Notes under the pieces: model-generated | Databases searched by the model: none | What the model was told of the DNA's origin: nothing | What the model saw: the letters and a program-made list of their open reading frames with translations, nothing else | Program-made: the position numbers and the translations under genes | DNA from: an uncultured Eubacteriales bacterium | GTDB lineage: Bacteria; Bacillota; Clostridia; Christensenellales; Aristaeellaceae | DNA: 64,000 nt | Direction: 5' to 3' | Assembly (NCBI GenBank): GCA_900315675.1 | Contig: OMZY01000001.1 | Span: 434,001 to 498,000 of the forward strand | Shown here: piece after piece, positions 1 to 64,000 of the stretch | Position numbering within the stretch: the stretch's first letter is position 1 | How the letters are laid out: every line of letters begins with the position of its first letter

Positions 1-2
1 GT

Positions 3-710
3 GTGGATTCCATATCCGATCTCACGATATACACGTTAAGGAATCAGGAGCAGGTGATGCTGCTGGGTATACCGGAAAAAAACGATACGCAAAACACATC
101 GTTTGAAAAAGATATATGGATCGCCAAAGTCATTACAGATCCTTCCAATCGGGAAGCAGAAAACAATTATTCAGTCAGAATCAATATCAAGAAAACCAGT
201 TCAGTCTACAAAAACGGCGAAGGTGATGATGTCAAAAATCATGAAGAAGATCAGTATGACATTATTATTGAAAACAATGCATCCTATCTGCCTTCAGATA
301 TTGATCTGAGTGTGATTCCCGAATTTGCAGCCATCAATGCAAATATCAGTCTGCATTACTCCAGCCAGTATGCACAAAACAAGGCAACAACACTTGAAAT
401 CCAGGCCAGTATCAAACAGGACAATACACAGCTGCAGCTGAAGGGAAAAGTGAAAACAGCTGCACCGTGGATTTTTATGCCATTCGAAATTGTGAATCCC
501 GAACCGGTCGGGACAGATATTGAAAAGGTATTTGTTCCTTATTTTACAGACTGGGTGAGCAATGCGGCATCCATGATTGAACATAATTCAAGCATGGAGC
601 CGGAAAATGAAAGCAATGCAATTTCTGCCCAGGAAGCACCGTCAGAGCAGGAAGACAGCGGGAACGGGAATACAGAAACAGCTCCGCTGGATGTTGAAGA
701 ACAGGAATAA
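3..710 (+). CDS. Unrecognised protein, 5'-truncated by window edge
   Basis: The reading frame is already open at the first bases of the window, so the true start lies upstream and only the C-terminal 235 or so residues are visible. I do not recognise the family. The visible part is mainly beta-strand-like polar sequence and ends in an acidic, low-complexity tail rich in Glu, Ser and Asn (about residues 195-235). There are no Cys motifs and no membrane segment. It ends 27 nt before the start of the next gene on the same strand, which encodes a secreted unknown protein, so the two are probably co-transcribed. Confidence 0.6.
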   Translation: MDSISDLTIYTLRNQEQVMLLGIPEKNDTQNTSFEKDIWIAKVITDPSNREAENNYSVRINIKKTSSVYKNGEGDDVKNHEEDQYDIIIENNASYLPSDIDLSVIPEFAAINANISLHYSSQYAQNKATTLEIQASIKQDNTQLQLKGKVKTAAPWIFMPFEIVNPEPVGTDIEKVFVPYFTDWVSNAASMIEHNSSMEPENESNAISAQEAPSEQEDSGNGNTETAPLDVEEQE

Positions 711-737
711 TACTGTTTATGCTCATTGAGGATGATT

Positions 738-1898
738 ATGAAAAAGATAGTCTGTATTCTGACCGCCTTCATTTGCTGTATCGGGGTTGCAGCCTCAGCA
801 GAATCACATATCGGAATACAGGGAAGTATAGCTGACAGAACAGACAGCAACATTGTTTATATTGATCTGTATGAAGAAGATAACACCATCAGCATGATTT
901 CTGATCTGATCCCGGATATTATCATTCAGTCTGCAAACGACCATGCGGATCTGTATGATATGTTCAGGATCTTCTTTGATCTCTCTACGGAAAAAACCAT
1001 CAGTTTACGGAACGAGGCGGAAAATCTTTACAGGGACTGGATCCAATCACGATATTCAGAAACAAATGAAGGCATATATACAGGACCTTTATTTGAGAAG
1101 GCAACATCAGTCTGTGTAACTGAGTTTATGCTTTCTGATTTGATCCATTATGCTGTACAGCAATCAGGTAAAAATCCTGTTTCTCAAAACAGTAAAAACA
1201 GCGAATATCAATATGATGAGATTTTATTGGCTGCTGCCGCAGAAATGGGCTCTGACGCTGTGAAATATTACAATCCGCTTGTCAGAACAAAAAATTATGA
1301 TCATTATAAATATGTATCATTTGATATTATCAGCGGGAATCAGGTGATTCTGTCACTGTCCATGGACAATTCCCAACATAACCGGAAAAGAATTCTGATT
1401 ACACACATGGAAAACGGAAGGTACTATTTCAGAGATATCGCTGTGCAATATAATCAGCAGAGTATTATCATGGATTGTGAATTGTTCAGCAGTGACAAAA
1501 GTGTTTTCGATCCACTGCGAATTGAACCATTGATTCATGAATCTTTCAGCCTTACATCAGAAAACGGAAAGCATTCCCAAAGCATAGCATACACCTGTGA
1601 GAACTCACAAAAAGAATTACTGGTTTCAGGAACCGGCACACTGTCCTCCAATAAGATAGAAGGATATCTGCAGCTTGGAGAAGAAAAGGAAGACGTTGTG
1701 TTTCTAACCGCTACAATGGATGAAAAGCAGAAACCCGATCTGTCATCCTATCAGATGATGCACATGGATCATAAAGAGGAAAATGATCTCATTCTGAATA
1801 TTTTCATGTCCGGGCTGATGGAACGGATGACGCATATTCTGCCATTATTTCCGGCATTTTATCAGAACATCATTATGAAAATACTCATGACCAGGTGA
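738..1898 (+). CDS. Unrecognised secreted protein with signal peptide
   Basis: A protein of about 386 residues that I cannot place in a family. The N-terminus MKKIVCILTAFICCIGVAAS looks like a signal peptide with a likely cleavage after ASA, so it should be exported. The mature part is polar with no obvious catalytic motif. I chose the ATG at 738 because GAGG lies about 6 nt upstream; the frame is open from a TTG at 726. It follows the truncated unknown gene closely and converges with ispDF, with only 5 nt between the stops. It may belong with its upstream neighbour as an envelope-associated pair, but that is inference from position. Confidence 0.65.
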   Translation: MKKIVCILTAFICCIGVAASAESHIGIQGSIADRTDSNIVYIDLYEEDNTISMISDLIPDIIIQSANDHADLYDMFRIFFDLSTEKTISLRNEAENLYRDWIQSRYSETNEGIYTGPLFEKATSVCVTEFMLSDLIHYAVQQSGKNPVSQNSKNSEYQYDEILLAAAAEMGSDAVKYYNPLVRTKNYDHYKYVSFDIISGNQVILSLSMDNSQHNRKRILITHMENGRYYFRDIAVQYNQQSIIMDCELFSSDKSVFDPLRIEPLIHESFSLTSENGKHSQSIAYTCENSQKELLVSGTGTLSSNKIEGYLQLGEEKEDVVFLTATMDEKQKPDLSSYQMMHMDHKEENDLILNIFMSGLMERMTHILPLFPAFYQNIIMKILMTR

Positions 1899-1903
1899 AC
1901 CGG

Positions 1904-3067
1904 TTATCTTTCAACAACAGTACAGACAGCATAGGCGGAAATACCTTCCATACGTCCTTCAAATCCGAGATTTTCAGTTGTTGTTGCTTTTATATTGACA
2001 GATGAAACCGGTATATCCAGTTTACCGGAAACCACTTCAAGCATTTGCGGAATGAAAGGCAGAAGTTTCGGCTTTTGTGCAACAATCGTTATATCTGTAT
2101 TAAAAACTTTATATCCGGCCGCTTCAATCAGTTTGTTTGTTTTTTCAAGAAGAAGGACTGATGAAATATCCTTATAGCTGTCGCTGGTATCAGGAAAATG
2201 CTTTCCGATGTCTCCGAGGGCACAGGCTCCGAGCATAGCGTCCATCAGTGCATGAAGCGCAACATCAGCATCACTGTGACCAAGCAAACCCAGATGATAG
2301 GGAATTTCCACTCCGCATAGGATCAGTTTTCGTCCTTCGGCAAGACGATGGACGTCATAGCCCATACCAACACGCATATTCTTTTTTTCTCCTTTTATAA
2401 TTGAAACAGCACGGGATATATCTTCAGGTTCTGTCAGCTTTATATTCTGAGAAGATCCACGTACTACCCTGACAGGAATATGGAAATGCTCCAGAATGCC
2501 GGCATCATCGGTAAAGACAATTCCTGTATCAGCAGCTTTCAGTGCTGCAGGAATAAAAATACCTGCTGAAAACCCCTGCGGGGTCTGTATTTCATACAGA
2601 CCGGAGCGATCAGGGGTATAAAGAACCTTACGGTCTGAATCGCATATTTTATATGTGCTGGAGGCGGGAATGCCGGGAACACCGGATCCGTATAATTTTA
2701 CCGACTCAATCACCCGACTGATCAGATCGTAATCCACAAGACACCTTGCTGCATCGTGTATCAGGATGATATCTTCGTCGCAGACGTCAGTAAGAGCCTT
2801 TATACCATTGAGAACGGATTCCTGCCTTGTATTTCCGCCGGATGTAAAATGAACGGGAAAGGGAAGCGGGGAGAGACTGATCAGATTTCGGATTGTTTTC
2901 TCTTCGTTTTCGCGGCAAACAATAACCATATCATCGGCTGAAGAGATGAAAGCTTCAGCACTGCGCCGTATAACAGCCTTTCCGCACAGTTCAAGCAGGA
3001 CTTTGTTTACAGACGCATTCATTCTTGAGCCTTTTCCGCCTGCAAGCAGAATGACATGATTTTTCAT
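1904..3067 (-). CDS. ispDF: Bifunctional IspD/IspF isoprenoid enzyme
   Basis: A fusion of two enzymes of the methylerythritol phosphate pathway for isopentenyl diphosphate. The N-terminal part (about 1-225) is IspD, the 2-C-methyl-D-erythritol 4-phosphate cytidylyltransferase, with the nucleotide-binding motif LLAGGKGSRM. The C-terminal part (about 230-387) is IspF, the 2,4-cyclodiphosphate synthase, with its metal-site motifs GYDVHRL and HSDADVALHAL. The total of 387 residues fits known IspDF fusions. Its ATG overlaps the stop of rqcP (ATGA), so translation is probably coupled. Cytosolic. Confidence 0.95.
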   Translation of the reverse strand: MKNHVILLAGGKGSRMNASVNKVLLELCGKAVIRRSAEAFISSADDMVIVCRENEEKTIRNLISLSPLPFPVHFTSGGNTRQESVLNGIKALTDVCDEDIILIHDAARCLVDYDLISRVIESVKLYGSGVPGIPASSTYKICDSDRKVLYTPDRSGLYEIQTPQGFSAGIFIPAALKAADTGIVFTDDAGILEHFHIPVRVVRGSSQNIKLTEPEDISRAVSIIKGEKKNMRVGMGYDVHRLAEGRKLILCGVEIPYHLGLLGHSDADVALHALMDAMLGACALGDIGKHFPDTSDSYKDISSVLLLEKTNKLIEAAGYKVFNTDITIVAQKPKLLPFIPQMLEVVSGKLDIPVSSVNIKATTTENLGFEGRMEGISAYAVCTVVER

Positions 3068-3342
3068 GTTCTGTTACGCTCCGTTGCCAGAAAAGCATCT
3101 TCATCCAGGACTTTGTACATGGAAGATGCCATTTCCTTGCTGATTGTATCCTGTACAAGGAGAACTTCATAATGTCCTGTATGTTCTCCGAAACGAATAC
3201 TGATGATATCTCCTGCCTTAATGACAGAAGAGGGTTTCGCAATCCGTTCGTTGATCATGACACGGCCTCCGCTGCAGGCTTCGCTGGCAACGGTACGACG
3301 TTTGATGATTCGTGATACCTTCAGAAACTTATCAATTCTCAT
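3064..3342 (-). CDS. rqcP: S4-domain RNA-binding protein RqcP (YabO)
   Basis: A small S4-domain protein of about 92 residues. It closely resembles Bacillus YabO/RqcP, which acts with RqcH on obstructed 50S subunits to add C-terminal alanine tails to stalled nascent chains. The S4 core is near the N-terminus: MRIDKFLKVSRIIKRR, then a Gly-Gly-Arg-Val loop and an ISIRFG strand. The ATG at 3342 is preferred because GAGGAT lies just upstream; an in-frame GTG at 3354 sits inside that ribosome binding site. Its stop overlaps the start of ispDF. A terminator hairpin for HU lies just before its start, so it may depend on read-through. Confidence 0.85.
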   Translation of the reverse strand: MRIDKFLKVSRIIKRRTVASEACSGGRVMINERIAKPSSVIKAGDIISIRFGEHTGHYEVLLVQDTISKEMASSMYKVLDEDAFLATERNRT

Positions 3343-3362
3343 CTTTATCCTCACAAAACAAA

Positions 3363-3390
3363 GCCCGCAGGAAGCAGTGTTCCTGCGGGC
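3363..3390 (-). terminator. Intrinsic terminator downstream of HU gene
   Basis: A perfect 11-bp stem (GCCCGCAGGAA with TTCCTGCGGGC) with a 6-nt loop, followed on the minus strand by a T-rich run (TTTGTTTTG). It lies 11 nt beyond the HU stop and about 20 nt before the rqcP start, so it should lower transcription into rqcP-ispDF relative to the abundant HU message. Confidence 0.85.
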
Positions 3391-3401
3391 AGAAACGATT
3401 T

Positions 3402-3695
3402 TTATTTCTTCGCCTTTTTCTTGGCGTTAACCTTATCCTTCAGAGCCTTACCGGCTTTAAAAGAAGGCGCCTTGGAAGCTGCGATTTTGATTTCGGCTCC
3501 GGTACGGGGATTGCGGGCAGTACGGGCAGGACGTTTTTTCACATCAAAGGTACCAAAGCCAATCAGCTGTACCTTTTCGCCCTTCGCCAGAGCACAGTTG
3601 ATCGTGTCGACGAAAGCATTCAGAGCTTTTTCGGCATCTTTCTTGGAGAATGATGTTTTTTCTGCCAGAGCATTGATCAGTTCACTCTTGTTCAC
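3402..3695 (-). CDS. hup: Histone-like DNA-binding protein HU
   Basis: A 97-residue HU/IHF-family nucleoid protein that binds and bends DNA as a dimer. The N-terminal helices [14 protein letters not shown], the GFGTF turn and the DNA-contacting arm motif RNPRTG are all present. The C-terminus has a short Lys-rich extension ([10 protein letters not shown]) slightly longer than the usual 90 residues. The start is GTG at 3695, preceded by AAGGAGGAG at ideal spacing, which fits high expression. It lies between yabN/mazG and rqcP, the same neighbourhood as in many Firmicutes. Confidence 0.95.
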
Positions 3696-3760
3696 GGGTA
3701 ATCTCCTCCTTGTCTTTATGCAGGTTGCATAAAAGAATATAAATATGCCAAAGACCGGAA

Positions 3761-5197
3761 TTATTCAATTTCGCCTTCAACATGCTTTAAGTATACACAT
3801 AGTTCACTGAAAGTCAAGCTTTCTAAGGATTTTCCGTCCATGAATATACTCTTTTCAACCTGCTTTACAGCGCTTTTCAGACGATCAGAAGTCTGATGCA
3901 GAATCCATTCACTGTCGAGTTCAGATTGACAGCAGAGAACACAGCAAAGAAAAAGCAATAAGCCACATAAACGGCCCGTTGTTTCAGCGTCATGCCTGCT
4001 TTCCAGCTTTGGGAGAAGGTTCCGGAGTTCTGTAATTACATCTGAAGATGAGATTTCAGCTTTTGTAAAGCGGCTTATCTTTTTGATGATCTTTGAAGCA
4101 TATTTCAGTGAAGGAAGAAAAGCTGAAATATCGTCCAGATTTTCCGAAAGCGTATAATGCCCGGTTTCAGTCTGTTTGATTCTGTCCCACATTGCGGTAT
4201 TATTATCCGGCGCCGACGAATTTTCAGAGAAGACATTGGGATGTCTTCTGATCATTTTCTGACATATCTGCGAAATGATATCATGAATCGAAAACTCATC
4301 AAAATCTTTACCGATGGATGAATGGAATACGATCTGGAAAAGAAGATCCCCTAATTCTTCTCCCAGATGATCAGGGTCATTTTCATCAATTGCGGCAACA
4401 CATTCCCAGGCTTCCTCTATCAGATAAGAACGCAGAGACTGATGGGTTTGCTGCCTGTCCCAGGGACAGCCGTCAGGAGCACGCAGACGCATAACAATAT
4501 CGGCAAGATCCTGCAGAACGTATTTTTCCCTGTGCAGATAATCGGTTCCGGGAATCAGAACAGCAGTAAAATGATTATACATATGCTGACGATCCAGCAT
4601 ATAAAGCTGCAGAGATATCGGTTTGCCGGATTCCTGGATAAGGAAGATGATATGTTCATCCTCCATAACATCCGAAAGAACGAGCTTTATCTGACCGGCA
4701 AGTACTGCATTGTCTATTTCAGTGATTAACAGTGTACAACGCGGATCATAGACAAAAGTGGAAAGAAGATCGTATGCAGGGAGAATCTGGATGGAAGAGT
4801 CCGGAAGATAACTGATTGAAGAGGACAGATGAAGATCATATGAACTGATGCCCGGGACAACTGTAATGAGTATATCCCCGGGAACCCGTCTGAAAAGCAT
4901 TTTAACTGAGCTGTCCGTGTAAGCATCAGGCACGGCATAAACAACGCCTGACGAATGTGCGCTGCGTATTACTTCATCGGCTATAAGCTGTGCCAGCTGG
5001 TCAAAATCCTCGGCATCACCATAAAGCTCATCCAACGTCTGATAAGCAATTTTGTTAGATTCAAGCCAGGCGGTCAGAGGATGGTTTCCTGTACGGAGAA
5101 TGAGCTGTTCTGCTTTCCGCAGCGAATTGATCGTCACGATGTTCAGAAGATCAGGATCTCCCTGACCGATAGATACGATCTTGATTTCATCTTTCAT
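3761..5197 (-). CDS. mazG: MazG-family NTP pyrophosphohydrolase with methylase-like domain (YabN type)
   Basis: A two-domain protein of the YabN/MazG type. The first half (about 1-225) is a tetrapyrrole-methylase-like fold, with [10 protein letters not shown] at the N-terminus. The second half is the MazG domain, starting at about 235 with [16 protein letters not shown] and carrying the EE..E acidic metal site (LIEEAWE and [11 protein letters not shown]). MazG hydrolyses nucleoside triphosphates to monophosphate and pyrophosphate and is thought to clear non-canonical nucleotides; the methylase half has no settled role. It sits upstream of HU on the same strand. Confidence 0.92.
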
Positions 5198-5315
5198 TTT
5201 AAGATCCTCATCAGTGAATTATGAACAGATAACGGAAAATGATACAGATCCCCAAAGAACAGCGGGATCATACGGGGCAGGGTACTTCGGACAAAGACAG
5301 CGTATGAAAATACAG

Positions 5316-6779
5316 TCAGTATTTATGCCATGCGGAACGCGTGAAAAGTATAAACAGCGGGAGAAGTTCAAGTCTTCCGAAAAGCATCAGGAACGACGCA
5401 GTCAATTTGGCATGTATACCATAACCGGCATAGTTCTCTACCGGACCGACGGCGCCGAGGCCGGGACCGACGTTGCTGACGCAGGTAAGAGAAGCGGAAA
5501 GGTTTGTACCGATGTCATAGTTGCTGCCAAGAGACATGATAAAACCACCGACAAGGATAAGCGCAATATACATAAATGCAAACTGGGCGATCTGGGACAG
5601 CATATGTTCGTCCACGGCTTTACCGTCAATACGGATCACATCCATTTTTTTCGGCTGCCCCGTTGCACGGATGTTTCTGCGGGAAAGCTTGCTCAGAACT
5701 ATGATTCTGATTACCTTAATACCGCCGGCTGTTGAACCGGCACAGGAACCGATCAGCATGGCAATCACTATGATAATATGTGAAGCAGCAGGCCATTGAT
5801 TATAATCATAGGTAACAAAACCTGTTGTGGACATGATTGAACTGATCTGGAATGAACCGTAACGCAGTGATTTCAGGAAATCGCCCTGATAGTAATCCAG
5901 ATTCAGGAATGAAATCAGAATAATAAATGCTGCTGCAAAAATCAAATACCAGCGGAATTCTTCATCGTGAAAAAAGGCTTTGATTTTTTCTCCGATAAGG
6001 CATTTATAATACAGTGCAAAATTCACACCAAACATAAACATGAAAACCGTAATGGCAATTTCAACAGGCACACTGTTATAATGTGCGATACTGTCGCCGT
6101 AACGGCTGAATCCTCCGGTGCCGGCTGTTGCCATGGTATGAACAGCGGAATCGTAAGGAGAAAGACCGCATAAAAGAAGTGTTACAAATTCAAGCAAAGA
6201 AAGGAGAATGTAGATTTTATACAGGATCTTGGCTGTGGCTCCGGTTTTGGGTACAAGCTTGCTAAGGGATGGTCCGGGACTTTCCGCTTTGACAAGATGG
6301 GCAGTTCGGCCGGTCAGTTTCGGGAGGAGCGCAAGCGTCAGCACAAGTACACCCATTCCACCGATCCAGTGAGTGGTTGCGCGCCAGAAGAGGATGCCGC
6401 GACAGGCATGATCGAAAGTATATTGTGTAAAGACACTGGCACCGGTTGTTGTCAGTCCGGACACCGTTTCAAAAAAAGCTTCTTCAAAACGAGGAAGTGT
6501 GCCGGAAAGCATAAAGGGAACAGAACCGAATATACCCAGAAGAATCCAGCCAAGAGCGGTGATAATAAAACCCTCTTTGAGGCGGAGATGTGAATTCTGA
6601 TCTTTGCCCGGAATAAAACTCATCGAGGAACCAGCCAGCAGGTTAATCACAATACTGTACAGGATGGGAAGAGCGTCACCCTCGCCGTAAACCAGGGAAA
6701 CGATCAAAGAGGGGAGCATGGCAGCGGCTTCGATGAGCAGCAATGCTCCGAGCATTCGGACAATCAGCTTACGGTTCAT
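5316..6779 (-). CDS. trkH: Trk/Ktr potassium uptake channel subunit TrkH
   Basis: A polytopic membrane protein of 487 residues, the ion-translocating subunit of a Trk-type K+ uptake system. It has the four pore-loop repeats of the SKT family, including SGLTTTGASV near residue 105 and TATAGTGGFSRYGDS, STTGFVTYDYN and CVSNVGPGLGAVG later, each with the selectivity-filter Gly. Many hydrophobic segments are visible. Its start overlaps the 3' end of trkA by 4 nt, so the gating subunit and the channel are translated in step. Confidence 0.93.
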   Translation of the reverse strand: MNRKLIVRMLGALLLIEAAAMLPSLIVSLVYGEGDALPILYSIVINLLAGSSMSFIPGKDQNSHLRLKEGFIITALGWILLGIFGSVPFMLSGTLPRFEEAFFETVSGLTTTGASVFTQYTFDHACRGILFWRATTHWIGGMGVLVLTLALLPKLTGRTAHLVKAESPGPSLSKLVPKTGATAKILYKIYILLSLLEFVTLLLCGLSPYDSAVHTMATAGTGGFSRYGDSIAHYNSVPVEIAITVFMFMFGVNFALYYKCLIGEKIKAFFHDEEFRWYLIFAAAFIILISFLNLDYYQGDFLKSLRYGSFQISSIMSTTGFVTYDYNQWPAASHIIIVIAMLIGSCAGSTAGGIKVIRIIVLSKLSRRNIRATGQPKKMDVIRIDGKAVDEHMLSQIAQFAFMYIALILVGGFIMSLGSNYDIGTNLSASLTCVSNVGPGLGAVGPVENYAGYGIHAKLTASFLMLFGRLELLPLFILFTRSAWHKY

Positions 6780-8140
6780 TTGTAGAGCACCTCATTCAGG
6801 TCGGAAATGCCTGATTCAACAGAAATGATCACTACATGATCATTTTCCTCTATATGGTCATTACCGAAGGGTACGATGATTTTTCCCTGATGGACGATGA
6901 TGGAAACAAGGGAACCTTTTTTCATTGTCAGTTTTTTGAGCGGAATCCCGATATAGGAATCTCCTTTTCTGGCAATAAACTCAATTGCTTCCGCCTTGCC
7001 GCCTACGAGACGGTACAGTCTTTCTATTTTTGTCCCGTTACTGTTTTCGCGCGCACGAACATAACGCAAAATAGTTGAACTGGTTATAAACTGAGGACTG
7101 ATGACTGAATCAAGACCAAGATCATTCAATATATCCTGATAAGCCAGACGGCTGTTTTTTGCAATCACTTTCGGTACCCCCGAACGGGAGGCATGCATAC
7201 CGGAAATCAGGTTTTCCTCATCCCGGTTGCTGAGTGAAACAAAGGCGTCCATCTGCGACAAACCCTGTTCCTCCAGCAGATCCTGATCTGTACCGTCGCC
7301 GACAATGACATCTACCTTCGGCAGCTGTTCGCTGAGCACACGGGCTTTTACAGGGTTGATTTCAAAAAGAGTAACATGGATCCCCATGGGAACAATCAGT
7401 CTGGAAAGATAATAGGAAATTCTTCCGCCGCCAAGCAGCATAACACTGCGTACTTTATGCTTGTTCCGGCCGAGAAAACGGAAATACTCCGTAATTGTCA
7501 GCATGTCTCCGGAAACAAACACCTTGTCGCCGGGCTGAATCCTGAAATCACCGCCAGGAATCATGACCGTGTTGTTTCTTTCAACCATGGCATAGAGAAT
7601 ACGCGGAAGGCGGGGCAGCTTTCCCGCGAGGTCTTTCATCGGTATGCCGACAAAGCAATCCTCTTCCTGCGCACGGAATTCAACCATCTCCACAAGACCT
7701 TTTGCAAAAGATTCAATACTGCCGGCGAAAGGATAGCGGAGAAGACGGCTGATTTCAAGAGCGGTCGCACGTTCAGGATTGATGGCAACATCAATACCAA
7801 GCTCATTCTGCAGCAGCATCTGGCTTTCATTAAATTCAGGATCGCGGATTCTGGCTAAGGTATAGTTTGCACCCAGACGCTTGGAAATGAGGCATGCAAG
7901 CATATTGCTTTCATCGCTTTCAGTGGAGGCAATGACAATGTTTGCTTTATCTACTCCTGCTTCCAGAAGAATTTTAGCATTTGCACCGTTTCCGCGGATA
8001 CACAGCGCATCAAGTGAACCGCTGCATCTTTCGATTACTTCATCATCTTTATCGATAATAATAACATCATGTTCTTCGGCAATCAGGTGTTCAGCCAGTG
8101 TGTATCCGACTTTACCGGCACCGATAACAATGATTCTCAT
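6776..8140 (-). CDS. trkA: Trk system potassium transport regulator TrkA
   Basis: A cytosolic regulatory subunit of 454 residues that binds NAD(H) and gates TrkH. It contains two RCK modules in tandem: RCK_N at about 1-120 with the Rossmann motif IIVIGAGKVGYTLAEHL, RCK_C at about 140-215, a second RCK_N at about 230-350 (MLLGGGRISYYLSRL) and a second RCK_C at the end. A strong ribosome binding site (GAGGAGGAA) precedes the ATG at 8140. The downstream trkH overlaps it by 4 nt. Confidence 0.94.
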   Translation of the reverse strand: MRIIVIGAGKVGYTLAEHLIAEEHDVIIIDKDDEVIERCSGSLDALCIRGNGANAKILLEAGVDKANIVIASTESDESNMLACLISKRLGANYTLARIRDPEFNESQMLLQNELGIDVAINPERATALEISRLLRYPFAGSIESFAKGLVEMVEFRAQEEDCFVGIPMKDLAGKLPRLPRILYAMVERNNTVMIPGGDFRIQPGDKVFVSGDMLTITEYFRFLGRNKHKVRSVMLLGGGRISYYLSRLIVPMGIHVTLFEINPVKARVLSEQLPKVDVIVGDGTDQDLLEEQGLSQMDAFVSLSNRDEENLISGMHASRSGVPKVIAKNSRLAYQDILNDLGLDSVISPQFITSSTILRYVRARENSNGTKIERLYRLVGGKAEAIEFIARKGDSYIGIPLKKLTMKKGSLVSIIVHQGKIIVPFGNDHIEENDHVVIISVESGISDLNEVLYK

Positions 8141-8169
8141 GATAAGTTCCTCCTCATAAAAATCATTTT

Positions 8170-8198
8170 ATTCTACCATTTTTCCCTCTGCATGAAAA
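8170..8198 (-). promoter_or_regulatory. Probable promoter of trkA-trkH
   Basis: On the minus strand TTTTCA and TAGAAT are separated by 17 bp, about 30 nt upstream of the trkA start. The -35 box is poor. A promoter is needed here because a strong tRNA terminator lies immediately upstream. Confidence 0.5.
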
Positions 8199-8223
8199 GC
8201 TTTTTGAAAAAGCAGAACCCGGC

Positions 8224-8253
8224 AAAAAAACAGTGCAGACAAAGTCTGCACTG
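8224..8253 (-). terminator. Intrinsic terminator of tRNA-Ser
   Basis: A 9-bp stem CAGTGCAGA/TCTGCACTG with a 5-nt loop, followed on the minus strand by seven T residues, beginning 3 nt beyond the tRNA 3' end. Confidence 0.9.
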
Positions 8254-8255
8254 TT

Positions 8256-8346
8256 TGGCGGAGAGTCAGGGATTTGAACCCTGGGTGAGGTATCACCCCA
8301 CACACGATTTCCAGTCGTGCGCCTTAGACCACTCAGCCAACTCTCC
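8256..8346 (-). tRNA. tRNA-Ser (anticodon GGA)
   Basis: A 91-nt class II tRNA with a long variable arm. The acceptor strands GGAGAGT and ACTCTCC pair fully, the discriminator is G and the terminal CCA is encoded. The anticodon loop CTGGAAA gives GGA, reading UCC/UCU serine codons. It has its own promoter and terminator, so it is a single-gene transcription unit. Confidence 0.95.
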
Positions 8347-8372
8347 TCGTCAGCGAATGCTCACGTCGATAA

Positions 8373-8400
8373 ATTATAGCGCCATTTTGCGTTTTGTCAA
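8373..8400 (-). promoter_or_regulatory. Promoter of tRNA-Ser
   Basis: Minus-strand TTGACA and TATAAT, both perfect consensus, with a 16-bp spacer. The -35 box overlaps the stop region of rluB. The -10 box lies about 27 nt upstream of the tRNA. Confidence 0.85.
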
Positions 8401-9101
8401 GGTCTGAGTTTTTCAATTTCCTGATCCGTCAGTTTGCGCCACATTCCGGAAGGAAGATCACCCAGCTGCACAGGACCAAAACGCACTCTTTTCAACCGAA
8501 CCACCTGATGTCCGACAGCTTCAATCATTTTACGAACCTGGCGATTCCGGCCTTCGTGTATCGTAATCAGCAGATCAGTGGAAAATGTATCATGTCTGAT
8601 CAGTCTGACTTCAGCAGGGGAGGTTATTCTGCCGTCAACCATTACGCCCTTGCGCAAAAGCCTTATCTCTTCTTCCGTAACATTGTTGGATACTTTTGTA
8701 AGGTAAGATTTTGGAATTTCAAAGCTCGGATGCAGCAACTGATTCATCAGGTCTCCGTCATTGGTGAGCAGAAGCAGGCCTTCACTGTCATAATCCAGTC
8801 GTCCGACGGGGAAAAGACGTACAGGATAATCGCGAAAACGGTCCATAACGGTAGCGCGTCCTTCGGGATCGGATACTGTTGTAACCTCTCCAACGGGCTT
8901 GTTGTAGGCCAGATAATGCTTCTCCGCTTCGGGAGTGACGGTACAACCGTCTACCTGAACAATATCCGTATTTTCATCCACCTGTGTTCCCAGTATACGT
9001 ATGATCTCTCCGTTTACAGAAACACGGCCATCCAATATGTATTGTTCAGCATTTCTTCTGGACGCGACGCCGCAGGAAGCGAGATATTTCTGAAGACGCA
9101 T
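8397..9101 (-). CDS. rluB: Ribosomal large-subunit pseudouridine synthase (RluB/RsuA family)
   Basis: A 234-residue RNA pseudouridine synthase. An S4 domain occupies about 1-60 (MRLQKYLASCGVASRR), followed by the catalytic domain with the hallmark GRLDYDSEGLLLLTNDG containing the catalytic Asp at about 110. The family isomerises a uridine in rRNA; the Firmicute member corresponds to RluB, modifying 23S rRNA near helix 80, though RsuA-like specificity cannot be excluded by motif alone. It lies 22 nt downstream of proA on the same strand, so co-transcription is likely. Confidence 0.9.
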   Translation of the reverse strand: MRLQKYLASCGVASRRNAEQYILDGRVSVNGEIIRILGTQVDENTDIVQVDGCTVTPEAEKHYLAYNKPVGEVTTVSDPEGRATVMDRFRDYPVRLFPVGRLDYDSEGLLLLTNDGDLMNQLLHPSFEIPKSYLTKVSNNVTEEEIRLLRKGVMVDGRITSPAEVRLIRHDTFSTDLLITIHEGRNRQVRKMIEAVGHQVVRLKRVRFGPVQLGDLPSGMWRKLTDQEIEKLRP

Positions 9102-9123
9102 TATTCAGACTTCCTTTCCATAA

Positions 9124-10422
9124 TCAAAGGGGACAGTTTTCCTGAAGAGGAATATGAGTGTACTGTCTTTTGCCGGATTTCATTTCCTCCATGGTTTGCC
9201 CGGAACCGATCAGTTTATATTTATAGGTTGTCAGCCCCTCCAGTCCCATAGGACCGCGGGCGTGAAGCTTACCGGTTGCAATGCCTACTTCAGCTCCCAG
9301 ACCATATACAAAGCCGTCAGCAAACCTGGTGGATACGTTCCAGTAAACGCCTGCACTGTCCACAGTGTTCATAAAAACAGAAGCGTTTTCCGAATTATTG
9401 GTTACAATGCAGTCTGTATGATGGGAACCGTAATGATTGATGTGATCAATCGCTTCATTCATGGATGAAACCGTTTTTACAGAGAGAATATAATCGAGGT
9501 ATTCTGTTGACCAGTCCTGATCGGTTGCAGGGACACAGGGAATGATACCGGCTGTGGATTCATCACCCCGTATTTCAACATTTCTGGCAGAGAGACTCTG
9601 ATAAAGTTCCGGAAGGAAAACCGGTGCAATATCTTTGTGAACAAGCAGTGTTTCCAGGGCATTGCAGACGGAAACATTTTGAGTTTTACTGTCTGTAACA
9701 ATGCGGCATGCAATTTCAGGATCAGCATCACTGTCAACATAGACATGGCATATGCCGTCTGAATGGCCCAGTACAGGAATACGGCTGTTGTCCATAATAT
9801 AACGAACAAAGCTATTGCTGCCACGCGGTATAATCAGGTCGATCAATGTATCTTCCTTCAGCATCCTGGCCACATCTTCCCGTGTTTCAAGAAGATTCGC
9901 CGCATGGACAGAAAAACCATTTTCTTCCAGCGCCTGACATACAAGGCTGCACAAAGCCTGATTGGTATGAAGCGCCTCACGTCCGCCTTTCAGCAGAACA
10001 GCATTGCCGCTTTTTATACACAGGGATGAAATCTGAATAAGCGCATCGGGACGGCTTTCAAAGATGACACCGATAACACCGATCGGTGAAGAGACCCGGT
10101 ATAACTTCAGTCCTTCGGTTATCTCAGTGGATACAAGCGTTTTATTGAGCGGATCCGGAAGATCGGCAAGTGCATATAGTCCGCGGACAACCTGCTCCAG
10201 TTTTTCTTCGCCGAAAAGCAGACGATGAAGAAGCGGTGCCGCAAGATCTTCTGCGGCTGCTGCGTCAAGATCCTCCCGGTTTGCGATGAAAACAGCCTCT
10301 TTATTCTCTTTCAACAGACGAGCAAGAGATAAGAGTACCTTATTCCGCTGATCAGCAGTTGATACGGATATCTGATAAAAAGCTTTTCTTGCATTGGCGG
10401 CAATTTCATGCAGGTCTTTCAT
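9124..10422 (-). CDS. proA: Gamma-glutamyl phosphate reductase ProA
   Basis: Catalyses the NADPH-dependent reduction of gamma-glutamyl phosphate to glutamate 5-semialdehyde, the second step of proline synthesis. It is an aldehyde-dehydrogenase-fold protein with SPIGVIGVIFESRPDALIQ, the coenzyme-binding KGGREA segment, the catalytic-Cys region NVSVCNALETLLVH and a C-terminal GLEGLTTYKY motif. I prefer the second ATG at 10422 because GGGAGGG abuts the first ATG at 10428. Unusually, no proB (glutamate 5-kinase) is adjacent; proC is 51 kb away in this window. Confidence 0.95.
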   Translation of the reverse strand: MKDLHEIAANARKAFYQISVSTADQRNKVLLSLARLLKENKEAVFIANREDLDAAAAEDLAAPLLHRLLFGEEKLEQVVRGLYALADLPDPLNKTLVSTEITEGLKLYRVSSPIGVIGVIFESRPDALIQISSLCIKSGNAVLLKGGREALHTNQALCSLVCQALEENGFSVHAANLLETREDVARMLKEDTLIDLIIPRGSNSFVRYIMDNSRIPVLGHSDGICHVYVDSDADPEIACRIVTDSKTQNVSVCNALETLLVHKDIAPVFLPELYQSLSARNVEIRGDESTAGIIPCVPATDQDWSTEYLDYILSVKTVSSMNEAIDHINHYGSHHTDCIVTNNSENASVFMNTVDSAGVYWNVSTRFADGFVYGLGAEVGIATGKLHARGPMGLEGLTTYKYKLIGSGQTMEEMKSGKRQYTHIPLQENCPL

Positions 10423-10443
10423 ACCCATCCCTCCCTTTGCGAG

Positions 10444-10472
10444 ATTATAGCAGACAAATACACGATTGAAAA
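10444..10472 (-). promoter_or_regulatory. Probable promoter of proA-rluB
   Basis: Minus-strand TTTTCA and a perfect TATAAT separated by 17 bp, just upstream of proA. Its -35 box occupies nearly the same bases as the -35 box of the divergent smpB promoter. Confidence 0.65.
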
Positions 10473-10494
10473 GGGAATCTGCACGTGATATACT
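10466..10494 (+). promoter_or_regulatory. Promoter of smpB
   Basis: TTGAAA and TATACT separated by 17 bp. Transcription would begin about 12 nt upstream of the smpB ATG, leaving room for the GGGAGGAAA ribosome binding site. Confidence 0.75.
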
Positions 10495-10513
10495 TTGACG
10501 GGAGGAAACTGTA

Positions 10514-10981
10514 ATGCCGCATCAACAGGGAACGAAGACCATTGCACAGAACCGCAAAGCTTTTCATGACTATTTTGTGGAAGAAAAAGTGGAATGCGGC
10601 ATAGCGCTTTTCGGAACAGAGGTGAAAAGCATCCGTCAGGGGAAAGTGAACCTGAAAGAAAGCTGGGCCCAGATCAGGAAAGGAGAGGTCTGGGTTGAGG
10701 GAATGCATATCAGTCCTTATGAGCAGGGCAATATTTTTAACCGGGATCCGATGAGACCGAAAAAGCTGCTTCTGCACCGGAATGAGATCCGAAAGCTTGA
10801 CGGACAGGTTATGAAACAGGGTTTTACCCTTATTCCTCTTGAAATGTATCTGAAGGACGGAAGGGTCAAAGTGATGCTTGGATTATGCAAAGGTAAACAA
10901 CTGCATGACAAGCGTGACAGTATCGCCCGAAAGGATTCAGACCGTGAGATACGACGCGCTCTGAAGGAAAGACAAAAATGA
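10514..10981 (+). CDS. smpB: SsrA-binding protein SmpB
   Basis: A 155-residue beta-barrel RNA-binding protein that delivers tmRNA to stalled ribosomes in trans-translation. Family hallmarks are [31 protein letters not shown] at the N-terminal half, [17 protein letters not shown] in the middle and the basic tail [19 protein letters not shown] that folds into the mRNA channel. GGGAGGAAA precedes the ATG. Its partner RNA, ssrA, begins 24 nt after the stop codon, so protein and RNA are encoded together. Confidence 0.97.
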
Positions 10982-11004
10982 AAGCGATTGTGATTGCCAT
11001 ATCC

Positions 11005-11345
11005 GGGGATGATCCGGTTTCGACGGGGGTCACAGAGGAAGGATAAGCGAGCCGCAGCCCCTGAACTGCGTAAAAACGGGGAAAAACAATAACTGACAAT
11101 AGCAATTACGCTTTCGCGGCTTAATGCCGTGCGTCGGCTCTGACCGCCTGCAGATCAGAATACCGGCGTCATTTATGCAGGGAACGAATTCTGCCTAAGC
11201 TTTGCAGCAGGATCCGTAAATATGAAGCTACTCTGAATAACGTTTTTCCGCGGACGTTATTCAGAGGAAATTCAACCACGGAATGCGCTCGGAGAAAGTC
11301 TTTCTGAAGTACTTTCGGACAGGGGTTCAACTCCCCTCATCTCCA
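11005..11345 (+). ncRNA. ssrA: tmRNA (SsrA)
   Basis: The 5' end has GGGGAUG followed by the conserved ATCCGGTTTCGACGGGGGT. The 3' end has the T-arm GGGGTTCAACTCCCC and the acceptor strand CATCTCC, which pairs with the 5' end, then a discriminator A. The CCA is not encoded. The proteolysis tag reading frame ends in DNSNYAFAA followed by TAA at 11122-11124; by spacing the resume codon appears to be ACT at 11092 (Thr) instead of the usual Ala. It works with SmpB, encoded just upstream. Confidence 0.95.
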
Positions 11346-11356
11346 CTTACCAAAAT

Positions 11357-11382
11357 ACCGGTCAGAAGACCGGTGTTTTTTT
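11357..11382 (+). terminator. Intrinsic terminator of ssrA
   Basis: A 7-bp stem ACCGGTC/GACCGGT with a GNRA-like AGAA loop, followed by G and seven T residues, 11 nt after the tmRNA 3' end. Confidence 0.92.
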
Positions 11383-11386
11383 ATGT

Positions 11387-11419
11387 AAAAAAAGATCCTG
11401 ATGACATATCATCAGGATC
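11387..11419 (-). terminator. Intrinsic terminator of tRNA-Leu
   Basis: An 11-bp perfect stem GATCCTGATGA/TCATCAGGATC with a CATA loop, followed on the minus strand by seven T residues. It faces the ssrA terminator, so the two units are separated in both directions. Confidence 0.92.
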
Positions 11420-11424
11420 TGATG

Positions 11425-11506
11425 TGCGGTCGACGGGACTTGAACCCGTACCCGTTGCCGGACACGCCCCTCAAACGTGCGCGTATGCCGATTCCGCCAC
11501 GACCGC
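11425..11506 (-). tRNA. tRNA-Leu (anticodon GAG)
   Basis: An 82-nt class II tRNA. Acceptor strands GCGGTCG and CGACCGC pair, the discriminator is A and CCA is not encoded. The anticodon loop TTGAGGG gives GAG, reading CUC/CUU leucine codons. Solitary unit with its own promoter and terminator. Confidence 0.95.
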
Positions 11507-11520
11507 GAACAAACATCGAA

Positions 11521-11549
11521 ATTATAAAGCGGTGTTTTCGCTTTGTCAA
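11521..11549 (-). promoter_or_regulatory. Promoter of tRNA-Leu
   Basis: Minus-strand TTGACA, 17-bp spacer, TATAAT: a perfect consensus promoter about 15 nt upstream of the tRNA. Confidence 0.88.
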
Positions 11550-11564
11550 GATAAAAGGAAAAAC

Positions 11565-11593
11565 TTGCGATGAAAAGAATTCGGAAGTAAAAT
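11565..11593 (+). promoter_or_regulatory. Probable promoter of the L,D-transpeptidase gene
   Basis: TTGCGA and TAAAAT separated by 17 bp, starting about 25 nt before the start codon and its AAAGGAGAG ribosome binding site. Confidence 0.6.
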
Positions 11594-11617
11594 AAATAAA
11601 CCGAAAGGAGAGCCAAC

Positions 11618-14065
11618 ATGCATTTTAAGCTGAAACCATATATTTATACTGCGGCAGCCTGTCTGATGATTCTTATCTTCTGTCATTCTCCTTCCGCATT
11701 CTCGGACAGTCTGTTTGAAATCAAACGAATCGGAAATATACATTCCTATGAAAACAATGCATTCGTCATTCGTTCTGAATCGGCGGGTGAACTGACGATC
11801 AGCATTCATGACGATGTCTGTGTCTACAGGACTCTGACGGAAAAAATAACATCCGGTGAAACAAGAATAGAATGGGACGGGTGTGCCTATAACAAAGAGA
11901 AACTGTATGAGAAAACCTATACAATCACAGGGGTATTAACGGATGATTCAGGTCGGGTTCACACAACCTCCTTCCAGTCTCCCGTGGAATATCCGGGTCA
12001 GTACCTTCAATATGCACTTCCTTCATCGGATAATCTGTATCTCGATACGCCGGAACAATGGTTTATAGAGTTTAAAACTGTCAAGACAGGTACAGTGATT
12101 ATAACACTTTCAGAATATGATTCCCCCGAAGAGCCTCTATACAGGTATAAAATATCCGCAACAGGCGGCAAGATAACCAGAAAGGATTTCAACAGCTTTT
12201 CACGTGAAAGAAAACCGGAAACGGGCAAGTATATAATGAATGTGTTTGAGGCGTCCAGGCCGGAAAACATCTATGAATATTCATTAAATGTTTTACCGGA
12301 GAGGCCTGACGCTCCATCTGTTTCCACAACAGGCGAGATCATGCCTGAACGGGGCATGACGGAAGAACAGATCTGGGAGCTGATGATGAAGCCATCTGTT
12401 GTTGTCAACATTGATTTTTTCAAGCATCAGAACGTATATGAGAAACAGGACACCGGCAGCAAATCACTCGGTACACTGCACGGGCAGACGCAGGGCCTTA
12501 AAGTGATCAGTATTGACGGTGCATGGGCATTTATCGGCGCGTGGAATCACGAAGCTGGTGAATACATAGAGGGATGGGTTCCCTGTGACAAGCTCAAAAC
12601 CGAAAAACCCTCGGCAGAATACGGATTGCTCGTGGACAAGCAGCTTCAAACGCTGACAGTTTATTATCAGGGAAAAATTCTGGATACTGTTTTTGTTTCC
12701 ACGGGCAGGGCGGAAAAAAACAGCCTGTATCAGGAAACATCCGCAGGATGTTATCTGACCGGATATCATCGGGTTAATTTTTCAATGAACGGAAAAAAAT
12801 ACGATTATGTAATCCAGTATGACGGAGGAAATCTGATTCATCAGACTCCTTATGACTGGGGGAAAAACAAAAAAGATTTTACATTGGGACGCGGATATCT
12901 GGGTGCAAAAGCTTCTCACGCCTGTATTCGTGTACAGCCGGAACCGGGTACAGGCGGCATTAATGCCTACTGGCTCTTTACACACCTTCCGTATCACACG
13001 CGCGTGATCATTCTGGATGATCCCGCAGAAAGAGCTGCAGAATACAACAGACTGATGAAAACTGATGACAATGTTCAGATTACAGGCATACCGCCTTATC
13101 CGGATTATGAGAATACGGAAACGGATCAGATCGTGACATTGACATTCGGCGGGAATATCATCCCCGGCGGAAGCAAATCCTTCAATTCCAGACGGGAAAG
13201 CTTTGTGTCCTTTGTTTCACAGCAGGGATACGATCAGCCTCTTTCATTGCTTGCCCAGGTGTTTTCAGAGGATGATCTTACCTGTGTTGCATTAGGCGGC
13301 TTACTGGAAGGTGATCAGGCGTCCATTCCCGAGAACGGGGATATTCAGTATGGTCCCCTGGGAAGCAATGAAATATTCAGGGATGCGTCTGTAGAGATGA
13401 TCATTATTTCAGACGACATAATCCATACAAAACAGGATAGTATTTCTGATACCATCAAACAGGCACAGCGCTTTGCAGATACGATGGACAAAACTCATCC
13501 TGCAACCATTGAACTGAAAGGACATCTTTTCGGCGTTGCCGGGTGCACTGAAAGTGAATATCTCGCGGACAGTGAAATAATATTTCAGAGGATTTCAGTC
13601 CTGAAAGAGATGAAGTGTGAGAAAATCGTCTTTTATATCAACGGAAAAGACCGTGGAGCAGGAAACCGTACCATTGTCCAGGAGGCAATGGCAAATAAAT
13701 GCGTGATCGCAGGTGCAGACCTCGTGATTTTCAGCTTTGACGGGCAAGCCGGCGGAATAGATTTTATCAGAGGTGTTCCGGTTGTTTACAATACCGGAAC
13801 CATACTGGACGGCAGTACATCACGAAAGCCCAAATCTTTTTATTCCATGCTTGTACAGGCCCGGTTTGACTTCAGAACAGAAAACGGAAACATAATAATT
13901 GCTACGATTCCGATATGCCCATACGGGCATTCGGATACAGAAAAAAACAGCTATATTCCGCAATGGCAGATGACACCCACAGATATAACGAAATTCCAGA
14001 ACCTTGTAGGACACGATTCTTCGGATGATGCTTTACAAAGAATCACTATCCGGACAAGCCACTAA
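11618..14065 (+). CDS. Exported L,D-transpeptidase fused to a degenerate CapA-like domain
   Basis: An 815-residue exported protein. Residues 1-30 form a signal peptide or anchor. About 40-225 is beta-rich sequence of unknown type, and about 260-326 looks like a bacterial SH3 domain. The YkuD L,D-transpeptidase domain (about 333-466) has His408 and the catalytic motif S433-H-A-C436-I-R438, so it should cross-link or anchor on peptidoglycan. From about 505 to 790 the sequence resembles the CapA/PgsA metallophosphatase-like fold (LTFGGNIIPGG, VFSEDDLTCVALGGLLEG, RFADTMDKTHPATIELKGHL). The usual GDv and NLE metal positions are replaced, so that domain is probably non-catalytic. The gene converges with rlmL, and their stops overlap. 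Confidence 0.8.
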   Translation: MHFKLKPYIYTAAACLMILIFCHSPSAFSDSLFEIKRIGNIHSYENNAFVIRSESAGELTISIHDDVCVYRTLTEKITSGETRIEWDGCAYNKEKLYEKTYTITGVLTDDSGRVHTTSFQSPVEYPGQYLQYALPSSDNLYLDTPEQWFIEFKTVKTGTVIITLSEYDSPEEPLYRYKISATGGKITRKDFNSFSRERKPETGKYIMNVFEASRPENIYEYSLNVLPERPDAPSVSTTGEIMPERGMTEEQIWELMMKPSVVVNIDFFKHQNVYEKQDTGSKSLGTLHGQTQGLKVISIDGAWAFIGAWNHEAGEYIEGWVPCDKLKTEKPSAEYGLLVDKQLQTLTVYYQGKILDTVFVSTGRAEKNSLYQETSAGCYLTGYHRVNFSMNGKKYDYVIQYDGGNLIHQTPYDWGKNKKDFTLGRGYLGAKASHACIRVQPEPGTGGINAYWLFTHLPYHTRVIILDDPAERAAEYNRLMKTDDNVQITGIPPYPDYENTETDQIVTLTFGGNIIPGGSKSFNSRRESFVSFVSQQGYDQPLSLLAQVFSEDDLTCVALGGLLEGDQASIPENGDIQYGPLGSNEIFRDASVEMIIISDDIIHTKQDSISDTIKQAQRFADTMDKTHPATIELKGHLFGVAGCTESEYLADSEIIFQRISVLKEMKCEKIVFYINGKDRGAGNRTIVQEAMANKCVIAGADLVIFSFDGQAGGIDFIRGVPVVYNTGTILDGSTSRKPKSFYSMLVQARFDFRTENGNIIIATIPICPYGHSDTEKNSYIPQWQMTPTDITKFQNLVGHDSSDDALQRITIRTSH

Positions 14066-15183
14066 TTATATATATAATATACACATTCAAGGCGTCCGTT
14101 ATACAGGCGCCTTTTTTTGTCAGCTTTTTTGCCGAAACTTCTTTCAAAGGCAGGGTCCGACGTGATAGCACACAGTTTCCAGGTGGGATGCCTTTTCTTC
14201 AGAAGGAAAAGATCGTGATAAAGACGGCGACATTTTTCCTGATCGCTCAGTCTTTCTCCGTAAGGAGGATTACAGATAAATACACCGTTTTCCGTCTCAA
14301 GCGTCAGCTCCTGCAAAGGCTGTAAATCAAGACTGATCATATTTGTGTTCAGTCTGGCCTGACTTACGTGCTTTATTGCAAGGTCAAGAGCGGATGAATC
14401 AAGGTCGGAACCGCTGATGCCTGAAATGGATGAAAGGTCTTCAGCAGATTTCAGGGAGAAGCGGAGAGCAGGGAAATCAAGATGCCTGAAACAGCAGTAT
14501 TCTTCCATGGCAAAATGTCTGTTGATACCCGGAGCAATTTTCGCAGCAATCAAAGCCGCTTCTATCAGGATGGTTCCGGTGCCGCAGCATGGATCATGAA
14601 GCGGCTGTCCGGGACGCCATCCGCTCAGTTCAACCAAAGCAGCAGCAAGTGTTTCACGCAGAGGGGCTTCACCATTCCAGGTTCTGTATCCGCGGCGCGA
14701 CAATGCGTCTCCGGATGTGTTGAGGAGTACTCTGGCCAGATTGTTGCGGATGGAAACCTGAATATACAGATGAGCACCCGACTCGGAGAATATTTTCCGG
14801 CCGGTGCTTTTTCTGACTTTTTCGATGATTGCCTTTTTTGTAATGGACTGGCAGTCACGCTGACTCATCAGCTGGCTTTTTGTGCATTTACAGGACACAT
14901 CGATAAATTCATTGCCTGAAAAAAAATCGGGCCAGGGTACAGAAAAAACAAGCTGGAAAAGATCCTCAAAACTTTTACACTCACCGGATGCCAGTATGAT
15001 ATATAATCTGTCACTGAAGTGAAGTTTCATATTGCTCAGATAAAGATTATCCGCCGTGGAAGAAAACAGAACAAAACCGTTATCGGCTCTGACATCCTGA
15101 AGACCGTTGCTTTTCAATTCCTTTGCGACAAGCCCTTCCATTCCGAAAGCTGCACTGGCATAGCAATGATACATGTTCTCCAT
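14062..15183 (-). CDS. THUMP-domain rRNA/tRNA guanine-N2 methyltransferase (RlmL/YpsC family)
   Basis: A 373-residue class I SAM-dependent methyltransferase. The N-terminal THUMP RNA-binding region is at about 50-155, followed by LRETLAAALVELSGW, the SAM motif DPCCGTGTILIEAALIA and the catalytic CNPPYGERL. The family methylates guanine N2 in RNA; the Firmicute members are annotated as RlmL-like on 23S rRNA. I place the start at 15183 because GGGAGGAAT lies at good spacing; the frame continues to an ATG at 15198 inside that site. It converges on the L,D-transpeptidase gene. Confidence 0.9.
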   Translation of the reverse strand: MENMYHCYASAAFGMEGLVAKELKSNGLQDVRADNGFVLFSSTADNLYLSNMKLHFSDRLYIILASGECKSFEDLFQLVFSVPWPDFFSGNEFIDVSCKCTKSQLMSQRDCQSITKKAIIEKVRKSTGRKIFSESGAHLYIQVSIRNNLARVLLNTSGDALSRRGYRTWNGEAPLRETLAAALVELSGWRPGQPLHDPCCGTGTILIEAALIAAKIAPGINRHFAMEEYCCFRHLDFPALRFSLKSAEDLSSISGISGSDLDSSALDLAIKHVSQARLNTNMISLDLQPLQELTLETENGVFICNPPYGERLSDQEKCRRLYHDLFLLKKRHPTWKLCAITSDPAFERSFGKKADKKRRLYNGRLECVYYIYN

Positions 15184-15204
15184 TACAATTCCTCCCATTT
15201 TAAC

Positions 15205-15233
15205 AGTTTACGCTTTTTTATATTCCCTGTAAA
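15205..15233 (-). promoter_or_regulatory. Probable promoter of the rlmL-like gene
   Basis: Minus-strand TTTACA and TAAACT separated by 17 bp, about 20 nt upstream of the start codon. Confidence 0.55.
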
Positions 15234-15300
15234 GAAAGAGCGCACCTTTGTGTAGCGTGCAGACGACAGGAAGCCAGAAGCGAAAAGATGGGTTGATTAC

Positions 15301-15329
15301 TTGATTTTCAATGGGATGTAGCGTATAAT
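15301..15329 (+). promoter_or_regulatory. Promoter of darA-holB-yaaT
   Basis: TTGATT and a perfect TATAAT separated by 17 bp, followed by the GGAAGGAGAAG ribosome binding site of darA. Confidence 0.8.
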
Positions 15330-15362
15330 TTTATAGTTAAAAGCGGAAGGAGAAGAAAGATT

Positions 15363-15698
15363 ATGAAGCTTATCATCGCCATTGTCCAGGATGAAGACGC
15401 CTCTAAACTTCTGTCCGTTTTAATGCAACACGGATTTGGCGTTACGAAGCTGGCTACCACAGGCGGATTTCTGAAAGCCGGGAATACCACATTGCTGCTT
15501 GGCGTGGATGACAGCAGGATTGACGAAGCGGTTCATCTGGTTGAATCGGTATGTAAAAGCAGAAAGCAGATTTCCACTGTGTCCTCGACGATATCAGGCG
15601 GTATATCGCAGAATGAGTATTCCTCCTATCCGATAGAAGTAACAGTCGGCGGAGCAACGATGTTTGTTCTGACCGTTGATCAGTTTCTGAAAGTATAA
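15363..15698 (+). CDS. darA: Cyclic-di-AMP receptor protein DarA (PstA/YaaQ)
   Basis: A 111-residue PII-like trimeric protein of the DarA/PstA family, which binds cyclic-di-AMP; its output partner is unknown. Family features visible are KLIIAIVQDEDA at the N-terminus, the GFGVTKLATTGGFLKAGNTTLL segment around the ligand pocket and the C-terminal GGATMFVL strand. Length matches the family. It heads the classic Firmicute order darA-(yaaR)-holB-yaaT, here without yaaR. The window also encodes PgpH, a c-di-AMP phosphodiesterase, and Trk potassium transport, a common c-di-AMP target. Confidence 0.93.
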   Translation: MKLIIAIVQDEDASKLLSVLMQHGFGVTKLATTGGFLKAGNTTLLLGVDDSRIDEAVHLVESVCKSRKQISTVSSTISGGISQNEYSSYPIEVTVGGATMFVLTVDQFLKV

Positions 15699-15710
15699 TA
15701 CTGTTTGCCG

Positions 15711-16730
15711 ATGATTTCGTTTGATGATTTTGCTCTTCAGGGATCTGAGATCGGTGCGCTGCGCAGCCAGATCGCAGAACATCGTCTGGTTCATGCTGTA
15801 CTTATAACAGGTCAGCCCGGTACAGGGAAGCGTACACTGGCCAGGCTGATCGCTGCATCCCTTATGTGTACCTCCGATAAAGAAATACCTTGTGGACAAT
15901 GTGAAGGATGCAGACTTGCTGTTTCCGGAGAACATCCGGACATTACAGTGATTGAAAAAGGGAATCCTCTTTCACAGGAAGTACAGAAGGGAAGAGCTAC
16001 GATTCCGATTGAAGATATCCGGGAAATGATCAGGATTTGCAACCGTTATGCGTACGAGGGCGGTAACAGGGTTGTGATCATTCAGGAAGCCGAAAATATG
16101 ACGCCTCAGGCACAGAACAGCCTGCTGAAAATTCTGGAAGAACCTCCGCAGAATACTTATTTTCTGATTACTGCAAGTCATCCGGAACAGCTTCTGACAA
16201 CCGTGAGAAGCCGATGCCGCAGTATCAAGCTGATTCCCTGGGAGGAAGAGTATATCCGAAAAACACTAATAGAATCCGGCGTGGATCCGGCTGTGGCCGG
16301 CAAATCCGCTGCTGCATCCTACGGATCAATCGGGAATGCAATCACGCTGTCATCTGACGATACCTACTGGAGAAAAAAAGATGAAGTTATCAATGCGTTT
16401 TTCCGTAACAGGTCACGCAGTGAGATTCTGAATATTTCAACCGCCTGGAAGGATCAGAAAGCATCTGCTGAGCAAATGTTTAATATCGTCGAGGATTGCA
16501 TTCAGCAAATGCTGCGATACCGCCTGTATCATAAAAAGAAGGATTACCCGGAGGAATACCCTCAGGAATGGAAACGTTTTGCCGAGGAAGCGCCTCTGGA
16601 GAGGTTTATGCTTCTCACAGACGCGGTTGCCAGTGCAAGGAAGCAAAACATCAGCAATGTCAATTTTCAGGCAATTATAGAACAATTACTTTTAACTTTT
16701 GTAGGAGAAAGCGATCTATGGGTAAAATAA
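15711..16730 (+). CDS. holB: DNA polymerase III delta' subunit
   Basis: A clamp-loader subunit of about 339 residues. It has the AAA+ P-loop GQPGTGKRTLARLIA, a zinc-binding Cys cluster (CGQCEGC) after it, and the LLKILEEPPQNTYFLITAS and TVRSRC motifs typical of DnaX-like clamp loaders. I use the ATG at 15711; a TTG at 15705 is also in frame and no strong ribosome binding site decides. It lies 12 nt after darA and overlaps the start of yaaT by 13 nt. Confidence 0.92.
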   Translation: MISFDDFALQGSEIGALRSQIAEHRLVHAVLITGQPGTGKRTLARLIAASLMCTSDKEIPCGQCEGCRLAVSGEHPDITVIEKGNPLSQEVQKGRATIPIEDIREMIRICNRYAYEGGNRVVIIQEAENMTPQAQNSLLKILEEPPQNTYFLITASHPEQLLTTVRSRCRSIKLIPWEEEYIRKTLIESGVDPAVAGKSAAASYGSIGNAITLSSDDTYWRKKDEVINAFFRNRSRSEILNISTAWKDQKASAEQMFNIVEDCIQQMLRYRLYHKKKDYPEEYPQEWKRFAEEAPLERFMLLTDAVASARKQNISNVNFQAIIEQLLLTFVGESDLWVK

Positions 16731-17926
16731 TCGGTATTCAGTTTCAGGAAAACGGTAAAATGTATTATTTTGATTCCGCTGATGTTGAAGTCAAGACAGG
16801 GGATTATGTTATTGTCGATACAGCACGGGGATATGATCTCGGCGAAGTGGTTATGGGAGCAAGGGAGATTGACGAGGAAAACTGGCGCGCACCGTTGAAA
16901 AAAGTTATTCGCCTTGCAGATGAGCAGGATATTCAGCACGGCAGGGAAAACCGCATTAAGGAGAAAGAGGCATTTGCCATCTGTCAGAAGAAAATCAATG
17001 AACACAAGCTTGAAATGAAACTGGTTTCTGTTGAATATGCGTTTGACAACAGTAAGATTTTATTCTTCTTCACAGCAAACGGCAGGGTGGATTTCAGATC
17101 ACTGGTCAAGGATCTGGCTTCCGTATTCAAGATGAGAATTGAACTGAGACAGATCGGTGTCAGGGATGAGGCAAAGATGCTTGGAGGACTCGGCCCGTGC
17201 GGAAGACCGATTTGCTGCGGCTCTTTCCTTGATCAGTTCCAGCCTGTATCCATCAAGATGGCCAAAGAACAGAATCTGTCCCTGAATCCGACCAAAATCA
17301 GCGGGGTCTGCGGCCGGCTTATGTGCTGTCTGAAGTATGAGCAGGAGCACTATGAAATGACCAGGAAAAAGATGCCGAAGATCGGCAGGGAAGTTATTAC
17401 ACCGGATGGAACCGGGCCGGTAACGGATCTGAATATTGTCAAGGAAACGGTATTTGTCCGCCTGACAAATGGAGATACGAGCGAAATCAAGGAATATCCG
17501 CTGGAGAACATTACAAAGCCTGCAGAGGCGTCTCAAAATAATGAACAAAGGAAAAATAATCCTTCCGGAACACAGAATACAGTAAATGAAACAGGCTTTT
17601 CAGGCGAAAAAGAACAGCTTCAGGTCAATGAGAAGGAAAAGGATTCCGAAAGTGTCCGGGTAAAGAATCAGGAGACAGCAGACAAAGATGTCAGCTCAGA
17701 AGCAAAAAACAAAGTGAAAACGTCCAAACCTGTTCTTGGACAGCCGGTCAGACGTGAAAATCCCAATCGCGGACAAAAGGACAAGGAAAACGCTCAGCAA
17801 GCTGATAACGCCGGACGTAAAAAGCCTGCTGAAGAACATCCGGGGAAAAACACAGAAGAAAACAAAAAGAGCCCCTGGGCGGATGCACTTCAGAAAGCTA
17901 TGCAGGCGATCAGCCAGGATAAATGA
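16718..17926 (+). CDS. yaaT: PSP1-domain protein YaaT (RicT)
   Basis: A homologue of YaaT/RicT, part of the RicAFT (Y-) complex that works with RNase Y in RNA processing and affects sporulation and biofilms in Bacillus. The PSP1 domain covers about 60-150, and the conserved Cys motifs GPCGRPICCGSF and GVCGRLMCCLKYE, which bind Fe-S clusters in RicAFT, are intact. The last 130 residues are an unusually long, charged, low-complexity tail absent from short family members. AGGAGA precedes the ATG at 16718, and the gene overlaps holB by 13 nt. Confidence 0.92.
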   Translation: MGKIIGIQFQENGKMYYFDSADVEVKTGDYVIVDTARGYDLGEVVMGAREIDEENWRAPLKKVIRLADEQDIQHGRENRIKEKEAFAICQKKINEHKLEMKLVSVEYAFDNSKILFFFTANGRVDFRSLVKDLASVFKMRIELRQIGVRDEAKMLGGLGPCGRPICCGSFLDQFQPVSIKMAKEQNLSLNPTKISGVCGRLMCCLKYEQEHYEMTRKKMPKIGREVITPDGTGPVTDLNIVKETVFVRLTNGDTSEIKEYPLENITKPAEASQNNEQRKNNPSGTQNTVNETGFSGEKEQLQVNEKEKDSESVRVKNQETADKDVSSEAKNKVKTSKPVLGQPVRRENPNRGQKDKENAQQADNAGRKKPAEEHPGKNTEENKKSPWADALQKAMQAISQDK

Positions 17927-17930
17927 AATA

Positions 17931-17959
17931 TTGATTTTCAAATTGTTCAATGTTATACT
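17931..17959 (+). promoter_or_regulatory. Promoter of ferredoxin gene
   Basis: TTGATT and TATACT separated by 17 bp. It begins 5 nt after the yaaT stop codon and about 50 nt before the ferredoxin ATG. Confidence 0.8.
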
Positions 17960-18011
17960 TTCTGTAGTTTCACGCATGATTTGCGCGAACAAAATAGAGG
18001 AGGTTAGTTTT

Positions 18012-18182
18012 ATGGCTTACAAAATTTCCGAAGAATGCATCAGCTGCGGCGCTTGTGCTGCTGAGTGCCCGGTATCCGCTATCAGCGAAGGTGACGGCAA
18101 ATACGAAATCAATCCCGATACCTGCATTGAGTGCGGCGCCTGTGCTGAGACCTGCCCCGTTGGAGCACCTGCTCAGGCCTGA
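18012..18182 (+). CDS. 2[4Fe-4S] ferredoxin
   Basis: A 56-residue clostridial-type ferredoxin, a soluble low-potential electron carrier. Two CxxCxxCxxxCP motifs are complete: Cys9, 12, 15, 19 and Cys38, 41, 44, 48. AGAGGAGGT stands upstream of the ATG at 18012. Although the frame stays open further upstream, the motif positions, own promoter and ribosome binding site settle this start. The gene is a single unit between its promoter and a strong terminator. It supports an anaerobic lifestyle. Confidence 0.97.
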   Translation: MAYKISEECISCGACAAECPVSAISEGDGKYEINPDTCIECGACAETCPVGAPAQA

Positions 18183-18203
18183 TTATCCAAAGAGTAAAAA
18201 AGG

Positions 18204-18245
18204 ACAGCGGTCTGCCGAAATGCAGACCGCTGTTTATTGTTTTTG
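18204..18245 (+). terminator. Intrinsic terminator of ferredoxin gene
   Basis: A 12-bp stem ACAGCGGTCTGC/GCAGACCGCTGT with a 6-nt loop, followed by TTATTGTTTTT. Confidence 0.9.
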
Positions 18246-18270
18246 TGAATAATGAGGAAACAAGGAAAAA

Positions 18271-18298
18271 CAAAAAACCGGAAACAGATGTTTCCGGT
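18271..18298 (-). terminator. Intrinsic terminator of tRNA-Lys
   Basis: A 9-bp stem ACCGGAAAC/GTTTCCGGT with a 4-nt loop, followed on the minus strand by TTTTTTGTTTTT, 3 nt beyond the tRNA. Confidence 0.88.
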
Positions 18299-18301
18299 CT
18301 G

Positions 18302-18374
18302 TACACCATTAGGGACTCGAACCCTAGACACCCTGATTAAGAGTCAGGTGCTCTACCAACTGAGCTAATGGTGC
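18302..18374 (-). tRNA. tRNA-Lys (anticodon CTT)
   Basis: A 73-nt tRNA. The acceptor strands GCACCAT and ATGGTGT pair with a terminal G-U; the discriminator is A and CCA is not encoded. The anticodon loop CTCTTAA gives CTT, reading AAG. Standard D-arm (GCTCAGTTGGTAGAGC) and T-loop (TTCGAGT). Solitary unit with own promoter and terminator. Confidence 0.95.
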
Positions 18375-18391
18375 TCGCGACAACAAAAGCT

Positions 18392-18419
18392 ATTATACAC
18401 ATTATTCTGCTGATGTCAA
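18392..18419 (-). promoter_or_regulatory. Promoter of tRNA-Lys
   Basis: Minus-strand TTGACA, 16-bp spacer, TATAAT, both perfect, ending about 18 nt before the tRNA. Confidence 0.88.
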
Positions 18420-18513
18420 GTATCATTTTTAAGAAAATTACAGAAGATCACAATGTTTATTATGATCCCATTCTATGGTATACTGATATGCAAATATGAT
18501 GGAGGTAGGTTGA

Positions 18514-18927
18514 TTGAGTCTTAGGTTTGGAAAAACAATGGAACAGCATGAAGCGCTGCAGATGAATGCGCTGCAGCTTGCCTATCTGGGCGATTCAGTA
18601 TGGGAATTGATTGTGAGATATATACTGATCATGCACAAATATAATGTCCATCATATGCATAAAGACTGCGTCAGTCTGGTGAACGCGCATTCACAGGCTG
18701 AGATCCTGCAGAATATACAGGATATCCTTACAGAAAAGGAGTCAGAAGTTGTACGGCGCGGCAGAAATGCCCATGCGAAGCATACGGCGCCGAAAAATCA
18801 GAATCCGGACGAATATGCGGCCGCTACCGGATTTGAAGCATTATTCGGATATCTGTATCTGACCGGACAGAATGAAAGAATCAGCGAGCTGATAAGTAAT
18901 ATAACAGAGGTGCAGAAAAATGGCTGA
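18514..18927 (+). CDS. mrnC: Mini-ribonuclease III (MrnC)
   Basis: A 137-residue RNase III-fold protein without a dsRNA-binding domain, which matures the 5' and 3' ends of 23S rRNA in Firmicutes. The catalytic-domain signature ALQLAYLGDSVWELIVRY carries the metal-binding Asp, and the second site is in AAATGFEALFGYLYL. The start is TTG at 18514, with GGAGG upstream. It heads mrnC-thyX-rlmB-sigH; its end overlaps thyX by 8 nt. Confidence 0.93.
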   Translation: MSLRFGKTMEQHEALQMNALQLAYLGDSVWELIVRYILIMHKYNVHHMHKDCVSLVNAHSQAEILQNIQDILTEKESEVVRRGRNAHAKHTAPKNQNPDEYAAATGFEALFGYLYLTGQNERISELISNITEVQKNG

Positions 18928-19666
18928 ACGGAAAAAACTGAAGGTAATCCTTCTCCGACACACCCTATCTCCTGAGGAAACAATTGCACTCAGTGCCAAG
19001 CTTTGCTACTCAAAATCCACAATCGAAGATCTCAGAGATAAAATCTCCCGCAAAGATCAGTCTGAATTTATCGAAAAACTGATGAATATGGGTCACGAGT
19101 CCGTGCTTGAGCACGTTACGTTCTCCTTTGGGGTGGAAGGCGTCAGCCGCGTTCTGCTCGCACAGCTCACAAGACACCGGATTGCAAGCTTTTCCGTGCA
19201 AAGCCAGCGTTATGTTTCCTATGAGAACGGATTCGGATATATTCTGCCTGATAGCATCGCTGCCCTTGGAGAAGATGCTGTTCAGCAATATCAGAAGCAG
19301 ATGGATACGATTGAAGGCTGGTACGTTGACTGGCAGAAGAAATTGGGGAAAGGCGAGAAATCCAATGAGGATGCCCGCTTCGTTCTGCCGAATGCGTGTG
19401 AAACCAGACTGGTTGTGACTATGAATGTACGGGAACTGAGGCATTTCTTTTCACTCAGAATGTGTAACAGAGCCCAGTGGGAAATCAGAAAGATGGCGGA
19501 AGAAATGTTCAGAATATGTTTTGAAACGGCTCCCGCGCTGTTTGCAGATGCCGGTCCTGCCTGTATCCGGGGAAAATGCCCGGAAGGTGAAAAAAGCTGC
19601 GGTATGGCAGCGGAAATTCGCAGGAACAGGGATGAACTGATACAATCCCGGAAGGAGGAAGCCTGA
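18920..19666 (+). CDS. thyX: FAD-dependent thymidylate synthase ThyX
   Basis: Makes dTMP from dUMP using FAD, methylene-tetrahydrofolate and NADPH. The diagnostic ThyX motif RHRx7S is present as RHRIASFSVQS, followed by QRY; a second conserved stretch NVRELRHFFSLRMCNRAQWEIR binds substrate. Residues near the C-terminus include several Cys (CIRGKCPEGEKSCG), a common ThyX extension in clostridia. It overlaps mrnC by 8 nt and lies 2 nt before rlmB. Confidence 0.95.
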   Translation: MAERKKLKVILLRHTLSPEETIALSAKLCYSKSTIEDLRDKISRKDQSEFIEKLMNMGHESVLEHVTFSFGVEGVSRVLLAQLTRHRIASFSVQSQRYVSYENGFGYILPDSIAALGEDAVQQYQKQMDTIEGWYVDWQKKLGKGEKSNEDARFVLPNACETRLVVTMNVRELRHFFSLRMCNRAQWEIRKMAEEMFRICFETAPALFADAGPACIRGKCPEGEKSCGMAAEIRRNRDELIQSRKEEA

Positions 19667-19668
19667 AA

Positions 19669-20592
19669 ATGGCGTTTGACAAAAAAACACGGAAATTTTC
19701 CGAAGAAGAAAAAAGACTCCCGAGAAGTCGGACAGACAGAAGCAGGTCTTTTGACAAGTCGTCCAAAGCCTATCCTGCAGAGCGGGAACAGCATACATCC
19801 CGAGGTTATCAGCAGTTTGAATACAAAAACAGTCTGCCTGAGAGAAACCGGGAGAGCAATGATAGCAATAATGAATATATCCTTACCGGCAGAAATCCGA
19901 TCCGGGAAGCGCTGAAAAATCATCATGACCTTGAAAAGCTTCTTGTGCAGAAAGGTGAATTATCCGGATCAGCCAGAGAAATTGTTCAAAAAGCCAAAGA
20001 ACAGAAGATACAGGTTCAGATCGTTGATAAATCCAGACTTGACGCGATTGCCCCGAATCATCAGGGATTGATTGCTTTTGCGTCAGCCTATCAATATGCT
20101 TCTGTTGACGATATCCTGAATGCAGCTTATGAGAAAGGGGAGGAACCGTTCCTGATTCTGCTGGACGGGATTACGGATCCTCATAACCTGGGGGCTATTA
20201 TACGTACAGCCGAATGCACAGGTGTACACGGCATTATTATTCCGCAGCATCGCAGTGTCGGACTGACACCGTCCGCTGTAAAATCGTCCGCCGGAGCTGT
20301 TGAATATGTCAAAGTGGCGCGCGTTAATAATCTGAGCCGTACCATTGAATACCTTCAGCAAAAAAACATATGGATGTATGCTGTTACAATGAACGGGAAC
20401 GATTACAGGGAAATATCATTCAAAGGAGGCGTCGCCCTGGTTATAGGAGCCGAGGAAGACGGGATCAGCAGACTTGTTGCGGAAAAATGTGATTATGCCG
20501 TATCGCTTCCCATGACAGGTAAAATCGAAAGCCTGAATGCTTCTGTCGCTGCAGGGATAATGATGTATCGCGTTCTTGAATGCAGAAAATAG
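19669..20592 (+). CDS. rlmB: 23S rRNA 2'-O-methyltransferase RlmB (SpoU/TrmH family)
   Basis: A SPOUT-class methyltransferase of 307 residues. The first 65 residues are a basic, low-complexity leader, longer than in typical RlmB. The substrate-binding domain starts at about 70 (YILTGRNPIREALKN), followed by the catalytic knot with DGITDPHNLGAIIRTAE, the KSSAGAVEYV segment and the C-terminal motif GKIESLNASVAAGIMMY. In other bacteria RlmB methylates the 2'-O of G2251 in 23S rRNA. A GAAGGAGG ribosome binding site precedes the ATG. Member of the mrnC-sigH operon. Confidence 0.92.
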   Translation: MAFDKKTRKFSEEEKRLPRSRTDRSRSFDKSSKAYPAEREQHTSRGYQQFEYKNSLPERNRESNDSNNEYILTGRNPIREALKNHHDLEKLLVQKGELSGSAREIVQKAKEQKIQVQIVDKSRLDAIAPNHQGLIAFASAYQYASVDDILNAAYEKGEEPFLILLDGITDPHNLGAIIRTAECTGVHGIIIPQHRSVGLTPSAVKSSAGAVEYVKVARVNNLSRTIEYLQQKNIWMYAVTMNGNDYREISFKGGVALVIGAEEDGISRLVAEKCDYAVSLPMTGKIESLNASVAAGIMMYRVLECRK

Positions 20593-20622
20593 AAAGAACA
20601 ATGCTGAAACCGGAGATGCTTT

Positions 20623-21348
20623 ATGGAATATATCAAATCACAAAATCCTGACGCAGAAGAAAAAGTCAACAGCAGTTCCCCGGGCGAAACGGAAGAAACA
20701 GAGAGCGTGGAAGAAATTCTCCCGTTCCGGGACAGATTCGACGGGCTTTCCGACGAAGATATTGTACAGCTGTGCCACAACGGTGATACAGCCGCTGAAG
20801 AATATCTGCTGAACAAATATAAGAATTTTGTCAGATCAAAAGCCAGGAGTTATTTTCTGATCGGCGCAGATCATGAAGACATTGTTCAGGAAGGCATGAT
20901 CGGTCTATACAAGGCGATCCGGGACTATAAATCTGAAAAGCTCAGCTCTTTCAGAGCATTTGCCGAACTGTGCATTACCAGGCAGATTATTACAGCAATC
21001 AAAACAGCCACCCGGCAGAAACACATTCCTCTCAACAGTTATGTTTCCCTGAACAAACCGCTGTATGATGAGGAAAGCGACAGGACGCTGCTTGATATTA
21101 TTATGGAGGGAAACAGCGGCAATCCTGAAGAGATGATCATTAATCAGGAAAATCTCGGGAATATACATCGTAAAATCAACGAAGTATTATCCGGGCTGGA
21201 GCAGGAAGTGCTTGCAGCATATCTGGACGGGAAAAGCTACCAGGAAATTGCCGAGACGCTGGGCAGACATGTGAAATCCATTGATAATGCTTTGCAAAGG
21301 GTAAAAAGAAAACTGGAAAAGTATCTGGAAGAAAACGGCTGTTTCTGA
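20623..21348 (+). CDS. sigH: RNA polymerase sigma-H factor (sporulation type)
   Basis: A sigma-70 family factor of 241 residues in the SigH/Spo0H position downstream of rlmB, as in Bacillus and clostridia. Region 2 includes DHEDIVQEGMIGLYKAIRDYKSEKLSSFRAFAELCITRQI. Region 4 at the C-terminus includes LSGLEQEVLAAYLDGKSYQEIAETLGRHVKSIDNALQR, a helix-turn-helix for -35 recognition. The first 40 residues are an acidic extension beyond the usual start. SigH controls early sporulation genes, so the organism is probably a spore former. Confidence 0.92.
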   Translation: MEYIKSQNPDAEEKVNSSSPGETEETESVEEILPFRDRFDGLSDEDIVQLCHNGDTAAEEYLLNKYKNFVRSKARSYFLIGADHEDIVQEGMIGLYKAIRDYKSEKLSSFRAFAELCITRQIITAIKTATRQKHIPLNSYVSLNKPLYDEESDRTLLDIIMEGNSGNPEEMIINQENLGNIHRKINEVLSGLEQEVLAAYLDGKSYQEIAETLGRHVKSIDNALQRVKRKLEKYLEENGCF

Positions 21349-21367
21349 TAATCAGAAACAGCCGTTT
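21333..21367 (+). terminator. Terminator after sigH, possibly bidirectional
   Basis: A perfect 16-bp stem with a 3-nt loop; the sigH stop codon lies inside the stem. The plus side is followed by an AT-rich but T-poor run. On the minus strand it lies downstream of the anti-sigma gene and is followed by TTTTC, so it may serve both converging units. Confidence 0.75.
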
Positions 21368-21387
21368 ATTATATATGTATCGGATTA

Positions 21388-21939
21388 TTATGGATTGATG
21401 CCCTGCAGACGGGAGAAAAAACCTGAACAAATCCAGCATTTTCCGTCCTTATACAGATAGGGATCACTGATTTCAAATACTTTTTCCGTTCCGTCTTTCA
21501 TATACAGGGTCAACAGTCCGGTTTCAGCGGGCACTTCGGCTTCGGATTCTTTTGCTTCGGACTGAAGAATACGGATCAGATCGTCATAAAGGCTGTCCGT
21601 AATCATTTCATTATTGCCGATTTTGATACCGGTGATATCAGCGGTATCAATCTGAGCGAAAATGGAAGTTCCGGATGAATCTTTTCCTCCGGCTGCGAAA
21701 ACAGTCATTTCCCCGGGGACAGAGGGTGAGAGGGGACGTATACTGTTCAGACCTGTGACCATGAGCAGTAAGACGCCTACTATTGCACAAAGCTTCAAAA
21801 CAGGACGATAAACCGGTTCATGTTCTTTTTGCTCTGATTCAGACGCTTTTAGAAGAATTTTTTGCTTCAGAGATTCATCTGCAGTCAGGCCGGATAGTGC
21901 TTTTTCAGTTGCTGTGCGGAGTTCTTCTGGTTTAATCAC
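21388..21939 (-). CDS. Probable membrane anti-sigma factor partner of the ECF sigma factor
   Basis: A 183-residue protein with a soluble N-terminal part (about 1-45), one membrane segment (about 47-66, LKLCAIVGVLLLMVTGLNSI) and an outside domain. This layout and a 4-nt overlap with the preceding ECF sigma gene suggest an anti-sigma factor. I see no clear zinc anti-sigma HxxxCxxC motif. The outside domain includes TLYMKDGTEKVFEISDPYLYKDGK, resembling extracellular domains of small Firmicute anti-sigma proteins. Function inferred mainly from context. Confidence 0.6.
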   Translation of the reverse strand: MIKPEELRTATEKALSGLTADESLKQKILLKASESEQKEHEPVYRPVLKLCAIVGVLLLMVTGLNSIRPLSPSVPGEMTVFAAGGKDSSGTSIFAQIDTADITGIKIGNNEMITDSLYDDLIRILQSEAKESEAEVPAETGLLTLYMKDGTEKVFEISDPYLYKDGKCWICSGFFSRLQGINP

Positions 21940-22463
21940 TGCTGATCATCTCCTTTCAATTCTTTCTGCAGCTTGTCCCTGGCTCTGCTCAATCTGGAAG
22001 ATACTGTACCTTCGGCAATCTGGAGCATATCTGCGATTTCGGTAACATTGAATCCCTGATAGTAGAAGAGAAGGACAACTTCCTTGAATTCGGGTTTCAG
22101 CCGATTGACTGCTTCAGCCAGGGAGTACTGATCAGCCATCTGCCCGATTTCATCCGGTGCGGGAAAGCATTCAAATCCGGGATGGCCTAAAACCACTTTT
22201 TTGATCCATGAGCTGCGCCACAAATCTCTGCAACGGTTCAAAGCAACTTTCAGAAGCCAGGCTTTTTCCCTGCCTTCTTCAAGTACCGGGTTATTTGTGA
22301 TCAGCTTGACAAAGACGTCCTGAGTCACATCTTCAGCCATTTCACGATTACCCAGATAATAGTATGAAACCCGAAGCACATCTGTTGCATACAGCTCATA
22401 AAGCTGATCAAAAGAAAGGGAGCCGGAAGAGCTGCCGGATGATAAATCAGTCTGAAGGGACAA
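21936..22463 (-). CDS. ECF-type RNA polymerase sigma factor
   Basis: A group 4 (extracytoplasmic function) sigma factor. Region 2 (FDQLYELYATDVLRVSYYYLGNREMAEDVTQDVFVKLI) and region 4 (LKPEFKEVVLLFYYQGFNVTEIADMLQIAEGTVSSRLSRARDKL) are clear. I place the start at TTG 22463 because GAGGTGA, a long match to the 16S anti-Shine-Dalgarno, lies 7 nt upstream; ATG at 22487 and TTG at 22517 are in frame upstream without a good site. Its stop overlaps the start of the membrane anti-sigma gene, the usual sigma/anti-sigma arrangement. Confidence 0.88.
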   Translation of the reverse strand: MSLQTDLSSGSSSGSLSFDQLYELYATDVLRVSYYYLGNREMAEDVTQDVFVKLITNNPVLEEGREKAWLLKVALNRCRDLWRSSWIKKVVLGHPGFECFPAPDEIGQMADQYSLAEAVNRLKPEFKEVVLLFYYQGFNVTEIADMLQIAEGTVSSRLSRARDKLQKELKGDDQQ

Positions 22464-22613
22464 TGCTTTCTCACCTCTTCCGTTCATACAACGAATGTAC
22501 TGTTCATCTGATTCCAATAAAAATAAAATTTTTTTGGATTCAGCAAATTATTATAGCATAAGTTTTATAATGATCAATCTATATTATAACTGTTTCAAAA
22601 AAAGAATCAGCAC

Positions 22614-22643
22614 TTGACGAATATATTCGGTAAAATGTAAAAT
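22614..22643 (+). promoter_or_regulatory. Promoter of glgCDA operon
   Basis: TTGACG and TAAAAT separated by 18 bp. It lies about 75 nt upstream of glgC in the 190-nt gap between the divergent ECF sigma gene and the glycogen operon; I see no other structure in this gap. Confidence 0.65.
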
Positions 22644-22719
22644 AATTAAACAAGAAGGGTACATCTTTATTGGTCTGAGAAATCACTATATTGAAAAGGA
22701 ACGAAGGAGCGTGTACGGC

Positions 22720-23904
22720 GTGTTAAGAAAAAAGACTTGCATTGCGATGCTTTTGGCCGGAGGGCAGGGTAGCCGTTTGGGTATACTGACAAAAAATGTG
22801 GCAAAACCTGCCGTGCCGTATGGCGGAAAATACAGGATCATTGATTTTCCGCTGAGCAACTGCACAAACAGCGGGATTGACACAGTTGGCGTACTAACAC
22901 AGTATCAGCCGCTTGAGTTGAATGCATATATTGGAAGCGGAGCACCGTGGGATCTTGACATATCCAATGGCGGTGTCTTTGTGCTACCGCCTTATCAGAC
23001 GGGAAAAAGCGGTGAATGGTATCGCGGTACCGCCAATGCGATTTACCAGAATATGGCATTTATTGAACAGTATCATCCGGATTATGTTCTGATTCTCAGC
23101 GGTGACCATATTTACAAAATGGATTACAATGCCATGCTTGATTATCATATCAGTCATCATGCTGACGCTACAATAGCGGTGCGTGAAGTACCCTGGGAGG
23201 AAGCATCAAGGTTTGGTATTATGAATACCAATCCGGAAGGTGAAATCATTGAATTTGAGGAAAAACCCCAGAAACCCAAAAGTAATAAAGCATCCATGGG
23301 TGTATATATCTTTACCTGGGAAAAACTGCGCCATTATCTGACAGAAGATGAAGCGGACAAAAACAGTTCAAACGATTTCGGAAAGAATATCATACCGAAC
23401 ATGCTCCGGGACAAGCAGACCCTTGTGGCTTATGATTTCAACGGTTACTGGAAAGATGTCGGTACGATTGAAAGTCTCTGGGAAGCGAACATGGATCTGA
23501 TCGATAATCCTATGCCTATGAATATGCACGACAAAAAATGGCGTATCTATTCCAAAAATCCAGGTATGCCGCCGCACTACATTTCTGAAGGGGCTGTTGT
23601 GACAGATACCCTGATCACCGAAGGATGCGAGGTTTACGGAAAAGTCAATCATTCTGTACTGTTTGCCGGAGTCGTCGTGGAAGAGGGAGCAGATATAGAA
23701 TACAGTGTGGTCATGCCCGGCAGTATTATCAAGAGAGGCGCGATAGTCCGTCGTTCAATAGTAGCTGAAAACGCAATCGTCGGAGCAGGCTCCATTATTG
23801 GTGAAGATTCCGGTAATATTGCTGTAATCGGACAGGGTGTGGTTCTTCCCGCAGGCGTTTCAGTTCCGTCAGGCACCCAGGTTGACGAATCCTATTCTTT
23901 TTAA
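22720..23904 (+). CDS. glgC: Glucose-1-phosphate adenylyltransferase GlgC
   Basis: ADP-glucose pyrophosphorylase, the committed step of bacterial glycogen synthesis. Catalytic motifs are present: [41 protein letters not shown] and [13 protein letters not shown]. The C-terminal left-handed beta helix follows. GTG at 22720 is favoured over GTG at 22711, because the GGAG at 22706-22709 sits too close to the latter. First gene of glgC-glgD-glgA. Confidence 0.95.
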
Positions 23905-23942
23905 ACCCTGTTGAAATGTACGGAAAGGGAGATTAAACAAAA

Positions 23943-25064
23943 ATGAAAGATGTAATGGGAATTATCTATACCGGTGAAAATGACGCCCGTCTTCGCGAAC
24001 TGACAATCATCCGCGCCATAGCAGCATTGCCGGTGGCAGGACGTTTCCGTGTCATAGACTTTCTGGTTTCCAGCATGGTTAACGGCGGTATGAAAAATAT
24101 CGGTGTCATCATGCAAAAGAACTATCACAGTCTTATGGACCATCTTGGCTCCGGAAAAGAATGGGATCTTCACGGCAAAACAAACGGCCTGCATATTCTG
24201 CCTCCTTTTCTGACCAGGGAAAATGTCGGTCTGTACCCAGGCGTTCTGGACGGACTGCGTTCAAACACGGATTACCTGAACAGAAGCAAGCAGGAACTGG
24301 TTGTTCTCAGCAACAGCAATATCATATATAATGCGCATTTCAAGGAAATGATCGCATACTATGAAAGCACAGACGCTGATATTACACTGATGTACACGAA
24401 AGATCCGTCCATGAAACGGGATGAATTTGGTACCTATATTGCACTGGACGATGAAGGAAATGTTACGGATATCGAAGTTGAACCGACGCATCCCAATTAC
24501 GAAAATACTTTTATGCAGGTTTGCCTGATGAAAAGGGAATTTCTGAAGGAACTGGTCGACAAGGCTGTGGCTCACGGCCTTCACGATCTTGCCAGAGATC
24601 TTTTGCTGAAACTTGTCCAGGAAAAACAGGCCAAAGTGAATGCATATGAATATACCGGGGTTTGCTGGAATATTGATTCTGTGCAGAGCTATTTCAAGTT
24701 CAATATGGATATCCTGAAGCCTGAAATCAGGAAACGACTGTTCATTGATGAGCTTCCGGTGTTCACAAAAGTCAGGGATGAAATGCCTGCTTTCTACAGC
24801 ACAGGATCTCATTCCGTCAATTCCCTTGTGGCCGACGGATGTCAGATTGAGGGTACAATCGAGAACAGTGTGCTTTTCCGCGGCGTCAGAGTTGCTCCGG
24901 ATGCACATGTAAAGAACTGTATCATCATGCAGGACGGACAGGTTCAGGAAGGTGCGTATATTGAAAACTGTATTCTTGATAAACAGACTGTTATCAAGAA
25001 GAATACCAGACTCATCGGACCGGAAGCCTATCCTATCGTGATTGCCAAGAACGTGGTCATCTGA
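23943..25064 (+). CDS. glgD: GlgD, regulatory-type ADP-glucose pyrophosphorylase subunit
   Basis: A paralogue of GlgC found next to it in Firmicutes, where GlgC and GlgD form a hetero-oligomer with GlgD mostly non-catalytic. It keeps the fold but the nucleotide loop is altered: where GlgC has AGGQGSRL, this protein has YTGENDARLRELT; FPLSNC is replaced by FLVSSM. The beta-helix repeats are at the C-terminus (CQIEGTIENSVLFRGVRV). It lies 38 nt after glgC and 23 nt before glgA. Confidence 0.93.
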   Translation: MKDVMGIIYTGENDARLRELTIIRAIAALPVAGRFRVIDFLVSSMVNGGMKNIGVIMQKNYHSLMDHLGSGKEWDLHGKTNGLHILPPFLTRENVGLYPGVLDGLRSNTDYLNRSKQELVVLSNSNIIYNAHFKEMIAYYESTDADITLMYTKDPSMKRDEFGTYIALDDEGNVTDIEVEPTHPNYENTFMQVCLMKREFLKELVDKAVAHGLHDLARDLLLKLVQEKQAKVNAYEYTGVCWNIDSVQSYFKFNMDILKPEIRKRLFIDELPVFTKVRDEMPAFYSTGSHSVNSLVADGCQIEGTIENSVLFRGVRVAPDAHVKNCIIMQDGQVQEGAYIENCILDKQTVIKKNTRLIGPEAYPIVIAKNVVI

Positions 25065-25087
25065 TCAAAAAGGAGGGATTTTCAATC

Positions 25088-26581
25088 ATGAAGATTCTCT
25101 TTGTTGCCAGCGAATCCGTTCCGTTTGTCAAAACCGGCGGACTGGCTGATGTTGTAGGAGCATTGGCACCGGTTCTTGCCAAAGAGGGAAATGATGTACG
25201 CGTCATCATTCCTCAATTCAGTACTATTCCGCAGGAATACATCCAGAAAATGACCCACGTATGCGATTTTGAGGTTCAACTTGGATGGCGCAGACAGTAC
25301 TGCGGTATCGAAATGATCGAAAAAGACGGCGTCAAATGGTATTTTATGGACAATAAATACTATTTTGGCCGTCCGTACATCTATGGGATGGGCGGAGATG
25401 AATATGAACGCTTCGGGTTCTTTTGCAGAAGCGCGCTGAATATGCTTCCGCTCGTCGGTTTCCAGCCGGATGTTATTCACGCACATGACTGGCAGAGCGG
25501 AATGGTACCGGCGCTCCTCAAAATTCAATATGCGCATTTGCCCTTTTATGCCAATATAAAAACTGTATTTACGATTCATAATTTACAGTACCAGGGTATA
25601 TTTGGAATACGGGAAGTTCAGGATATTCTGGGTCTTGGAGACAGTCTGTGGACAGATGATAAACTAGAGTGTTTCGGCTGCGCCAATTTTATGAAAGCTG
25701 CGCTTGTGTATACGGATCTGATCACGACTGTGAGCCCCTCTTATGCAGAAGAAATACAGACTGCCTACTACGGTGAACGGCTGGACGGTCTGCTCCGCGC
25801 CAGACACAATGAACTGCGCGGCGTTCTGAACGGCATCGATATGAAGGAATATAACCCTTCCTCTGATGGTAAAATTATCCGGAAGTATACTCCGGATGAC
25901 CTGTCCGGAAAAGCCGAATGCAAAAAGAACCTCCAGGAAGAACTTGGACTGGAGGTGAATGCTGATATTCCTGTCATCGGAATGGTCGGACGTCTCAGCA
26001 ATCAGAAAGGACTTGACCTGGTTGACTATGTGATAGCCGATATTATGCGGCTGGATGTTCAGCTTGTTGTTCTTGGTATGGGTGAAGGACGATATTTCAA
26101 TTTGTTCAGCTGGGCAGAAACTGAATACAAAGGAAGAGTTGCTGCCAGATTCACAATGGATCATACGCTGGCTCACAAAATTTATGCCGGAGCCGATATG
26201 TTCCTCATGCCCAGTCAGTTTGAACCATGCGGACTCAGTCAGATGATCGCCATGAGGTACGGAACTATTCCAATTGTCAGAGAAACCGGCGGACTGCGTG
26301 ATACAGTACTGAGCTATAATGATTTCAGCGGAGAAGGTAACGGATTTACGTTCTTTAACTACAATGCGCATGATATGCTGCATACCATTGAACGCGCCTA
26401 TGAATATTACAGGCACTATCCGGATATCTGGAAAAAACTTCAGCTTCGCGGTATGAACAGTGATTTCAGCTGGGATCATTCTGCCAAGGAATACATTAAA
26501 CTGTACCAGAGCCTGTTTGAACACAAAAAACAGGAAAAAAATGATGAACCGGAAGAGAATCCTGTTGTAGTCGATATCTGA
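25088..26581 (+). CDS. glgA: Glycogen synthase GlgA
   Basis: A GT5 glycosyltransferase of 497 residues that extends alpha-1,4-glucan from ADP-glucose. The ADP-glucose binding motif KTGGLADVVGAL is at residues 15-26. The C-terminal GT-B half has GMVGRLSNQKGLDLV and the catalytic-site motif MPSQFEPCGLSQMIAMRYG with RETGGLRDTV. A good AGGAGG ribosome binding site precedes the ATG. Last gene of the glg operon; branching enzyme (glgB) and phosphorylase are not in this window. Confidence 0.96.
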   Translation: MKILFVASESVPFVKTGGLADVVGALAPVLAKEGNDVRVIIPQFSTIPQEYIQKMTHVCDFEVQLGWRRQYCGIEMIEKDGVKWYFMDNKYYFGRPYIYGMGGDEYERFGFFCRSALNMLPLVGFQPDVIHAHDWQSGMVPALLKIQYAHLPFYANIKTVFTIHNLQYQGIFGIREVQDILGLGDSLWTDDKLECFGCANFMKAALVYTDLITTVSPSYAEEIQTAYYGERLDGLLRARHNELRGVLNGIDMKEYNPSSDGKIIRKYTPDDLSGKAECKKNLQEELGLEVNADIPVIGMVGRLSNQKGLDLVDYVIADIMRLDVQLVVLGMGEGRYFNLFSWAETEYKGRVAARFTMDHTLAHKIYAGADMFLMPSQFEPCGLSQMIAMRYGTIPIVRETGGLRDTVLSYNDFSGEGNGFTFFNYNAHDMLHTIERAYEYYRHYPDIWKKLQLRGMNSDFSWDHSAKEYIKLYQSLFEHKKQEKNDEPEENPVVVDI

Positions 26582-26607
26582 AAAGATGCTTCGGCAGAAC
26601 AAGAAAA

Positions 26608-26636
26608 GGGATGTGCACACATGCACATCCCTCATT
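26608..26636 (+). terminator. Intrinsic terminator after glgA
   Basis: A perfect 10-bp stem GGGATGTGCA/TGCACATCCC with a 4-nt loop, followed by TCATTTTA. The ATG at 26621 lies inside this hairpin and is unlikely to be the start of the next gene. Confidence 0.7.
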
Positions 26637-26650
26637 TTAGGAGATTCAAC

Positions 26651-27388
26651 GTGAATGAATTACTGAGAGCAGATGAAACAATAGAAGATCTTCAGCTGAA
26701 CGGGCTGAAACTGATTCAGAAAAAGACGGCGTTCCGCTTCGGTATGGATTCTGTGATCCTTGCGGACTTTGCGGATATCAGGGAAAACGACATAGTTGCT
26801 GACTTCGGTACAGGAAACGGAATTCTTATACTGCTGCTGCATGGCAGAAAAAAGGGGAAGAAGTTTTATGCCCTGGATATTCAGGAGGAAGCTGCCGAAT
26901 TAACAGAAAGAAATATGAGACTGAATCATCTCGAGGAAACAGCAACCGTATTTCATACAGATGCTGCGGAGGCAGTAAAATATATAGAACCATGTTCCGT
27001 AGACCGCATAATATGCAATCCGCCGTACGGTCAGCCTTTTTCCGCGCTGGCCAGTCCGACCAGACAAAAAGCCATTGCAAGGAATCAGAATGAAGATACG
27101 CTGGACCATATGTTATCCGGTGCTTTTTCAATCCTGAAAGGCAGAGGAAAGATCTGTCTGGTTTATCCAGCGGCACAAATGCTTTTTCTGATGAAACTCC
27201 TGCAGAAACATCACCTTGAACCGAAAAGATTCCGCATGGTTTACCCTTACATCCATAAGCCGGCAAATCTTGTGCTGATTGAAGCGGTGAAAGATGCCCG
27301 TCCGACGCTGCACCCTCTGGAGCCGCTGATCATTTACGAAACCGAAGGAAACTTGACAAAAGAACTGAAGTCTGTATATCATTTATAA
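26651..27388 (+). CDS. tRNA1(Val) adenine-37 N6-methyltransferase family protein (TrmN6/YfiC)
   Basis: A class I SAM-dependent methyltransferase of about 245 residues. It shows LIQKKTAFRFGMDSVILADF, the SAM motif VADFGTGNGILILLL and the catalytic motif IICNPPYG, the pattern of YabB/TrmN6 enzymes that methylate A37 of tRNA1(Val). I place the start at GTG 26651, with AGGAG 6 nt upstream; an upstream ATG falls inside the glgA terminator. The substrate is inferred from family only. Confidence 0.85.
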   Translation: MNELLRADETIEDLQLNGLKLIQKKTAFRFGMDSVILADFADIRENDIVADFGTGNGILILLLHGRKKGKKFYALDIQEEAAELTERNMRLNHLEETATVFHTDAAEAVKYIEPCSVDRIICNPPYGQPFSALASPTRQKAIARNQNEDTLDHMLSGAFSILKGRGKICLVYPAAQMLFLMKLLQKHHLEPKRFRMVYPYIHKPANLVLIEAVKDARPTLHPLEPLIIYETEGNLTKELKSVYHL

Positions 27389-27427
27389 GAACAGACCAAA
27401 TTCTATTTCTACAGAAGGTGCCGTGTT

Positions 27428-28639
27428 TTGACTTATAAAACAGATGTAACAGTGATTGGGGCAGGCGCGTCCGGGATGACTGCGGCTATACGGGCAGCAT
27501 CAAAACAAAGAAAAGTCATACTGGTCGAAAAGCAAGTCAATCCGGGAAGAAAAATACTCGCATCCGGTAATGGCAGATGTAATCTGCTGAATCTCGGTAA
27601 ACCAAGATATTACGGGGATTCAGATTTTGCCGAAAGTGTCCTGAAACAGTGCCCGGCCGATGATATCATCTCATTCTTCAAACATTACGGACTTGTGGTA
27701 ACAACAGAAGATGAAGACAGAATGTACCCATATTCATTCCAGGCGGCTTCTGTACTGAACGTACTGAAAAATGCCATATATTTAAACGGCGTTTCCATGA
27801 TGACAGGATTCAATGTTCTTTCAGTTCAAAAAGAAAAAGATTCTTTTCTGATTACAGGAGAAAACGGGGATACAATACAGACTGCCAAAGTAATTATCGC
27901 ATGCGGAGGCGCCGCACAGCCCAAACTGGGCGGAACATATGACGGATATCAGATACTGCATTCACTGGGACATACCATTATACCGACATATCCGGCTCTG
28001 GTTTCCCTGACAACAGATCCCAAGAGTATTTCCGGTTTGTCAGGCATCAGGAGTCATTGCGAAATTACATTGGTCAATGACAGAAAAGTTTTACATCAGG
28101 AAAAAGGAGAGATTCTATTTACTGATTACGGTATCAGCGGTATCTGTGTGATGCAGTGCGCAAGGTTTACTGAAAAGGAAAAAACACAGCTGCAGATCAA
28201 TTTTGTCAGCGGCATCTATGAAAACACAGAAGATGTCACGGAAGAACTCAGAAGAAGACAGAAAATGCTTTCTGATCTGTCTCCTGTAAGCCTTTTCGAC
28301 GGAATCCTGCCTGAAAGAATCAGTTTCGCCGTTCTGAAACAGGCCGGTATTCCGCTGCACGGAGAAACTGCAGGCAGTTTATCAGACAATGAATTGCGCA
28401 GCATTGCTGACAGGGTGATGTGTTATAAAGTAATTATCACCGGTACCCGCGGGATGGATTTTGCCCAGGTGACAGCCGGAGGCGCGGACTGCGGAGAGTT
28501 TATATCCGAAACCATGGAATCAAGAATTGTTTCCGGAGTTCATGCCGCAGGGGAAGTTTTGAATGTTGACGGAGACTGCGGCGGATTTAATCTCATGTTT
28601 GCTTTTTCCTCAGGAATCATAGCCGGAAGATCAGTCTGA
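27428..28639 (+). CDS. HI0933-family FAD-dependent oxidoreductase (YhiN-like flavoprotein)
   Basis: A 403-residue flavoprotein of the HI0933/BaiN family. It has the FAD-binding motif VTVIGAGASGMTAAIRAA at the N-terminus, VEKQVNPGRKILASGNGRCNLLN after it and the C-terminal GEVLNVDGDCGGFNLMFAFSSG. Physiological substrates of most members are unknown; some act on bile-acid intermediates, but motif reading cannot assign that here. Start is TTG at 27428 with AGAAGGTG upstream. It precedes a TetR regulator by 27 nt. Confidence 0.88.
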   Translation: MTYKTDVTVIGAGASGMTAAIRAASKQRKVILVEKQVNPGRKILASGNGRCNLLNLGKPRYYGDSDFAESVLKQCPADDIISFFKHYGLVVTTEDEDRMYPYSFQAASVLNVLKNAIYLNGVSMMTGFNVLSVQKEKDSFLITGENGDTIQTAKVIIACGGAAQPKLGGTYDGYQILHSLGHTIIPTYPALVSLTTDPKSISGLSGIRSHCEITLVNDRKVLHQEKGEILFTDYGISGICVMQCARFTEKEKTQLQINFVSGIYENTEDVTEELRRRQKMLSDLSPVSLFDGILPERISFAVLKQAGIPLHGETAGSLSDNELRSIADRVMCYKVIITGTRGMDFAQVTAGGADCGEFISETMESRIVSGVHAAGEVLNVDGDCGGFNLMFAFSSGIIAGRSV

Positions 28640-28666
28640 AATTACCGCAGGGAGGTTCGGTTTACA

Positions 28667-29359
28667 TTGAAAAAGGGAGATATCAAAAAACTGGATATAC
28701 TTAATACGGCAGAAATGCTGTTTTGCCGGAAAGGGTATGAACAGACCAGCATACAGGATATACTTGACCAGCTTCATACAAGCAAAGGAAGCTTTTATCA
28801 CCATTATGTCAGCAAAGAATCAGTACTGGAGGGAATATGCAAAAGAAGGGCAGAACAGATTTATCAGACTCTGGCGGAAAAACAGGATATACGGAACGGA
28901 ACGCTGAATAATCTGAACCTTCTGTTATCCGGTATGATCCCGTTTCAAAACGAAAAACTCAGCTTTTTGCTGATGCTTCTTCCAATTTTCAACACAACTG
29001 ACGGCAGAACAGTCAGAGCTTATTTCTGTGATGCATTATCTGACTGTTTCCGGAAGTCTGTTTGCATACTGATCGCAAAAGGTGCTGAAGAAGGAAGCAT
29101 GCTTTGTCCGGAACCCGGATATACAACAGATATCATACTGTCCGCAGTTAACGGTTTATGGACCGGGATATGCGATTTTGTACTGAAAAGTGAAAGAGAC
29201 GGTGCGGAAGCTGATGTCTCAGAAATACTTCGTATGACAGACTGTTACAGACTGATGATTGAACGAATGCTCTCCCTTCCGTACGGAGTGATAGAGTTGA
29301 CCGATCTTCAGGCTGTTACAATCATGTGCAGGCAGATACACAGTCACTGGCTGCAATGA
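28667..29359 (+). CDS. TetR/AcrR-family transcriptional regulator
   Basis: A 230-residue repressor-type regulator. The N-terminal helix-turn-helix domain (about 8-55) reads LNTAEMLFCRKGYEQTSIQDILDQLHTSKGSFYHHYVSKESVL, typical of TetR. The C-terminal ligand domain has no recognisable signature. Start is TTG at 28667, preceded by GGGAGG. It lies between the flavoprotein gene and deoD on the same strand, so it may control one of these; no operator was identified. Confidence 0.88.
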   Translation: MKKGDIKKLDILNTAEMLFCRKGYEQTSIQDILDQLHTSKGSFYHHYVSKESVLEGICKRRAEQIYQTLAEKQDIRNGTLNNLNLLLSGMIPFQNEKLSFLLMLLPIFNTTDGRTVRAYFCDALSDCFRKSVCILIAKGAEEGSMLCPEPGYTTDIILSAVNGLWTGICDFVLKSERDGAEADVSEILRMTDCYRLMIERMLSLPYGVIELTDLQAVTIMCRQIHSHWLQ

Positions 29360-29389
29360 ATATATAAAATCAGAAAAGGAGGAAATCAT

Positions 29390-30100
29390 ATGTCATCCAA
29401 CATTCCAACTCCCCACATCAATGCTCCTGAAGGTGCTTTTGCTGAAACAGTTCTGATGCCAGGTGATCCCTTAAGAGCAAAGTTTATTGCTGAAGAATAT
29501 CTTGAAAAGGCTGAACTTGTAAACAATGTACGGGGCATACAGGGTTATACCGGATACTATAACGGAAAAAGAGTTTCAGTTATGGCCAGCGGTATGGGGT
29601 GTCCCTCCATCGGTATTTATTCATATGAACTTTTCAATTTCTATCATGTACAGAACATTATCAGGATTGGCTCTGCCGGAGCCATTTCACCCCATCTCAA
29701 ACTGAAGGATATTGTTGTTGGCATGAGTGCCTATACGGATTCCGGGTATATAAACAGCTTCGGATTCCGCGGGAATGCAGCGCCCTGCTGCAGCTATGAA
29801 TTGCTTTCAAAAGCAATGGCATATGCACAGAAACTGCCTTGTAACGTGGTATGCGGATCGTTGTATTCTTCAGACGCTTTTTATTCCGAAGCCAGTCAGA
29901 CAGAACTTTTATCACGGCTCGGAGTTCTTGCAGTTGAGATGGAGGCGGCGGCACTGTATATCAATGCCGCCAGAGCTGGCAGGAATGCACTGGCAATCTG
30001 TTCAATCTCTGACAGCCTTGTAACCGGTGAAGAATTGCCGGCAGAAGAAAGACAGGTCGGATTCCGGAACATGATGGAACTGGGGTTGTCCCTGGCATAA
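29390..30100 (+). CDS. deoD: Purine-nucleoside phosphorylase DeoD
   Basis: A 236-residue hexameric (trimer-of-dimers) type purine nucleoside phosphorylase that splits purine nucleosides with phosphate in salvage. Motifs: TVLMPGDPLRAKFIAE near the N-terminus, VMASGMGCPSIGIYSYEL, RIGSAGAI in the middle and the nucleoside-binding AVEMEAAALY. AGGAGG stands before the ATG. It ends at a shared terminator with yigZ. Confidence 0.95.
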   Translation: MSSNIPTPHINAPEGAFAETVLMPGDPLRAKFIAEEYLEKAELVNNVRGIQGYTGYYNGKRVSVMASGMGCPSIGIYSYELFNFYHVQNIIRIGSAGAISPHLKLKDIVVGMSAYTDSGYINSFGFRGNAAPCCSYELLSKAMAYAQKLPCNVVCGSLYSSDAFYSEASQTELLSRLGVLAVEMEAAALYINAARAGRNALAICSISDSLVTGEELPAEERQVGFRNMMELGLSLA

Positions 30101-30115
30101 CAGAAATACAAAAGC

Positions 30116-30144
30116 GCTGCCTGAATCAGCAGGCAGCACTTTTT
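30116..30144 (+). terminator. Bidirectional terminator between deoD and yigZ
   Basis: An 8-bp core stem GCTGCCTG/CAGGCAGC with a 6-nt loop, extended by AAAAG.GC and GC.CTTTT flanks, so both strands end in a T run. It ends transcription of the converging deoD and tyrS-yigZ units. Confidence 0.8.
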
Positions 30145-30148
30145 GTTT

Positions 30149-30784
30149 TCAGTTACACTCCCAGGCAGCATATATTTCTGCTTCAAAACAACTGACAAGC
30201 TTCCGGTCTGAAGCATCTGTCAGAATCTGAAGGAGATGATCTGCCTCACCGGAACGGAGCGCGAGCCTGAAACTGATCATATTGCTATATTCAATGTCCT
30301 GTATTTGTACAGGATGGCGTTCTGAAGTATAACGAAATTTATCCCAGGCCGGATAGGGAAGACTGCAACTGTAAAGCGCAGTCTTTTCCATTTTAACAAT
30401 CCCTGATGCCGATAAAGCCGCCTGAGCGCTCTGTGTATATGCACGGACAAGTCCTCCTGTACCGAGCAGCGTACCGCCGAAATAACGGACAACAACGATA
30501 CAGCAGTTCACGATGCTTTTTGTCCGCATAACATCTATGATCGGCAGACCGGCAGTTCCACCCGGTTCACCGTCATCACTGTACCTCATAATCCCGCTGT
30601 TTTCACCGACAATATAGGCATAACAGTGATGCGTTGCTGTTTTATGTTCATCCCTGATATGCTGGAGAAAAGCAAGGGCATCGCTTTCAGAAGAACAGGG
30701 TGAGACATAACCGATAAAACGGCTTTTATTGATAACGATCTCTTCACAGGCAGTCCGGGAGACTGTGATATAGGAATCTGTCAT
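30149..30784 (-). CDS. yigZ: YigZ/IMPACT family protein
   Basis: A 211-residue protein of the UPF0029/IMPACT family. The N-terminal domain has the family motifs [36 protein letters not shown] and [20 protein letters not shown]; a second ferredoxin-like domain follows. Eukaryotic IMPACT modulates GCN2 signalling, but the bacterial role is not established. Its start overlaps the end of tyrS by 4 nt, so it is the last gene of the T-box-controlled operon. Confidence 0.92.
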
Positions 30785-32010
30785 AATATAACAATACGGC
30801 AGAATCCCTTCTTGCCTTTTTTCAGCATAGCACCGTTCTCACCAAGCTGTTCCTTTGAAAGAACAGCGGCAGGATCACTGATTTTCAAATCATTGACGGA
30901 AACGGCATTCTGTTCAATCTGTTTTCTGGCATCGCTCTGACTCTTGCACAAACCTGATCTGACAAGCAGTGTCGAAATTCTCGAATCCTGTGACCATTCA
31001 TCCTCAGAGATTTCCAGGGTTGGCACATTGGAAGCAGAGGCACCTCCTCCAAACAAAGCTTCAGCGGCTTCTGCAGCCTTAACGGCTTCCTCCTCGCCAT
31101 GGACAAGTTTTGTGACTTCATAAGCCAGCACTTTTTTGGCTTCATTGATTTCAGCATCTTTGAGTGCTCCGAGACGGCGAACTTCATCCATCGGAAGGAA
31201 GGTCAGCAGGGCAAGGCATTTTTCAACATCCTTGTCATCCACATTCCGCCAATACTGGTAGAAATTGTACGGGGATGTTTTTGCCGGATCCAGCCATAGG
31301 GCACCGGCTTCGGTTTTGCCCATTTTTCTGCCGTCATGGGTCAGCAGAAGCTGGAAAGTACAGGCAAATGCTTTTTCATTTTCTTTTTTGCGCACAAGAT
31401 CTGCGCCGCCGAGCATGTTGCTCCACTGATCATTTCCTCCCATTTCCAGACGACAGCCATAGCGGTGGAACAGTTCAAGGAAATCATAGCTTTGCATCAG
31501 CATATAGGTAAATTCAAGGAAACTCAGTCCGTTCTCAGTTGCCATTCTGGCTTTATAGCATTCCGCGGTCAGCATACGGTTTACCGAGAACTGTGAACCG
31601 ATATCTCTCATAAAGTCGATAAAATTTAGATGACGGAGCCAGTCACCGTTATTGACAATCAAAGCTTTTCCATCTGAAAAATCAAGGAACCGGGACATTT
31701 GCTGCCGGATACATTCCACATTGTGATCAATGGTTTCCACCGTCAGCATTTTACGCATATCCGTCTTGCCGGAAGGATCTCCGATCATGGCGGTACCGCC
31801 GCCCATCAGAGCAATCGGTTTATGACCGGCGCGCTGCATATGAGCCATTGCCATGATTGGAATATAATGGCCAATATGCAGGCTGTCCGCGGTCGGGTCA
31901 AAACCGACATAAAAAGTAGTGGGATTTTTCAGCTGCTCATATAATTCATCTTCAAAAGTCATCTGAGCAAGAAAACCGCGTTCTTTCAGGATGTCAAGGA
32001 TATGTTCCAT
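30781..32010 (-). CDS. tyrS: Tyrosyl-tRNA synthetase
   Basis: A class I synthetase charging tRNA-Tyr. The Rossmann core has the HIGH signature at residues 45-48 ([14 protein letters not shown]) and the KMSKS-loop equivalent KMGKT in the mid-protein. Tyrosine-pocket residues are in SLGYD-type segment [12 protein letters not shown]-terminal S4 RNA-binding domain follows ([19 protein letters not shown]). At 409 residues it is the usual length. It lies 12 nt after the aminotransferase gene and shares its T-box leader. Confidence 0.96.
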
Positions 32011-32022
32011 TTTTCTGTCTCC

Positions 32023-33204
32023 TTATATTTCAGATTGAATCAGATCATTCAGCACGTTCATGCCGGTTTCGATCTGTTCGGGTGAACTGTTGGAAAAATT
32101 GAGGCGCAGGGTATTGAGATGGCCGCCATCCGCACAGAAATATGTACCGGGTACATAAGCAACCTTCCGCTCCACAGCTTTTGAAAGGAGTTTCACGGCA
32201 TCAATACTCACAGGAAGCTCTGCCCAGATGAAAAGTCCGCCCTGCGGCCTGGTAAACCTGACCCCCTCCGGGAACTGATCCAGGAACTGAAGCATTTTCC
32301 GCATTTTCAAACCGTATCCTTCGCAGATGGAGCGGATATGTTCGGGCAGGAGATTACGACGGAGATACTGATCAACAATCGCCTGATTCAGATTGGCAGT
32401 ATGAACATCCGTTGATTGTTTGCCTACAGTACATTTACGGATGATACCGGCATCACCGGCTATATAACCGATCCGAAGACCGGGGGAAATAATTTTGCTG
32501 AAACTGCCCAGGAACATCACCCAGCCGTTCCGATCGTAGTATTTAATGGAGTGAACCGTATTTCCTTCATACCGGAGATCACGGTACGGATCATCTTCAG
32601 CAACAATCATTCCGTATTCATTTGCCAGTTCGGCGATTTTTCTGCGACGTTCTTCTGTAAGCGTTTTCCCTGTCGGATTCTGGAAGGTTGGAATGGTGTA
32701 AAGAAGTTTGGGATGATATGTCCGGATTTTTTCTTCCAGATCTTCAGGAAGGAGTCCTATATCATCACTGGCCACCGGCACCAGATTTGCCTCATAAAGT
32801 TTCAGGCACTGAAGATTTCCAAGGAAAGAAGGATTCTCAACAAGCACGGTATCACCGGGATCCAGAAGTGCTTTACAGAGCAGATCCATGGCCTGTGTTG
32901 AACCGGTTACCGGGAGAACAGCCGGAACACTGACGCCCAGCTGATCCTCCACATATGATTTCAGGCTTTCCAGAAAAGGAGCATATCCTTCAGTGGCGCC
33001 ATACTGGAGGATGGCTTTGCCGTCATGCGCCAAAACATACTGAGCAAGTTCGCTGACCTGACGGTCCGGCAAAGCATCGGGTGAGGGGTTACCTCCGGCA
33101 AAGGAAATCATACCGGGCTGGGCAATGACTTTGAAGATTTCACGGATGGCACTGCCGGTCACTTTGTCAAATCTTCTGGCAAATTTCAATTCGGACAGAT
33201 CCAT
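32023..33204 (-). CDS. PLP-dependent aminotransferase (class I/II, probably aromatic)
   Basis: A fold-type I aminotransferase of 393 residues, in the subgroup of 2-aminoadipate/aromatic transaminases related to MocR C-terminal domains. The PLP lysine is in GSFSKIISPGLRIGYI; other hallmarks are ISFAGGNPSPDALP, YGATEGY, PTFQNPTGKT and EDDPYRDLRYEG. The ATG at 33204 is chosen because AGGAGG is 11 nt upstream and the alignment-like core starts there. Because it is co-transcribed with tyrS behind a tyrosine-type T-box, I infer a role in tyrosine synthesis from 4-hydroxyphenylpyruvate. Confidence 0.85.
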   Translation of the reverse strand: MDLSELKFARRFDKVTGSAIREIFKVIAQPGMISFAGGNPSPDALPDRQVSELAQYVLAHDGKAILQYGATEGYAPFLESLKSYVEDQLGVSVPAVLPVTGSTQAMDLLCKALLDPGDTVLVENPSFLGNLQCLKLYEANLVPVASDDIGLLPEDLEEKIRTYHPKLLYTIPTFQNPTGKTLTEERRRKIAELANEYGMIVAEDDPYRDLRYEGNTVHSIKYYDRNGWVMFLGSFSKIISPGLRIGYIAGDAGIIRKCTVGKQSTDVHTANLNQAIVDQYLRRNLLPEHIRSICEGYGLKMRKMLQFLDQFPEGVRFTRPQGGLFIWAELPVSIDAVKLLSKAVERKVAYVPGTYFCADGGHLNTLRLNFSNSSPEQIETGMNVLNDLIQSEI

Positions 33205-33234
33205 AACAACCAAAGCCTCCTGTTTTAGTAAATG

Positions 33235-33470
33235 AAAACGGTTTTCGCCGGAAGGCGAAAACCGCTGTACCACTTCCATTCAGTATACATGCAGACCAAT
33301 GGCTATGCATACTCTCTGAACGCTGTAGACGGCGAACCGTGTCAGCCTTATTGACGCAGGGCGCGTTCGGGCGACTGCTCCGGGATGTACTTCCTCTGAG
33401 AATGTATACTTCCTTACACCGGACGGAAGCTCTCTGTGATACAACAGTCAGATTACTCTTCCCCTCATTG
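33235..33470 (-). promoter_or_regulatory. T-box leader, probably tyrosine-specific
   Basis: A tRNA-sensing leader on the minus strand upstream of the aminotransferase-tyrS-yigZ operon. Stem I begins with ACAGAGAGC and has the apical segment GGTGTAAGGAAG. The probable specifier is TAC (33387-33389) in GGAAGTACATCC. The T-box sequence GAAGTGGTACAGCGG carries the TGGT that pairs with an ACCA tRNA end. A terminator (11-bp stem CGGTTTTCGCC/GGCGAAAACCG at 33239-33264, then TTTTC) overlaps the antiterminator. Uncharged tRNA-Tyr should allow read-through. Confidence 0.85.
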
Positions 33471-33477
33471 CATGAAT

Positions 33478-33506
33478 ATTATGTTCAAAAACAGACGGAA
33501 TGTCAA
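33478..33506 (-). promoter_or_regulatory. Promoter of the tyrosine T-box operon
   Basis: Minus-strand TTGACA and CATAAT separated by 17 bp. Transcription would start near 33470 and cover the full T-box leader. Confidence 0.85.
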
Positions 33507-33570
33507 GAGTTTGAATACCTGACGTCCATTGAAAACACAATATCCGATCTGTGGGTAAGGCGGCCGATAC

Positions 33571-33599
33571 TTGATAAAATAAACAATATACTGTATAAT
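33571..33599 (+). promoter_or_regulatory. Promoter of gls24-fakA-recG
   Basis: TTGATA and a perfect TATAAT separated by 17 bp, divergent from the T-box promoter about 65 bp away. Confidence 0.85.
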
Positions 33600-33670
33600 T
33601 CTATGGTCCTTTGATGGGATTCCCGGAGGAATCCATTAACCTGCCACGGTATTTTGCGGGAGGGAAACTC

Positions 33671-34021
33671 ATGGAATGTAAAGTAAAGAATGAATACGGA
33701 ACGATTTATATTGCTGAAGATGTAATGCTTAAAGTGGTCGGTTACGCCGCGCTTGAGTGTTACGGAATTGTTGCCATGTCCGGCCAGAGAGCTACTGACG
33801 GAATTGTTGAATGGCTCGGCAGGGAAAACCTGACAAAAGGTGTCCAGATCCGCAATGTAGGGGATATGCTTGATGTGGATCTTTACATTATTGTGGAATA
33901 CGGTATTTCCATTTCGGAAGTCTGCAAGACCATTATCGAAACAGTCAGGTATAAGCTTGAAAGTACTACCGGCGTTAAGGTCAGGAAAATCAGTATCTCT
34001 GTTGAAGGGATCCGCATTTAA
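33671..34021 (+). CDS. Asp23/Gls24 family protein (YloU-like)
   Basis: A 116-residue Asp23/Gls24 envelope-stress-type protein. Visible features are GTIYIAEDVMLKVVGYAALECYGIV, a central VDLYIIVEYGISI strand and a C-terminal VRKISISVEGIR strand. Start at ATG 33671 has GGAGGG at good spacing; the longer open frame upstream has none. Its position before the fakA-like gene and recG is the yloU-yloV-recG order of Firmicutes. The molecular role is not firmly known; it is often linked to cell-envelope homeostasis. Confidence 0.88.
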   Translation: MECKVKNEYGTIYIAEDVMLKVVGYAALECYGIVAMSGQRATDGIVEWLGRENLTKGVQIRNVGDMLDVDLYIIVEYGISISEVCKTIIETVRYKLESTTGVKVRKISISVEGIRI

Positions 34022-34063
34022 ACTGAACGATGAACCATTAATGCATAACGGAGGAATATTCCT

Positions 34064-35734
34064 TTGATACAGTTTAAAACGATTGACGGTTTGCTTCTGC
34101 GTGATATGGTAATGGCGGGAACTGCCATTCTGGAGAAAAACCGTGAAGCGGTTGACGCCCTCAATGTTTTTCCTGTTCCGGATGGTGATACAGGCACCAA
34201 TATGTCATTAACCATGCAGTCCGCCACAAGGGAACTCAACAGCAAAGAGTATCTTCGTGCGGATGAAGCAGCCAATGCTCTGGCGAAAGGTGCACTGAAA
34301 GGGGCACGCGGCAATTCCGGCGTTATTACCAGCCAGCTTCTGCGCGGTTTTGCCAAAGCTCTGAACGGAGTTGAAAAAATCACTCCGGTACAGTTTGCAG
34401 AAGCACTGCTCAAAGGATCAGAAATGGCTTATAAAGCCGTTATGAAGCCTAAGGAAGGTACAATACTGACCGTAGCAAGAGTCGTTGCTGAAGATGCCAT
34501 GAAGCAGGCGCAGAAAGCACCGGACGATTACGATCAGCTGATTTCCGTTATACTGAAGAGCGGAGAAGCGATCCTGAAAAAAACGCCGGATATGCTTCCC
34601 GCACTGAAACAGGCAGGCGTTGTCGATTCGGGCGGCCGCGGCCTTATGCTGATCTATCAGGGATATGCCGCTGTTTTAAGAGGTGAGGATATCACTTCAG
34701 CGGATGCCCTGATGGAAGATGATGTACAGACTGTATCTGACGATTGTCACGATCTGACCAGAGACCTGACATACACATACTGTGTATCGTTTAAACTGAT
34801 CAACTTCCGTGAAGACTGCGATGAACATGATCTCGACTCATTCAGAAGAAGGCTGAATCGGATCGGCGATGCCGTTTCCGTTACCGGCGACCTGACCGGA
34901 GCCGAAGTTCATGTGCATACGGATAATCCCGGTTTTGCCCTTGATTACGGCATTGAACTTGCCGAAATTATTGAAATCAAGATAGATAATCTTGCCGACA
35001 TGAAACGTGCGCTTGAGGCCGGGAACAAACAGGAAGAAAAGGTTACGGAAGAAGCAGAGGAAAACAGTGCACCGGAAAAGCGATACGGATTTGTTGCTGT
35101 TTCTCTGGGAAACGGTTTTTCACAGTTCTTTACCGAACTGAATGTGGATCAGATCGTAGAGGGCGGTCAGACCATGAATCCCTCTGTGGATGATCTGATG
35201 AACGCGATCAGGCAGGTGAAGGCAGAGTGTGTATATGTTCTGCCCAATAACGGTAATGTGATTTTTGCAGCTAATCAGGCTGCGGAATTATCTCCCAATG
35301 ATGTTCGCGTGATTCCTACAAAGAATGTAGCAATGGGAATTGCTGCAGCCATTGCATTCCAGAATGACGCAGAACCTGATGAGAACATGCAGCGTATGAC
35401 CGAAGCAGCCCAGCATGTCAAGACTGCAATGGTCACCTACGCCATCCGCGACAGCGAATATAACGGCATCGAAATCAAACAGGGAGACATTATCGGGTTG
35501 CATAACGGACAAATTGAATTTTCCGGACATTCCGTACACGATGTAGTGCTTGAAATGATGAAGGAAATTGTTACCGATGAAGACGAACTGATTACAGTAT
35601 ATTACGGTGCAGACGTGTCGGAAGAAGACGCCAAAGCCATCGCAGAAGAAATCGAGGAGCAGTACGAAGACTGCGATGTGGAATACCATAACGGCGGACA
35701 GCCTTTATATTATTATCTGATCTCTGTGGAGTAA
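34064..35734 (+). CDS. fakA: DAK2/DegV-type fatty acid kinase subunit FakA (YloV)
   Basis: A 556-residue protein of the FakA/YloV family. The N-terminal DhaL-like kinase domain (about 1-205) has NVFPVPDGDTGTNMSLT with metal-binding Asp residues and GARGNSGVITSQLLRGFA. The C-terminal part resembles the FakB-interacting domain. FakA phosphorylates fatty acids bound to a FakB partner, feeding phospholipid synthesis. Start TTG at 34064 has GGAGGA upstream. No fakB is in the window; plsY, another phospholipid gene, lies 6 kb downstream on the opposite strand. Confidence 0.92.
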   Translation: MIQFKTIDGLLLRDMVMAGTAILEKNREAVDALNVFPVPDGDTGTNMSLTMQSATRELNSKEYLRADEAANALAKGALKGARGNSGVITSQLLRGFAKALNGVEKITPVQFAEALLKGSEMAYKAVMKPKEGTILTVARVVAEDAMKQAQKAPDDYDQLISVILKSGEAILKKTPDMLPALKQAGVVDSGGRGLMLIYQGYAAVLRGEDITSADALMEDDVQTVSDDCHDLTRDLTYTYCVSFKLINFREDCDEHDLDSFRRRLNRIGDAVSVTGDLTGAEVHVHTDNPGFALDYGIELAEIIEIKIDNLADMKRALEAGNKQEEKVTEEAEENSAPEKRYGFVAVSLGNGFSQFFTELNVDQIVEGGQTMNPSVDDLMNAIRQVKAECVYVLPNNGNVIFAANQAAELSPNDVRVIPTKNVAMGIAAAIAFQNDAEPDENMQRMTEAAQHVKTAMVTYAIRDSEYNGIEIKQGDIIGLHNGQIEFSGHSVHDVVLEMMKEIVTDEDELITVYYGADVSEEDAKAIAEEIEEQYEDCDVEYHNGGQPLYYYLISVE

Positions 35735-35737
35735 AAA

Positions 35738-37744
35738 ATGGAACTGACCGAAATGGCGGGGATCGGTCCTGCGAGGACAGAAGCATTACGCGCAATGGGA
35801 ATTATCTCATTGCGCGATTTGCTGTATACTCTGCCTGAACGGTATGAGGATTACAGTACTGTAAGTTCCTGCAACACCAATAAACCGGGGAACATACTCA
35901 TAGAAGGCACGGTTCTTCAGGATCCAAGGCTTTCCGTATATCACGGGCTCAGAAAAGTAACCATAACTGTGGAGGATGAAACAGGGAAAATGCCGGTATG
36001 CTGGTATAATGCTCCCTGGATTCAAAATTCTGTCTCCGCCGGTCAGAAAATACGGCTTTACGGTCGCCTGCAGATTAAAAACAACAGGAGAACGCTTCAG
36101 AATCCGCGGTTTGCTTCCAATGAAAAAGGTCTGATTCCTGTATACCGGAGCATGAAAGGATTTCCCGCAAAAACATTTCGCAATCTGATCACAGAAGCAC
36201 TGAAAACAGTTGATGACTGCTGCCCGGAAACGCTGCCGTCCGAGTTCAGGATTGCATACCGCCTCTGTGAACTGAATTATGCGATCAGGCAAGCGCACTT
36301 TCCGGACAGCTATGCAGCCCTGAACCTGGCCAGAAGAAGGCTTTCTTTCGAAAGGGTCTTACTCTATCTTGTATATGTTTCCATGTCCGGAACCCAGAAA
36401 CAGAATGGTTTTCCCATGGATATACCGGAGGAGAAAATCAAATCTTACTGGCAGTCTCAGCCGTTTCTCCCGACCAAAGCCCAGCAGGCAGTGCTGAAGG
36501 AAATTGCATCGGATCTTAGGAAAAAAACAGCCATGAGCCGAATGGTCCAGGGCGATGTCGGCTGCGGTAAAACGGCAGTTGCTTTCGGTGCCATATATCT
36601 GGCTGTATCAGCAGGATATCAGTGTTCCATGATGGCACCTACTGAAATACTGGCGGTACAGCATTATGAAAATGCCAGAAAAACTCTGGAGCCGTTGGGA
36701 ATACGATGCAGACTTCTGACCGGCAGCACAAAAACAAAGGATCGGAAAACGATCCTTCAGGAACTGAAAGGACAGCAGTGCGATGCTGTTTTCGGTACCC
36801 ATGCACTTATCAGCAAAAATGTTGAATACGGAAAACTCGGACTTGTTATAACAGATGAACAGCACAGGTTCGGCGTCAACCAGCGGAGCAGCCTGCAGAT
36901 GAAAGGGAAAAAGGAAAACATTTCTCCGCATGTACTGGTTATGTCCGCAACACCTATCCCGCGTACACTTGCGCTGATCCTGTACGGTGATCTTGATCTG
37001 TCAGTAATCGATGAACTGCCGGAGGGACGTATACCAGTCAAAACGAGAATAGTTCCGGAACATAAAAGGGAAGATATGTACAGCTTCCTGCGCAAGGAAA
37101 TCGCGAAAGGGAAGCAGGCTTATATTGTGTGTCCCCTGGTAGATGAAAATGAGGAAAAAACAGAGCTTCACAGCGCAAAAGCTTTGTTTGACAGCCTGCG
37201 AAAACATGAGATGAAAGGCCTGCGTGTAGGTCTGACATGGGGATCGCAGAAACCAAATGAGAAAGATCAGGTTCTTCACGATTTTACGGAAGGGAAATAC
37301 GATGTGCTGGTTTCAACAACTGTAATTGAAGTCGGGGTCAATAACCCGAACGCAACGATTATGGTGATTGAAAACGCAGAAAGATACGGATTAAGTCAGC
37401 TTCATCAGCTTCGCGGAAGGGTAGGCAGAGGAAGGGATGAAAGCTGGTGCTTCCTGTTTGCCGAACCGTCCGAGAAACTGAACACATTCTGTTCAACCAA
37501 CGACGGATTTATCATAGCACAAAAGGATATGGAACTGCGCGGACCGGGCGATCTGATCGGAACGAGACAGTCCGGAGAACCGGACAGCCCATTCCTTTTT
37601 TCCGACATCCGCCTGCTTGACGAGGTTACGCATTGTGTCAGTGATTTACAGCATAATCCCTCAATGAAAAATGCGATGATTACCATTCAGAAGAATGCGG
37701 AAGCCTATTTTTCTGAGATCGGAAGGGAAATTGCCCTGAACTGA
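35738..37744 (+). CDS. recG: ATP-dependent DNA helicase RecG
   Basis: A 668-residue superfamily 2 helicase that remodels stalled forks and Holliday junctions. The N-terminal wedge/OB domain is at about 55-145. The helicase core shows the Q-like motif LPTKAQQAVLKEI, Walker A GDVGCGKTAVAFGAIY, DEQHRFG (DEAD-box variant), MSATPIPRTLALILYGD and the C-terminal QLRGRVGRGRDESWCFLF. It begins 3 nt after the fakA stop and converges on hemW with 4 nt between stops. Confidence 0.96.
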   Translation: MELTEMAGIGPARTEALRAMGIISLRDLLYTLPERYEDYSTVSSCNTNKPGNILIEGTVLQDPRLSVYHGLRKVTITVEDETGKMPVCWYNAPWIQNSVSAGQKIRLYGRLQIKNNRRTLQNPRFASNEKGLIPVYRSMKGFPAKTFRNLITEALKTVDDCCPETLPSEFRIAYRLCELNYAIRQAHFPDSYAALNLARRRLSFERVLLYLVYVSMSGTQKQNGFPMDIPEEKIKSYWQSQPFLPTKAQQAVLKEIASDLRKKTAMSRMVQGDVGCGKTAVAFGAIYLAVSAGYQCSMMAPTEILAVQHYENARKTLEPLGIRCRLLTGSTKTKDRKTILQELKGQQCDAVFGTHALISKNVEYGKLGLVITDEQHRFGVNQRSSLQMKGKKENISPHVLVMSATPIPRTLALILYGDLDLSVIDELPEGRIPVKTRIVPEHKREDMYSFLRKEIAKGKQAYIVCPLVDENEEKTELHSAKALFDSLRKHEMKGLRVGLTWGSQKPNEKDQVLHDFTEGKYDVLVSTTVIEVGVNNPNATIMVIENAERYGLSQLHQLRGRVGRGRDESWCFLFAEPSEKLNTFCSTNDGFIIAQKDMELRGPGDLIGTRQSGEPDSPFLFSDIRLLDEVTHCVSDLQHNPSMKNAMITIQKNAEAYFSEIGREIALN

Positions 37745-37748
37745 ACCC

Positions 37749-38897
37749 TTAATCCATCAGTTCCACAAGAATACTGTTTTGTATATCCAGTCCGCGATCT
37801 GTCATTTTCCAATAATTTCCTTCATGGAAAAGCAGGCCTGATTTTTCCAGTTTGCGCATTTTATCGCCATACAGAGTCTCCATGAAGACACCATGCTTTT
37901 TGAAAAAATCATCTTCACTGATTCCCCGGGTCATTCTGAAGCCCAGCATAATGGTTTCGAAGCGTGAAGCATCCGAGGAAATCAGTTCATCTGCTGTTAC
38001 AGCATGATTTTTGTCAACCATCGCAAAGTATTCATCCAGTGTTTCCGGATTGGCCCTGCGACGGTAACACATCCCATGAACGGACCGTTTCAGATCGGAC
38101 ATGGAAGCGGCAGAAACACCAAGGCCTATATAAGGAATCTGAGTCCAGTAGCCGATATTATGTACACACTCAAATCCCGGCTGAGCAAAATTGGATATTT
38201 CATAACGGCTGAAACCATGGCTCTTCAGGAGATGTACAGCGGAATCATACATTTTTCTTTCCAGATCAGGATCAGGAAGATGTATACGGTTTAGCTGAAG
38301 ATCCTGATACAGAGGCGTGCCTTCTTCCGGTATGAGACCGTACGCACTGATATGACAGGGAGAAAGGGAAAGCGCAGTGTTCAGCGTGTCAGACCAGTCG
38401 GATTCAGTCTGACCGGGAATACCGAAAATAAGATCAAGACTGATATTGGTAATCCCGGCATCACGGGCAAGCCGAAAAGAAGAGGCAACATCTTCCGGCC
38501 TGTGGATTCGTCCGAGCAGTGACAGAAGATGTTCCTGGGACGCCTGCATCCCGAAGGAAAGCCTGTTGATGCCCAGGCCTGAAGCTGCGGAAATCCAGTC
38601 TTTTGTTACAGTGCCTGGATTTGCTTCGGATGTAAACTCGGAAAGCGAATCAAAACCATATATCTTTTTCAGACCCAGTATCAGTTTTTCGAGCAGTGCA
38701 GGCGGGAGAAGGGAAGGTGTTCCTCCGCCAATATAGACGGTTGTAACAGGTTCCTCCGCCTCAGATATTCTGAAAGAAGCCTCTTTCAGCAAATGGTCTA
38801 CATATGTTTCAAAATAAGCTTCTTTCCCGACAAAAGACGCAAAGGAACAGTAGCGGCATTTCTTTCGGCAGAAGGGTATGTGTATATATAATTCCAT
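37749..38897 (-). CDS. hemW: Radical SAM protein HemW (haem chaperone, HemN-like)
   Basis: A 382-residue radical SAM enzyme. The [4Fe-4S] motif CRKKCRYCSF lies at the extreme N-terminus after MELYIHIPF, the invariant HemW start. GGGTPSLL, the SFGMQA segment and SLDLIFGIPGQTE follow. It lacks the extra N-terminal region of HemN, so the name HemW (haem-binding, not coproporphyrinogen oxidase) fits better. Last gene of the DUF512-der-plsY-lepA-SLOG-hemW operon. Its first 100 nt overlap the end of the SLOG gene in a different frame. Confidence 0.92.
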   Translation of the reverse strand: MELYIHIPFCRKKCRYCSFASFVGKEAYFETYVDHLLKEASFRISEAEEPVTTVYIGGGTPSLLPPALLEKLILGLKKIYGFDSLSEFTSEANPGTVTKDWISAASGLGINRLSFGMQASQEHLLSLLGRIHRPEDVASSFRLARDAGITNISLDLIFGIPGQTESDWSDTLNTALSLSPCHISAYGLIPEEGTPLYQDLQLNRIHLPDPDLERKMYDSAVHLLKSHGFSRYEISNFAQPGFECVHNIGYWTQIPYIGLGVSAASMSDLKRSVHGMCYRRRANPETLDEYFAMVDKNHAVTADELISSDASRFETIMLGFRMTRGISEDDFFKKHGVFMETLYGDKMRKLEKSGLLFHEGNYWKMTDRGLDIQNSILVELMD

Positions 38898-39433
38898 GTT
38901 TTTTCCCTCATAATGTCCGCGCTGATATCCTGGTCTACAGCAAGATTGACTATATTGATCCTGCTGCTTTGCAAAGCATAACGTACAGTATAAGCAGTGC
39001 CTCCGCGCATATGTGACAAGTAGCAGATACAAAGGGAGGATCTGTCCGCCATATATCTGTTTCGGGTGAGCATTGCACCCTGATAATAATGAGGAGAAAG
39101 AATCGTTTTTTCATCAGCCTGTTCCAGAATCCGGGCATAAATACGCTTATCGCTTTCCTGCCATCTCGCACTCTGAGTTTCACACGGAATCGCAAGGGAT
39201 AGAATAACATCCGGATAAATTTTTTTGAACCGCAGCGTCTGCAAAGCGGCCAATGTATCAAAACCCAGCGCACATCCGCAGAAAAAACGCCTGTAGCCTT
39301 CTGAATAAGCACAGGAAAGGCTATGAAAGAGCCTGTCAGAGATAAGGCCGATTTCATCCGAAGGCAGATGCCGGTGTCCTGTGAAAAACGCAGTGGAACG
39401 GATATTCTCTTCCGATAAAAGATGTTTTTCCAT
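38798..39433 (-). CDS. SLOG-family protein (DUF1273/YpsA-like)
   Basis: A 211-residue protein with the SLOG Rossmann-like motifs of the DUF1273/YpsA family: TAFFTGHRHLP near residue 14 and FFCGCALGFDTLAALQTL at about 50, predicted to bind a nucleotide-like ligand. In other bacteria YpsA affects cell division, but the ligand is unknown. It begins 5 nt after the lepA stop. Its last 33 codons overlap hemW by 100 nt in another frame, so the C-terminal 35 residues may be a read-through extension caused by loss of an earlier stop. Confidence 0.75.
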   Translation of the reverse strand: MEKHLLSEENIRSTAFFTGHRHLPSDEIGLISDRLFHSLSCAYSEGYRRFFCGCALGFDTLAALQTLRFKKIYPDVILSLAIPCETQSARWQESDKRIYARILEQADEKTILSPHYYQGAMLTRNRYMADRSSLCICYLSHMRGGTAYTVRYALQSSRINIVNLAVDQDISADIMREKTWNYIYTYPSAERNAATVPLRLLSGKKLILKHM

Positions 39434-39438
39434 AGGAA

Positions 39439-41238
39439 TCAGTCCATCTTAAGTACAGCAAGGAATGCTTCACTGGGCACCTGAACGGTTCCGAACTGAC
39501 GCATACGTTTTTTACCTTCTTTTTGTTTTTCCAGCAGCTTTTTCTTCCGGGTTATGTCACCGCCGTAACATTTGGCCAGCACATCCTTGCGCATTGCTTT
39601 GACTGTTTCACGTGCGATTACTTTTCCGCCAACAGCAGCCTGTATCGGAATTTCAAACATCTGGCGCGGTATGACATCCTTCAGTTTTTCGGCGATGCTC
39701 CTGCCACGTGCATAGGCTTTCTCACGGTGTACGATAATGGAAAAAGCATCACAGATATCACCGTTCAGAAGGATATCCAGCTTTACGAGATCGCTGGCAC
39801 GATAATCCTTCAGCTCATAGTCAAAAGATGCATAGCCGCGGCTTCTGCTCTTGATCTGATCAAAGAAATCAAAAATGATCTCATTCAGAGGCATATCATA
39901 ATTCAGCTTAACACGATTACCTTCATATTGCATATCAATGAATATGCCCCGTTTATCCTGACATAATTCCATCAGGGTTCCGACGTATTCCTGCGGGGTA
40001 TAGAGAGTTGCATGAACAAAGGGTTCTTCCATTCCGGCAATTTCACCGATAGGAGGAAGATTTGTCGGATTGTCTATCATCAGTTCCGTGCCGTTTGTTT
40101 TGATAACACGGTAAATAACGCTGGGAGCTGTTGTTACAAGGTTCAGATCAAATTCACGTTCCAGGCGGGAGGTAATAATATCCATGTGCAGCAGACCGAG
40201 GAAACCGCAGCGGAATCCATAGCCAAGCGCAACAGAAGTCTCAGGTTCAAAAGTGAGGGAGGCGTCATTCATCCGCAGTTTTTCCAGAGCGTCTTTTAAT
40301 GCCGGATAATCCGCTCCGTCAGCCGGATAAATACCGCAGTAAACCATCGGAGTTACATGACGATATCCGGGCAAAGGCTTCTCAGCCGGACGGGAAGCAT
40401 CGGTAATTGTATCACCAACCCGTGTATCACGAACATCCTTAATAGAGGCTGAAACATAGCCGACATCCCCGGCCCTGAGCTCGCTGCACGGACGGTAACC
40501 GGGATCAAAAGTTCCGACTTCCACGACATCAAATTCACTGCCGGTGGCCATCATACGCATTTTCATTCCCGAACGAATGGTCCCGTCCATCACGCGGATG
40601 AAACAGATTGCCCCTTTGTAATTGTCATAGTAAGCATCAAAGATAAGCGCTTTCAGAGGCGCATCCGGATCTCCTTCCGGAGCCGGAATATGATTGACAA
40701 TCGCTTCAAGGACATCTTCCACATTCAAACCTGTTTTGGCGGAAATCAGGGGAGCATAACTGGCATCCAGGCCGATTACATCTTCGATTTCCTGACGGAC
40801 TTCATCCGGCCTTGCGGAAGGAAGATCTATTTTGTTGATAACAGGAATTGTTTCAAGATTATGTTCCAGCGCCATGTAAACGTTGGCGAGCGTCTGAGCT
40901 TCTATTCCCTGGGTAGCATCCACCACAAGCAGCGCGCCTTCACAAGCGGCAAGAGCACGGCTGACTTCATAGGTAAAGTCAACATGACCGGGTGTATCAA
41001 TGAGATTGAGAATATAATCCTGGCCGTTTCTGGCACGGTATGTCATGTGTACGGCCTTACTTTTGATTGTAATGCCGCGCTCACGTTCAAGTTCCATGCT
41101 GTCAAGGATCTGCTCAACCATCTCGCGTTTTTCGAAAACGCCTGTTTTTTCCAGTATTCTGTCAGCAAGCGTACTTTTGCCGTGGTCAATATGCGCCACA
41201 ATACAGAAATTACGGATGCTTTTCATATCATTGGTCAT
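39439..41238 (-). CDS. lepA: Elongation factor 4 (LepA)
   Basis: A 599-residue translational GTPase that acts on ribosome translocation or biogenesis. G-domain motifs: [16 protein letters not shown] (G1), [12 protein letters not shown] (G2), DTPGHVDF (G3) and NKIDLPSA (G4). The LepA-specific C-terminal domain has [32 protein letters not shown] and the end [19 protein letters not shown]. Length matches the family. It is 13 nt downstream of plsY. Confidence 0.97.
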
Positions 41239-41251
41239 GAAGGCCTCCAGA

Positions 41252-41860
41252 TTATTTAGCTTTGTTGCCGAGTTTATTTTCCGTCCCGTGAATCAGACGG
41301 CTGATGTTGGCATGATGCCTGGCTATACACATAGCCATCAGCAAAAAGGCCCACACAATAATACAGGGATTCCCGCTGCTGAAAAAGAAGGAAAGAATAA
41401 AGAACGCCGTGACAAGCAGCATGCTTCCGACAGAAATATACCTGAAAAGCGCGATGACCGCGACGGTGACAGCTATACAGATCAGCGCGGGCACCGGGAA
41501 ACAATACAGCATGACTCCGCCTGTTGTAGCGACACCTTTTCCTCCACGGAAATGAAAGAAAACAGGCCAGTTATGACCGATGACACAGCAGAGACCGGCA
41601 AGCATGGCGCAAAAATGGTTCCCGGTAATCAGCCATGCAAGCAGGCAGGAAAGAATCCCCTTCAGGCCGTCGATCAGAAAAGTAATGATGCCGTATTTCC
41701 AGCCCATGGTACGCTGCACGTTACTGGCACCTGTGCTTTTGCTTCCGACAGTATGCAGGTCGGGACCGTTAGCCAGTCGGGAAGTAATAATGCCTCCGGA
41801 CACAGAACCCAGAAGATAGCCAATCACGCAGGTCAGAATATAAAGGATTTCCTTAGGCAT
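41252..41860 (-). CDS. plsY: Glycerol-3-phosphate acyltransferase PlsY
   Basis: A 202-residue integral membrane enzyme that acylates glycerol 3-phosphate from acyl-phosphate, the first step of phospholipid synthesis. Hallmarks: [15 protein letters not shown] at the N-terminus, the [15 protein letters not shown] motif, [13 protein letters not shown] and [20 protein letters not shown]. Several membrane helices are visible. It lies between der and lepA with 5- and 13-nt gaps. FakA, encoded nearby, can feed the acyl-phosphate route. Confidence 0.95.
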
Positions 41861-41865
41861 AAATA

Positions 41866-43197
41866 TTACTCCTCCTTCTTCTTTTCCCGCAGAATGAAGC
41901 GGATCGGCGTTCCCTCCAGCTGGAAGGTTTTTCTGAAATAGTTTTCCAGATATCTTTCATAAGCGAAAAACATCAGTTTTTCATCATTGACAAAGAGTAC
42001 AAAAGACGGCGGCTGAACACCACCCTGTGTGGCATAGTAGATTTTGAGCCTTCTTCCACCCTGCATCGGGGGCTGAAGGGCATTTACCGCATCATTAAGT
42101 ACATCATTCAGGATGCCGGTTGTGATCCGGCGGCATGCTGTAGCATAGACTTCCTTTACCTTGTCCAGAATCTGACTGACACGCTGACCGGATTTTGCAG
42201 AAATAAAGAGAACAGGTGCATAGCTCATGAATTTCAGGTCATCCAGCACCTTTTTCCTGTAGCTTTCATAGGTTCCGGTCTCTTTCTCGATCATGTCCCA
42301 TTTGTTGATTACGACAATGACTGCTTTGCCCTCATCGTGAATGAGTCCGGCTATTTTCGTGTCTTGCTCGGTGACGCCATCATTGGCGTCTATCAGGAGC
42401 AGTACAACATCACTGCGGCGGATAGCGGCAATGGAGCGCAGTACGCTGTAACGTTCCAGTGTTTCATCCTCAACAGAACGTTTCCGCCTGATACCTGCCG
42501 TGTCTATAATGTTGTAAACAGTTCCGTCCGAATCCGTATATTCAGAATCGATGGCGTCCCGTGTTGTTCCGGCGATATCAGATACCATGGTTCTTTTCTC
42601 ACCGAGCAGACGGTTTGTCAGGGAGCTTTTCCCTACATTGGGGCGTCCGACGATAGCAAGCTGAATCGGCGGAATCTCCTCGGTATCGCCCTGTTTATTA
42701 TCGGGGAACAGTTCAATCAGCCGATCCAGAAGATCTCCGAAGCCGAGCATATTGACGCTGCTGATTCCAATCGGATCACCGAGACCGAGTTCATAGAACT
42801 CATAAAGGTTTTCATTCAGGTCCAGATAGTCTACTTTGTTTACAACCAGCAGAACAGGTTTTTCAGTTTTACGGAGTATGTTGGCAACATCCTTATCATC
42901 TTCCGTCAGACCGTCTCTGGCATCTGTGAAAAAACAGACAACATCCGCCAGTTCCATAGCAATTTCAGCCTGTTCCCTCATCTGACTGAGAAGAACATCA
43001 TCGCTGCGCGGATCGATACCGCCGGTATCAATCAGCGTAAATGCGTGACCAAGCCATTCAGCATCCGCGGTGATTCTGTCTCTTGTAACACCGGGCATAT
43101 CGTCCACTATGCTGATTCGTTTTCCGGCCATTTTATTAAAGAAGGTGGATTTGCCGACGTTCGGTCTGCCGACAATAGCAACGAGCGGTTTAGCCAT
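41866..43197 (-). CDS. der: Ribosome biogenesis GTPase Der (EngA)
   Basis: A 443-residue protein with two tandem G domains. The first has GRPNVGKSTFFNKM, DTGG and NKVD; the second has GRPNVGKSSLTNRL, DTAGIRRK and NKWD. A C-terminal KH-like domain ends it. Der is needed for 50S assembly. ATG at 43197 is supported by GGAGGAAG 5 nt upstream. The start overlaps the end of the DUF512 radical SAM gene by 8 nt, the usual clostridial pairing. Confidence 0.97.
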   Translation of the reverse strand: MAKPLVAIVGRPNVGKSTFFNKMAGKRISIVDDMPGVTRDRITADAEWLGHAFTLIDTGGIDPRSDDVLLSQMREQAEIAMELADVVCFFTDARDGLTEDDKDVANILRKTEKPVLLVVNKVDYLDLNENLYEFYELGLGDPIGISSVNMLGFGDLLDRLIELFPDNKQGDTEEIPPIQLAIVGRPNVGKSSLTNRLLGEKRTMVSDIAGTTRDAIDSEYTDSDGTVYNIIDTAGIRRKRSVEDETLERYSVLRSIAAIRRSDVVLLLIDANDGVTEQDTKIAGLIHDEGKAVIVVINKWDMIEKETGTYESYRKKVLDDLKFMSYAPVLFISAKSGQRVSQILDKVKEVYATACRRITTGILNDVLNDAVNALQPPMQGGRRLKIYYATQGGVQPPSFVLFVNDEKLMFFAYERYLENYFRKTFQLEGTPIRFILREKKKEE

Positions 43198-44512
43198 TTT
43201 CTTCCTCCATTCCCCACAAAGCGCGGATAAAAGACTCACCGTTATTCTGTACAACTCTTATCGGTTTCCCAAGTGCTTTCCGGACATCATCAAGGGTTGT
43301 TTCATCCAGGAAGCATTCTGTTTGCGCACGAAGCATTGTATCGCAAAGCATCAGTTCAGAACAGGGAATACCTTTCAGTTCATCAATCAGGTCTCTGCCG
43401 ACAATCAGCCCCGTTACCGTTATGGATTCCCCGAAAAATCTGTTAATGACCGCCACAACCTGGACGTCGGTTCCTTCCGGCGCATAACGCTGTGCCAGCT
43501 TTTCAATAAACGGACGGGCGGATACACCGGTCGGAATCAGTATTTTCCTTCCGGGAACAGTATCCGGGAACCCTTCGGAGAAAAGAAATTCAAAGGCTTC
43601 CTGACATTCCTGTTCAAGCAGCCTCAGCATTCCTACGCCGTTTTCAATCTGCGGATAATCTTCATACTCAGAACTCTCCGGGATCGGTTCATTGCAGATA
43701 CAGTAAAATTCATCCGAAGGATAAACAAAACGTGTACCGAATTCCTGAAGATACTGCTGCTGATAGGATTTAACAAATTCAATCAGATTGCGTGCAGACT
43801 CTTTATCAAATCCTTTCAGATCAGCCAGACCCTGCCTGTGCTTTGTCAAACCTACCGGAACAATCGCCATGGACTGTGCGGCCGGGTAGAGGGACGCTAA
43901 ATCAGTGATTGTACGGCGAAGAATTTCACCGTCATTGACACCGGGACAGAGCACAACCTGACAATGAAACTGAAGATCGTTTTCCTTAAGAAGCCTCAGC
44001 CTGTCCATCAGGTTTCCCGCATTCCTGTTTCTCAGCATGACGCAACGGAGTTCAGGATCTGTTGCGTGAACAGAAATATAAAGAGGAGAAGCCTTCCTTT
44101 CCAGAATCCGGTTAAACTCCTCTTCAGAAACATTCGTCAGGGTAACATAGTTTCCCATCATCAGGCTGAGCCGCCAGTCGTCATCCTTGACGTAAAGCGT
44201 TTCTCTCATTCCCTGTGGAAGCTGATCCACAAAGCAGAAAAGACAGCGGTTGCGGCAGTGACGGGGTTTCATGGATTCAGTTTCATCCAGGCTGAGACCC
44301 AGCGGTGTCCACTCTGCCTTACGGATTGTATATTCATACGATGTATGATTGCGTTCCGTTATGACTTTCAGCAGCCTGGCAGAAGACAAAGACTGGTAGT
44401 CTATCTCATCCTGAACAGGAATATCGTTGATGGAGACAATCCGATCGTCAGGCAGGATCCCTGCCTTATCCGCAGGTGAACCGGCTGTGACAGCATCTAT
44501 TCTGACGGACAA
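43190..44512 (-). CDS. DUF512 PDZ/radical-SAM-like protein
   Basis: A protein of about 440 residues in the DUF512 (TIGR03279) family, common next to der in clostridia. The N-terminal PDZ-like domain (AVTAGSPADKAGILPDDRIVSIND) is followed by a radical-SAM-type Cys motif CRNRCLFCFVDQLPQGMR and VKDDDWRLSLMMGNYVTLTN, then the DUF512 region. The reaction is unknown. TTG at 44512 is preferred, because GAGGTG lies upstream of it; the frame is open to ATG 44527 without a good site. First gene of a six-gene operon. Confidence 0.85.
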   Translation of the reverse strand: MSVRIDAVTAGSPADKAGILPDDRIVSINDIPVQDEIDYQSLSSARLLKVITERNHTSYEYTIRKAEWTPLGLSLDETESMKPRHCRNRCLFCFVDQLPQGMRETLYVKDDDWRLSLMMGNYVTLTNVSEEEFNRILERKASPLYISVHATDPELRCVMLRNRNAGNLMDRLRLLKENDLQFHCQVVLCPGVNDGEILRRTITDLASLYPAAQSMAIVPVGLTKHRQGLADLKGFDKESARNLIEFVKSYQQQYLQEFGTRFVYPSDEFYCICNEPIPESSEYEDYPQIENGVGMLRLLEQECQEAFEFLFSEGFPDTVPGRKILIPTGVSARPFIEKLAQRYAPEGTDVQVVAVINRFFGESITVTGLIVGRDLIDELKGIPCSELMLCDTMLRAQTECFLDETTLDDVRKALGKPIRVVQNNGESFIRALWGMEEENG

Positions 44513-44548
44513 TACCACACACCTCATCCATAAAATATACCAACTTAT

Positions 44549-44577
44549 ATTATGCTTTTTTCATTTCCTGTTGTCAA
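44549..44577 (-). promoter_or_regulatory. Promoter of DUF512-der-plsY-lepA-SLOG-hemW operon
   Basis: Minus-strand TTGACA and CATAAT separated by 17 bp, about 35 nt upstream of the first start codon. The operon then has gaps of 13 nt or less throughout. Confidence 0.82.
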
Positions 44578-44606
44578 GGAACGCAAAGCCTGTGAACAAC
44601 GCAAGG

Positions 44607-44635
44607 TTGTTTTTTTATTCTGAAAATGATATGAT
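44607..44635 (+). promoter_or_regulatory. Promoter of mreB-like gene
   Basis: TTGTTT and TATGAT separated by 17 bp, divergent from the DUF512 operon promoter 30 bp away. Confidence 0.65.
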
Positions 44636-44672
44636 TTTTGAGAATATTTCGGAGATGATGGAAGGGTTTGTC

Positions 44673-45680
44673 ATGGCTCAGACGAATGATATCGCGATTG
44701 ATTTGGGGACATCCAATGTCATTATCTATATGAAGGGTAAGGGAATTGTATTCCGAGAACCCTGTGTTGTTGCAGTTGACAGAGAAACCAACAACATTAT
44801 CGCGTTTGGTATGGAAGCATACAGAATGATCGGCAGAACACCTGCCAATGTGAATATTATCCGTCCGCTTGCACAGGGCGAAATGCTTGATTTTGAACTT
44901 ACCAGCGCCATTCTCCGTTTCTTTGTTACATCCGTGATCGGGAAACATATCATTGCAAGACCCCGTGCTGTGATGGCTGTGCCTTCCGGCGTAAAGGATA
45001 TGGAAAAGAAGGCGCTGATCAGCTCCATGTTTGAGGCAGGCATCCGCAGGACGCAGCTGATGGACAAGAATATTGCTGCCGCACTGGGAGCACAGCTGAA
45101 TTTTCTGGGATCATACGGCTGTCTTGTGGTGGATATAAGCGCCGGATGCACAGACCTTGCTGTTTTGTATAACAGTTCCGTATCTGTGATCAGTTCTGTC
45201 CATATCGGCGGAGATCATTTCGACGATGCCATTATCCGCTATCTCAGGAAAAAGTATAATATGCTGATCGGCGAAAGAACAGCCGAGCAGATCAAAATCA
45301 CTCTGGGCGGAGCGGTCCGAAGGGATCCGCCGGTTGTCATGGATATTACTGGCCGCAATCTGATTTCAGGACTGCCTAAAACCATGAGCATTGAGTCTGA
45401 TGAAATCTACGAAGCTATGCTGGACCAGGTCAATGAACTGATTGAAGCGGTGCAGGTTGTCATTGAACGGACGCCGCCTCAGCTGGCTTCCGATATATTC
45501 GACAGCGGTGTTACCCTGACCGGAGGAGGCGCGCTGATTTACGGTCTGGCGGAAGCCATTTCAGAAGCGCTGAATATTCCCTGTCAGGTAGCGCCTGAAG
45601 CACGCGACTGCGTTGTTCTCGGATGTGCGAAAGTGCTGACTGATCCTTCCGGCATGCGACACCTGCTGGCCAATTCATGA
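44673..45680 (+). CDS. mreB: MreB/Mbl-family rod-shape-determining actin homologue
   Basis: A 335-residue bacterial actin that organises lateral wall synthesis. Motifs: IAIDLGTSNVIIYMKGKG (phosphate 1), VPSGVKDMEKKAL, DISAGCTDLAVL (phosphate 2) and GVTLTGGGALIYGL (adenosine). ATG at 44673 is chosen because GAAGGG is 6 nt upstream and the actin fold starts there; the frame runs further upstream without support. No mreC or mreD follows, so it resembles the solitary Mbl/MreBH-type copies. It is a single unit between its promoter and terminator. Confidence 0.93.
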   Translation: MAQTNDIAIDLGTSNVIIYMKGKGIVFREPCVVAVDRETNNIIAFGMEAYRMIGRTPANVNIIRPLAQGEMLDFELTSAILRFFVTSVIGKHIIARPRAVMAVPSGVKDMEKKALISSMFEAGIRRTQLMDKNIAAALGAQLNFLGSYGCLVVDISAGCTDLAVLYNSSVSVISSVHIGGDHFDDAIIRYLRKKYNMLIGERTAEQIKITLGGAVRRDPPVVMDITGRNLISGLPKTMSIESDEIYEAMLDQVNELIEAVQVVIERTPPQLASDIFDSGVTLTGGGALIYGLAEAISEALNIPCQVAPEARDCVVLGCAKVLTDPSGMRHLLANS

Positions 45681-45686
45681 ATGAAA

Positions 45687-45720
45687 GAGAGCTGACGATA
45701 CAACGTCAGCCCTCTTTTTT
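45687..45720 (+). terminator. Terminator after mreB, likely bidirectional
   Basis: An 11-bp stem with one mismatch (GAGAGCTGACG/CGTCAGCCCTC), 6-nt loop and six T residues on the plus side. On the minus strand the same hairpin follows the ligase gene and ends in CTTTCATT. Confidence 0.8.
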
Positions 45721-48235
45721 ACTGTTTTACACCGCCGGCAGTATCAATACCGGCAGCTCCTACCAGGCCCAGTCTTTCTGCAGCTTCTTCACGCATTTTG
45801 TATTTCAGTACTTTGCCTGCGGCATTCATGGGGAAGGAATCCACAAATTCAATGTACTGCGGAACCTTATGTCTGGCCATATGGGATTTGATGTATTCCG
45901 TCATCTCTTCCTTAGTCAGTTGTTCGCCTTTTTTCAGAATGATACAGGCCATTACAGCTTCACCGTATTTGGCGTCCGGGACACCGATTACCTGTACATC
46001 CGCAACAGCGGGATGAGTATAGATAAATTCTTCAATTTCCTTCGGATAGATATTTTCACCGCCGCGGATGATCATATCCTTCAGTCGTCCGGTAATCAGA
46101 TAAGTTCCGTCCGGATTCCGCCGTGCAAGGTCACCGGAATGCAGCCAACCGTCACTGTCTATCGCCTGATTGGTGGCATCGGGCATTTTATAATATCCCT
46201 TCATGATGTGATATCCTCTGGAGCAGAATTCGCCGTCCTGTCCGTCCGGCAGTTCCTTTCCTGTTTCAGGATCGATCACTTTGGTCTGTACGTGCGGGAA
46301 AGAATAGCCTACGGTTTCGGTCCGCAATTCCAGAGAATCAGTCCAGGCAGACATTGTGCTGCCGGGTGAAGATTCCGTCTGGCCGTAAACACTGACGATG
46401 CCGCGCATATTCATTTCATCCGGCTGGGCGGCCCGTTTCATCAGTTCGGGCGGACATCCGGATCCGGCCATAATACCCGTTCTCATATACGAGAAATCAG
46501 TTTTACGGTAATCTTCATGATTGAACATGGCGATGAACATGGTCGGAACACCGTGGAAACAGGTGATTCTTTCCTGATTGATACAGGCGAGTGAATTCTT
46601 TGCGGAGAAATAGGGAAGCGGACACAGCGTTGTACCGTGCGTCATGGAAGCTGTCATGGCCAGCACCATGCCGAAGCAATGGAACATCGGAACCTGTATC
46701 ATCATACGGTCTGCGGTGGACAGTCCCATACGGTCACCGATACATTTCCCGTCGTTGACAACGTTATAGTGTGTCAGCATGACCCCTTTAGGGAAACCGG
46801 TTGTTCCGGAGGTATACTGCATGTTGCATACATCATCCGGCTTGACACGCTGGATCATGGATTCGAGCGTTTCAACGGGTACGGAATCAGCGCGCTTCAT
46901 AGCTTCCTCAAAAGTCAGACACCCCTGCTGGACATAACCGACGGTAATTACATTTCTGAGGAAGGGAAGCTTTTTACAGTGCAGCGGAGATCCGGCTTTG
47001 GTTTCACTGATTTCGGGACAGAGCTCATTGATAATAGCCCTGTAATTGCTGTCCAGCGCGCTTTCAATCATAACAAGCGTATGAGTATCACTCTGCCGGA
47101 GAAGATATTCGGCTTCGTGTATCTTGTATGCCGTATTGACGGTGACCAGAACCGCACCGATTCTGGTTGCCGCCCAGAAGGTGATATACCATGCCGGTAC
47201 ATTGGTGGCCCAGATAGCCACCTTTGAACCGGCCCGTACTCCCATGGAAATCAGCGCGCGGGCAAAACGGTCCACATCGTCCCTGAATTCAGAATAGGTA
47301 CGGGTGTAATCCAGCGTTGTATACTTGAAAGCATACTGATCCGGGAATTCCTCCACAAGCTGATCCAGCACACGACCGAAGGTGAGATCGATAAGCTCAT
47401 CTTTCTTCCAGATGTATTTACCCGTGCCGTCCTCATTGAAATACAGGCTCTTCTTCTTTCCGCGCGGATTCTCAAACCGGTTCATATAGTTCAGGAAATG
47501 CGGGAAGATAATCTCCCGGTCAGGAATATCCTCAATCCATTCCGTCTTCCATTCAAGGGAAATAAAGCCGTCATAATCGATGGACGAGAGAGCGTTCATC
47601 ATGTCACGGATCGGAAGCGTACCTTCGCCGATGAGATTATATGATCGATCATCGTCTGAATCGCGCAGATGAACATGCTTCACATAGCCGCCCAGGTTCC
47701 TGATGGTTGTATCCGGTATCTCTCCGAAATCGCGGTAGGGATGATGCATATCCCATAATGCGGCGAGTTCATCACAGGCATAACTGTCCATCAATGCACG
47801 AAGTCTGCCGGTATCAGCATAAATTCCGACCGTTTTGATCAGAATACAGACCTCTTCCTCACGGGCCCAGGAAAGGATGCTGTCCAGATTGGATCTGATC
47901 TGATCCTCTGAATCGTGAAGCGCGCAGAAGGCTACATAACGCACTTTCATGGAAGAAGCTGTCTGGATCAGATATCTGACTTTTTCTTCATCTGCAAGGG
48001 AAATGGAAAGGTCGACGGAAGTATCGAAGCAGGGGAGAATCAGCCTGTTTTTCTTCAAATCCCTCAGGGTTTCGTTCAGACTGTAGGCGTGGAAAGCCCC
48101 GCCGCGTCCTGAAAGAGCAGGAAATTCCTGAATATTATAAGGCTCAATACCCTGAAATCCCATATCTACCGCGTCGCGTACCTGTTCATCCCAGCTGAGG
48201 TTGTTCCATCCGCGTGTGGAAAAGGAGAGATTCAT
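45719..48235 (-). CDS. TIM-barrel (sugar isomerase-type)/acyl-CoA ligase fusion protein
   Basis: An 838-residue fusion. Residues 1-255 are a xylose-isomerase-like TIM barrel (AP endonuclease 2 fold) with ligand-like Asp162 (WDMHHPYR), His189 (KHVHLRD) and Glu228 (SLEWK); the usual first Glu appears as Lys134 (ILIKTVG). About 280-838 is an adenylate-forming acyl-CoA synthetase with P-loop YTSGTTGFPKGVML (474 on), YGQTESSPG, the GRLKDMIIRGGENIYP hinge and the catalytic Lys in NAAGKVLK, so it should be active. The substrate is unknown. ATG 48235 overlaps the LeuA-like stop (ATGA), so translation is coupled. Regulated by the upstream T-box. Confidence 0.85.
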   Translation of the reverse strand: MNLSFSTRGWNNLSWDEQVRDAVDMGFQGIEPYNIQEFPALSGRGGAFHAYSLNETLRDLKKNRLILPCFDTSVDLSISLADEEKVRYLIQTASSMKVRYVAFCALHDSEDQIRSNLDSILSWAREEEVCILIKTVGIYADTGRLRALMDSYACDELAALWDMHHPYRDFGEIPDTTIRNLGGYVKHVHLRDSDDDRSYNLIGEGTLPIRDMMNALSSIDYDGFISLEWKTEWIEDIPDREIIFPHFLNYMNRFENPRGKKKSLYFNEDGTGKYIWKKDELIDLTFGRVLDQLVEEFPDQYAFKYTTLDYTRTYSEFRDDVDRFARALISMGVRAGSKVAIWATNVPAWYITFWAATRIGAVLVTVNTAYKIHEAEYLLRQSDTHTLVMIESALDSNYRAIINELCPEISETKAGSPLHCKKLPFLRNVITVGYVQQGCLTFEEAMKRADSVPVETLESMIQRVKPDDVCNMQYTSGTTGFPKGVMLTHYNVVNDGKCIGDRMGLSTADRMMIQVPMFHCFGMVLAMTASMTHGTTLCPLPYFSAKNSLACINQERITCFHGVPTMFIAMFNHEDYRKTDFSYMRTGIMAGSGCPPELMKRAAQPDEMNMRGIVSVYGQTESSPGSTMSAWTDSLELRTETVGYSFPHVQTKVIDPETGKELPDGQDGEFCSRGYHIMKGYYKMPDATNQAIDSDGWLHSGDLARRNPDGTYLITGRLKDMIIRGGENIYPKEIEEFIYTHPAVADVQVIGVPDAKYGEAVMACIILKKGEQLTKEEMTEYIKSHMARHKVPQYIEFVDSFPMNAAGKVLKYKMREEAAERLGLVGAAGIDTAGGVKQ

Positions 48236-49659
48236 GCTTCTTCCTCCTCGTAGACAATCTTGTTTACAGCATTGATATAGGCCATAATGCCTGCTCCGAC
48301 TATATCGGTGGAAATGCCCCGGCCGGAATACAGTTTTCCTTCCCAACGCAGCCTGACAATGGTTTCGCCCATTGCTTCACGGCCCCGGGTGACAGACTGA
48401 ATCTGAAAATCGTCCAGTTCGAAATGCCGGCCGGTAGCCTGCTCAATGGAATTAAAGGCTGCGTCAATGGCGCCGTCGCCGGAAGCAGTACCGGCTATTT
48501 CCTGGTCATGGAACTTCAGCTTCATATGGGCCATTGCACCAATCTGGTTCCCGGTGCTGATGGTATACAGCACATCGTGATAGGCCGGAGGAACCTGCAT
48601 GGCTTCCGCCGCGATGATTGCTTCAAGTTCCCTGAGGGTAATATGATCTTTTTTCTCGGCAGTCTGGCAGAAACATTTCCAAACTTTCTGCTGATCATCT
48701 GCATTCAGATCATACCCGAGCTTTTCCGCTGCATGCATAACAGCTTCAATGGAATCATGGATGCTCAAAACATAATCGGAATCCTTGTTTTCTTCTTCAA
48801 AACCGGAGATAATGTCATGTTTCTTTCCGGAAGACTGACAGATCATACCGACCTGGCCTGTGATGCGGCGGATCTGTTCCACCCCGACTTTTGTACAGAC
48901 ACCCAATGAACCACCTTTGATATTCAGCAGGCGTACAATATTAGGCAGTGAAATGGCTGTTCCGCTGCAGGTTGTTGCCTTGATTTCACGGACTCCGGAG
49001 CGGATAGCGGATACAGCATTTGCGTCTGCCATATTCAGTTCTCCCGAGCAGAAAAAGCCCATGGTGACATTTTCAAGAGCCGGAAGATCCTTTTTCAGGT
49101 TTTCAAGCCAGGCTGCAATTTCATCCGGCATCATCGTACCTGCTGTATCACAAAGCGTTACAGCACCTGCGCCGGCTTCAATTGCTGCAGACAGTACTTT
49201 TACCAGGAAAGCCGGATCGCTTCTTGTGGCATCCTGTGCAATAAATTCCACATTCGCAGTCAGTTCACGGCAGGCGGTGACCGCTTTTGTGACCGTGCGA
49301 ATCATGGCTTCAGTTTTCATATGGAGGAGGTATTCCATCTGTACAGAACTTACGGGCACAACAACCTGAAGACGGGGATTTACAGCTTCTTTCAGGGCTT
49401 CCCAGGTAATCCTGACAGATTCATCGTCTGTGATACTGACAGGGACAGCGACAGAAGCATTTTTAACCGCAGAACATATGGATTTAACCAAAAGCCGGTC
49501 GATCTTTTTCTGGCGGATCGGGCTCAGATCGATGGAAGAAACGCCCAGCTTGTCAATAAGCCGGCACAGTTCGATTTTTTCCTTGAAACTGAGCTGAAAA
49601 TGATTTTCAGCCTCCGGCAGTGTACAATCGCATACATTTACAAGTTCAGGTCTGTTCAT
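48232..49659 (-). CDS. LeuA-like protein lacking catalytic metal ligands, with leucine-regulatory domain
   Basis: A 475-residue homologue of 2-isopropylmalate synthase. The N-terminal barrel has lost the active site: the DTTLRDGEQ motif reads D11-C-T-L-P-E-A-E-N19, and the metal-binding HxHND reads F203-C-S205-G-E, although flanking sequence (LNMADANAVSAIRSG) aligns well. The C-terminal LeuA regulatory domain (about 358-468) is complete, including GDGAIDAAFNSIEQATG and GRGISTDIVGAGIMAYINA. It is therefore probably a pseudoenzyme or has a new activity. ATG 49659 has AAGGAGG 8 nt upstream. It is controlled by a leucine-type T-box and coupled to the fusion ligase downstream. Confidence 0.85.
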   Translation of the reverse strand: MNRPELVNVCDCTLPEAENHFQLSFKEKIELCRLIDKLGVSSIDLSPIRQKKIDRLLVKSICSAVKNASVAVPVSITDDESVRITWEALKEAVNPRLQVVVPVSSVQMEYLLHMKTEAMIRTVTKAVTACRELTANVEFIAQDATRSDPAFLVKVLSAAIEAGAGAVTLCDTAGTMMPDEIAAWLENLKKDLPALENVTMGFFCSGELNMADANAVSAIRSGVREIKATTCSGTAISLPNIVRLLNIKGGSLGVCTKVGVEQIRRITGQVGMICQSSGKKHDIISGFEEENKDSDYVLSIHDSIEAVMHAAEKLGYDLNADDQQKVWKCFCQTAEKKDHITLRELEAIIAAEAMQVPPAYHDVLYTISTGNQIGAMAHMKLKFHDQEIAGTASGDGAIDAAFNSIEQATGRHFELDDFQIQSVTRGREAMGETIVRLRWEGKLYSGRGISTDIVGAGIMAYINAVNKIVYEEEEA

Positions 49660-49681
49660 GTAGGAAACCTCCTTGAAAAAT

Positions 49682-49952
49682 AAAACCCTGAAGCATTTGG
49701 CTTCAGGGACGAAAAGCAATTTCCGCGGTACCACCCAGTTTACTCCATTAAGGGAGTCACTTTTTTGAACTCAATCAAGTTCTCAGCCTGTTACGGGGCG
49801 TCCGGATTTCCTTACTGACGAGGCGTTCAGGAAACCAACTCCGGAAGCAGTTTCCCTGTACTCGGCACCGTTTCGCAGCATCCAACGGCTCTCTGTAGCG
49901 TCTGAAACAGGGATTATCATCCATCATCGTCTTTAACAACTATGAAATTATC
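49682..49952 (-). promoter_or_regulatory. T-box leader, probably leucine-specific
   Basis: Minus-strand leader upstream of the LeuA-like gene. The T-box motif GGGTGGTACCGCGG (49723-49736) is canonical; its TGGT fits the ACCA end of a tRNA with discriminator A, such as tRNA-Leu. Stem I starts at ACAGAGAGCC. Aligning GGAAACTGCTTCC with GGAAGTACATCC of the tyrosine leader places CTG (Leu) at the specifier position. A terminator (9-bp stem CCCTGAAGC/GCTTCAGGG at 49686-49708 then TTTTATTTTT) follows the antiterminator. This explains the 480-nt gap upstream of the gene. Confidence 0.88.
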
Positions 49953-49956
49953 ATGG

Positions 49957-49985
49957 ATACTATCATAATTCTGTTAGACTGTCAA
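49957..49985 (-). promoter_or_regulatory. Promoter of the leucine T-box operon
   Basis: Minus-strand TTGACA and TAGTAT separated by 17 bp; transcription would start near 49950 and include the whole T-box. Confidence 0.85.
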
Positions 49986-50077
49986 TAAATGAAAAGGCGG
50001 AATGACCCGGAAAAACAATGTCTTTTTTCTGTATTCGAAATATTCAATCAAGCATTCAATATAATGAAGTGTTTCGT

Positions 50078-50105
50078 TTGACAAACCCTGTAATTTTAGT
50101 ATGAT
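50078..50105 (+). promoter_or_regulatory. Promoter of phoH-pgpH-ybeY/cdd-era
   Basis: TTGACA and TATGAT separated by 16 bp, about 40 nt upstream of phoH. Confidence 0.82.
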
Positions 50106-50146
50106 TATCAGTAGAATAAATCTATTCATGAAGGGAAGTAAAAGAT

Positions 50147-51139
50147 TTGCCGGAAGAAACAGAATTCGAGCTTACAGCAGAATCGATGGACGCATATGTT
50201 TCCCTTTTCGGACTGAACGACCGCAATATTGCGCTGATTGAGCAGGAATGCAATGTAAGCGTTGCTCTGCGCCACAATCACCTGGTGATTACAGGAGAAG
50301 AGAAAGACAAGGAACTGGCAAAACAGGTTATTATGCTGCTCCTGGAAATGATTCACCGGAATGAAAACGTTGACAGGATCCGCATTCGATATACCATTGC
50401 TATGGTACGCGAAGGAAAAATCAGCCAGATTGAAGATAATCTCAAACGTGTTATTGCCGTTACACACCGCGGAAAAGAGATTACCTGCAAGACTCTTGGA
50501 CAGAAGCTTTATGTTGATGCCATCCGGAATCATATGCTTACCTTTGCCGTAGGACCGGCAGGTACGGGAAAAACATATCTGGCTATGGCTCTTGCGGTTA
50601 TGGCTTTGAAGAATAAGGAAGTTGAAAGGATTATACTGACCCGTCCTGCGGTTGAAGCCGGTGAGAAACTGGGTTTCCTACCGGGCGACCTGACGCAGAA
50701 AGTGGATCCCTACCTGAGGCCGCTTTATGATGCCATGTATGACTTTATGGGAGCGGATTCCTATACAAAGCTTATTGAAAGGGGCATTGTTGAAGTAGCT
50801 CCGCTGGCCTATATGCGCGGGCGTACGCTTTCTGACGCGTTTATCATACTGGATGAAGCACAGAATACCACCTCGGAGCAAATGAAAATGTTCCTGACAC
50901 GTATGGGATTTCATTCACGGGTTGTGGTGACCGGGGATATTACCCAGACAGATCTTCCGGCAGGAAAAAAATCAGGACTGGCTGAAGCGGTCCAGCTGTT
51001 AAAACATATACCCGATATCGGCATTGTTGAACTGACAGGCAAGGATATCGTCCGGCATGAACTTGTTCAGCAAATCGTTGAAGCATACGAGAAAGCATCT
51101 CATGTTTCGGATGCCGTATCCGGAAAGGACGAAAAATGA
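50147..51139 (+). CDS. phoH: PhoH-family ATPase (YbeZ)
   Basis: A 330-residue P-loop ATPase of the PhoH/YbeZ family. A small KH-like N-terminal region is followed by Walker A GPAGTGKTYLAMALA, the LTRPAVEAGEKLGFLPGDLTQK segment, Walker B IILDEAQNTT and VVTGDITQTDLP. In E. coli YbeZ pairs with the RNase YbeY, which is encoded two genes downstream here. TTG at 50147 with AAGGGAAG upstream is the likely start. Its stop overlaps pgpH by 4 nt. Confidence 0.94.
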   Translation: MPEETEFELTAESMDAYVSLFGLNDRNIALIEQECNVSVALRHNHLVITGEEKDKELAKQVIMLLLEMIHRNENVDRIRIRYTIAMVREGKISQIEDNLKRVIAVTHRGKEITCKTLGQKLYVDAIRNHMLTFAVGPAGTGKTYLAMALAVMALKNKEVERIILTRPAVEAGEKLGFLPGDLTQKVDPYLRPLYDAMYDFMGADSYTKLIERGIVEVAPLAYMRGRTLSDAFIILDEAQNTTSEQMKMFLTRMGFHSRVVVTGDITQTDLPAGKKSGLAEAVQLLKHIPDIGIVELTGKDIVRHELVQQIVEAYEKASHVSDAVSGKDEK

Positions 51140-53466
51140 CGGATCATCAGAATAAAAAAGGTTCAGACAGAAAAAGCTTCCGGAATTCCTTTCATCAATG
51201 GCTGCATTCACCGGCCAGTGTATGCGCCCTGATGATTTTCGGCACATTCATTATTATTCTCGGACTGTTTTTCTGTGTCTGCACTCCCAGAAAGTATGAT
51301 CTGCGCGTGGGGACGATTTCCCATGTCACAATCAATGCAACAAAAGATGTTGAAGATGTTGTTTCAACCGAAGATAAACGGAATGCAGCAGCAGATCTTG
51401 TGGAACCAAGCTTTACGTATCCGCAGGGGATCAAGGAAGAAGTTCTTAATCTGATTGGTGAAGCGTTTCAGGAACTCCGGCAGATTCAGCAGTACGGCCT
51501 GGGCCTGCGGACGGAAAAGGATGGCACGGTTGTTTCCAACCGTCCTTTCTCCGAGGAAGAAATTGAGCATGCCCAGTCTTTGCTGGACATTATTACCCTG
51601 AACCGTACACAGCTGGCAACCGTTTTGCGCAGTGATACCGAAGAATTCGAAAAAATGGTTTCCACTGTGACAAAAGTTGTGGAAAACACCATGAATTCGG
51701 GCATCCGGGAGGGACAGGTTGCCCAGGGTATCATGAGTATAATGCAGAATGTGGGATATACTTCGGTTGATATTTCCTATATTCAGAATATTATTCCCAC
51801 AGTCCTGCGTACCTGCATCAAACCGAACGGACTGATTATTCAGGACGCCTATGAAGCCAACAGGCAGAAAGCCAGGGATGCAGTAGAACCTGTGATCATT
51901 CCTCAGGGACAGAACATCATCCGGGAAGGGGACCGGATTACCCTCAACCAGATTGAAATGCTTCGCAGCCTCGGTTTCCTGAATGATAATCACTATGATT
52001 ATTCCGTTTACGGAGGGGCGACCATCACCACGATCCTGGCGATGATTTGCCTGCTGATGATGCTTCATCTGCTGCTGAAGGATGTATTGACTGATATCCG
52101 TAAACTGGCGGTTATCCTGATTATTCTGATTCTTTGCTACGGATTTGCATCCATTGCCACTTTGCTTCCGAGTCTTTATGTTATTCCGATCGCGCTCGGA
52201 TCCATTCTGGGAACAGTGCTGATCGGATACCGTGCCGGTCTTGTCCTGACCGTTCCGCTGTCTCTGCTTTTTACCGGGATTATTTCCTGCAACGGCAATA
52301 CCACATTCTACGACGTAGTGCTGATTATGGCCAATACGCTTTCCAGCGGTATTGCCGCCGTATGGTTCCTCAAGGGACGTCCGCAGCGTGTGCGGGTTTT
52401 GGTATCCGGTCTCATTGCAGCGTTCTTCTGCTTTATTATGATTGTCGGAGTCAAACTGCTGACATCCGCAGAGACGCTCAATATGATCCAGACCGGCGTA
52501 TGGGCGCTGACCGGAAGTCTTTTGAGCGGCGCGCTTGCGGTTGCGCTGCAGCCGGCTTTTGAAGGAATTTTCCATCTTGCCACACCCAGCAGACTTCTGG
52601 AGATCACAAATCCGAATCAGCCTCTCATGAAGCGGCTGATGCTGGAAGCACCCGGAACCTACCATCATTCCATTATTGTCGCCAATCTGGCGGAAGCAGC
52701 CGCAGATCAGATCGGTGCAAACGCCTATCTTGCGCGTGCAGGCGCCTATTATCATGACATCGGAAAACTGAAACGGCCGGGCTATTTCAGTGAGAATCAG
52801 CACGGCAGCAATCCACATGAGAAAACTGATCCATATGTCTCTGCTGCCATATTGACATCCCATACAAAAGACGGCGCGCTTATGGCACAGAAGGAACACC
52901 TGCCCCCGGAAATCCAGGATATTATTCTGCAGCATCACGGGGTGACGCCTGTTATGTTCTTCTATCACAAAGCGCTGCAGATGTCCGACGGGAAACATGT
53001 GGACATTAATGATTTCAGGTATTCAGGACCCAAACCGCGTACCAGGGAAGCTTCCATCGTTATGATGGCAGACAGTATTGAAGCTGCTGTCCGATCCATG
53101 AAAGATCCAACGCCCAAGGCCATCGACCAGTATATTGAACGGCTGATCCGCGGGAAACTGGAAGACGGCCAGTTGAGCGAATGTCCTTTGTCTCTGGGAG
53201 ATATCGATCAGATCTGCAATGCTTTTTCCAGCATTCTCAAGGGTGTCTATCATGAGAGAATTGAATATCCGAAAGTTGAAAAATATGCAGTACAGTCCGG
53301 CGTAAAAACCGGTGAACCCGTTAAGCCGGAAAATGAAAGCGAACAGGAGAAAGAACAACCTGCACCATCCGGAATGGACAGAACGGATCCCGGTGAAAGC
53401 AGGCAGGATGAATCAGCCGGAAACGCTGAACAACAGAGAAATGAGGCAACGGAAAGTGCTGATTGA
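51136..53466 (+). CDS. pgpH: Membrane cyclic-di-AMP phosphodiesterase PgpH (7TM-HD, YqfF)
   Basis: A 776-residue membrane protein of the 7TMR-HD family. One N-terminal helix (about 30-50), a long extracellular region (about 55-285), a seven-helix membrane block (about 295-480) and a cytosolic HD domain follow. The HD metal site is clear: TYHHSIIVANLAEAAA, GAYYHDIGKLKRPGYF and ILQHHGVTPV. In Listeria PgpH hydrolyses c-di-AMP. The C-terminal 60 residues are a Glu/Gln-rich tail. It overlaps ybeY/cdd by 26 nt. Links with DarA and Trk, both in the window, are plausible. Confidence 0.93.
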   Translation: MTDHQNKKGSDRKSFRNSFHQWLHSPASVCALMIFGTFIIILGLFFCVCTPRKYDLRVGTISHVTINATKDVEDVVSTEDKRNAAADLVEPSFTYPQGIKEEVLNLIGEAFQELRQIQQYGLGLRTEKDGTVVSNRPFSEEEIEHAQSLLDIITLNRTQLATVLRSDTEEFEKMVSTVTKVVENTMNSGIREGQVAQGIMSIMQNVGYTSVDISYIQNIIPTVLRTCIKPNGLIIQDAYEANRQKARDAVEPVIIPQGQNIIREGDRITLNQIEMLRSLGFLNDNHYDYSVYGGATITTILAMICLLMMLHLLLKDVLTDIRKLAVILIILILCYGFASIATLLPSLYVIPIALGSILGTVLIGYRAGLVLTVPLSLLFTGIISCNGNTTFYDVVLIMANTLSSGIAAVWFLKGRPQRVRVLVSGLIAAFFCFIMIVGVKLLTSAETLNMIQTGVWALTGSLLSGALAVALQPAFEGIFHLATPSRLLEITNPNQPLMKRLMLEAPGTYHHSIIVANLAEAAADQIGANAYLARAGAYYHDIGKLKRPGYFSENQHGSNPHEKTDPYVSAAILTSHTKDGALMAQKEHLPPEIQDIILQHHGVTPVMFFYHKALQMSDGKHVDINDFRYSGPKPRTREASIVMMADSIEAAVRSMKDPTPKAIDQYIERLIRGKLEDGQLSECPLSLGDIDQICNAFSSILKGVYHERIEYPKVEKYAVQSGVKTGEPVKPENESEQEKEQPAPSGMDRTDPGESRQDESAGNAEQQRNEATESAD

Positions 53467-54340
53467 TTGGGATATCCGATATGAGGTTGATGCAACGCTG
53501 CGGGAACGTATGCAGGCTGCTGCAGATCTTTGCCTGCAATGCGAACAGGTCAGAATTCCGTGCGCCGTGACAGTCTGCCTTTGCGATGATGATACCATCG
53601 CTGAAATCAACAGCCGGTACAGAGGAATAGACCGATCGACGGATGTTCTGTCATTTCCCTCTGTAAACTATCCGGAAAAACTGACAGCAGGGAGCTGTGA
53701 AATCCTGCTGAAGCAGGAATACGATGATCAGTACGACGCCGCTTTTCTCGGAGATCTGTTTATCTCCGTTCCCCATATGAAAGCCCAGGCGAGGGAATAC
53801 GGCCATACAGAAACAAGGGAAGGCGTCTATCTTCTTGTTCATGGGATCTGTCATCTGATGGGATATGATCATATTGAAGACAGTGACAAGGAAAGGATGA
53901 GGAGAATGGAGGAAAAGATACTGTCCGCGGCTTCCGTTACCCGGGAAAGCACAGAAGCTGCAGATGATCAGGAACTGCTGTCTATGGCGCGGGAAGCCAT
54001 GCTTCAGAGTTATTCGCCTTATTCTTCGTATCCTGTCGGAGCGGCGCTGCACAGCAGAGACGGACGCATATTCACGGGATGCAATGTGGAAAACGCATCT
54101 TTCGGGCTGACAAACTGCGCTGAACGGACAGCTGTTTTCAAAGCAGTCAGTGAAGGAGCACGTTCCTTTGACGTCATTGCGATAGCAGCCAGAACAAAAG
54201 CATGGCCCTGCGGTGCCTGCAGGCAGGTTCTGAATGAATTTGCTCCTGAACTGCGCGTCCTGGTGACCTGGGATGATCACGTGGAGGAAAAAACACTTGC
54301 CGAACTTCTTCCGGAAGGATTCGGACCGCATAGCATGTAA
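53441..54340 (+). CDS. Endoribonuclease YbeY fused to cytidine deaminase
   Basis: A 299-residue fusion. The first 160 or so residues are YbeY, the rRNA-maturation RNase, with the metal motif HGICHLMGYDH. After a short linker, about 175-299 is cytidine deaminase with the zinc motifs CAERTAVFKAVSEG and PCGACRQVLNEF plus VGAALHSRDGRIFTGCNVENASFG. Both sites are intact. ATG 53441 lies inside pgpH; a GTG at 53456 with GAGG upstream is an alternative. In other Firmicutes the order is phoH-pgpH-ybeY-dgkA-cdd-era, so the fusion probably arose after loss of dgkA. Confidence 0.92.
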   Translation: MRQRKVLIDWDIRYEVDATLRERMQAAADLCLQCEQVRIPCAVTVCLCDDDTIAEINSRYRGIDRSTDVLSFPSVNYPEKLTAGSCEILLKQEYDDQYDAAFLGDLFISVPHMKAQAREYGHTETREGVYLLVHGICHLMGYDHIEDSDKERMRRMEEKILSAASVTRESTEAADDQELLSMAREAMLQSYSPYSSYPVGAALHSRDGRIFTGCNVENASFGLTNCAERTAVFKAVSEGARSFDVIAIAARTKAWPCGACRQVLNEFAPELRVLVTWDDHVEEKTLAELLPEGFGPHSM

Positions 54341-54357
54341 ATGGACAGAGGTATATT

Positions 54358-55254
54358 ATGAATCAGAAAGAAAAGAAATATCATTCCGGGTTTGTTACCA
54401 TTATCGGACGGCCTAATGTGGGTAAATCCTCTCTCATGAATAAAATGATCGGGGAAAAGATTGCGATCGTATCCAGCAAGCCGCAGACTACGCGGAGCCG
54501 GATTATGGGAGTGCTTTCCGGCGATGATCATCAGATCGTCTTCCTGGATACACCCGGTATACATGATCCCAGAACGAAGCTCGGGGAATATATGATGCAT
54601 TCTGTCCGTGATGCCATGGACGGCATGGACGCTGTGCTGGTAATCTTTGATGTGACGCATATTACGGAGAATGATCTTCATATCGCGGAAGGCATGAAAG
54701 AGAAAAAGGTTCCGGTGGTTCTTGCTCTGAATAAAATCGATCTGGCCAATCCTGAACAGATTCTGGCCGCGACAGCCAAAACTGCCGAAGCCGGATTCGA
54801 CGAGATTATTCCGGTCAGCGCCAAAAACGGGGACGGTATCGATGATCTGATCAGGAGCCTGCAGAATCATCTGCCCGAGGGTCCGCAGTATTTCCCCGAT
54901 GATATGATCACTGACCAGCCGGAACGCATTCTCTGCGCGGAGATTATCCGGGAAAAGGCGCTTCGCAACCTTCGGGATGAGGTTCCGCACGGAATCGGTG
55001 TTGAAATCATGAAAATAGAAGCGCTGAGCGACAAACTCACGGAGATCAATGCCACCATCTACTGTGAGCGTTCAGCACATAAGGGTATTATTATCGGTAA
55101 AAACGGAAGCATGCTTCAGACCATCGGTACTGAAGCACGCCTTGATATTGAAAAACTGATGGATACCCATATCAATTTAAAACTGTGGGTCAAGATTCGT
55201 CCGGACTGGCGGAACAATGCCGGCGATCTGAGGAACCTGGGGTATGACATCTGA
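54358..55254 (+). CDS. era: GTPase Era
   Basis: A 298-residue GTPase that binds the 3' end of 16S rRNA during 30S assembly. G motifs: GRPNVGKSSLMNKMIG (G1), TTRSRI (G2), DTPGIHDP (G3) and NKIDLA (G4). The C-terminal KH domain includes KGIIIGKNGSMLQTIGTEARLDIEKLM. It follows ybeY/cdd by 17 nt, its normal neighbour, and converges on rlmI. Confidence 0.97.
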   Translation: MNQKEKKYHSGFVTIIGRPNVGKSSLMNKMIGEKIAIVSSKPQTTRSRIMGVLSGDDHQIVFLDTPGIHDPRTKLGEYMMHSVRDAMDGMDAVLVIFDVTHITENDLHIAEGMKEKKVPVVLALNKIDLANPEQILAATAKTAEAGFDEIIPVSAKNGDGIDDLIRSLQNHLPEGPQYFPDDMITDQPERILCAEIIREKALRNLRDEVPHGIGVEIMKIEALSDKLTEINATIYCERSAHKGIIIGKNGSMLQTIGTEARLDIEKLMDTHINLKLWVKIRPDWRNNAGDLRNLGYDI

Positions 55255-55281
55255 TCATCCTGTATATAACGGCATGATATT

Positions 55282-56460
55282 TCATCTGAAAATCTGATAG
55301 ATACCGCATTTCAGGTATTCGGTTTCCCGGGCATAGGGAAGAATCGGATGGTCTTTTCCCTGTGTGCGGAATTCAACCTGCCTGAGCAAAACCCGGGCGT
55401 CTTTTGCAGCGTCAAGTACCATGGATCTGAACATTTCAGGCAGAACATGCTGACTGCAGGAACATGTAATCAGATATCCTCCGTTACGGACCATTTTCAT
55501 GGCCCGGAGGTTGATTTCCTTATATCCTCTCAAAGCGCTGTCCACAGCGTTTCGGGACTTTGTAAAGGCCGGGGGATCCAGAATAATCACATCATAATGT
55601 TCGCCCTTCCGGCTCTGTTCAGAAAGAAGATCAAACGCATTGGCGGCCACAAAATGAACCCTGTCCTCCAGATGATTCAGTACTGCGTTTTCGGTCGCAC
55701 ATTCGCAGGCGTACTCGCTGATGTCCACGCCTGTTACATCTGCCGCGCCGTAATGTCCCGCATGCAGCGCAAAGGATCCTGTGTGAGTAAAACAATCCAG
55801 CACTTTCTGCCCATTCACAAAGGGAGCGATCGCCGCACGGTTCTCCTTCTGATCCAGGAAGAATCCTGTTTTCTGTCCTTCCTTTACGTCAACCCAGAAG
55901 CTGACGCCGTTTTCAGTCATCTGCACTCGGTCAGGCACCTCTCCGTAGAGCAGCCCGGTGCACATTTCCAGCCCTTCCAGACGACGGACAGGTACATCGT
56001 TCCGTTCCCAGATCCCCCTCGGATGCATTTCACTGACCAGGGCATCCACAATATCTTTCTTAAAACATTCCATGCCCAGTGCCAGACACTGGAGAACCAG
56101 AACATCATCAAAAGCATCCACAATCAGCGCGGGAAGCCTGTCGCTTTCCGCAAAGACAAGACGGCAGCTTCTCAGGTCCGCAAAGGTTCTACGGTACTCA
56201 ACCGCCTCATGGATTCTGCGGAAAATCAAATCCCGGTCTACCGGCTCTTCCTCCTGATAGGTCATAATTCTCAGGGCAATCTGACTGTTGGGATTATAAT
56301 ATCCTTTTGCCAGGAACTTTCCTCTGGAACTGTAGATGCTTACAATATCCCCGGGAAGGCATCCGTTCAGTTCCTTGTCAATATCGCTTCTGAAAATCCA
56401 GGGATGAAGTGTATAAACCCTTTTTTCTTTTCCGGGTTTCAGTTGGATTGCAGGTGTCAT
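55282..56460 (-). CDS. rlmI: Class I rRNA large-subunit methyltransferase RlmI family
   Basis: A 392-residue RNA cytosine-5-type methyltransferase of the RlmI family. The N-terminal PUA domain (about 1-75) starts RVYTLHPWIFRSDI. EGQKTGFFLDQKENR and VLDCFTHTGSFALHAG (SAM site) follow, then ILDPPAFTKSR and a Cys motif TCSCSQHV at the active site. E. coli RlmI makes m5C1962 in 23S rRNA. A GNAT gene lies 2 nt upstream on the same strand, so the two form an operon. Confidence 0.92.
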   Translation of the reverse strand: MTPAIQLKPGKEKRVYTLHPWIFRSDIDKELNGCLPGDIVSIYSSRGKFLAKGYYNPNSQIALRIMTYQEEEPVDRDLIFRRIHEAVEYRRTFADLRSCRLVFAESDRLPALIVDAFDDVLVLQCLALGMECFKKDIVDALVSEMHPRGIWERNDVPVRRLEGLEMCTGLLYGEVPDRVQMTENGVSFWVDVKEGQKTGFFLDQKENRAAIAPFVNGQKVLDCFTHTGSFALHAGHYGAADVTGVDISEYACECATENAVLNHLEDRVHFVAANAFDLLSEQSRKGEHYDVIILDPPAFTKSRNAVDSALRGYKEINLRAMKMVRNGGYLITCSCSQHVLPEMFRSMVLDAAKDARVLLRQVEFRTQGKDHPILPYARETEYLKCGIYQIFR

Positions 56461-56462
56461 GA

Positions 56463-56966
56463 TTATTCAACCTCCGACAGATTAATGTGGTATACAAGCC
56501 TGTCTTCCTTTGTTCCGTCCGCCAGCTCAAAGGATGCAGGAATCCTTTCCATCAAAGTGAATCCCAGTTTTTCAAATACATGAATCATTCTTTTGTTGCG
56601 GCCCATGGTATCGCCGATAAGGTATTTCATGCCGTACTGATCCCTTGCGAGTTTCATTCCTTGCCGTATTGCTTCCGTACCGATTCCCTGATTCTTGCAT
56701 TTGTCATTCTGAAGGATAATGCCGAATTCACAGCTGCGTTTTTCAGGATCCATTCTTTTCAGCTGAAACGAGCCGACCGGTATATTGTCAGAGAATATAC
56801 CCATATGAACATAATCGGATCGGAAACCGCCGTGATTATACAGATAGGACCTGGATACCTGTTCCCGGTTATAATGAAAAGGCGAAGGATCCATCAGCGG
56901 ATCAGACACATAACCCTTGAAGAACTGATGGTATTCCTCTTCAGAGAAGGTGCGCATTTCAATCAT
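56463..56966 (-). CDS. GNAT-family N-acetyltransferase
   Basis: A 167-residue acetyltransferase of the GNAT fold. The acetyl-CoA loop is in CKNQGIGTEAIRQGMKLA, preceded by CEFGIILQND and followed by NKRMIHVFEKLGFTLMER. The substrate cannot be named. ATG at 56966 is chosen because AAGGAAGG lies upstream and the fold starts there. It ends 2 nt before rlmI. The divergent small Cys-rich gene is about 65 bp away. Confidence 0.85.
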   Translation of the reverse strand: MIEMRTFSEEEYHQFFKGYVSDPLMDPSPFHYNREQVSRSYLYNHGGFRSDYVHMGIFSDNIPVGSFQLKRMDPEKRSCEFGIILQNDKCKNQGIGTEAIRQGMKLARDQYGMKYLIGDTMGRNKRMIHVFEKLGFTLMERIPASFELADGTKEDRLVYHINLSEVE

Positions 56967-57030
56967 GGATAAACTTGACCTTCCTTTCAGGCACAATGTA
57001 TAATACAAAAAACGGGAGGTGCTCCGGACG

Positions 57031-57228
57031 ATGGCTGTACACAAGCAGTGTGTTCTGTATGACAGGGAATGTATTGGCTGCGGTGAATGTGACCGCTGTG
57101 ATCTCGATCCGGACAAGATCTGTGACAACTGCATGAAATGCGTCAACGGAGATGCGGAATATCGCGGAATCAATATTGACGGCATTATTCTTGATCAGGA
57201 AAAGGATACGGGAAAAGACTTTTCATGA
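57031..57228 (+). CDS. Small Cys-rich protein with eight cysteines
   Basis: A 65-residue protein I do not recognise by name. Cysteines lie at 7, 14, 17, 20, 23, 31, 34 and 37, giving CxxCxxCxxC then CxxCxxC, a pattern that could bind iron-sulphur clusters or zinc. The C-terminal third is acidic and Cys-free. GGGAGGTG precedes the ATG at 57031, so it is likely a real gene despite its size. It is followed 74 nt later by the beta-CASP hydrolase gene on the same strand. Confidence 0.8.
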   Translation: MAVHKQCVLYDRECIGCGECDRCDLDPDKICDNCMKCVNGDAEYRGINIDGIILDQEKDTGKDFS

Positions 57229-57302
57229 GATCATGAATAAGCTCATTTATTATATCGGTGGTCTTATCTTTTTGCAAATAGTATAGAAAGGCTTTAACAG
57301 CA

Positions 57303-58913
57303 ATGAAAATCACATTTATCGGTGCGGCTCATCAGGTAACAGGAAGCTGTACGCTGGTGGAATGGCTGGATGATCGTTTTTTCCTTGTGGACTACGGAAT
57401 GGAACAGGGTGAAAATGATTTTGTAATGGCGGAACTGCCTGTGGCGGCGTCCAAAATCGAATATGTTTTTCTGACGCATGCCCATATTGATCATTCCGGT
57501 ATGCTTCCTTTGCTCTATAAAAACGGATTCAGAGGCACAGTTTACGCCACAGCTGAAACAGAAAACCTGTGTTCCATCATGCTTGCTGACAGCGCTCATA
57601 TACAGGAGACAGACGCTGCCTACGAAACCAAGAAGAACCTCCGTCACAGCGGTGAAGTGGTTGAACCGCTTTATACTGCGGAAGACGCCGCGCAAACCAT
57701 GGATTTGTTCAAACCCTGTGATTACGGTGAAATATATATGGTGGATGAGGGCCTTTCCGTCAGGTTTACAGACGCAGGACATCTGCTGGGTTCATCCTTT
57801 ATCGAATTGTATCTGGAGGATCAGGGGCAGACGCGGAAGCTGGTTTGCTCCGGTGATGTGGGGAACCTGAATCAGCCGATTATCAATGATCCCCAGGCGG
57901 TCAGGGAAGCTGACTATCTACTGATTGAATCAACGTACGGAACCCGCCTGCATGATTCTGTCAATCCGCCTGTACCAGCTCTGACAGAGATCCTGAGGCA
58001 AACCTTCAGCAGGGGAGGCAGCGTGATCATACCGTCTTTCGCGGTAGGCCGCACACAGGAGCTTCTCTATTTCTTCCGTGAAATCAAGCAAAAGCATTTA
58101 CTGCCGGAATATGAAAACTTTCCTGTCTATGTGGACAGTCCTCTGGCCAATGAAGCCACGGCTGTTTTCCTGCAGTGCAATCAGGTTTGCCTCGATCCGC
58201 AAACCAGGGAAATTATGGCGGAAGGACAGAATCCAATCTGGTTTGACGGATTGTATACAACAGTTTCCTCTGATGAATCCAAGGCACTGAATACTGATAA
58301 AACCTGTAAAGTGATTATTTCATCCGGAGGAATGTGTGAGGGAGGACGGATCCGCCACCATCTGAAGCATAATCTGTGGGACAGCAAAAACACTATATTA
58401 TTTGTCGGTTATCAGGCAAACGGTACCCTGGGCAGAATTATCTATGACGGCGCCAGATCGGTCAGGATACTGGGTGAAGAAATCGATGTTAAAGCACAGG
58501 TTGCTTTACTCCAGGGTATTTCCGGACATGCTGACCGGGACGGCCTGCTCAGCTGGGTGAATGCTTTTGAGAAGAAACCTTCCTATATATTTGTAAATCA
58601 CGGCGATGATCTTTCCTGTACCGGATTTGCTGAAACACTGAATACTATTCCCGGGATTCAGGCGTCGGCACCTTATTCCGGATCGGAATTTGATCTGCTC
58701 AAAGGGGAATGGATCAGGCTGACGGAACCGGTCATCAAAAAGAAACCGTCCGGATCTGCAATCCGCACGGAGTCCGGTGAAAAGAAGGAAAAAGCCTATG
58801 ATGAATTGCTGCAGGCTGTTCATGCGCTGCAGCTATACGCTGAAAACATGAAAGAACATGCCAACGGTGAAGTCCGGCAGCTGACAAACCGGATTCTTGA
58901 TCTGATCAGATAA
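57303..58913 (+). CDS. Beta-CASP metallo-beta-lactamase-fold RNA hydrolase
   Basis: A 536-residue MBL-fold hydrolase of the beta-CASP (CPSF73-like) group, probably an RNase. The zinc motifs are THAHIDHSGMLPLL, FTDAGHLLGSS and CSGDVGNL. The beta-CASP insert includes LLIESTYGTR, VIIPSFAVGRTQELLYF and SSGGMCEGGRIRHHL. The C-terminal motif GISGHADRDGLLSWV closes the site. A coiled, charged tail (about 475-536) follows. Substrate RNA unknown; it is distinct from RNase J, which lacks this motif spacing. Confidence 0.9.
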   Translation: MKITFIGAAHQVTGSCTLVEWLDDRFFLVDYGMEQGENDFVMAELPVAASKIEYVFLTHAHIDHSGMLPLLYKNGFRGTVYATAETENLCSIMLADSAHIQETDAAYETKKNLRHSGEVVEPLYTAEDAAQTMDLFKPCDYGEIYMVDEGLSVRFTDAGHLLGSSFIELYLEDQGQTRKLVCSGDVGNLNQPIINDPQAVREADYLLIESTYGTRLHDSVNPPVPALTEILRQTFSRGGSVIIPSFAVGRTQELLYFFREIKQKHLLPEYENFPVYVDSPLANEATAVFLQCNQVCLDPQTREIMAEGQNPIWFDGLYTTVSSDESKALNTDKTCKVIISSGGMCEGGRIRHHLKHNLWDSKNTILFVGYQANGTLGRIIYDGARSVRILGEEIDVKAQVALLQGISGHADRDGLLSWVNAFEKKPSYIFVNHGDDLSCTGFAETLNTIPGIQASAPYSGSEFDLLKGEWIRLTEPVIKKKPSGSAIRTESGEKKEKAYDELLQAVHALQLYAENMKEHANGEVRQLTNRILDLIR

Positions 58914-58919
58914 TCAGTT

Positions 58920-60020
58920 TTATTCCTTGCGAAAATCCGGATCACCCGGAAGATGTACATGTTCCGCGGCCATACGGCGACGCGCGTCCGTCATATCCGC
59001 GTAATGCTTTCTTGTGGTGTCAACAGAGGTATGACCGAGCACATCTGCAACAAGATAAATATCGCCGGTTTCATTGTACAGGTTTGTAGCATAAGTACTT
59101 CTGAGTTTATGCGGACTGATCCTTGTTTTCAGCGGCGCAGCCACGGATGCGTATTTTTTTACCAGATTCTGAACAGCGCGCTGCGTGATTCTTTTGCGCT
59201 GCAGACTGAGAAACAAAGCGTCTTCATGACCTTCCACCGCTTCCATACCAGAACGTTCCTGCATATAATCCGCCAGGGCTTCAGCCACTTCAGGGGGGAA
59301 GTACAGAACCACCTGATTGCCGCCTTTCCGGGTAACAATAAAGGCGTTGTTTTCCAGATCCACATCGCCGATATTGATCCCGACGCATTCGCTGACGCGG
59401 ATGCCTGTTCCTAAAAACAGCGATAAAATGGCAAAATCCCTGCGGGCTGTGATTTTCTGGAATTTCTGCTGATGTTCCGTCAGCTGGTCACCGCTCTGCG
59501 CCAGTTCCAGCATCCGGGACATTTCATCCTTTGAGAGACGGATAATCGGCTTTTCATGGATCTTGGGGAGGGGAACAAGCTCTGTGACATTGGAAGAAAT
59601 GCGCTGATTTTTAAACAGATAATCATAAAAAGACCGGATGGAACATAATTTACGCTTGATGGAAAGCTCGTGATTTACATATACTTTGTTAGGTACCGAA
59701 GCATCATCCGTATTCTTGAAATAGTAGGTGAGGTATTCGGTGTAGGCGACAATATCCGTCCGGTCCAGTTTTTCAAGATCGCTGTCATCCATCAGCCGGA
59801 GAGGTTTCTCGGAGAAATGAATGCGTTCATTGTGTAAAAAGGTAAAAAATGTGTTCAGATCAATGGCATAGGCCAGCCTGGTCAGCGTGCTGGTTGATAT
59901 GGCAATCGAACGGAGAAAGTCTCCGCAGGACTGAGGGAGTTCACGGGCGATATCTCGAATCTGGAGAATACGTTTGGCGTCCATTTCTTCTCTGTAACGG
60001 TTTACACGCTGTTCAGCCAT
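58920..60020 (-). CDS. XerS-like tyrosine recombinase
   Basis: A 366-residue tyrosine site-specific recombinase. The N-terminal SAM-like core-binding domain is at about 30-155. The catalytic residues are all present: Arg in GTGIRVSECVG, Lys in RKGGNQ, HKLRS, GHTSVDTTRKHY with the nucleophile Tyr. Its length and single-enzyme style are closer to XerS/XerA than to the shorter XerC or XerD, but I cannot prove the subgroup. A 28-bp dif-like palindrome lies 56-83 bp upstream, matching the xerS/dif(SL) arrangement of streptococci. Likely function: resolution of chromosome dimers. Confidence 0.85.
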   Translation of the reverse strand: MAEQRVNRYREEMDAKRILQIRDIARELPQSCGDFLRSIAISTSTLTRLAYAIDLNTFFTFLHNERIHFSEKPLRLMDDSDLEKLDRTDIVAYTEYLTYYFKNTDDASVPNKVYVNHELSIKRKLCSIRSFYDYLFKNQRISSNVTELVPLPKIHEKPIIRLSKDEMSRMLELAQSGDQLTEHQQKFQKITARRDFAILSLFLGTGIRVSECVGINIGDVDLENNAFIVTRKGGNQVVLYFPPEVAEALADYMQERSGMEAVEGHEDALFLSLQRKRITQRAVQNLVKKYASVAAPLKTRISPHKLRSTYATNLYNETGDIYLVADVLGHTSVDTTRKHYADMTDARRRMAAEHVHLPGDPDFRKE

Positions 60021-60075
60021 CAGAAAACCCTCCTGATCAGAATTCCGGAAATATCCTTGTTTATTTCGGCCAATC

Positions 60076-60103
60076 TATTCGTAAAACTGTGGTTTAGCGA
60101 ATA
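60076..60103. other. dif-like palindromic site upstream of the recombinase gene
   Basis: Two 11-bp arms, TATTCGTAAAA and TTTAGCGAATA, flank a 6-bp centre CTGTGG. The arms are inverted repeats matching at 9 of 11 positions. This 11-6-11 layout is that of Xer dif sites. It lies in the leader of the XerS-like gene, downstream of the predicted transcription start. An operator role is the alternative. Confidence 0.55.
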
Positions 60104-60120
60104 ATTATATATCTGTGTCT

Positions 60121-60149
60121 ATCTTATCACCCGGCCCGGTTTCTGTCAA
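60121..60149 (-). promoter_or_regulatory. Promoter of XerS-like recombinase gene
   Basis: Minus-strand TTGACA and TAAGAT separated by 17 bp, with about 95 nt of leader before the start codon that contains the dif-like palindrome. Confidence 0.75.
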
Positions 60150-60226
60150 TCCATGATGCGCCTCTGTATCACTCTGTTTCCTTTTATATTTTTATACCGT
60201 TTCGTTTCTTTCAGAATAAAAGCAAA

Positions 60227-60775
60227 TCATTCTTCCTTCCCTTTCAGCTGAACGGTCTGGAACGGATGACCCGTTGCCGGCAGAAAACGTTCTGTCAGAT
60301 CTTTCGTTTTCAGTTTCAGGCTGGAAGTGCTGACACAGGGATGACATCCGATAAATTCATCCTTCAGAACATCTTCATCGATCAGCAGACAGACGTCGTT
60401 TCCCCTGTCGTTCATCAGTCCCATGACGCTGACAGCACCTGGCTCAGTATCCAGATAGCGCAGCAGGTATTCAGGCTCCGCAAAGGAAAGTCTGGAGGAA
60501 TGGATCTGTGCGGAGAGTTCCTTTGTCCTGAACGCTTTTCTGCCGGGCATCATCAGAAGATAGAAAGCTGTTTTCTGCCGGTTGCAGAGAAAGAGATTCT
60601 TGCAGATTTCCACGTTCAGAACGGAATCGATTCTGTAGCAGGCCACCATATGATCTGCGGGTTCATGATCCGTTCTCTGATATGAAATTCCAAGCTTGTC
60701 CAGAAGATCATAAGTACGTATTTCCCTTTCAAGCCTGCCTGTTTCCACAGCCGGCCTTCCGTCATAAACATTCAT
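60227..60775 (-). CDS. Prolyl-tRNA editing protein (ProX/YbaK family)
   Basis: A 182-residue stand-alone editing domain of the YbaK/ProX superfamily, which hydrolyses mischarged Ala-tRNA-Pro. Visible: YDLLDKLGISYQRTDHEPA at the start, KNLFLCNRQKTAFYLLMMPG with the lysine needed for activity, GAVSVMGLMNDRGNDVCLLID and GCHPCVSTSSLKLKT, the pattern of ProXp-ala/PrdX. ATG at 60775 is better spaced from AGAGGA than the ATG at 60784. Last gene of proC-rnhA-proX. Confidence 0.9.
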   Translation of the reverse strand: MNVYDGRPAVETGRLEREIRTYDLLDKLGISYQRTDHEPADHMVACYRIDSVLNVEICKNLFLCNRQKTAFYLLMMPGRKAFRTKELSAQIHSSRLSFAEPEYLLRYLDTEPGAVSVMGLMNDRGNDVCLLIDEDVLKDEFIGCHPCVSTSSLKLKTKDLTERFLPATGHPFQTVQLKGKEE

Positions 60776-60814
60776 GTTGATCATTCCTCTGTACTGAAAA
60801 GACAGGCCGGACGG

Positions 60815-61294
60815 TTATTCACCATCCGGCTTCTCTGTATTGATTCTGCGGTACTCGTCAATGGCAGCCCGGGCAAGCTCGTCGCACCGGTTGTTTTCAG
60901 GATGGTCAGAATGTCCTTTGACCTTGATAAATGTCACCTGATGTTTCTTTGTCTGTGCGGACAGAATGAACCATAAATCCTGGTTTTCTACTTTTGCGCC
61001 GCTGCTGTTTTTCCAGCCGTTTTTCTTCCAGTTATCCAGCCAGTGGTCATTGAACGCCTGAACCAGATAATTGCTGTCAGAATACAGATTGACAATGCAG
61101 GGCTCCTTCAGTGCACCCAAGCCGCTGATCGCTGCAAACAGTTCCATACGGTTATTCGTGGTTCCGGCCATGAATCCGCTCAGTTCCTTACGGTGCGGAC
61201 CGAATTCAAGTATGGCAGCCCATCCGCCCGGTCCGGGATTGCCGCTGCAGGCACCGTCAGTATAGATATTGACCCTTTTCCTGTTATCTTCCAT
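60815..61294 (-). CDS. rnhA: Ribonuclease HI
   Basis: A 159-residue RNase HI that cuts RNA in RNA-DNA hybrids. The acidic catalytic residues are visible in IYTDGACSGNPGPGGW, NNRMELFA, LYSDSNYLVQAF and CDELARAA, and the basic handle region WKKNGWKNSSGAKV is present. It lies 18 nt downstream of proC on the same strand. Confidence 0.95.
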   Translation of the reverse strand: MEDNRKRVNIYTDGACSGNPGPGGWAAILEFGPHRKELSGFMAGTTNNRMELFAAISGLGALKEPCIVNLYSDSNYLVQAFNDHWLDNWKKNGWKNSSGAKVENQDLWFILSAQTKKHQVTFIKVKGHSDHPENNRCDELARAAIDEYRRINTEKPDGE

Positions 61295-61312
61295 CTGGAC
61301 TGATCCTCTTGT

Positions 61313-62125
61313 TTATTCCTTTGACAGTTCACGGCTCTTGCGAGCGCATGCATCCATAGCGTCCATAATCGCAGCGCGGAATCCTTTCCGTTCCAGTTCC
61401 TCCACCGCTTCGATCGTCGTTCCTCCCGGTGAACACACAGCGTCTTTCAGCGCCGCGGGATGCGTGCCGGAGGACAGTACCATCAGCGCGCTGCCCAGAA
61501 CGCTCTGTGCGGCCATTTCATAGGCATAAACACGCGGAATTCCCTCTTTGACAGCGGCATCAGCCATGGCTTCAATCATCATGTACACATAAGCGGGACT
61601 GCTTCCGCTGACCGCAACAACACCGTCAAAAAGCCGTTCGGGAAGTACTTTTGTTTTCCCGATAGAATCAAATATCCCTTTGGCATAGTTGAAATCTTCC
61701 TTGGAGAAGGTGGTGTTGTCGCACAGGGCGGTCATTCCTTCCCCGACCAGCGCGGGAGTGTTGGGCATTACGCGCAGATAAGTGGCGGATGTACCGTACA
61801 GAGCGTTTTCAAGCATGTTCACGGTCCAGCCTGCCGCAATGCTGAGGACTGCCTTCCCGTTCAGGGCGGAGTGGATTTCCCCGATCACATCCTTCACATA
61901 AATCGGTTTGACAGCCAGAATGATCAGATCGGCTTTTTCAGCGACTTCCAGGCAGTCGCGGGCAAGCTGGATTCCGGGAATATCCTCTTCCAGCTCATTC
62001 ATCCGGCGGGAACTGGCGTCAAAAGCGATAATCTGGGAAGCCTTGACATAGGATGCGTCCACAATTCCGCGCAAAATTGCGGAACCCATATTTCCTGTTC
62101 CGATCATTCCGATGGTGTTAATCAT
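61313..62125 (-). CDS. proC: Pyrroline-5-carboxylate reductase ProC
   Basis: Reduces pyrroline-5-carboxylate to proline, the last step of proline synthesis. The Rossmann motif IGMIGTGNMGSAILRG is at the N-terminus, with LAVKP, AGWTVNML, MPNTPALVGEGMTAL and the C-terminal PGGTTIEAVEELE, all diagnostic. ATG at 62125 has GGGAGGG upstream; the frame continues further without support. ProA is encoded at 9-10 kb but ProB is absent from the window. Confidence 0.95.
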   Translation of the reverse strand: MINTIGMIGTGNMGSAILRGIVDASYVKASQIIAFDASSRRMNELEEDIPGIQLARDCLEVAEKADLIILAVKPIYVKDVIGEIHSALNGKAVLSIAAGWTVNMLENALYGTSATYLRVMPNTPALVGEGMTALCDNTTFSKEDFNYAKGIFDSIGKTKVLPERLFDGVVAVSGSSPAYVYMMIEAMADAAVKEGIPRVYAYEMAAQSVLGSALMVLSSGTHPAALKDAVCSPGGTTIEAVEELERKGFRAAIMDAMDACARKSRELSKE

Positions 62126-62156
62126 ATCCAACGACCCTCCCTGGCGGTTTTTATGG

Positions 62157-62185
62157 ATTATAACACGAAAAAAGCCGCCTGCAAA
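62157..62185 (-). promoter_or_regulatory. Promoter of proC-rnhA-proX
   Basis: Minus-strand TTTGCA and a perfect TATAAT separated by 17 bp. The -35 box lies in the loop of the hslU terminator. Confidence 0.55.
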
Positions 62186-62195
62186 GCAAGGCGGC
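62168..62195 (-). terminator. Intrinsic terminator of hslVU
   Basis: A 7-bp stem GCCGCCT/AGGCGGC with an 8-nt loop, followed on the minus strand by six T residues, 15 nt after the hslU stop. Confidence 0.88.
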
Positions 62196-62209
62196 ATAAG
62201 AAAAACATC

Positions 62210-63583
62210 TTACAGGATGAACTTTCTGATATCCATGGGACGATTCTCCCCTTTCAGCCGTTCATTGACATAAGCTTCGTCAATTTTCAGATCGAAAGGA
62301 GGCATGTTTTCGTCACCGGCATTGAACAGTACATCCTCGAGAAGCTGCTCAAAGATGGCGTGCAGCCTTCTGGCTCCGATATCTTCAGCGTTCTCGTTGG
62401 CATTGCAGGCAGCTTCAGCAATGGCGGAAATCGCGCTGTCCTCAAAGGTAATCATCACGCGGTCAACAGCCAGCAGGGCCTGGTACTGCCGGGTCAGCGC
62501 GTTTTCCGGTACGGTCATAATCTGCATAAAATCCTGTTTTGTCAGGCTTTTCAGCTTTACATGGACAGGAAAACGGCCCTGCAGTTCAGGAATCAGATCT
62601 GTGATTTTACTCACATGGAAAGCGCCGGCAGCAATGAAAAGCATATAGTCTGTTTTCACAGGACCGTATTTGGTGCTGACGGTGCAGCCTTCAACGATGG
62701 GAAGAATATCGCGCTGCACGCCTTCCCGGCTGACATCCGGGCCGTGGGCTCCGGAAGCACTGGCAATTTTATCAATTTCATCAATAAAGACAATTCCGTT
62801 CTGTTCAGTACGCTGGATTGCTTCTTCCTGTACGGCGTCATTATCAATCAGCCGTGCCGCTTCCTGGTCTGTCAGGATTTTGCGGGCTTCACTGACTTTA
62901 ACATGGCGTATTTTTGTCCGCTTGGGCATCATGTTGCCCATCATATCCCCCAGGCTGATGCTGTTTCCGCCGACTTCCAGCGTCGGAGCTTCCTCTTCCA
63001 CTTCCAGTTCCAGCTCGGTATCTTCAATTTCGCCGCGCATCAGCTGCTGGCGGATATCTTCTTTTCTTCTGGCCAGGGCAGCTACTTCCTCCCCGCTCTG
63101 CTGCTGTTCCTTCTGCTTTCCAAGCAGGAAATCCAGCGTATTGGAGGCATTGTTTTTACGCGGACCGTGGGCAAGCAGATCGCTCAGGCGCTCTTCTGCC
63201 AGCACTCTGGCGCGGGGCTTCACTCTTTCCTCGTGTTCCCTGCGTACCATACGTACGGCGTTTTCCGTCAGATCACGGATAATGCTTTCAACATCACGGC
63301 CGACGTATCCGACTTCTGTAAATTTTGTGGCTTCCACTTTGATAAAGGGTGCACTGACGAGTTTGGCAAGACGACGGGCAATTTCCGTTTTACCCACACC
63401 CGTCGGGCCGATCATCAGTATATTTTTCGGGATGATTTCATCTCTCAGTTCACTGTCCACCCTGCTGCGCCGGTAACGGTTCCTAAGGGCAATGGCCACG
63501 GCTTTTTTTGCTTCGTCCTGACCGACAATAAACCGGTCCAGTTCATGAACAATCTGTCTTGGAGTCAGTTGCTGTTCACTCAT
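62210..63583 (-). CDS. hslU: HslU ATPase of the HslUV protease
   Basis: A 457-residue AAA+ unfoldase. Motifs: ELDRFIVGQDEAKKAVAIALRNRYRR at the N-terminus, Walker A IGPTGVGKTEIARRL with the GYVGRDVESIIRDL segment, an intermediate (I) domain at about 115-225 and Walker B FIDEIDKIA. It ends in the hydrophobic tail RKFIL that docks into HslV. It follows hslV with an 18-nt gap and ends before a strong terminator. Confidence 0.96.
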   Translation of the reverse strand: MSEQQLTPRQIVHELDRFIVGQDEAKKAVAIALRNRYRRSRVDSELRDEIIPKNILMIGPTGVGKTEIARRLAKLVSAPFIKVEATKFTEVGYVGRDVESIIRDLTENAVRMVRREHEERVKPRARVLAEERLSDLLAHGPRKNNASNTLDFLLGKQKEQQQSGEEVAALARRKEDIRQQLMRGEIEDTELELEVEEEAPTLEVGGNSISLGDMMGNMMPKRTKIRHVKVSEARKILTDQEAARLIDNDAVQEEAIQRTEQNGIVFIDEIDKIASASGAHGPDVSREGVQRDILPIVEGCTVSTKYGPVKTDYMLFIAAGAFHVSKITDLIPELQGRFPVHVKLKSLTKQDFMQIMTVPENALTRQYQALLAVDRVMITFEDSAISAIAEAACNANENAEDIGARRLHAIFEQLLEDVLFNAGDENMPPFDLKIDEAYVNERLKGENRPMDIRKFIL

Positions 63584-63601
63584 ATTCTCTCACCTGCCTC
63601 A

Positions 63602-64000
63602 TTAGACTGTTTCAACTATAATATGATCATTGGTGTATACACAGATACTGGCGGCGATATGCAGGGACTTCTCTGCAATTTCCGCCGCGCTCAGATCCGT
63701 GTTCTGAACAAGAGCCCGTGCGGCGGCGAGAGCATAATTTCCGCCTGATCCGATGGCGGCAATTCCTTCATCCGGATCAATCACTTCTCCGGTACCGCTG
63801 AGAATCAGCAAATGATCCTTATCGGCTGCGATCATCATGGATTCAAGCTGACGCATCATCTGGTCGCCGCGCCAGTTCTGGGCCAGCGCAACAGCGGCTT
63901 TTTCCAGGTTTCCGCTGCATTGCTGCAGCTTTTCCTCGAATTTTTCGCACAGCGTAAAAGCGTCAGCCACACTTCCCGCAAAACCGACAACGACCTCTCC
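63602..64000 (-). CDS. hslV: HslV peptidase subunit, 5'-truncated by window edge
   Basis: The C-terminal 132 or so residues of the proteasome-like HslV peptidase. The frame is open to the last base of the window, and the visible part starts [24 protein letters not shown], a classic HslV segment, then [18 protein letters not shown]. The N-terminal catalytic Thr is outside the window. It precedes hslU on the same strand, forming the hslVU operon. Confidence 0.95.

Follow-up and report, generated by a model that had tools for sequence, protein, structure and literature searches.

Within the 64,000-nt stretch of DNA analysed here (the window), we identified a gene, hereafter pseudo-LeuA, whose product is, as judged from sequence, a protein with the fold of 2-isopropylmalate synthase (LeuA) that is devoid of the metal, substrate and catalytic-His positions of the enzyme. 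The identities of this gene and its neighbors, the T-box leaders and the loss of catalytic residues can all be read in the DNA. The protein is probably descended from 2-isopropylmalate synthase and catalytically dead; it would bind leucine and, in complex with the acyl-CoA ligase encoded next to it, act as regulatory subunit of this enzyme, with which leucine synthesis by isovalerate carboxylation would start.

A LeuA homolog without the active site

The gene and its domains are as follows.

48232..49659, minus strand: pseudo-LeuA, an ORF of 475 amino acids with an ATG start at 49659
48973..49635, minus strand: degenerate HMGL-like barrel (Pfam), residues 9-229
48256..48642, minus strand: LeuA_dimer regulatory domain (Pfam), residues 340-468

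The Pfam matches reached 110.5 bits for HMGL-like and 97.8 bits for LeuA_dimer; the latter spans positions 2-130 of the 131 in the profile, so no part of the regulatory domain is missing. The domain order and fold of LeuA are recognized by Pfam, by an AF2 model (pLDDT 86.9) and by structure matches, and because this model has a pTM of 0.59 and rmsd values of about 9-13 Å in alignments to full-length LeuA, the claim is limited to the folds of the domains and does not extend to their placement. All matches to the NCBIfam LeuA models fell under the cut-off, the best with 278.7 of 532 bits and TIGR00973 with 255.6 of 598.7 bits.

Alignment to solved LeuA structures revealed DCTLPEAEN in place of DTTLRDGEQ and FCSGEL in place of HCHDDL; the ING(I/L)GERAGN loop is likewise missing. 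This alignment and the Pfam matches agree with an earlier note on this DNA, made from the letters alone, which had described destroyed active-site motifs next to an intact C-terminal regulatory domain. The metal ligands Asp, first His and second His read E, F and S, and the substrate Arg is Pro. The comparison was extended to 125 homolog rows, 45 from the genomes of relatives and 80 from genome_contigs, with at least seven contigs, recognized by their length, common to both sets. The metal Asp is kept in 3 of these rows, the first metal His in 2, the second in none, and the substrate Arg in 25. GER of the GxGERxGN loop is absent in 125/125 rows; within the linker HEAGIHQHG the first His is kept in 0/125 and the second is deleted in 125/125. 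Thus, compared with LeuA of Mycobacterium tuberculosis (PDB 3FIG), pseudo-LeuA is without the metal ligands, the catalytic linker His and the GER loop, has mostly lost the substrate Arg, and has a shorter linker. The old metal Asp place varies among Q, R, E, G and A, and the first His place among S, A, G, D and F. Because the old active-site positions hold only loose majorities (Lys or Arg in 89 of 125 rows at the Arg place, Gln in 81 at the metal Asp, Ser in 79 at the second metal His), no fixed new catalytic set was seen. The designation as a pseudoenzyme, already proposed in the earlier note, is well supported by this pattern of loss.

Origin, distribution and selection

In a phylogenetic tree, 23 sampled pseudo-LeuA rows form one clade with a support of 100/100. 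The tree, which was rooted at the midpoint only and in which no branch separates the ten LeuA rows from the rest (2 changes), points to a single origin of pseudo-LeuA from an enzyme, with loss of the catalytic residues.

At least 584 related stretches were found in genome_contigs, of which the best 80 are those examined, and pseudo-LeuA is present in 13/13 sampled genomes of the host genus with a completeness of 90% or more. A phylum-wide sample gave matches at E 1e-60 or better in 4 of 398 genomes: the window's own, G172 (40% identity), and G361 and G203 (32-33% identity; not classified). Relatives were also located on contigs titled Eggerthellales, Coriobacteriaceae and Eggerthellaceae. The family is therefore concentrated in the host's order and scattered elsewhere. 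The host belongs to a bacterial group found in animal guts.

The whole-gene dN/dS of pseudo-LeuA against four close relatives is 0.052-0.077, a rough value since dS exceeds 1. Taken together with a motif loss common to the 45 and the 80 homologs, this value speaks against chance and rules out the sequencing errors that the earlier note had named as a possible refutation. The constraint is unevenly distributed. In 105/105 pairs of pseudo-LeuA sequences, conservation is higher in the regulatory domain than in the barrel (64.6% vs 40.2%). This is the inverse of intact LeuA, where it holds for 0/45 pairs (41.6% vs 53.5%). In the four pseudo-LeuA comparisons, dN/dS is 0.015-0.039 for the regulatory domain and 0.053-0.082 for the barrel. 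The regulatory motifs GDG(P/A)IDA and GxGxSTDI are retained. A Glu found shortly past STD(I/V) in four LeuA sequences is Gly in the pseudo-LeuA rows compared, and as a consequence of this and other differences from LeuA in the domain, the ligand could differ from leucine.

The partner acyl-CoA ligase

Downstream of pseudo-LeuA the following features were found.

45719..48235, minus strand: fusion of a xylose-isomerase-like barrel (AP_endonuc_2) and an acyl-CoA ligase (AMP-binding, AMP-binding_C), 838 amino acids
48232..48235, minus strand: ATGA overlap of the pseudo-LeuA stop and the ligase start

An ATGA overlap exists in 92/123 loci. The ligase lies immediately 3' of pseudo-LeuA in 79 of the 80 genome_contigs loci, the remaining one ending within 150 nt, and was matched in 44 of the 45 loci of relatives, the exception being a contig (L003) that stops right after pseudo-LeuA. 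The co-translated fusion ligase and the conserved pairing raised in the earlier note are thus both seen, the former as the stop/start overlap at 48235-48232. Gene order and overlap indicate that pseudo-LeuA would be co-produced with one catalytic partner. The ligase sequences carry YTSGTTGFPKG, RGGE and the C-terminal Lys of ANL acyl-CoA ligases in 78/78 full-length cases (the window plus 77 of the 95 loci; partial or interrupted ones were dropped). The best NCBIfam match of the fusion is PRK12583, with 670.8 of 832 bits. That isovalerate would be its substrate is deduced from regulation and context and not from the ligase sequence.

A leucine T-box leader

The region upstream of pseudo-LeuA includes these features.

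49957..49985, minus strand: promoter-like site TTGACA-17-TAGTAT with TG extension (10/12 matches)
49702..49936, minus strand: T-box leader RF00230 (115.1 bits, E 3.7e-26, full model; gathering score 93)
49848..49850, minus strand: specifier codon CUG (Leu); in most homologs this register also holds a Leu codon
49730..49733, minus strand: UGGU bulge, pairing with tRNA ACCA (discriminator A); TGGT in 99/100 T-boxes
49686..49708, minus strand: intrinsic T-box terminator, a 9-bp stem followed by TTTTATTTTT
49668..49674, minus strand: ribosome binding site AAGGAGG, located by eye

The promoter-like site is suggestive only, because the region has 7 such sites and shuffles have 6.0. The T-box motif is found in 100 of the 125 pseudo-LeuA rows; an Rfam check of 12 of the 25 loci without it detected a T-box in 1. 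With a strict script, 85 of the 100 T-boxes received a specifier (Leu in 72, non-Leu in 13) and 15 received none, while registers shifted one or two positions gave mixed amino acids. The script put some specifiers in the apical loop, and in five loci (L010, L031, L035, L038 and L042) CTG or CTC is visible by eye at the expected place. A looser script returned Leu in 57/59, counting Leu whenever any candidate codon in the stretch was Leu, and for this reason the strict one was relied on. Reading the specifier as Thr (ACU) or Cys (UGC) was ruled out, since no register other than CUG/CUC is conserved among homologs, the rule that gives CUG here reads TAC (Tyr) in the window's T-box ahead of TyrRS, and the bulge fits discriminator A, which is the discriminator of the tRNA-Leu(GAG) in the window. 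The RF00230 structure, the Leu specifier and the matching bulge mark the leader as a T-box of the tRNA-Leu type.

Genes for leucine synthesis in the host

The genes ilvE and vorBA follow the pseudo-LeuA/ligase pair in L038 and L043 and are just upstream of it in L041; vorB shares the locus in only 13/95 cases and ilvE in 14/95. In the window's genome the branched-chain 2-oxoacid ferredoxin oxidoreductase VorB (567 bits) and the branched-chain aminotransferase IlvE (496 bits) both exceed the cut-off, so that these enzymes and the ligase, the gene set for isovalerate carboxylation, occur in one genome. This genome, 95.66% complete, has no IlvC match, no LeuB over the cut-off and no LeuA-type match other than pseudo-LeuA; a LeuC/LeuD-like pair is present. 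Among 26 pseudo-LeuA genomes of at least 90% completeness, LeuB was found in 0, IlvC in 2 and LeuA in 1, and among 45 other genomes in the same comparison in 24, 21 and 20, respectively. Four genomes with pseudo-LeuA (G042, G043, G050 and G053) show no VorB over the cut-off; among them, IlvC is present in G050 and G053 and LeuB in G043. The presence of LeuA does not reliably indicate a complete leucine pathway, as 10 of 27 LeuA genomes have no LeuB over the cut-off; no ligase was seen beside such LeuAs in the six loci checked (L193-L198). TIGR00170 proved uninformative for LeuC, which was over the cut-off in 0/120, with a weak family match in 101, and the LeuC of the host's order is taken to be of another type.

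Inverted domain conservation, ATGA coupling, constant pairing and the Leu T-box strongly suggest the leucine-sensing subunit acting with the ligase that was proposed in the earlier note, with binding and complex formation as predictions. In place of the unknown pathway suggested there, the results point to a known one: formation of leucine from isovalerate by carboxylation and amination was recognized biochemically in rumen bacteria as early as the 1960s (1962 and 1966 work, as cited in PMC7356843), and the host genes for the ligase, VOR and IlvE fit this route. Neither a gene assignment nor a feedback regulator for it was found in searches of the open-licence PMC literature.

Proposed mechanism and alternatives

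When charged tRNA-Leu falls, uncharged tRNA-Leu would bind the T-box through the CUG specifier and the UGGU:ACCA pairing, as expected from the behavior of the T-box family, and transcription would read into both genes. Translational coupling across the overlap would cause pseudo-LeuA and the ligase to be made together. The ligase, whose motifs are intact, would convert isovalerate into isovaleryl-CoA, VorAB (2-oxoacid:ferredoxin oxidoreductase) would carboxylate this to 4-methyl-2-oxopentanoate, and IlvE would aminate the latter to leucine; the genes for both steps are present and the flux through them is predicted. Abundant leucine would bind the regulatory domain retained from LeuA; the dead barrel might relay the signal and shut the ligase down. 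If there is such a brake, the LeuABCD pathway, though lost, has passed its sensor on to the first enzyme of the route that replaced it.

A barrel reassigned to another reaction, offered in the earlier note as the alternative to a pseudoenzyme, would act for example on isovaleryl-CoA or a 2-oxoacid of the same pathway. The Tyr of MEY and the Asp and Arg of DATR are invariant in 125/125 rows, as are S104, E109 and K115 in 23 aligned sequences, and the loose majorities at three old catalytic places might be taken in the same sense. However, the Asp and Arg, and in 3 of 4 LeuA sequences the Tyr, are common to LeuA and may therefore be scaffold, the positions of the chemistry vary or are gone, as are GER and the second linker His, and the barrel is the less conserved domain; we regard a live barrel as unlikely. 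Slightly less likely still is a pseudo-LeuA that does not sense leucine but serves the ligase as activator or scaffold, with control exerted by the T-box alone. The T-box already predicts leucine-dependent expression, and pairing and coupling would fit an obligatory complex, but the low dN/dS of the regulatory domain relative to the barrel and its retained motifs are hard to explain without ligand binding.

The operon might also serve ends other than leucine synthesis, such as acid scavenging or provision of isovaleryl-CoA to prime branched-chain fatty acids, a function that an acyl-CoA synthetase has in Staphylococcus aureus according to PMC10026030. That vor and ilvE are not part of the locus in most of the 95 cases would agree with this; the Leu-specific T-box, its triad with the Ile and Val T-boxes described below, the loci with ilvE and vorBA and the absence of ilvC and leuB nonetheless favor amino acid supply, and we consider such a role improbable. 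A decaying pseudogene or an error, for which the destroyed motifs and a stop inside the open stretch of one relative (G053) could be cited, is refuted by the purifying dN/dS, by frames that are intact in the other full-length matches listed, and by the wide presence of the gene in the genus and in genome_contigs, and has practically no probability left.

HisZ is derived from histidyl-tRNA synthetase. In the short-form ATP phosphoribosyltransferase, as described in PMC9734150, it is the subunit without catalysis of its own: the end-product amino acid binds to it, and through it a separate subunit, which catalyzes the first step, is controlled. It offers a model of how pseudo-LeuA, the allostery of which is predicted by analogy, might work. 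Pseudo-LeuA differs from HisZ in that its sensor comes from the first enzyme of a lost pathway and its partner is an acyl-CoA ligase. No report of a LeuA pseudoenzyme or of a pseudo-LeuA/ligase operon was found in searches of the open-licence PMC literature. If the proposed mechanism is true, feedback control has moved from one pathway to another that is unrelated to it and yields the same amino acid, and pseudo-LeuA clearly exemplifies an enzyme that lost catalysis and was retained for its allosteric site, with inverted domain conservation as a measurable signature. For isovalerate carboxylation, the gene set offers candidates for the activating enzyme and the feedback subunit, together with the T-box switch.

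Sister ligases with isoleucine and valine T-boxes

Sister ligases carry Ile and Val T-boxes, which fit, as expected, 2-methylbutyrate and isobutyrate as substrates; no LeuA-like partner was seen for them. We incline, with less assurance than for the role of pseudo-LeuA itself, to a wider scheme in which LeuABCD was replaced by isovalerate carboxylation, the old first enzyme was kept as a dead leucine sensor docked on the new one, and the three ligases would form a set by which many gut and rumen bacteria turn branched short-chain acids into leucine, isoleucine and valine. With the Ile and Val units, a genome could be read for which of these acids become amino acids, a point of relevance to isoacid feeding and gut cross-feeding. 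For both sister ligases scanned the closest NCBIfam model is NF047394, MbcS of S. aureus, unlike the Leu ligase with its best match to PRK12583. They differ from MbcS in scoring far below the cut-off (about 428 bits vs 850), in their Ile or Val T-boxes and in bearing an N-terminal cupin, accompanied in the one from L042 by an HTH domain.

A conserved pseudoenzyme family related to LeuA

The window includes an operon whose first gene codes for a LeuA-like protein, hereafter pseudo-LeuA. The features of this locus, together with a second T-box of the window, are listed below.

33248-33477 (-): second T-box, with a TAC (Tyr) specifier, upstream of genes for a class I/II aminotransferase and TyrRS
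45719-48235 (-): fusion ligase gene next to pseudo-LeuA, 838 amino acids, xylose-isomerase-like barrel plus acyl-CoA ligase
48232-49659 (-): pseudo-LeuA, ORF of 475 amino acids, Pfam matches HMGL-like and LeuA_dimer
49702-49936 (-): T-box leader upstream of pseudo-LeuA, 115 bits, with a terminator (9 bp and a T run, by sequence pattern) at its end
49850-49848 (-): specifier CUG of this leader
before the T-box (-): promoter-like site, by sequence pattern

Alignment to solved LeuA proteins, including their metal positions, shows DCTLPEAEN in place of DTTLRDGEQ and FCSGEL in place of HCHDDL. These residues were tabulated in 125 homologues, namely 45 loci of relatives and the best 80 of at least 584 related stretches of a contig collection (at least 7 contigs are in both sets), and in four intact LeuA proteins of the same order. 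Almost no homologue keeps the metal ligands: the metal Asp is retained in 3 of the 125, the first metal His in 2, and the second in none. The substrate Arg is found in 25, the INGIGER Asn in 1, and GER in none; the first linker His is retained in none and the second is deleted in all. The scaffold residues, Tyr of MEY and Asp and Arg of DATR, are present in all 125. The catalytic residues are lost, and the destroyed active site and LeuA-type regulatory domain described in an earlier note are borne out by the alignment, the table and the LeuA_dimer match. We consider pseudo-LeuA a genuine family of conserved pseudoenzymes, and its proposed role, that of a dead enzyme acting as an amino acid sensor, both strong and testable.

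Pairs of 15 pseudo-LeuA proteins from different genera share on average 64.6% identity in the regulatory domain versus 40.2% in the barrel, and the former is higher in all 105 pairs. In contrast, the barrel is the better conserved part of 10 LeuA proteins (53.5% versus 41.6%), and in none of their 45 pairs does the regulatory domain score higher. Such an inversion is as expected if the protein were kept for its sensor. Counting against a leucine sensor, the Glu that follows STDI in LeuA is altered.

The fusion ligase

The start of the ligase gene lies within the pseudo-LeuA stop codon (ATGA), an overlap found in 92 of the 123 loci where it could be measured. In 79 of the 80 best contig-collection loci (of at least 584) the ligase comes next after pseudo-LeuA, the remaining contig stopping within 150 nt; it is also matched in 44 of the 45 relatives' loci, the other stopping right behind pseudo-LeuA. 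The co-translated fusion ligase of the earlier note is confirmed. YTSGTTGFPKG, RGGE and the C-terminal Lys are present in all 78 full-length ligase sequences, and mean identity to the window is 80.5% for the ligase part versus 53.7% for the N-terminal barrel (residues about 19-233). At what we take to be the position of the first metal Glu, this barrel has Lys in 61 of 78 sequences and Glu in 12, so it may also be non-catalytic. A tRNA-Ile that ARAGORN places at 45685-45779 (minus strand), overlapping the ligase gene at its 3' end, is probably false because Rfam does not call it.

Leader specificity

Among the leaders compared by sequence, the specifier is CTG in those of the window's genus and CTC in most others, CTT and CTA being also found. 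With a strict script, a specifier could be assigned in 85 of 100 T-boxes, being Leu in 72 and something else in 13; registers shifted by one or two gave mixed amino acids. All but one of the 100 have a UGGU bulge, and a tRNA-Leu encoded in the window has discriminator A. As an internal check, the same rule gives TAC, Tyr, for the T-box before the aminotransferase and TyrRS genes. Against the leucine reading, T-boxes are lacking or unread in some homologues: the motif is missing in 25 of 125, and Rfam found a T-box in one of the 12 of these that were checked.

Relation to the standard leucine pathway

Among 120 genomes of relatives, including the window's own, 49 have pseudo-LeuA, 27 LeuA, and one (G057) both. 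Over the cut-off, IlvC was found in 2 of the 49, LeuB in 1, and the 2-oxoacid:ferredoxin oxidoreductase subunit VorB in 45. In genomes at least 90% complete, LeuB, IlvC and LeuA occur in 0, 2 and 1 of the 26 with pseudo-LeuA versus 24, 21 and 20 of the 45 without it. All 13 sampled genus members of this completeness have pseudo-LeuA; completeness is 54-85% in the 11 sampled members that lack it. Kinship among genomes inflates tests of this kind; with the genus left out, LeuB is found in 0 of 15 pseudo-LeuA genomes versus 28 of 60 others (Fisher p 6e-4) and IlvC in 2 of 15 versus 24 of 60 (p 0.07). The window's own genome has VorB (567 bits) and the aminotransferase IlvE (496 bits), with no IlvC match, no LeuB over the cut-off and no second LeuA-type match. 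In two loci (L038, L043) pseudo-LeuA and the ligase are followed by genes for IlvE, a P-loop protein and VorB/VorA, which in L041 lie directly upstream; IlvE is present in 14 and VorB in 13 of 95 pseudo-LeuA loci.

In the rumen, the formation of leucine from isovalerate through carboxylation and then amination has long been known, according to PMC7356843, which cites Allison 1962 and 1966. The operon is likely the leucine-controlled entry step of this route, and the evidence thus favors a known pathway over the unknown one that the earlier note had suggested. PMC11057210 places the leucine pockets of LeuA at the dimer interface of the regulatory domains, and PMC9734150 describes HisZ as the histidine-binding subunit for HisG_S. 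By analogy with this pair, the dead LeuA is best read as a leucine-binding subunit of the ligase. We infer that the ligase would activate isovalerate, with carboxylation and amination leading to leucine, and that leucine bound by the dead LeuA in complex with the ligase would inhibit it. Counting against this reading are four pseudo-LeuA genomes (G042, G043, G050, G053) with no VorB over the cut-off, two of them with IlvC and one with LeuB, and the thin spread of pseudo-LeuA outside the order in the phylum sample, although the contig collection has at least 584 related stretches.

Sister ligases

Genomes with pseudo-LeuA also carry, beside or apart from the Leu operon, ligases that bear a cupin at the N-terminus and have MbcS as their nearest match; an HTH domain is present as well in the L042 ligase that was scanned. 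Loci of this kind include:

L044 1-8229; L040 6886-15001; L031 7047-16001: cupin-acyl-CoA ligases behind Ile (AUC) and Val (GUA/GUC) T-boxes

Among 70 such sequences, some of them copies of others and read at the first candidate if there were two, the specifier is AUC in 35 and GUA or GUC in 23; the other 12 have no motif or are unassigned, and in two of these the reading is clearly misplaced. Both kinds occur once in the window's genome (AUC in L078, GUA in L093), and L044 has Leu, Ile and Val units in a row. These cupin ligases are predicted from their leaders to be a set for 2-methylbutyrate and isobutyrate use, and the triad is what a cell would require for making Leu, Ile and Val from isovalerate, 2-methylbutyrate and isobutyrate. 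The ligases with Ile and Val leaders were not seen with a LeuA-like partner and thus seem able to do without it, which counts against pseudo-LeuA as a subunit.

Other observations

LeuA of G057 (L046, about 3057-4461) is split among different reading frames, which may be a remnant of the replaced pathway or an assembly error. This genome and G056, G065, G068, G071, G073, G076, G077, G103 and G106 have a LeuA-type match and no LeuB over the cut-off. The P-loop protein between ilvE and vorB in L038 (11157-11825) is a 222-amino-acid CbiA/ParA-like protein with weak Pfam matches, and has homologues in 27 of 95 pseudo-LeuA loci. Locus L055 (G000:C36) includes a LeuC- and LeuD-like pair (about 7772-9282), followed by what appears to be a GntR-type regulator gene, in a genome where neither LeuA nor LeuB scores over the cut-off.
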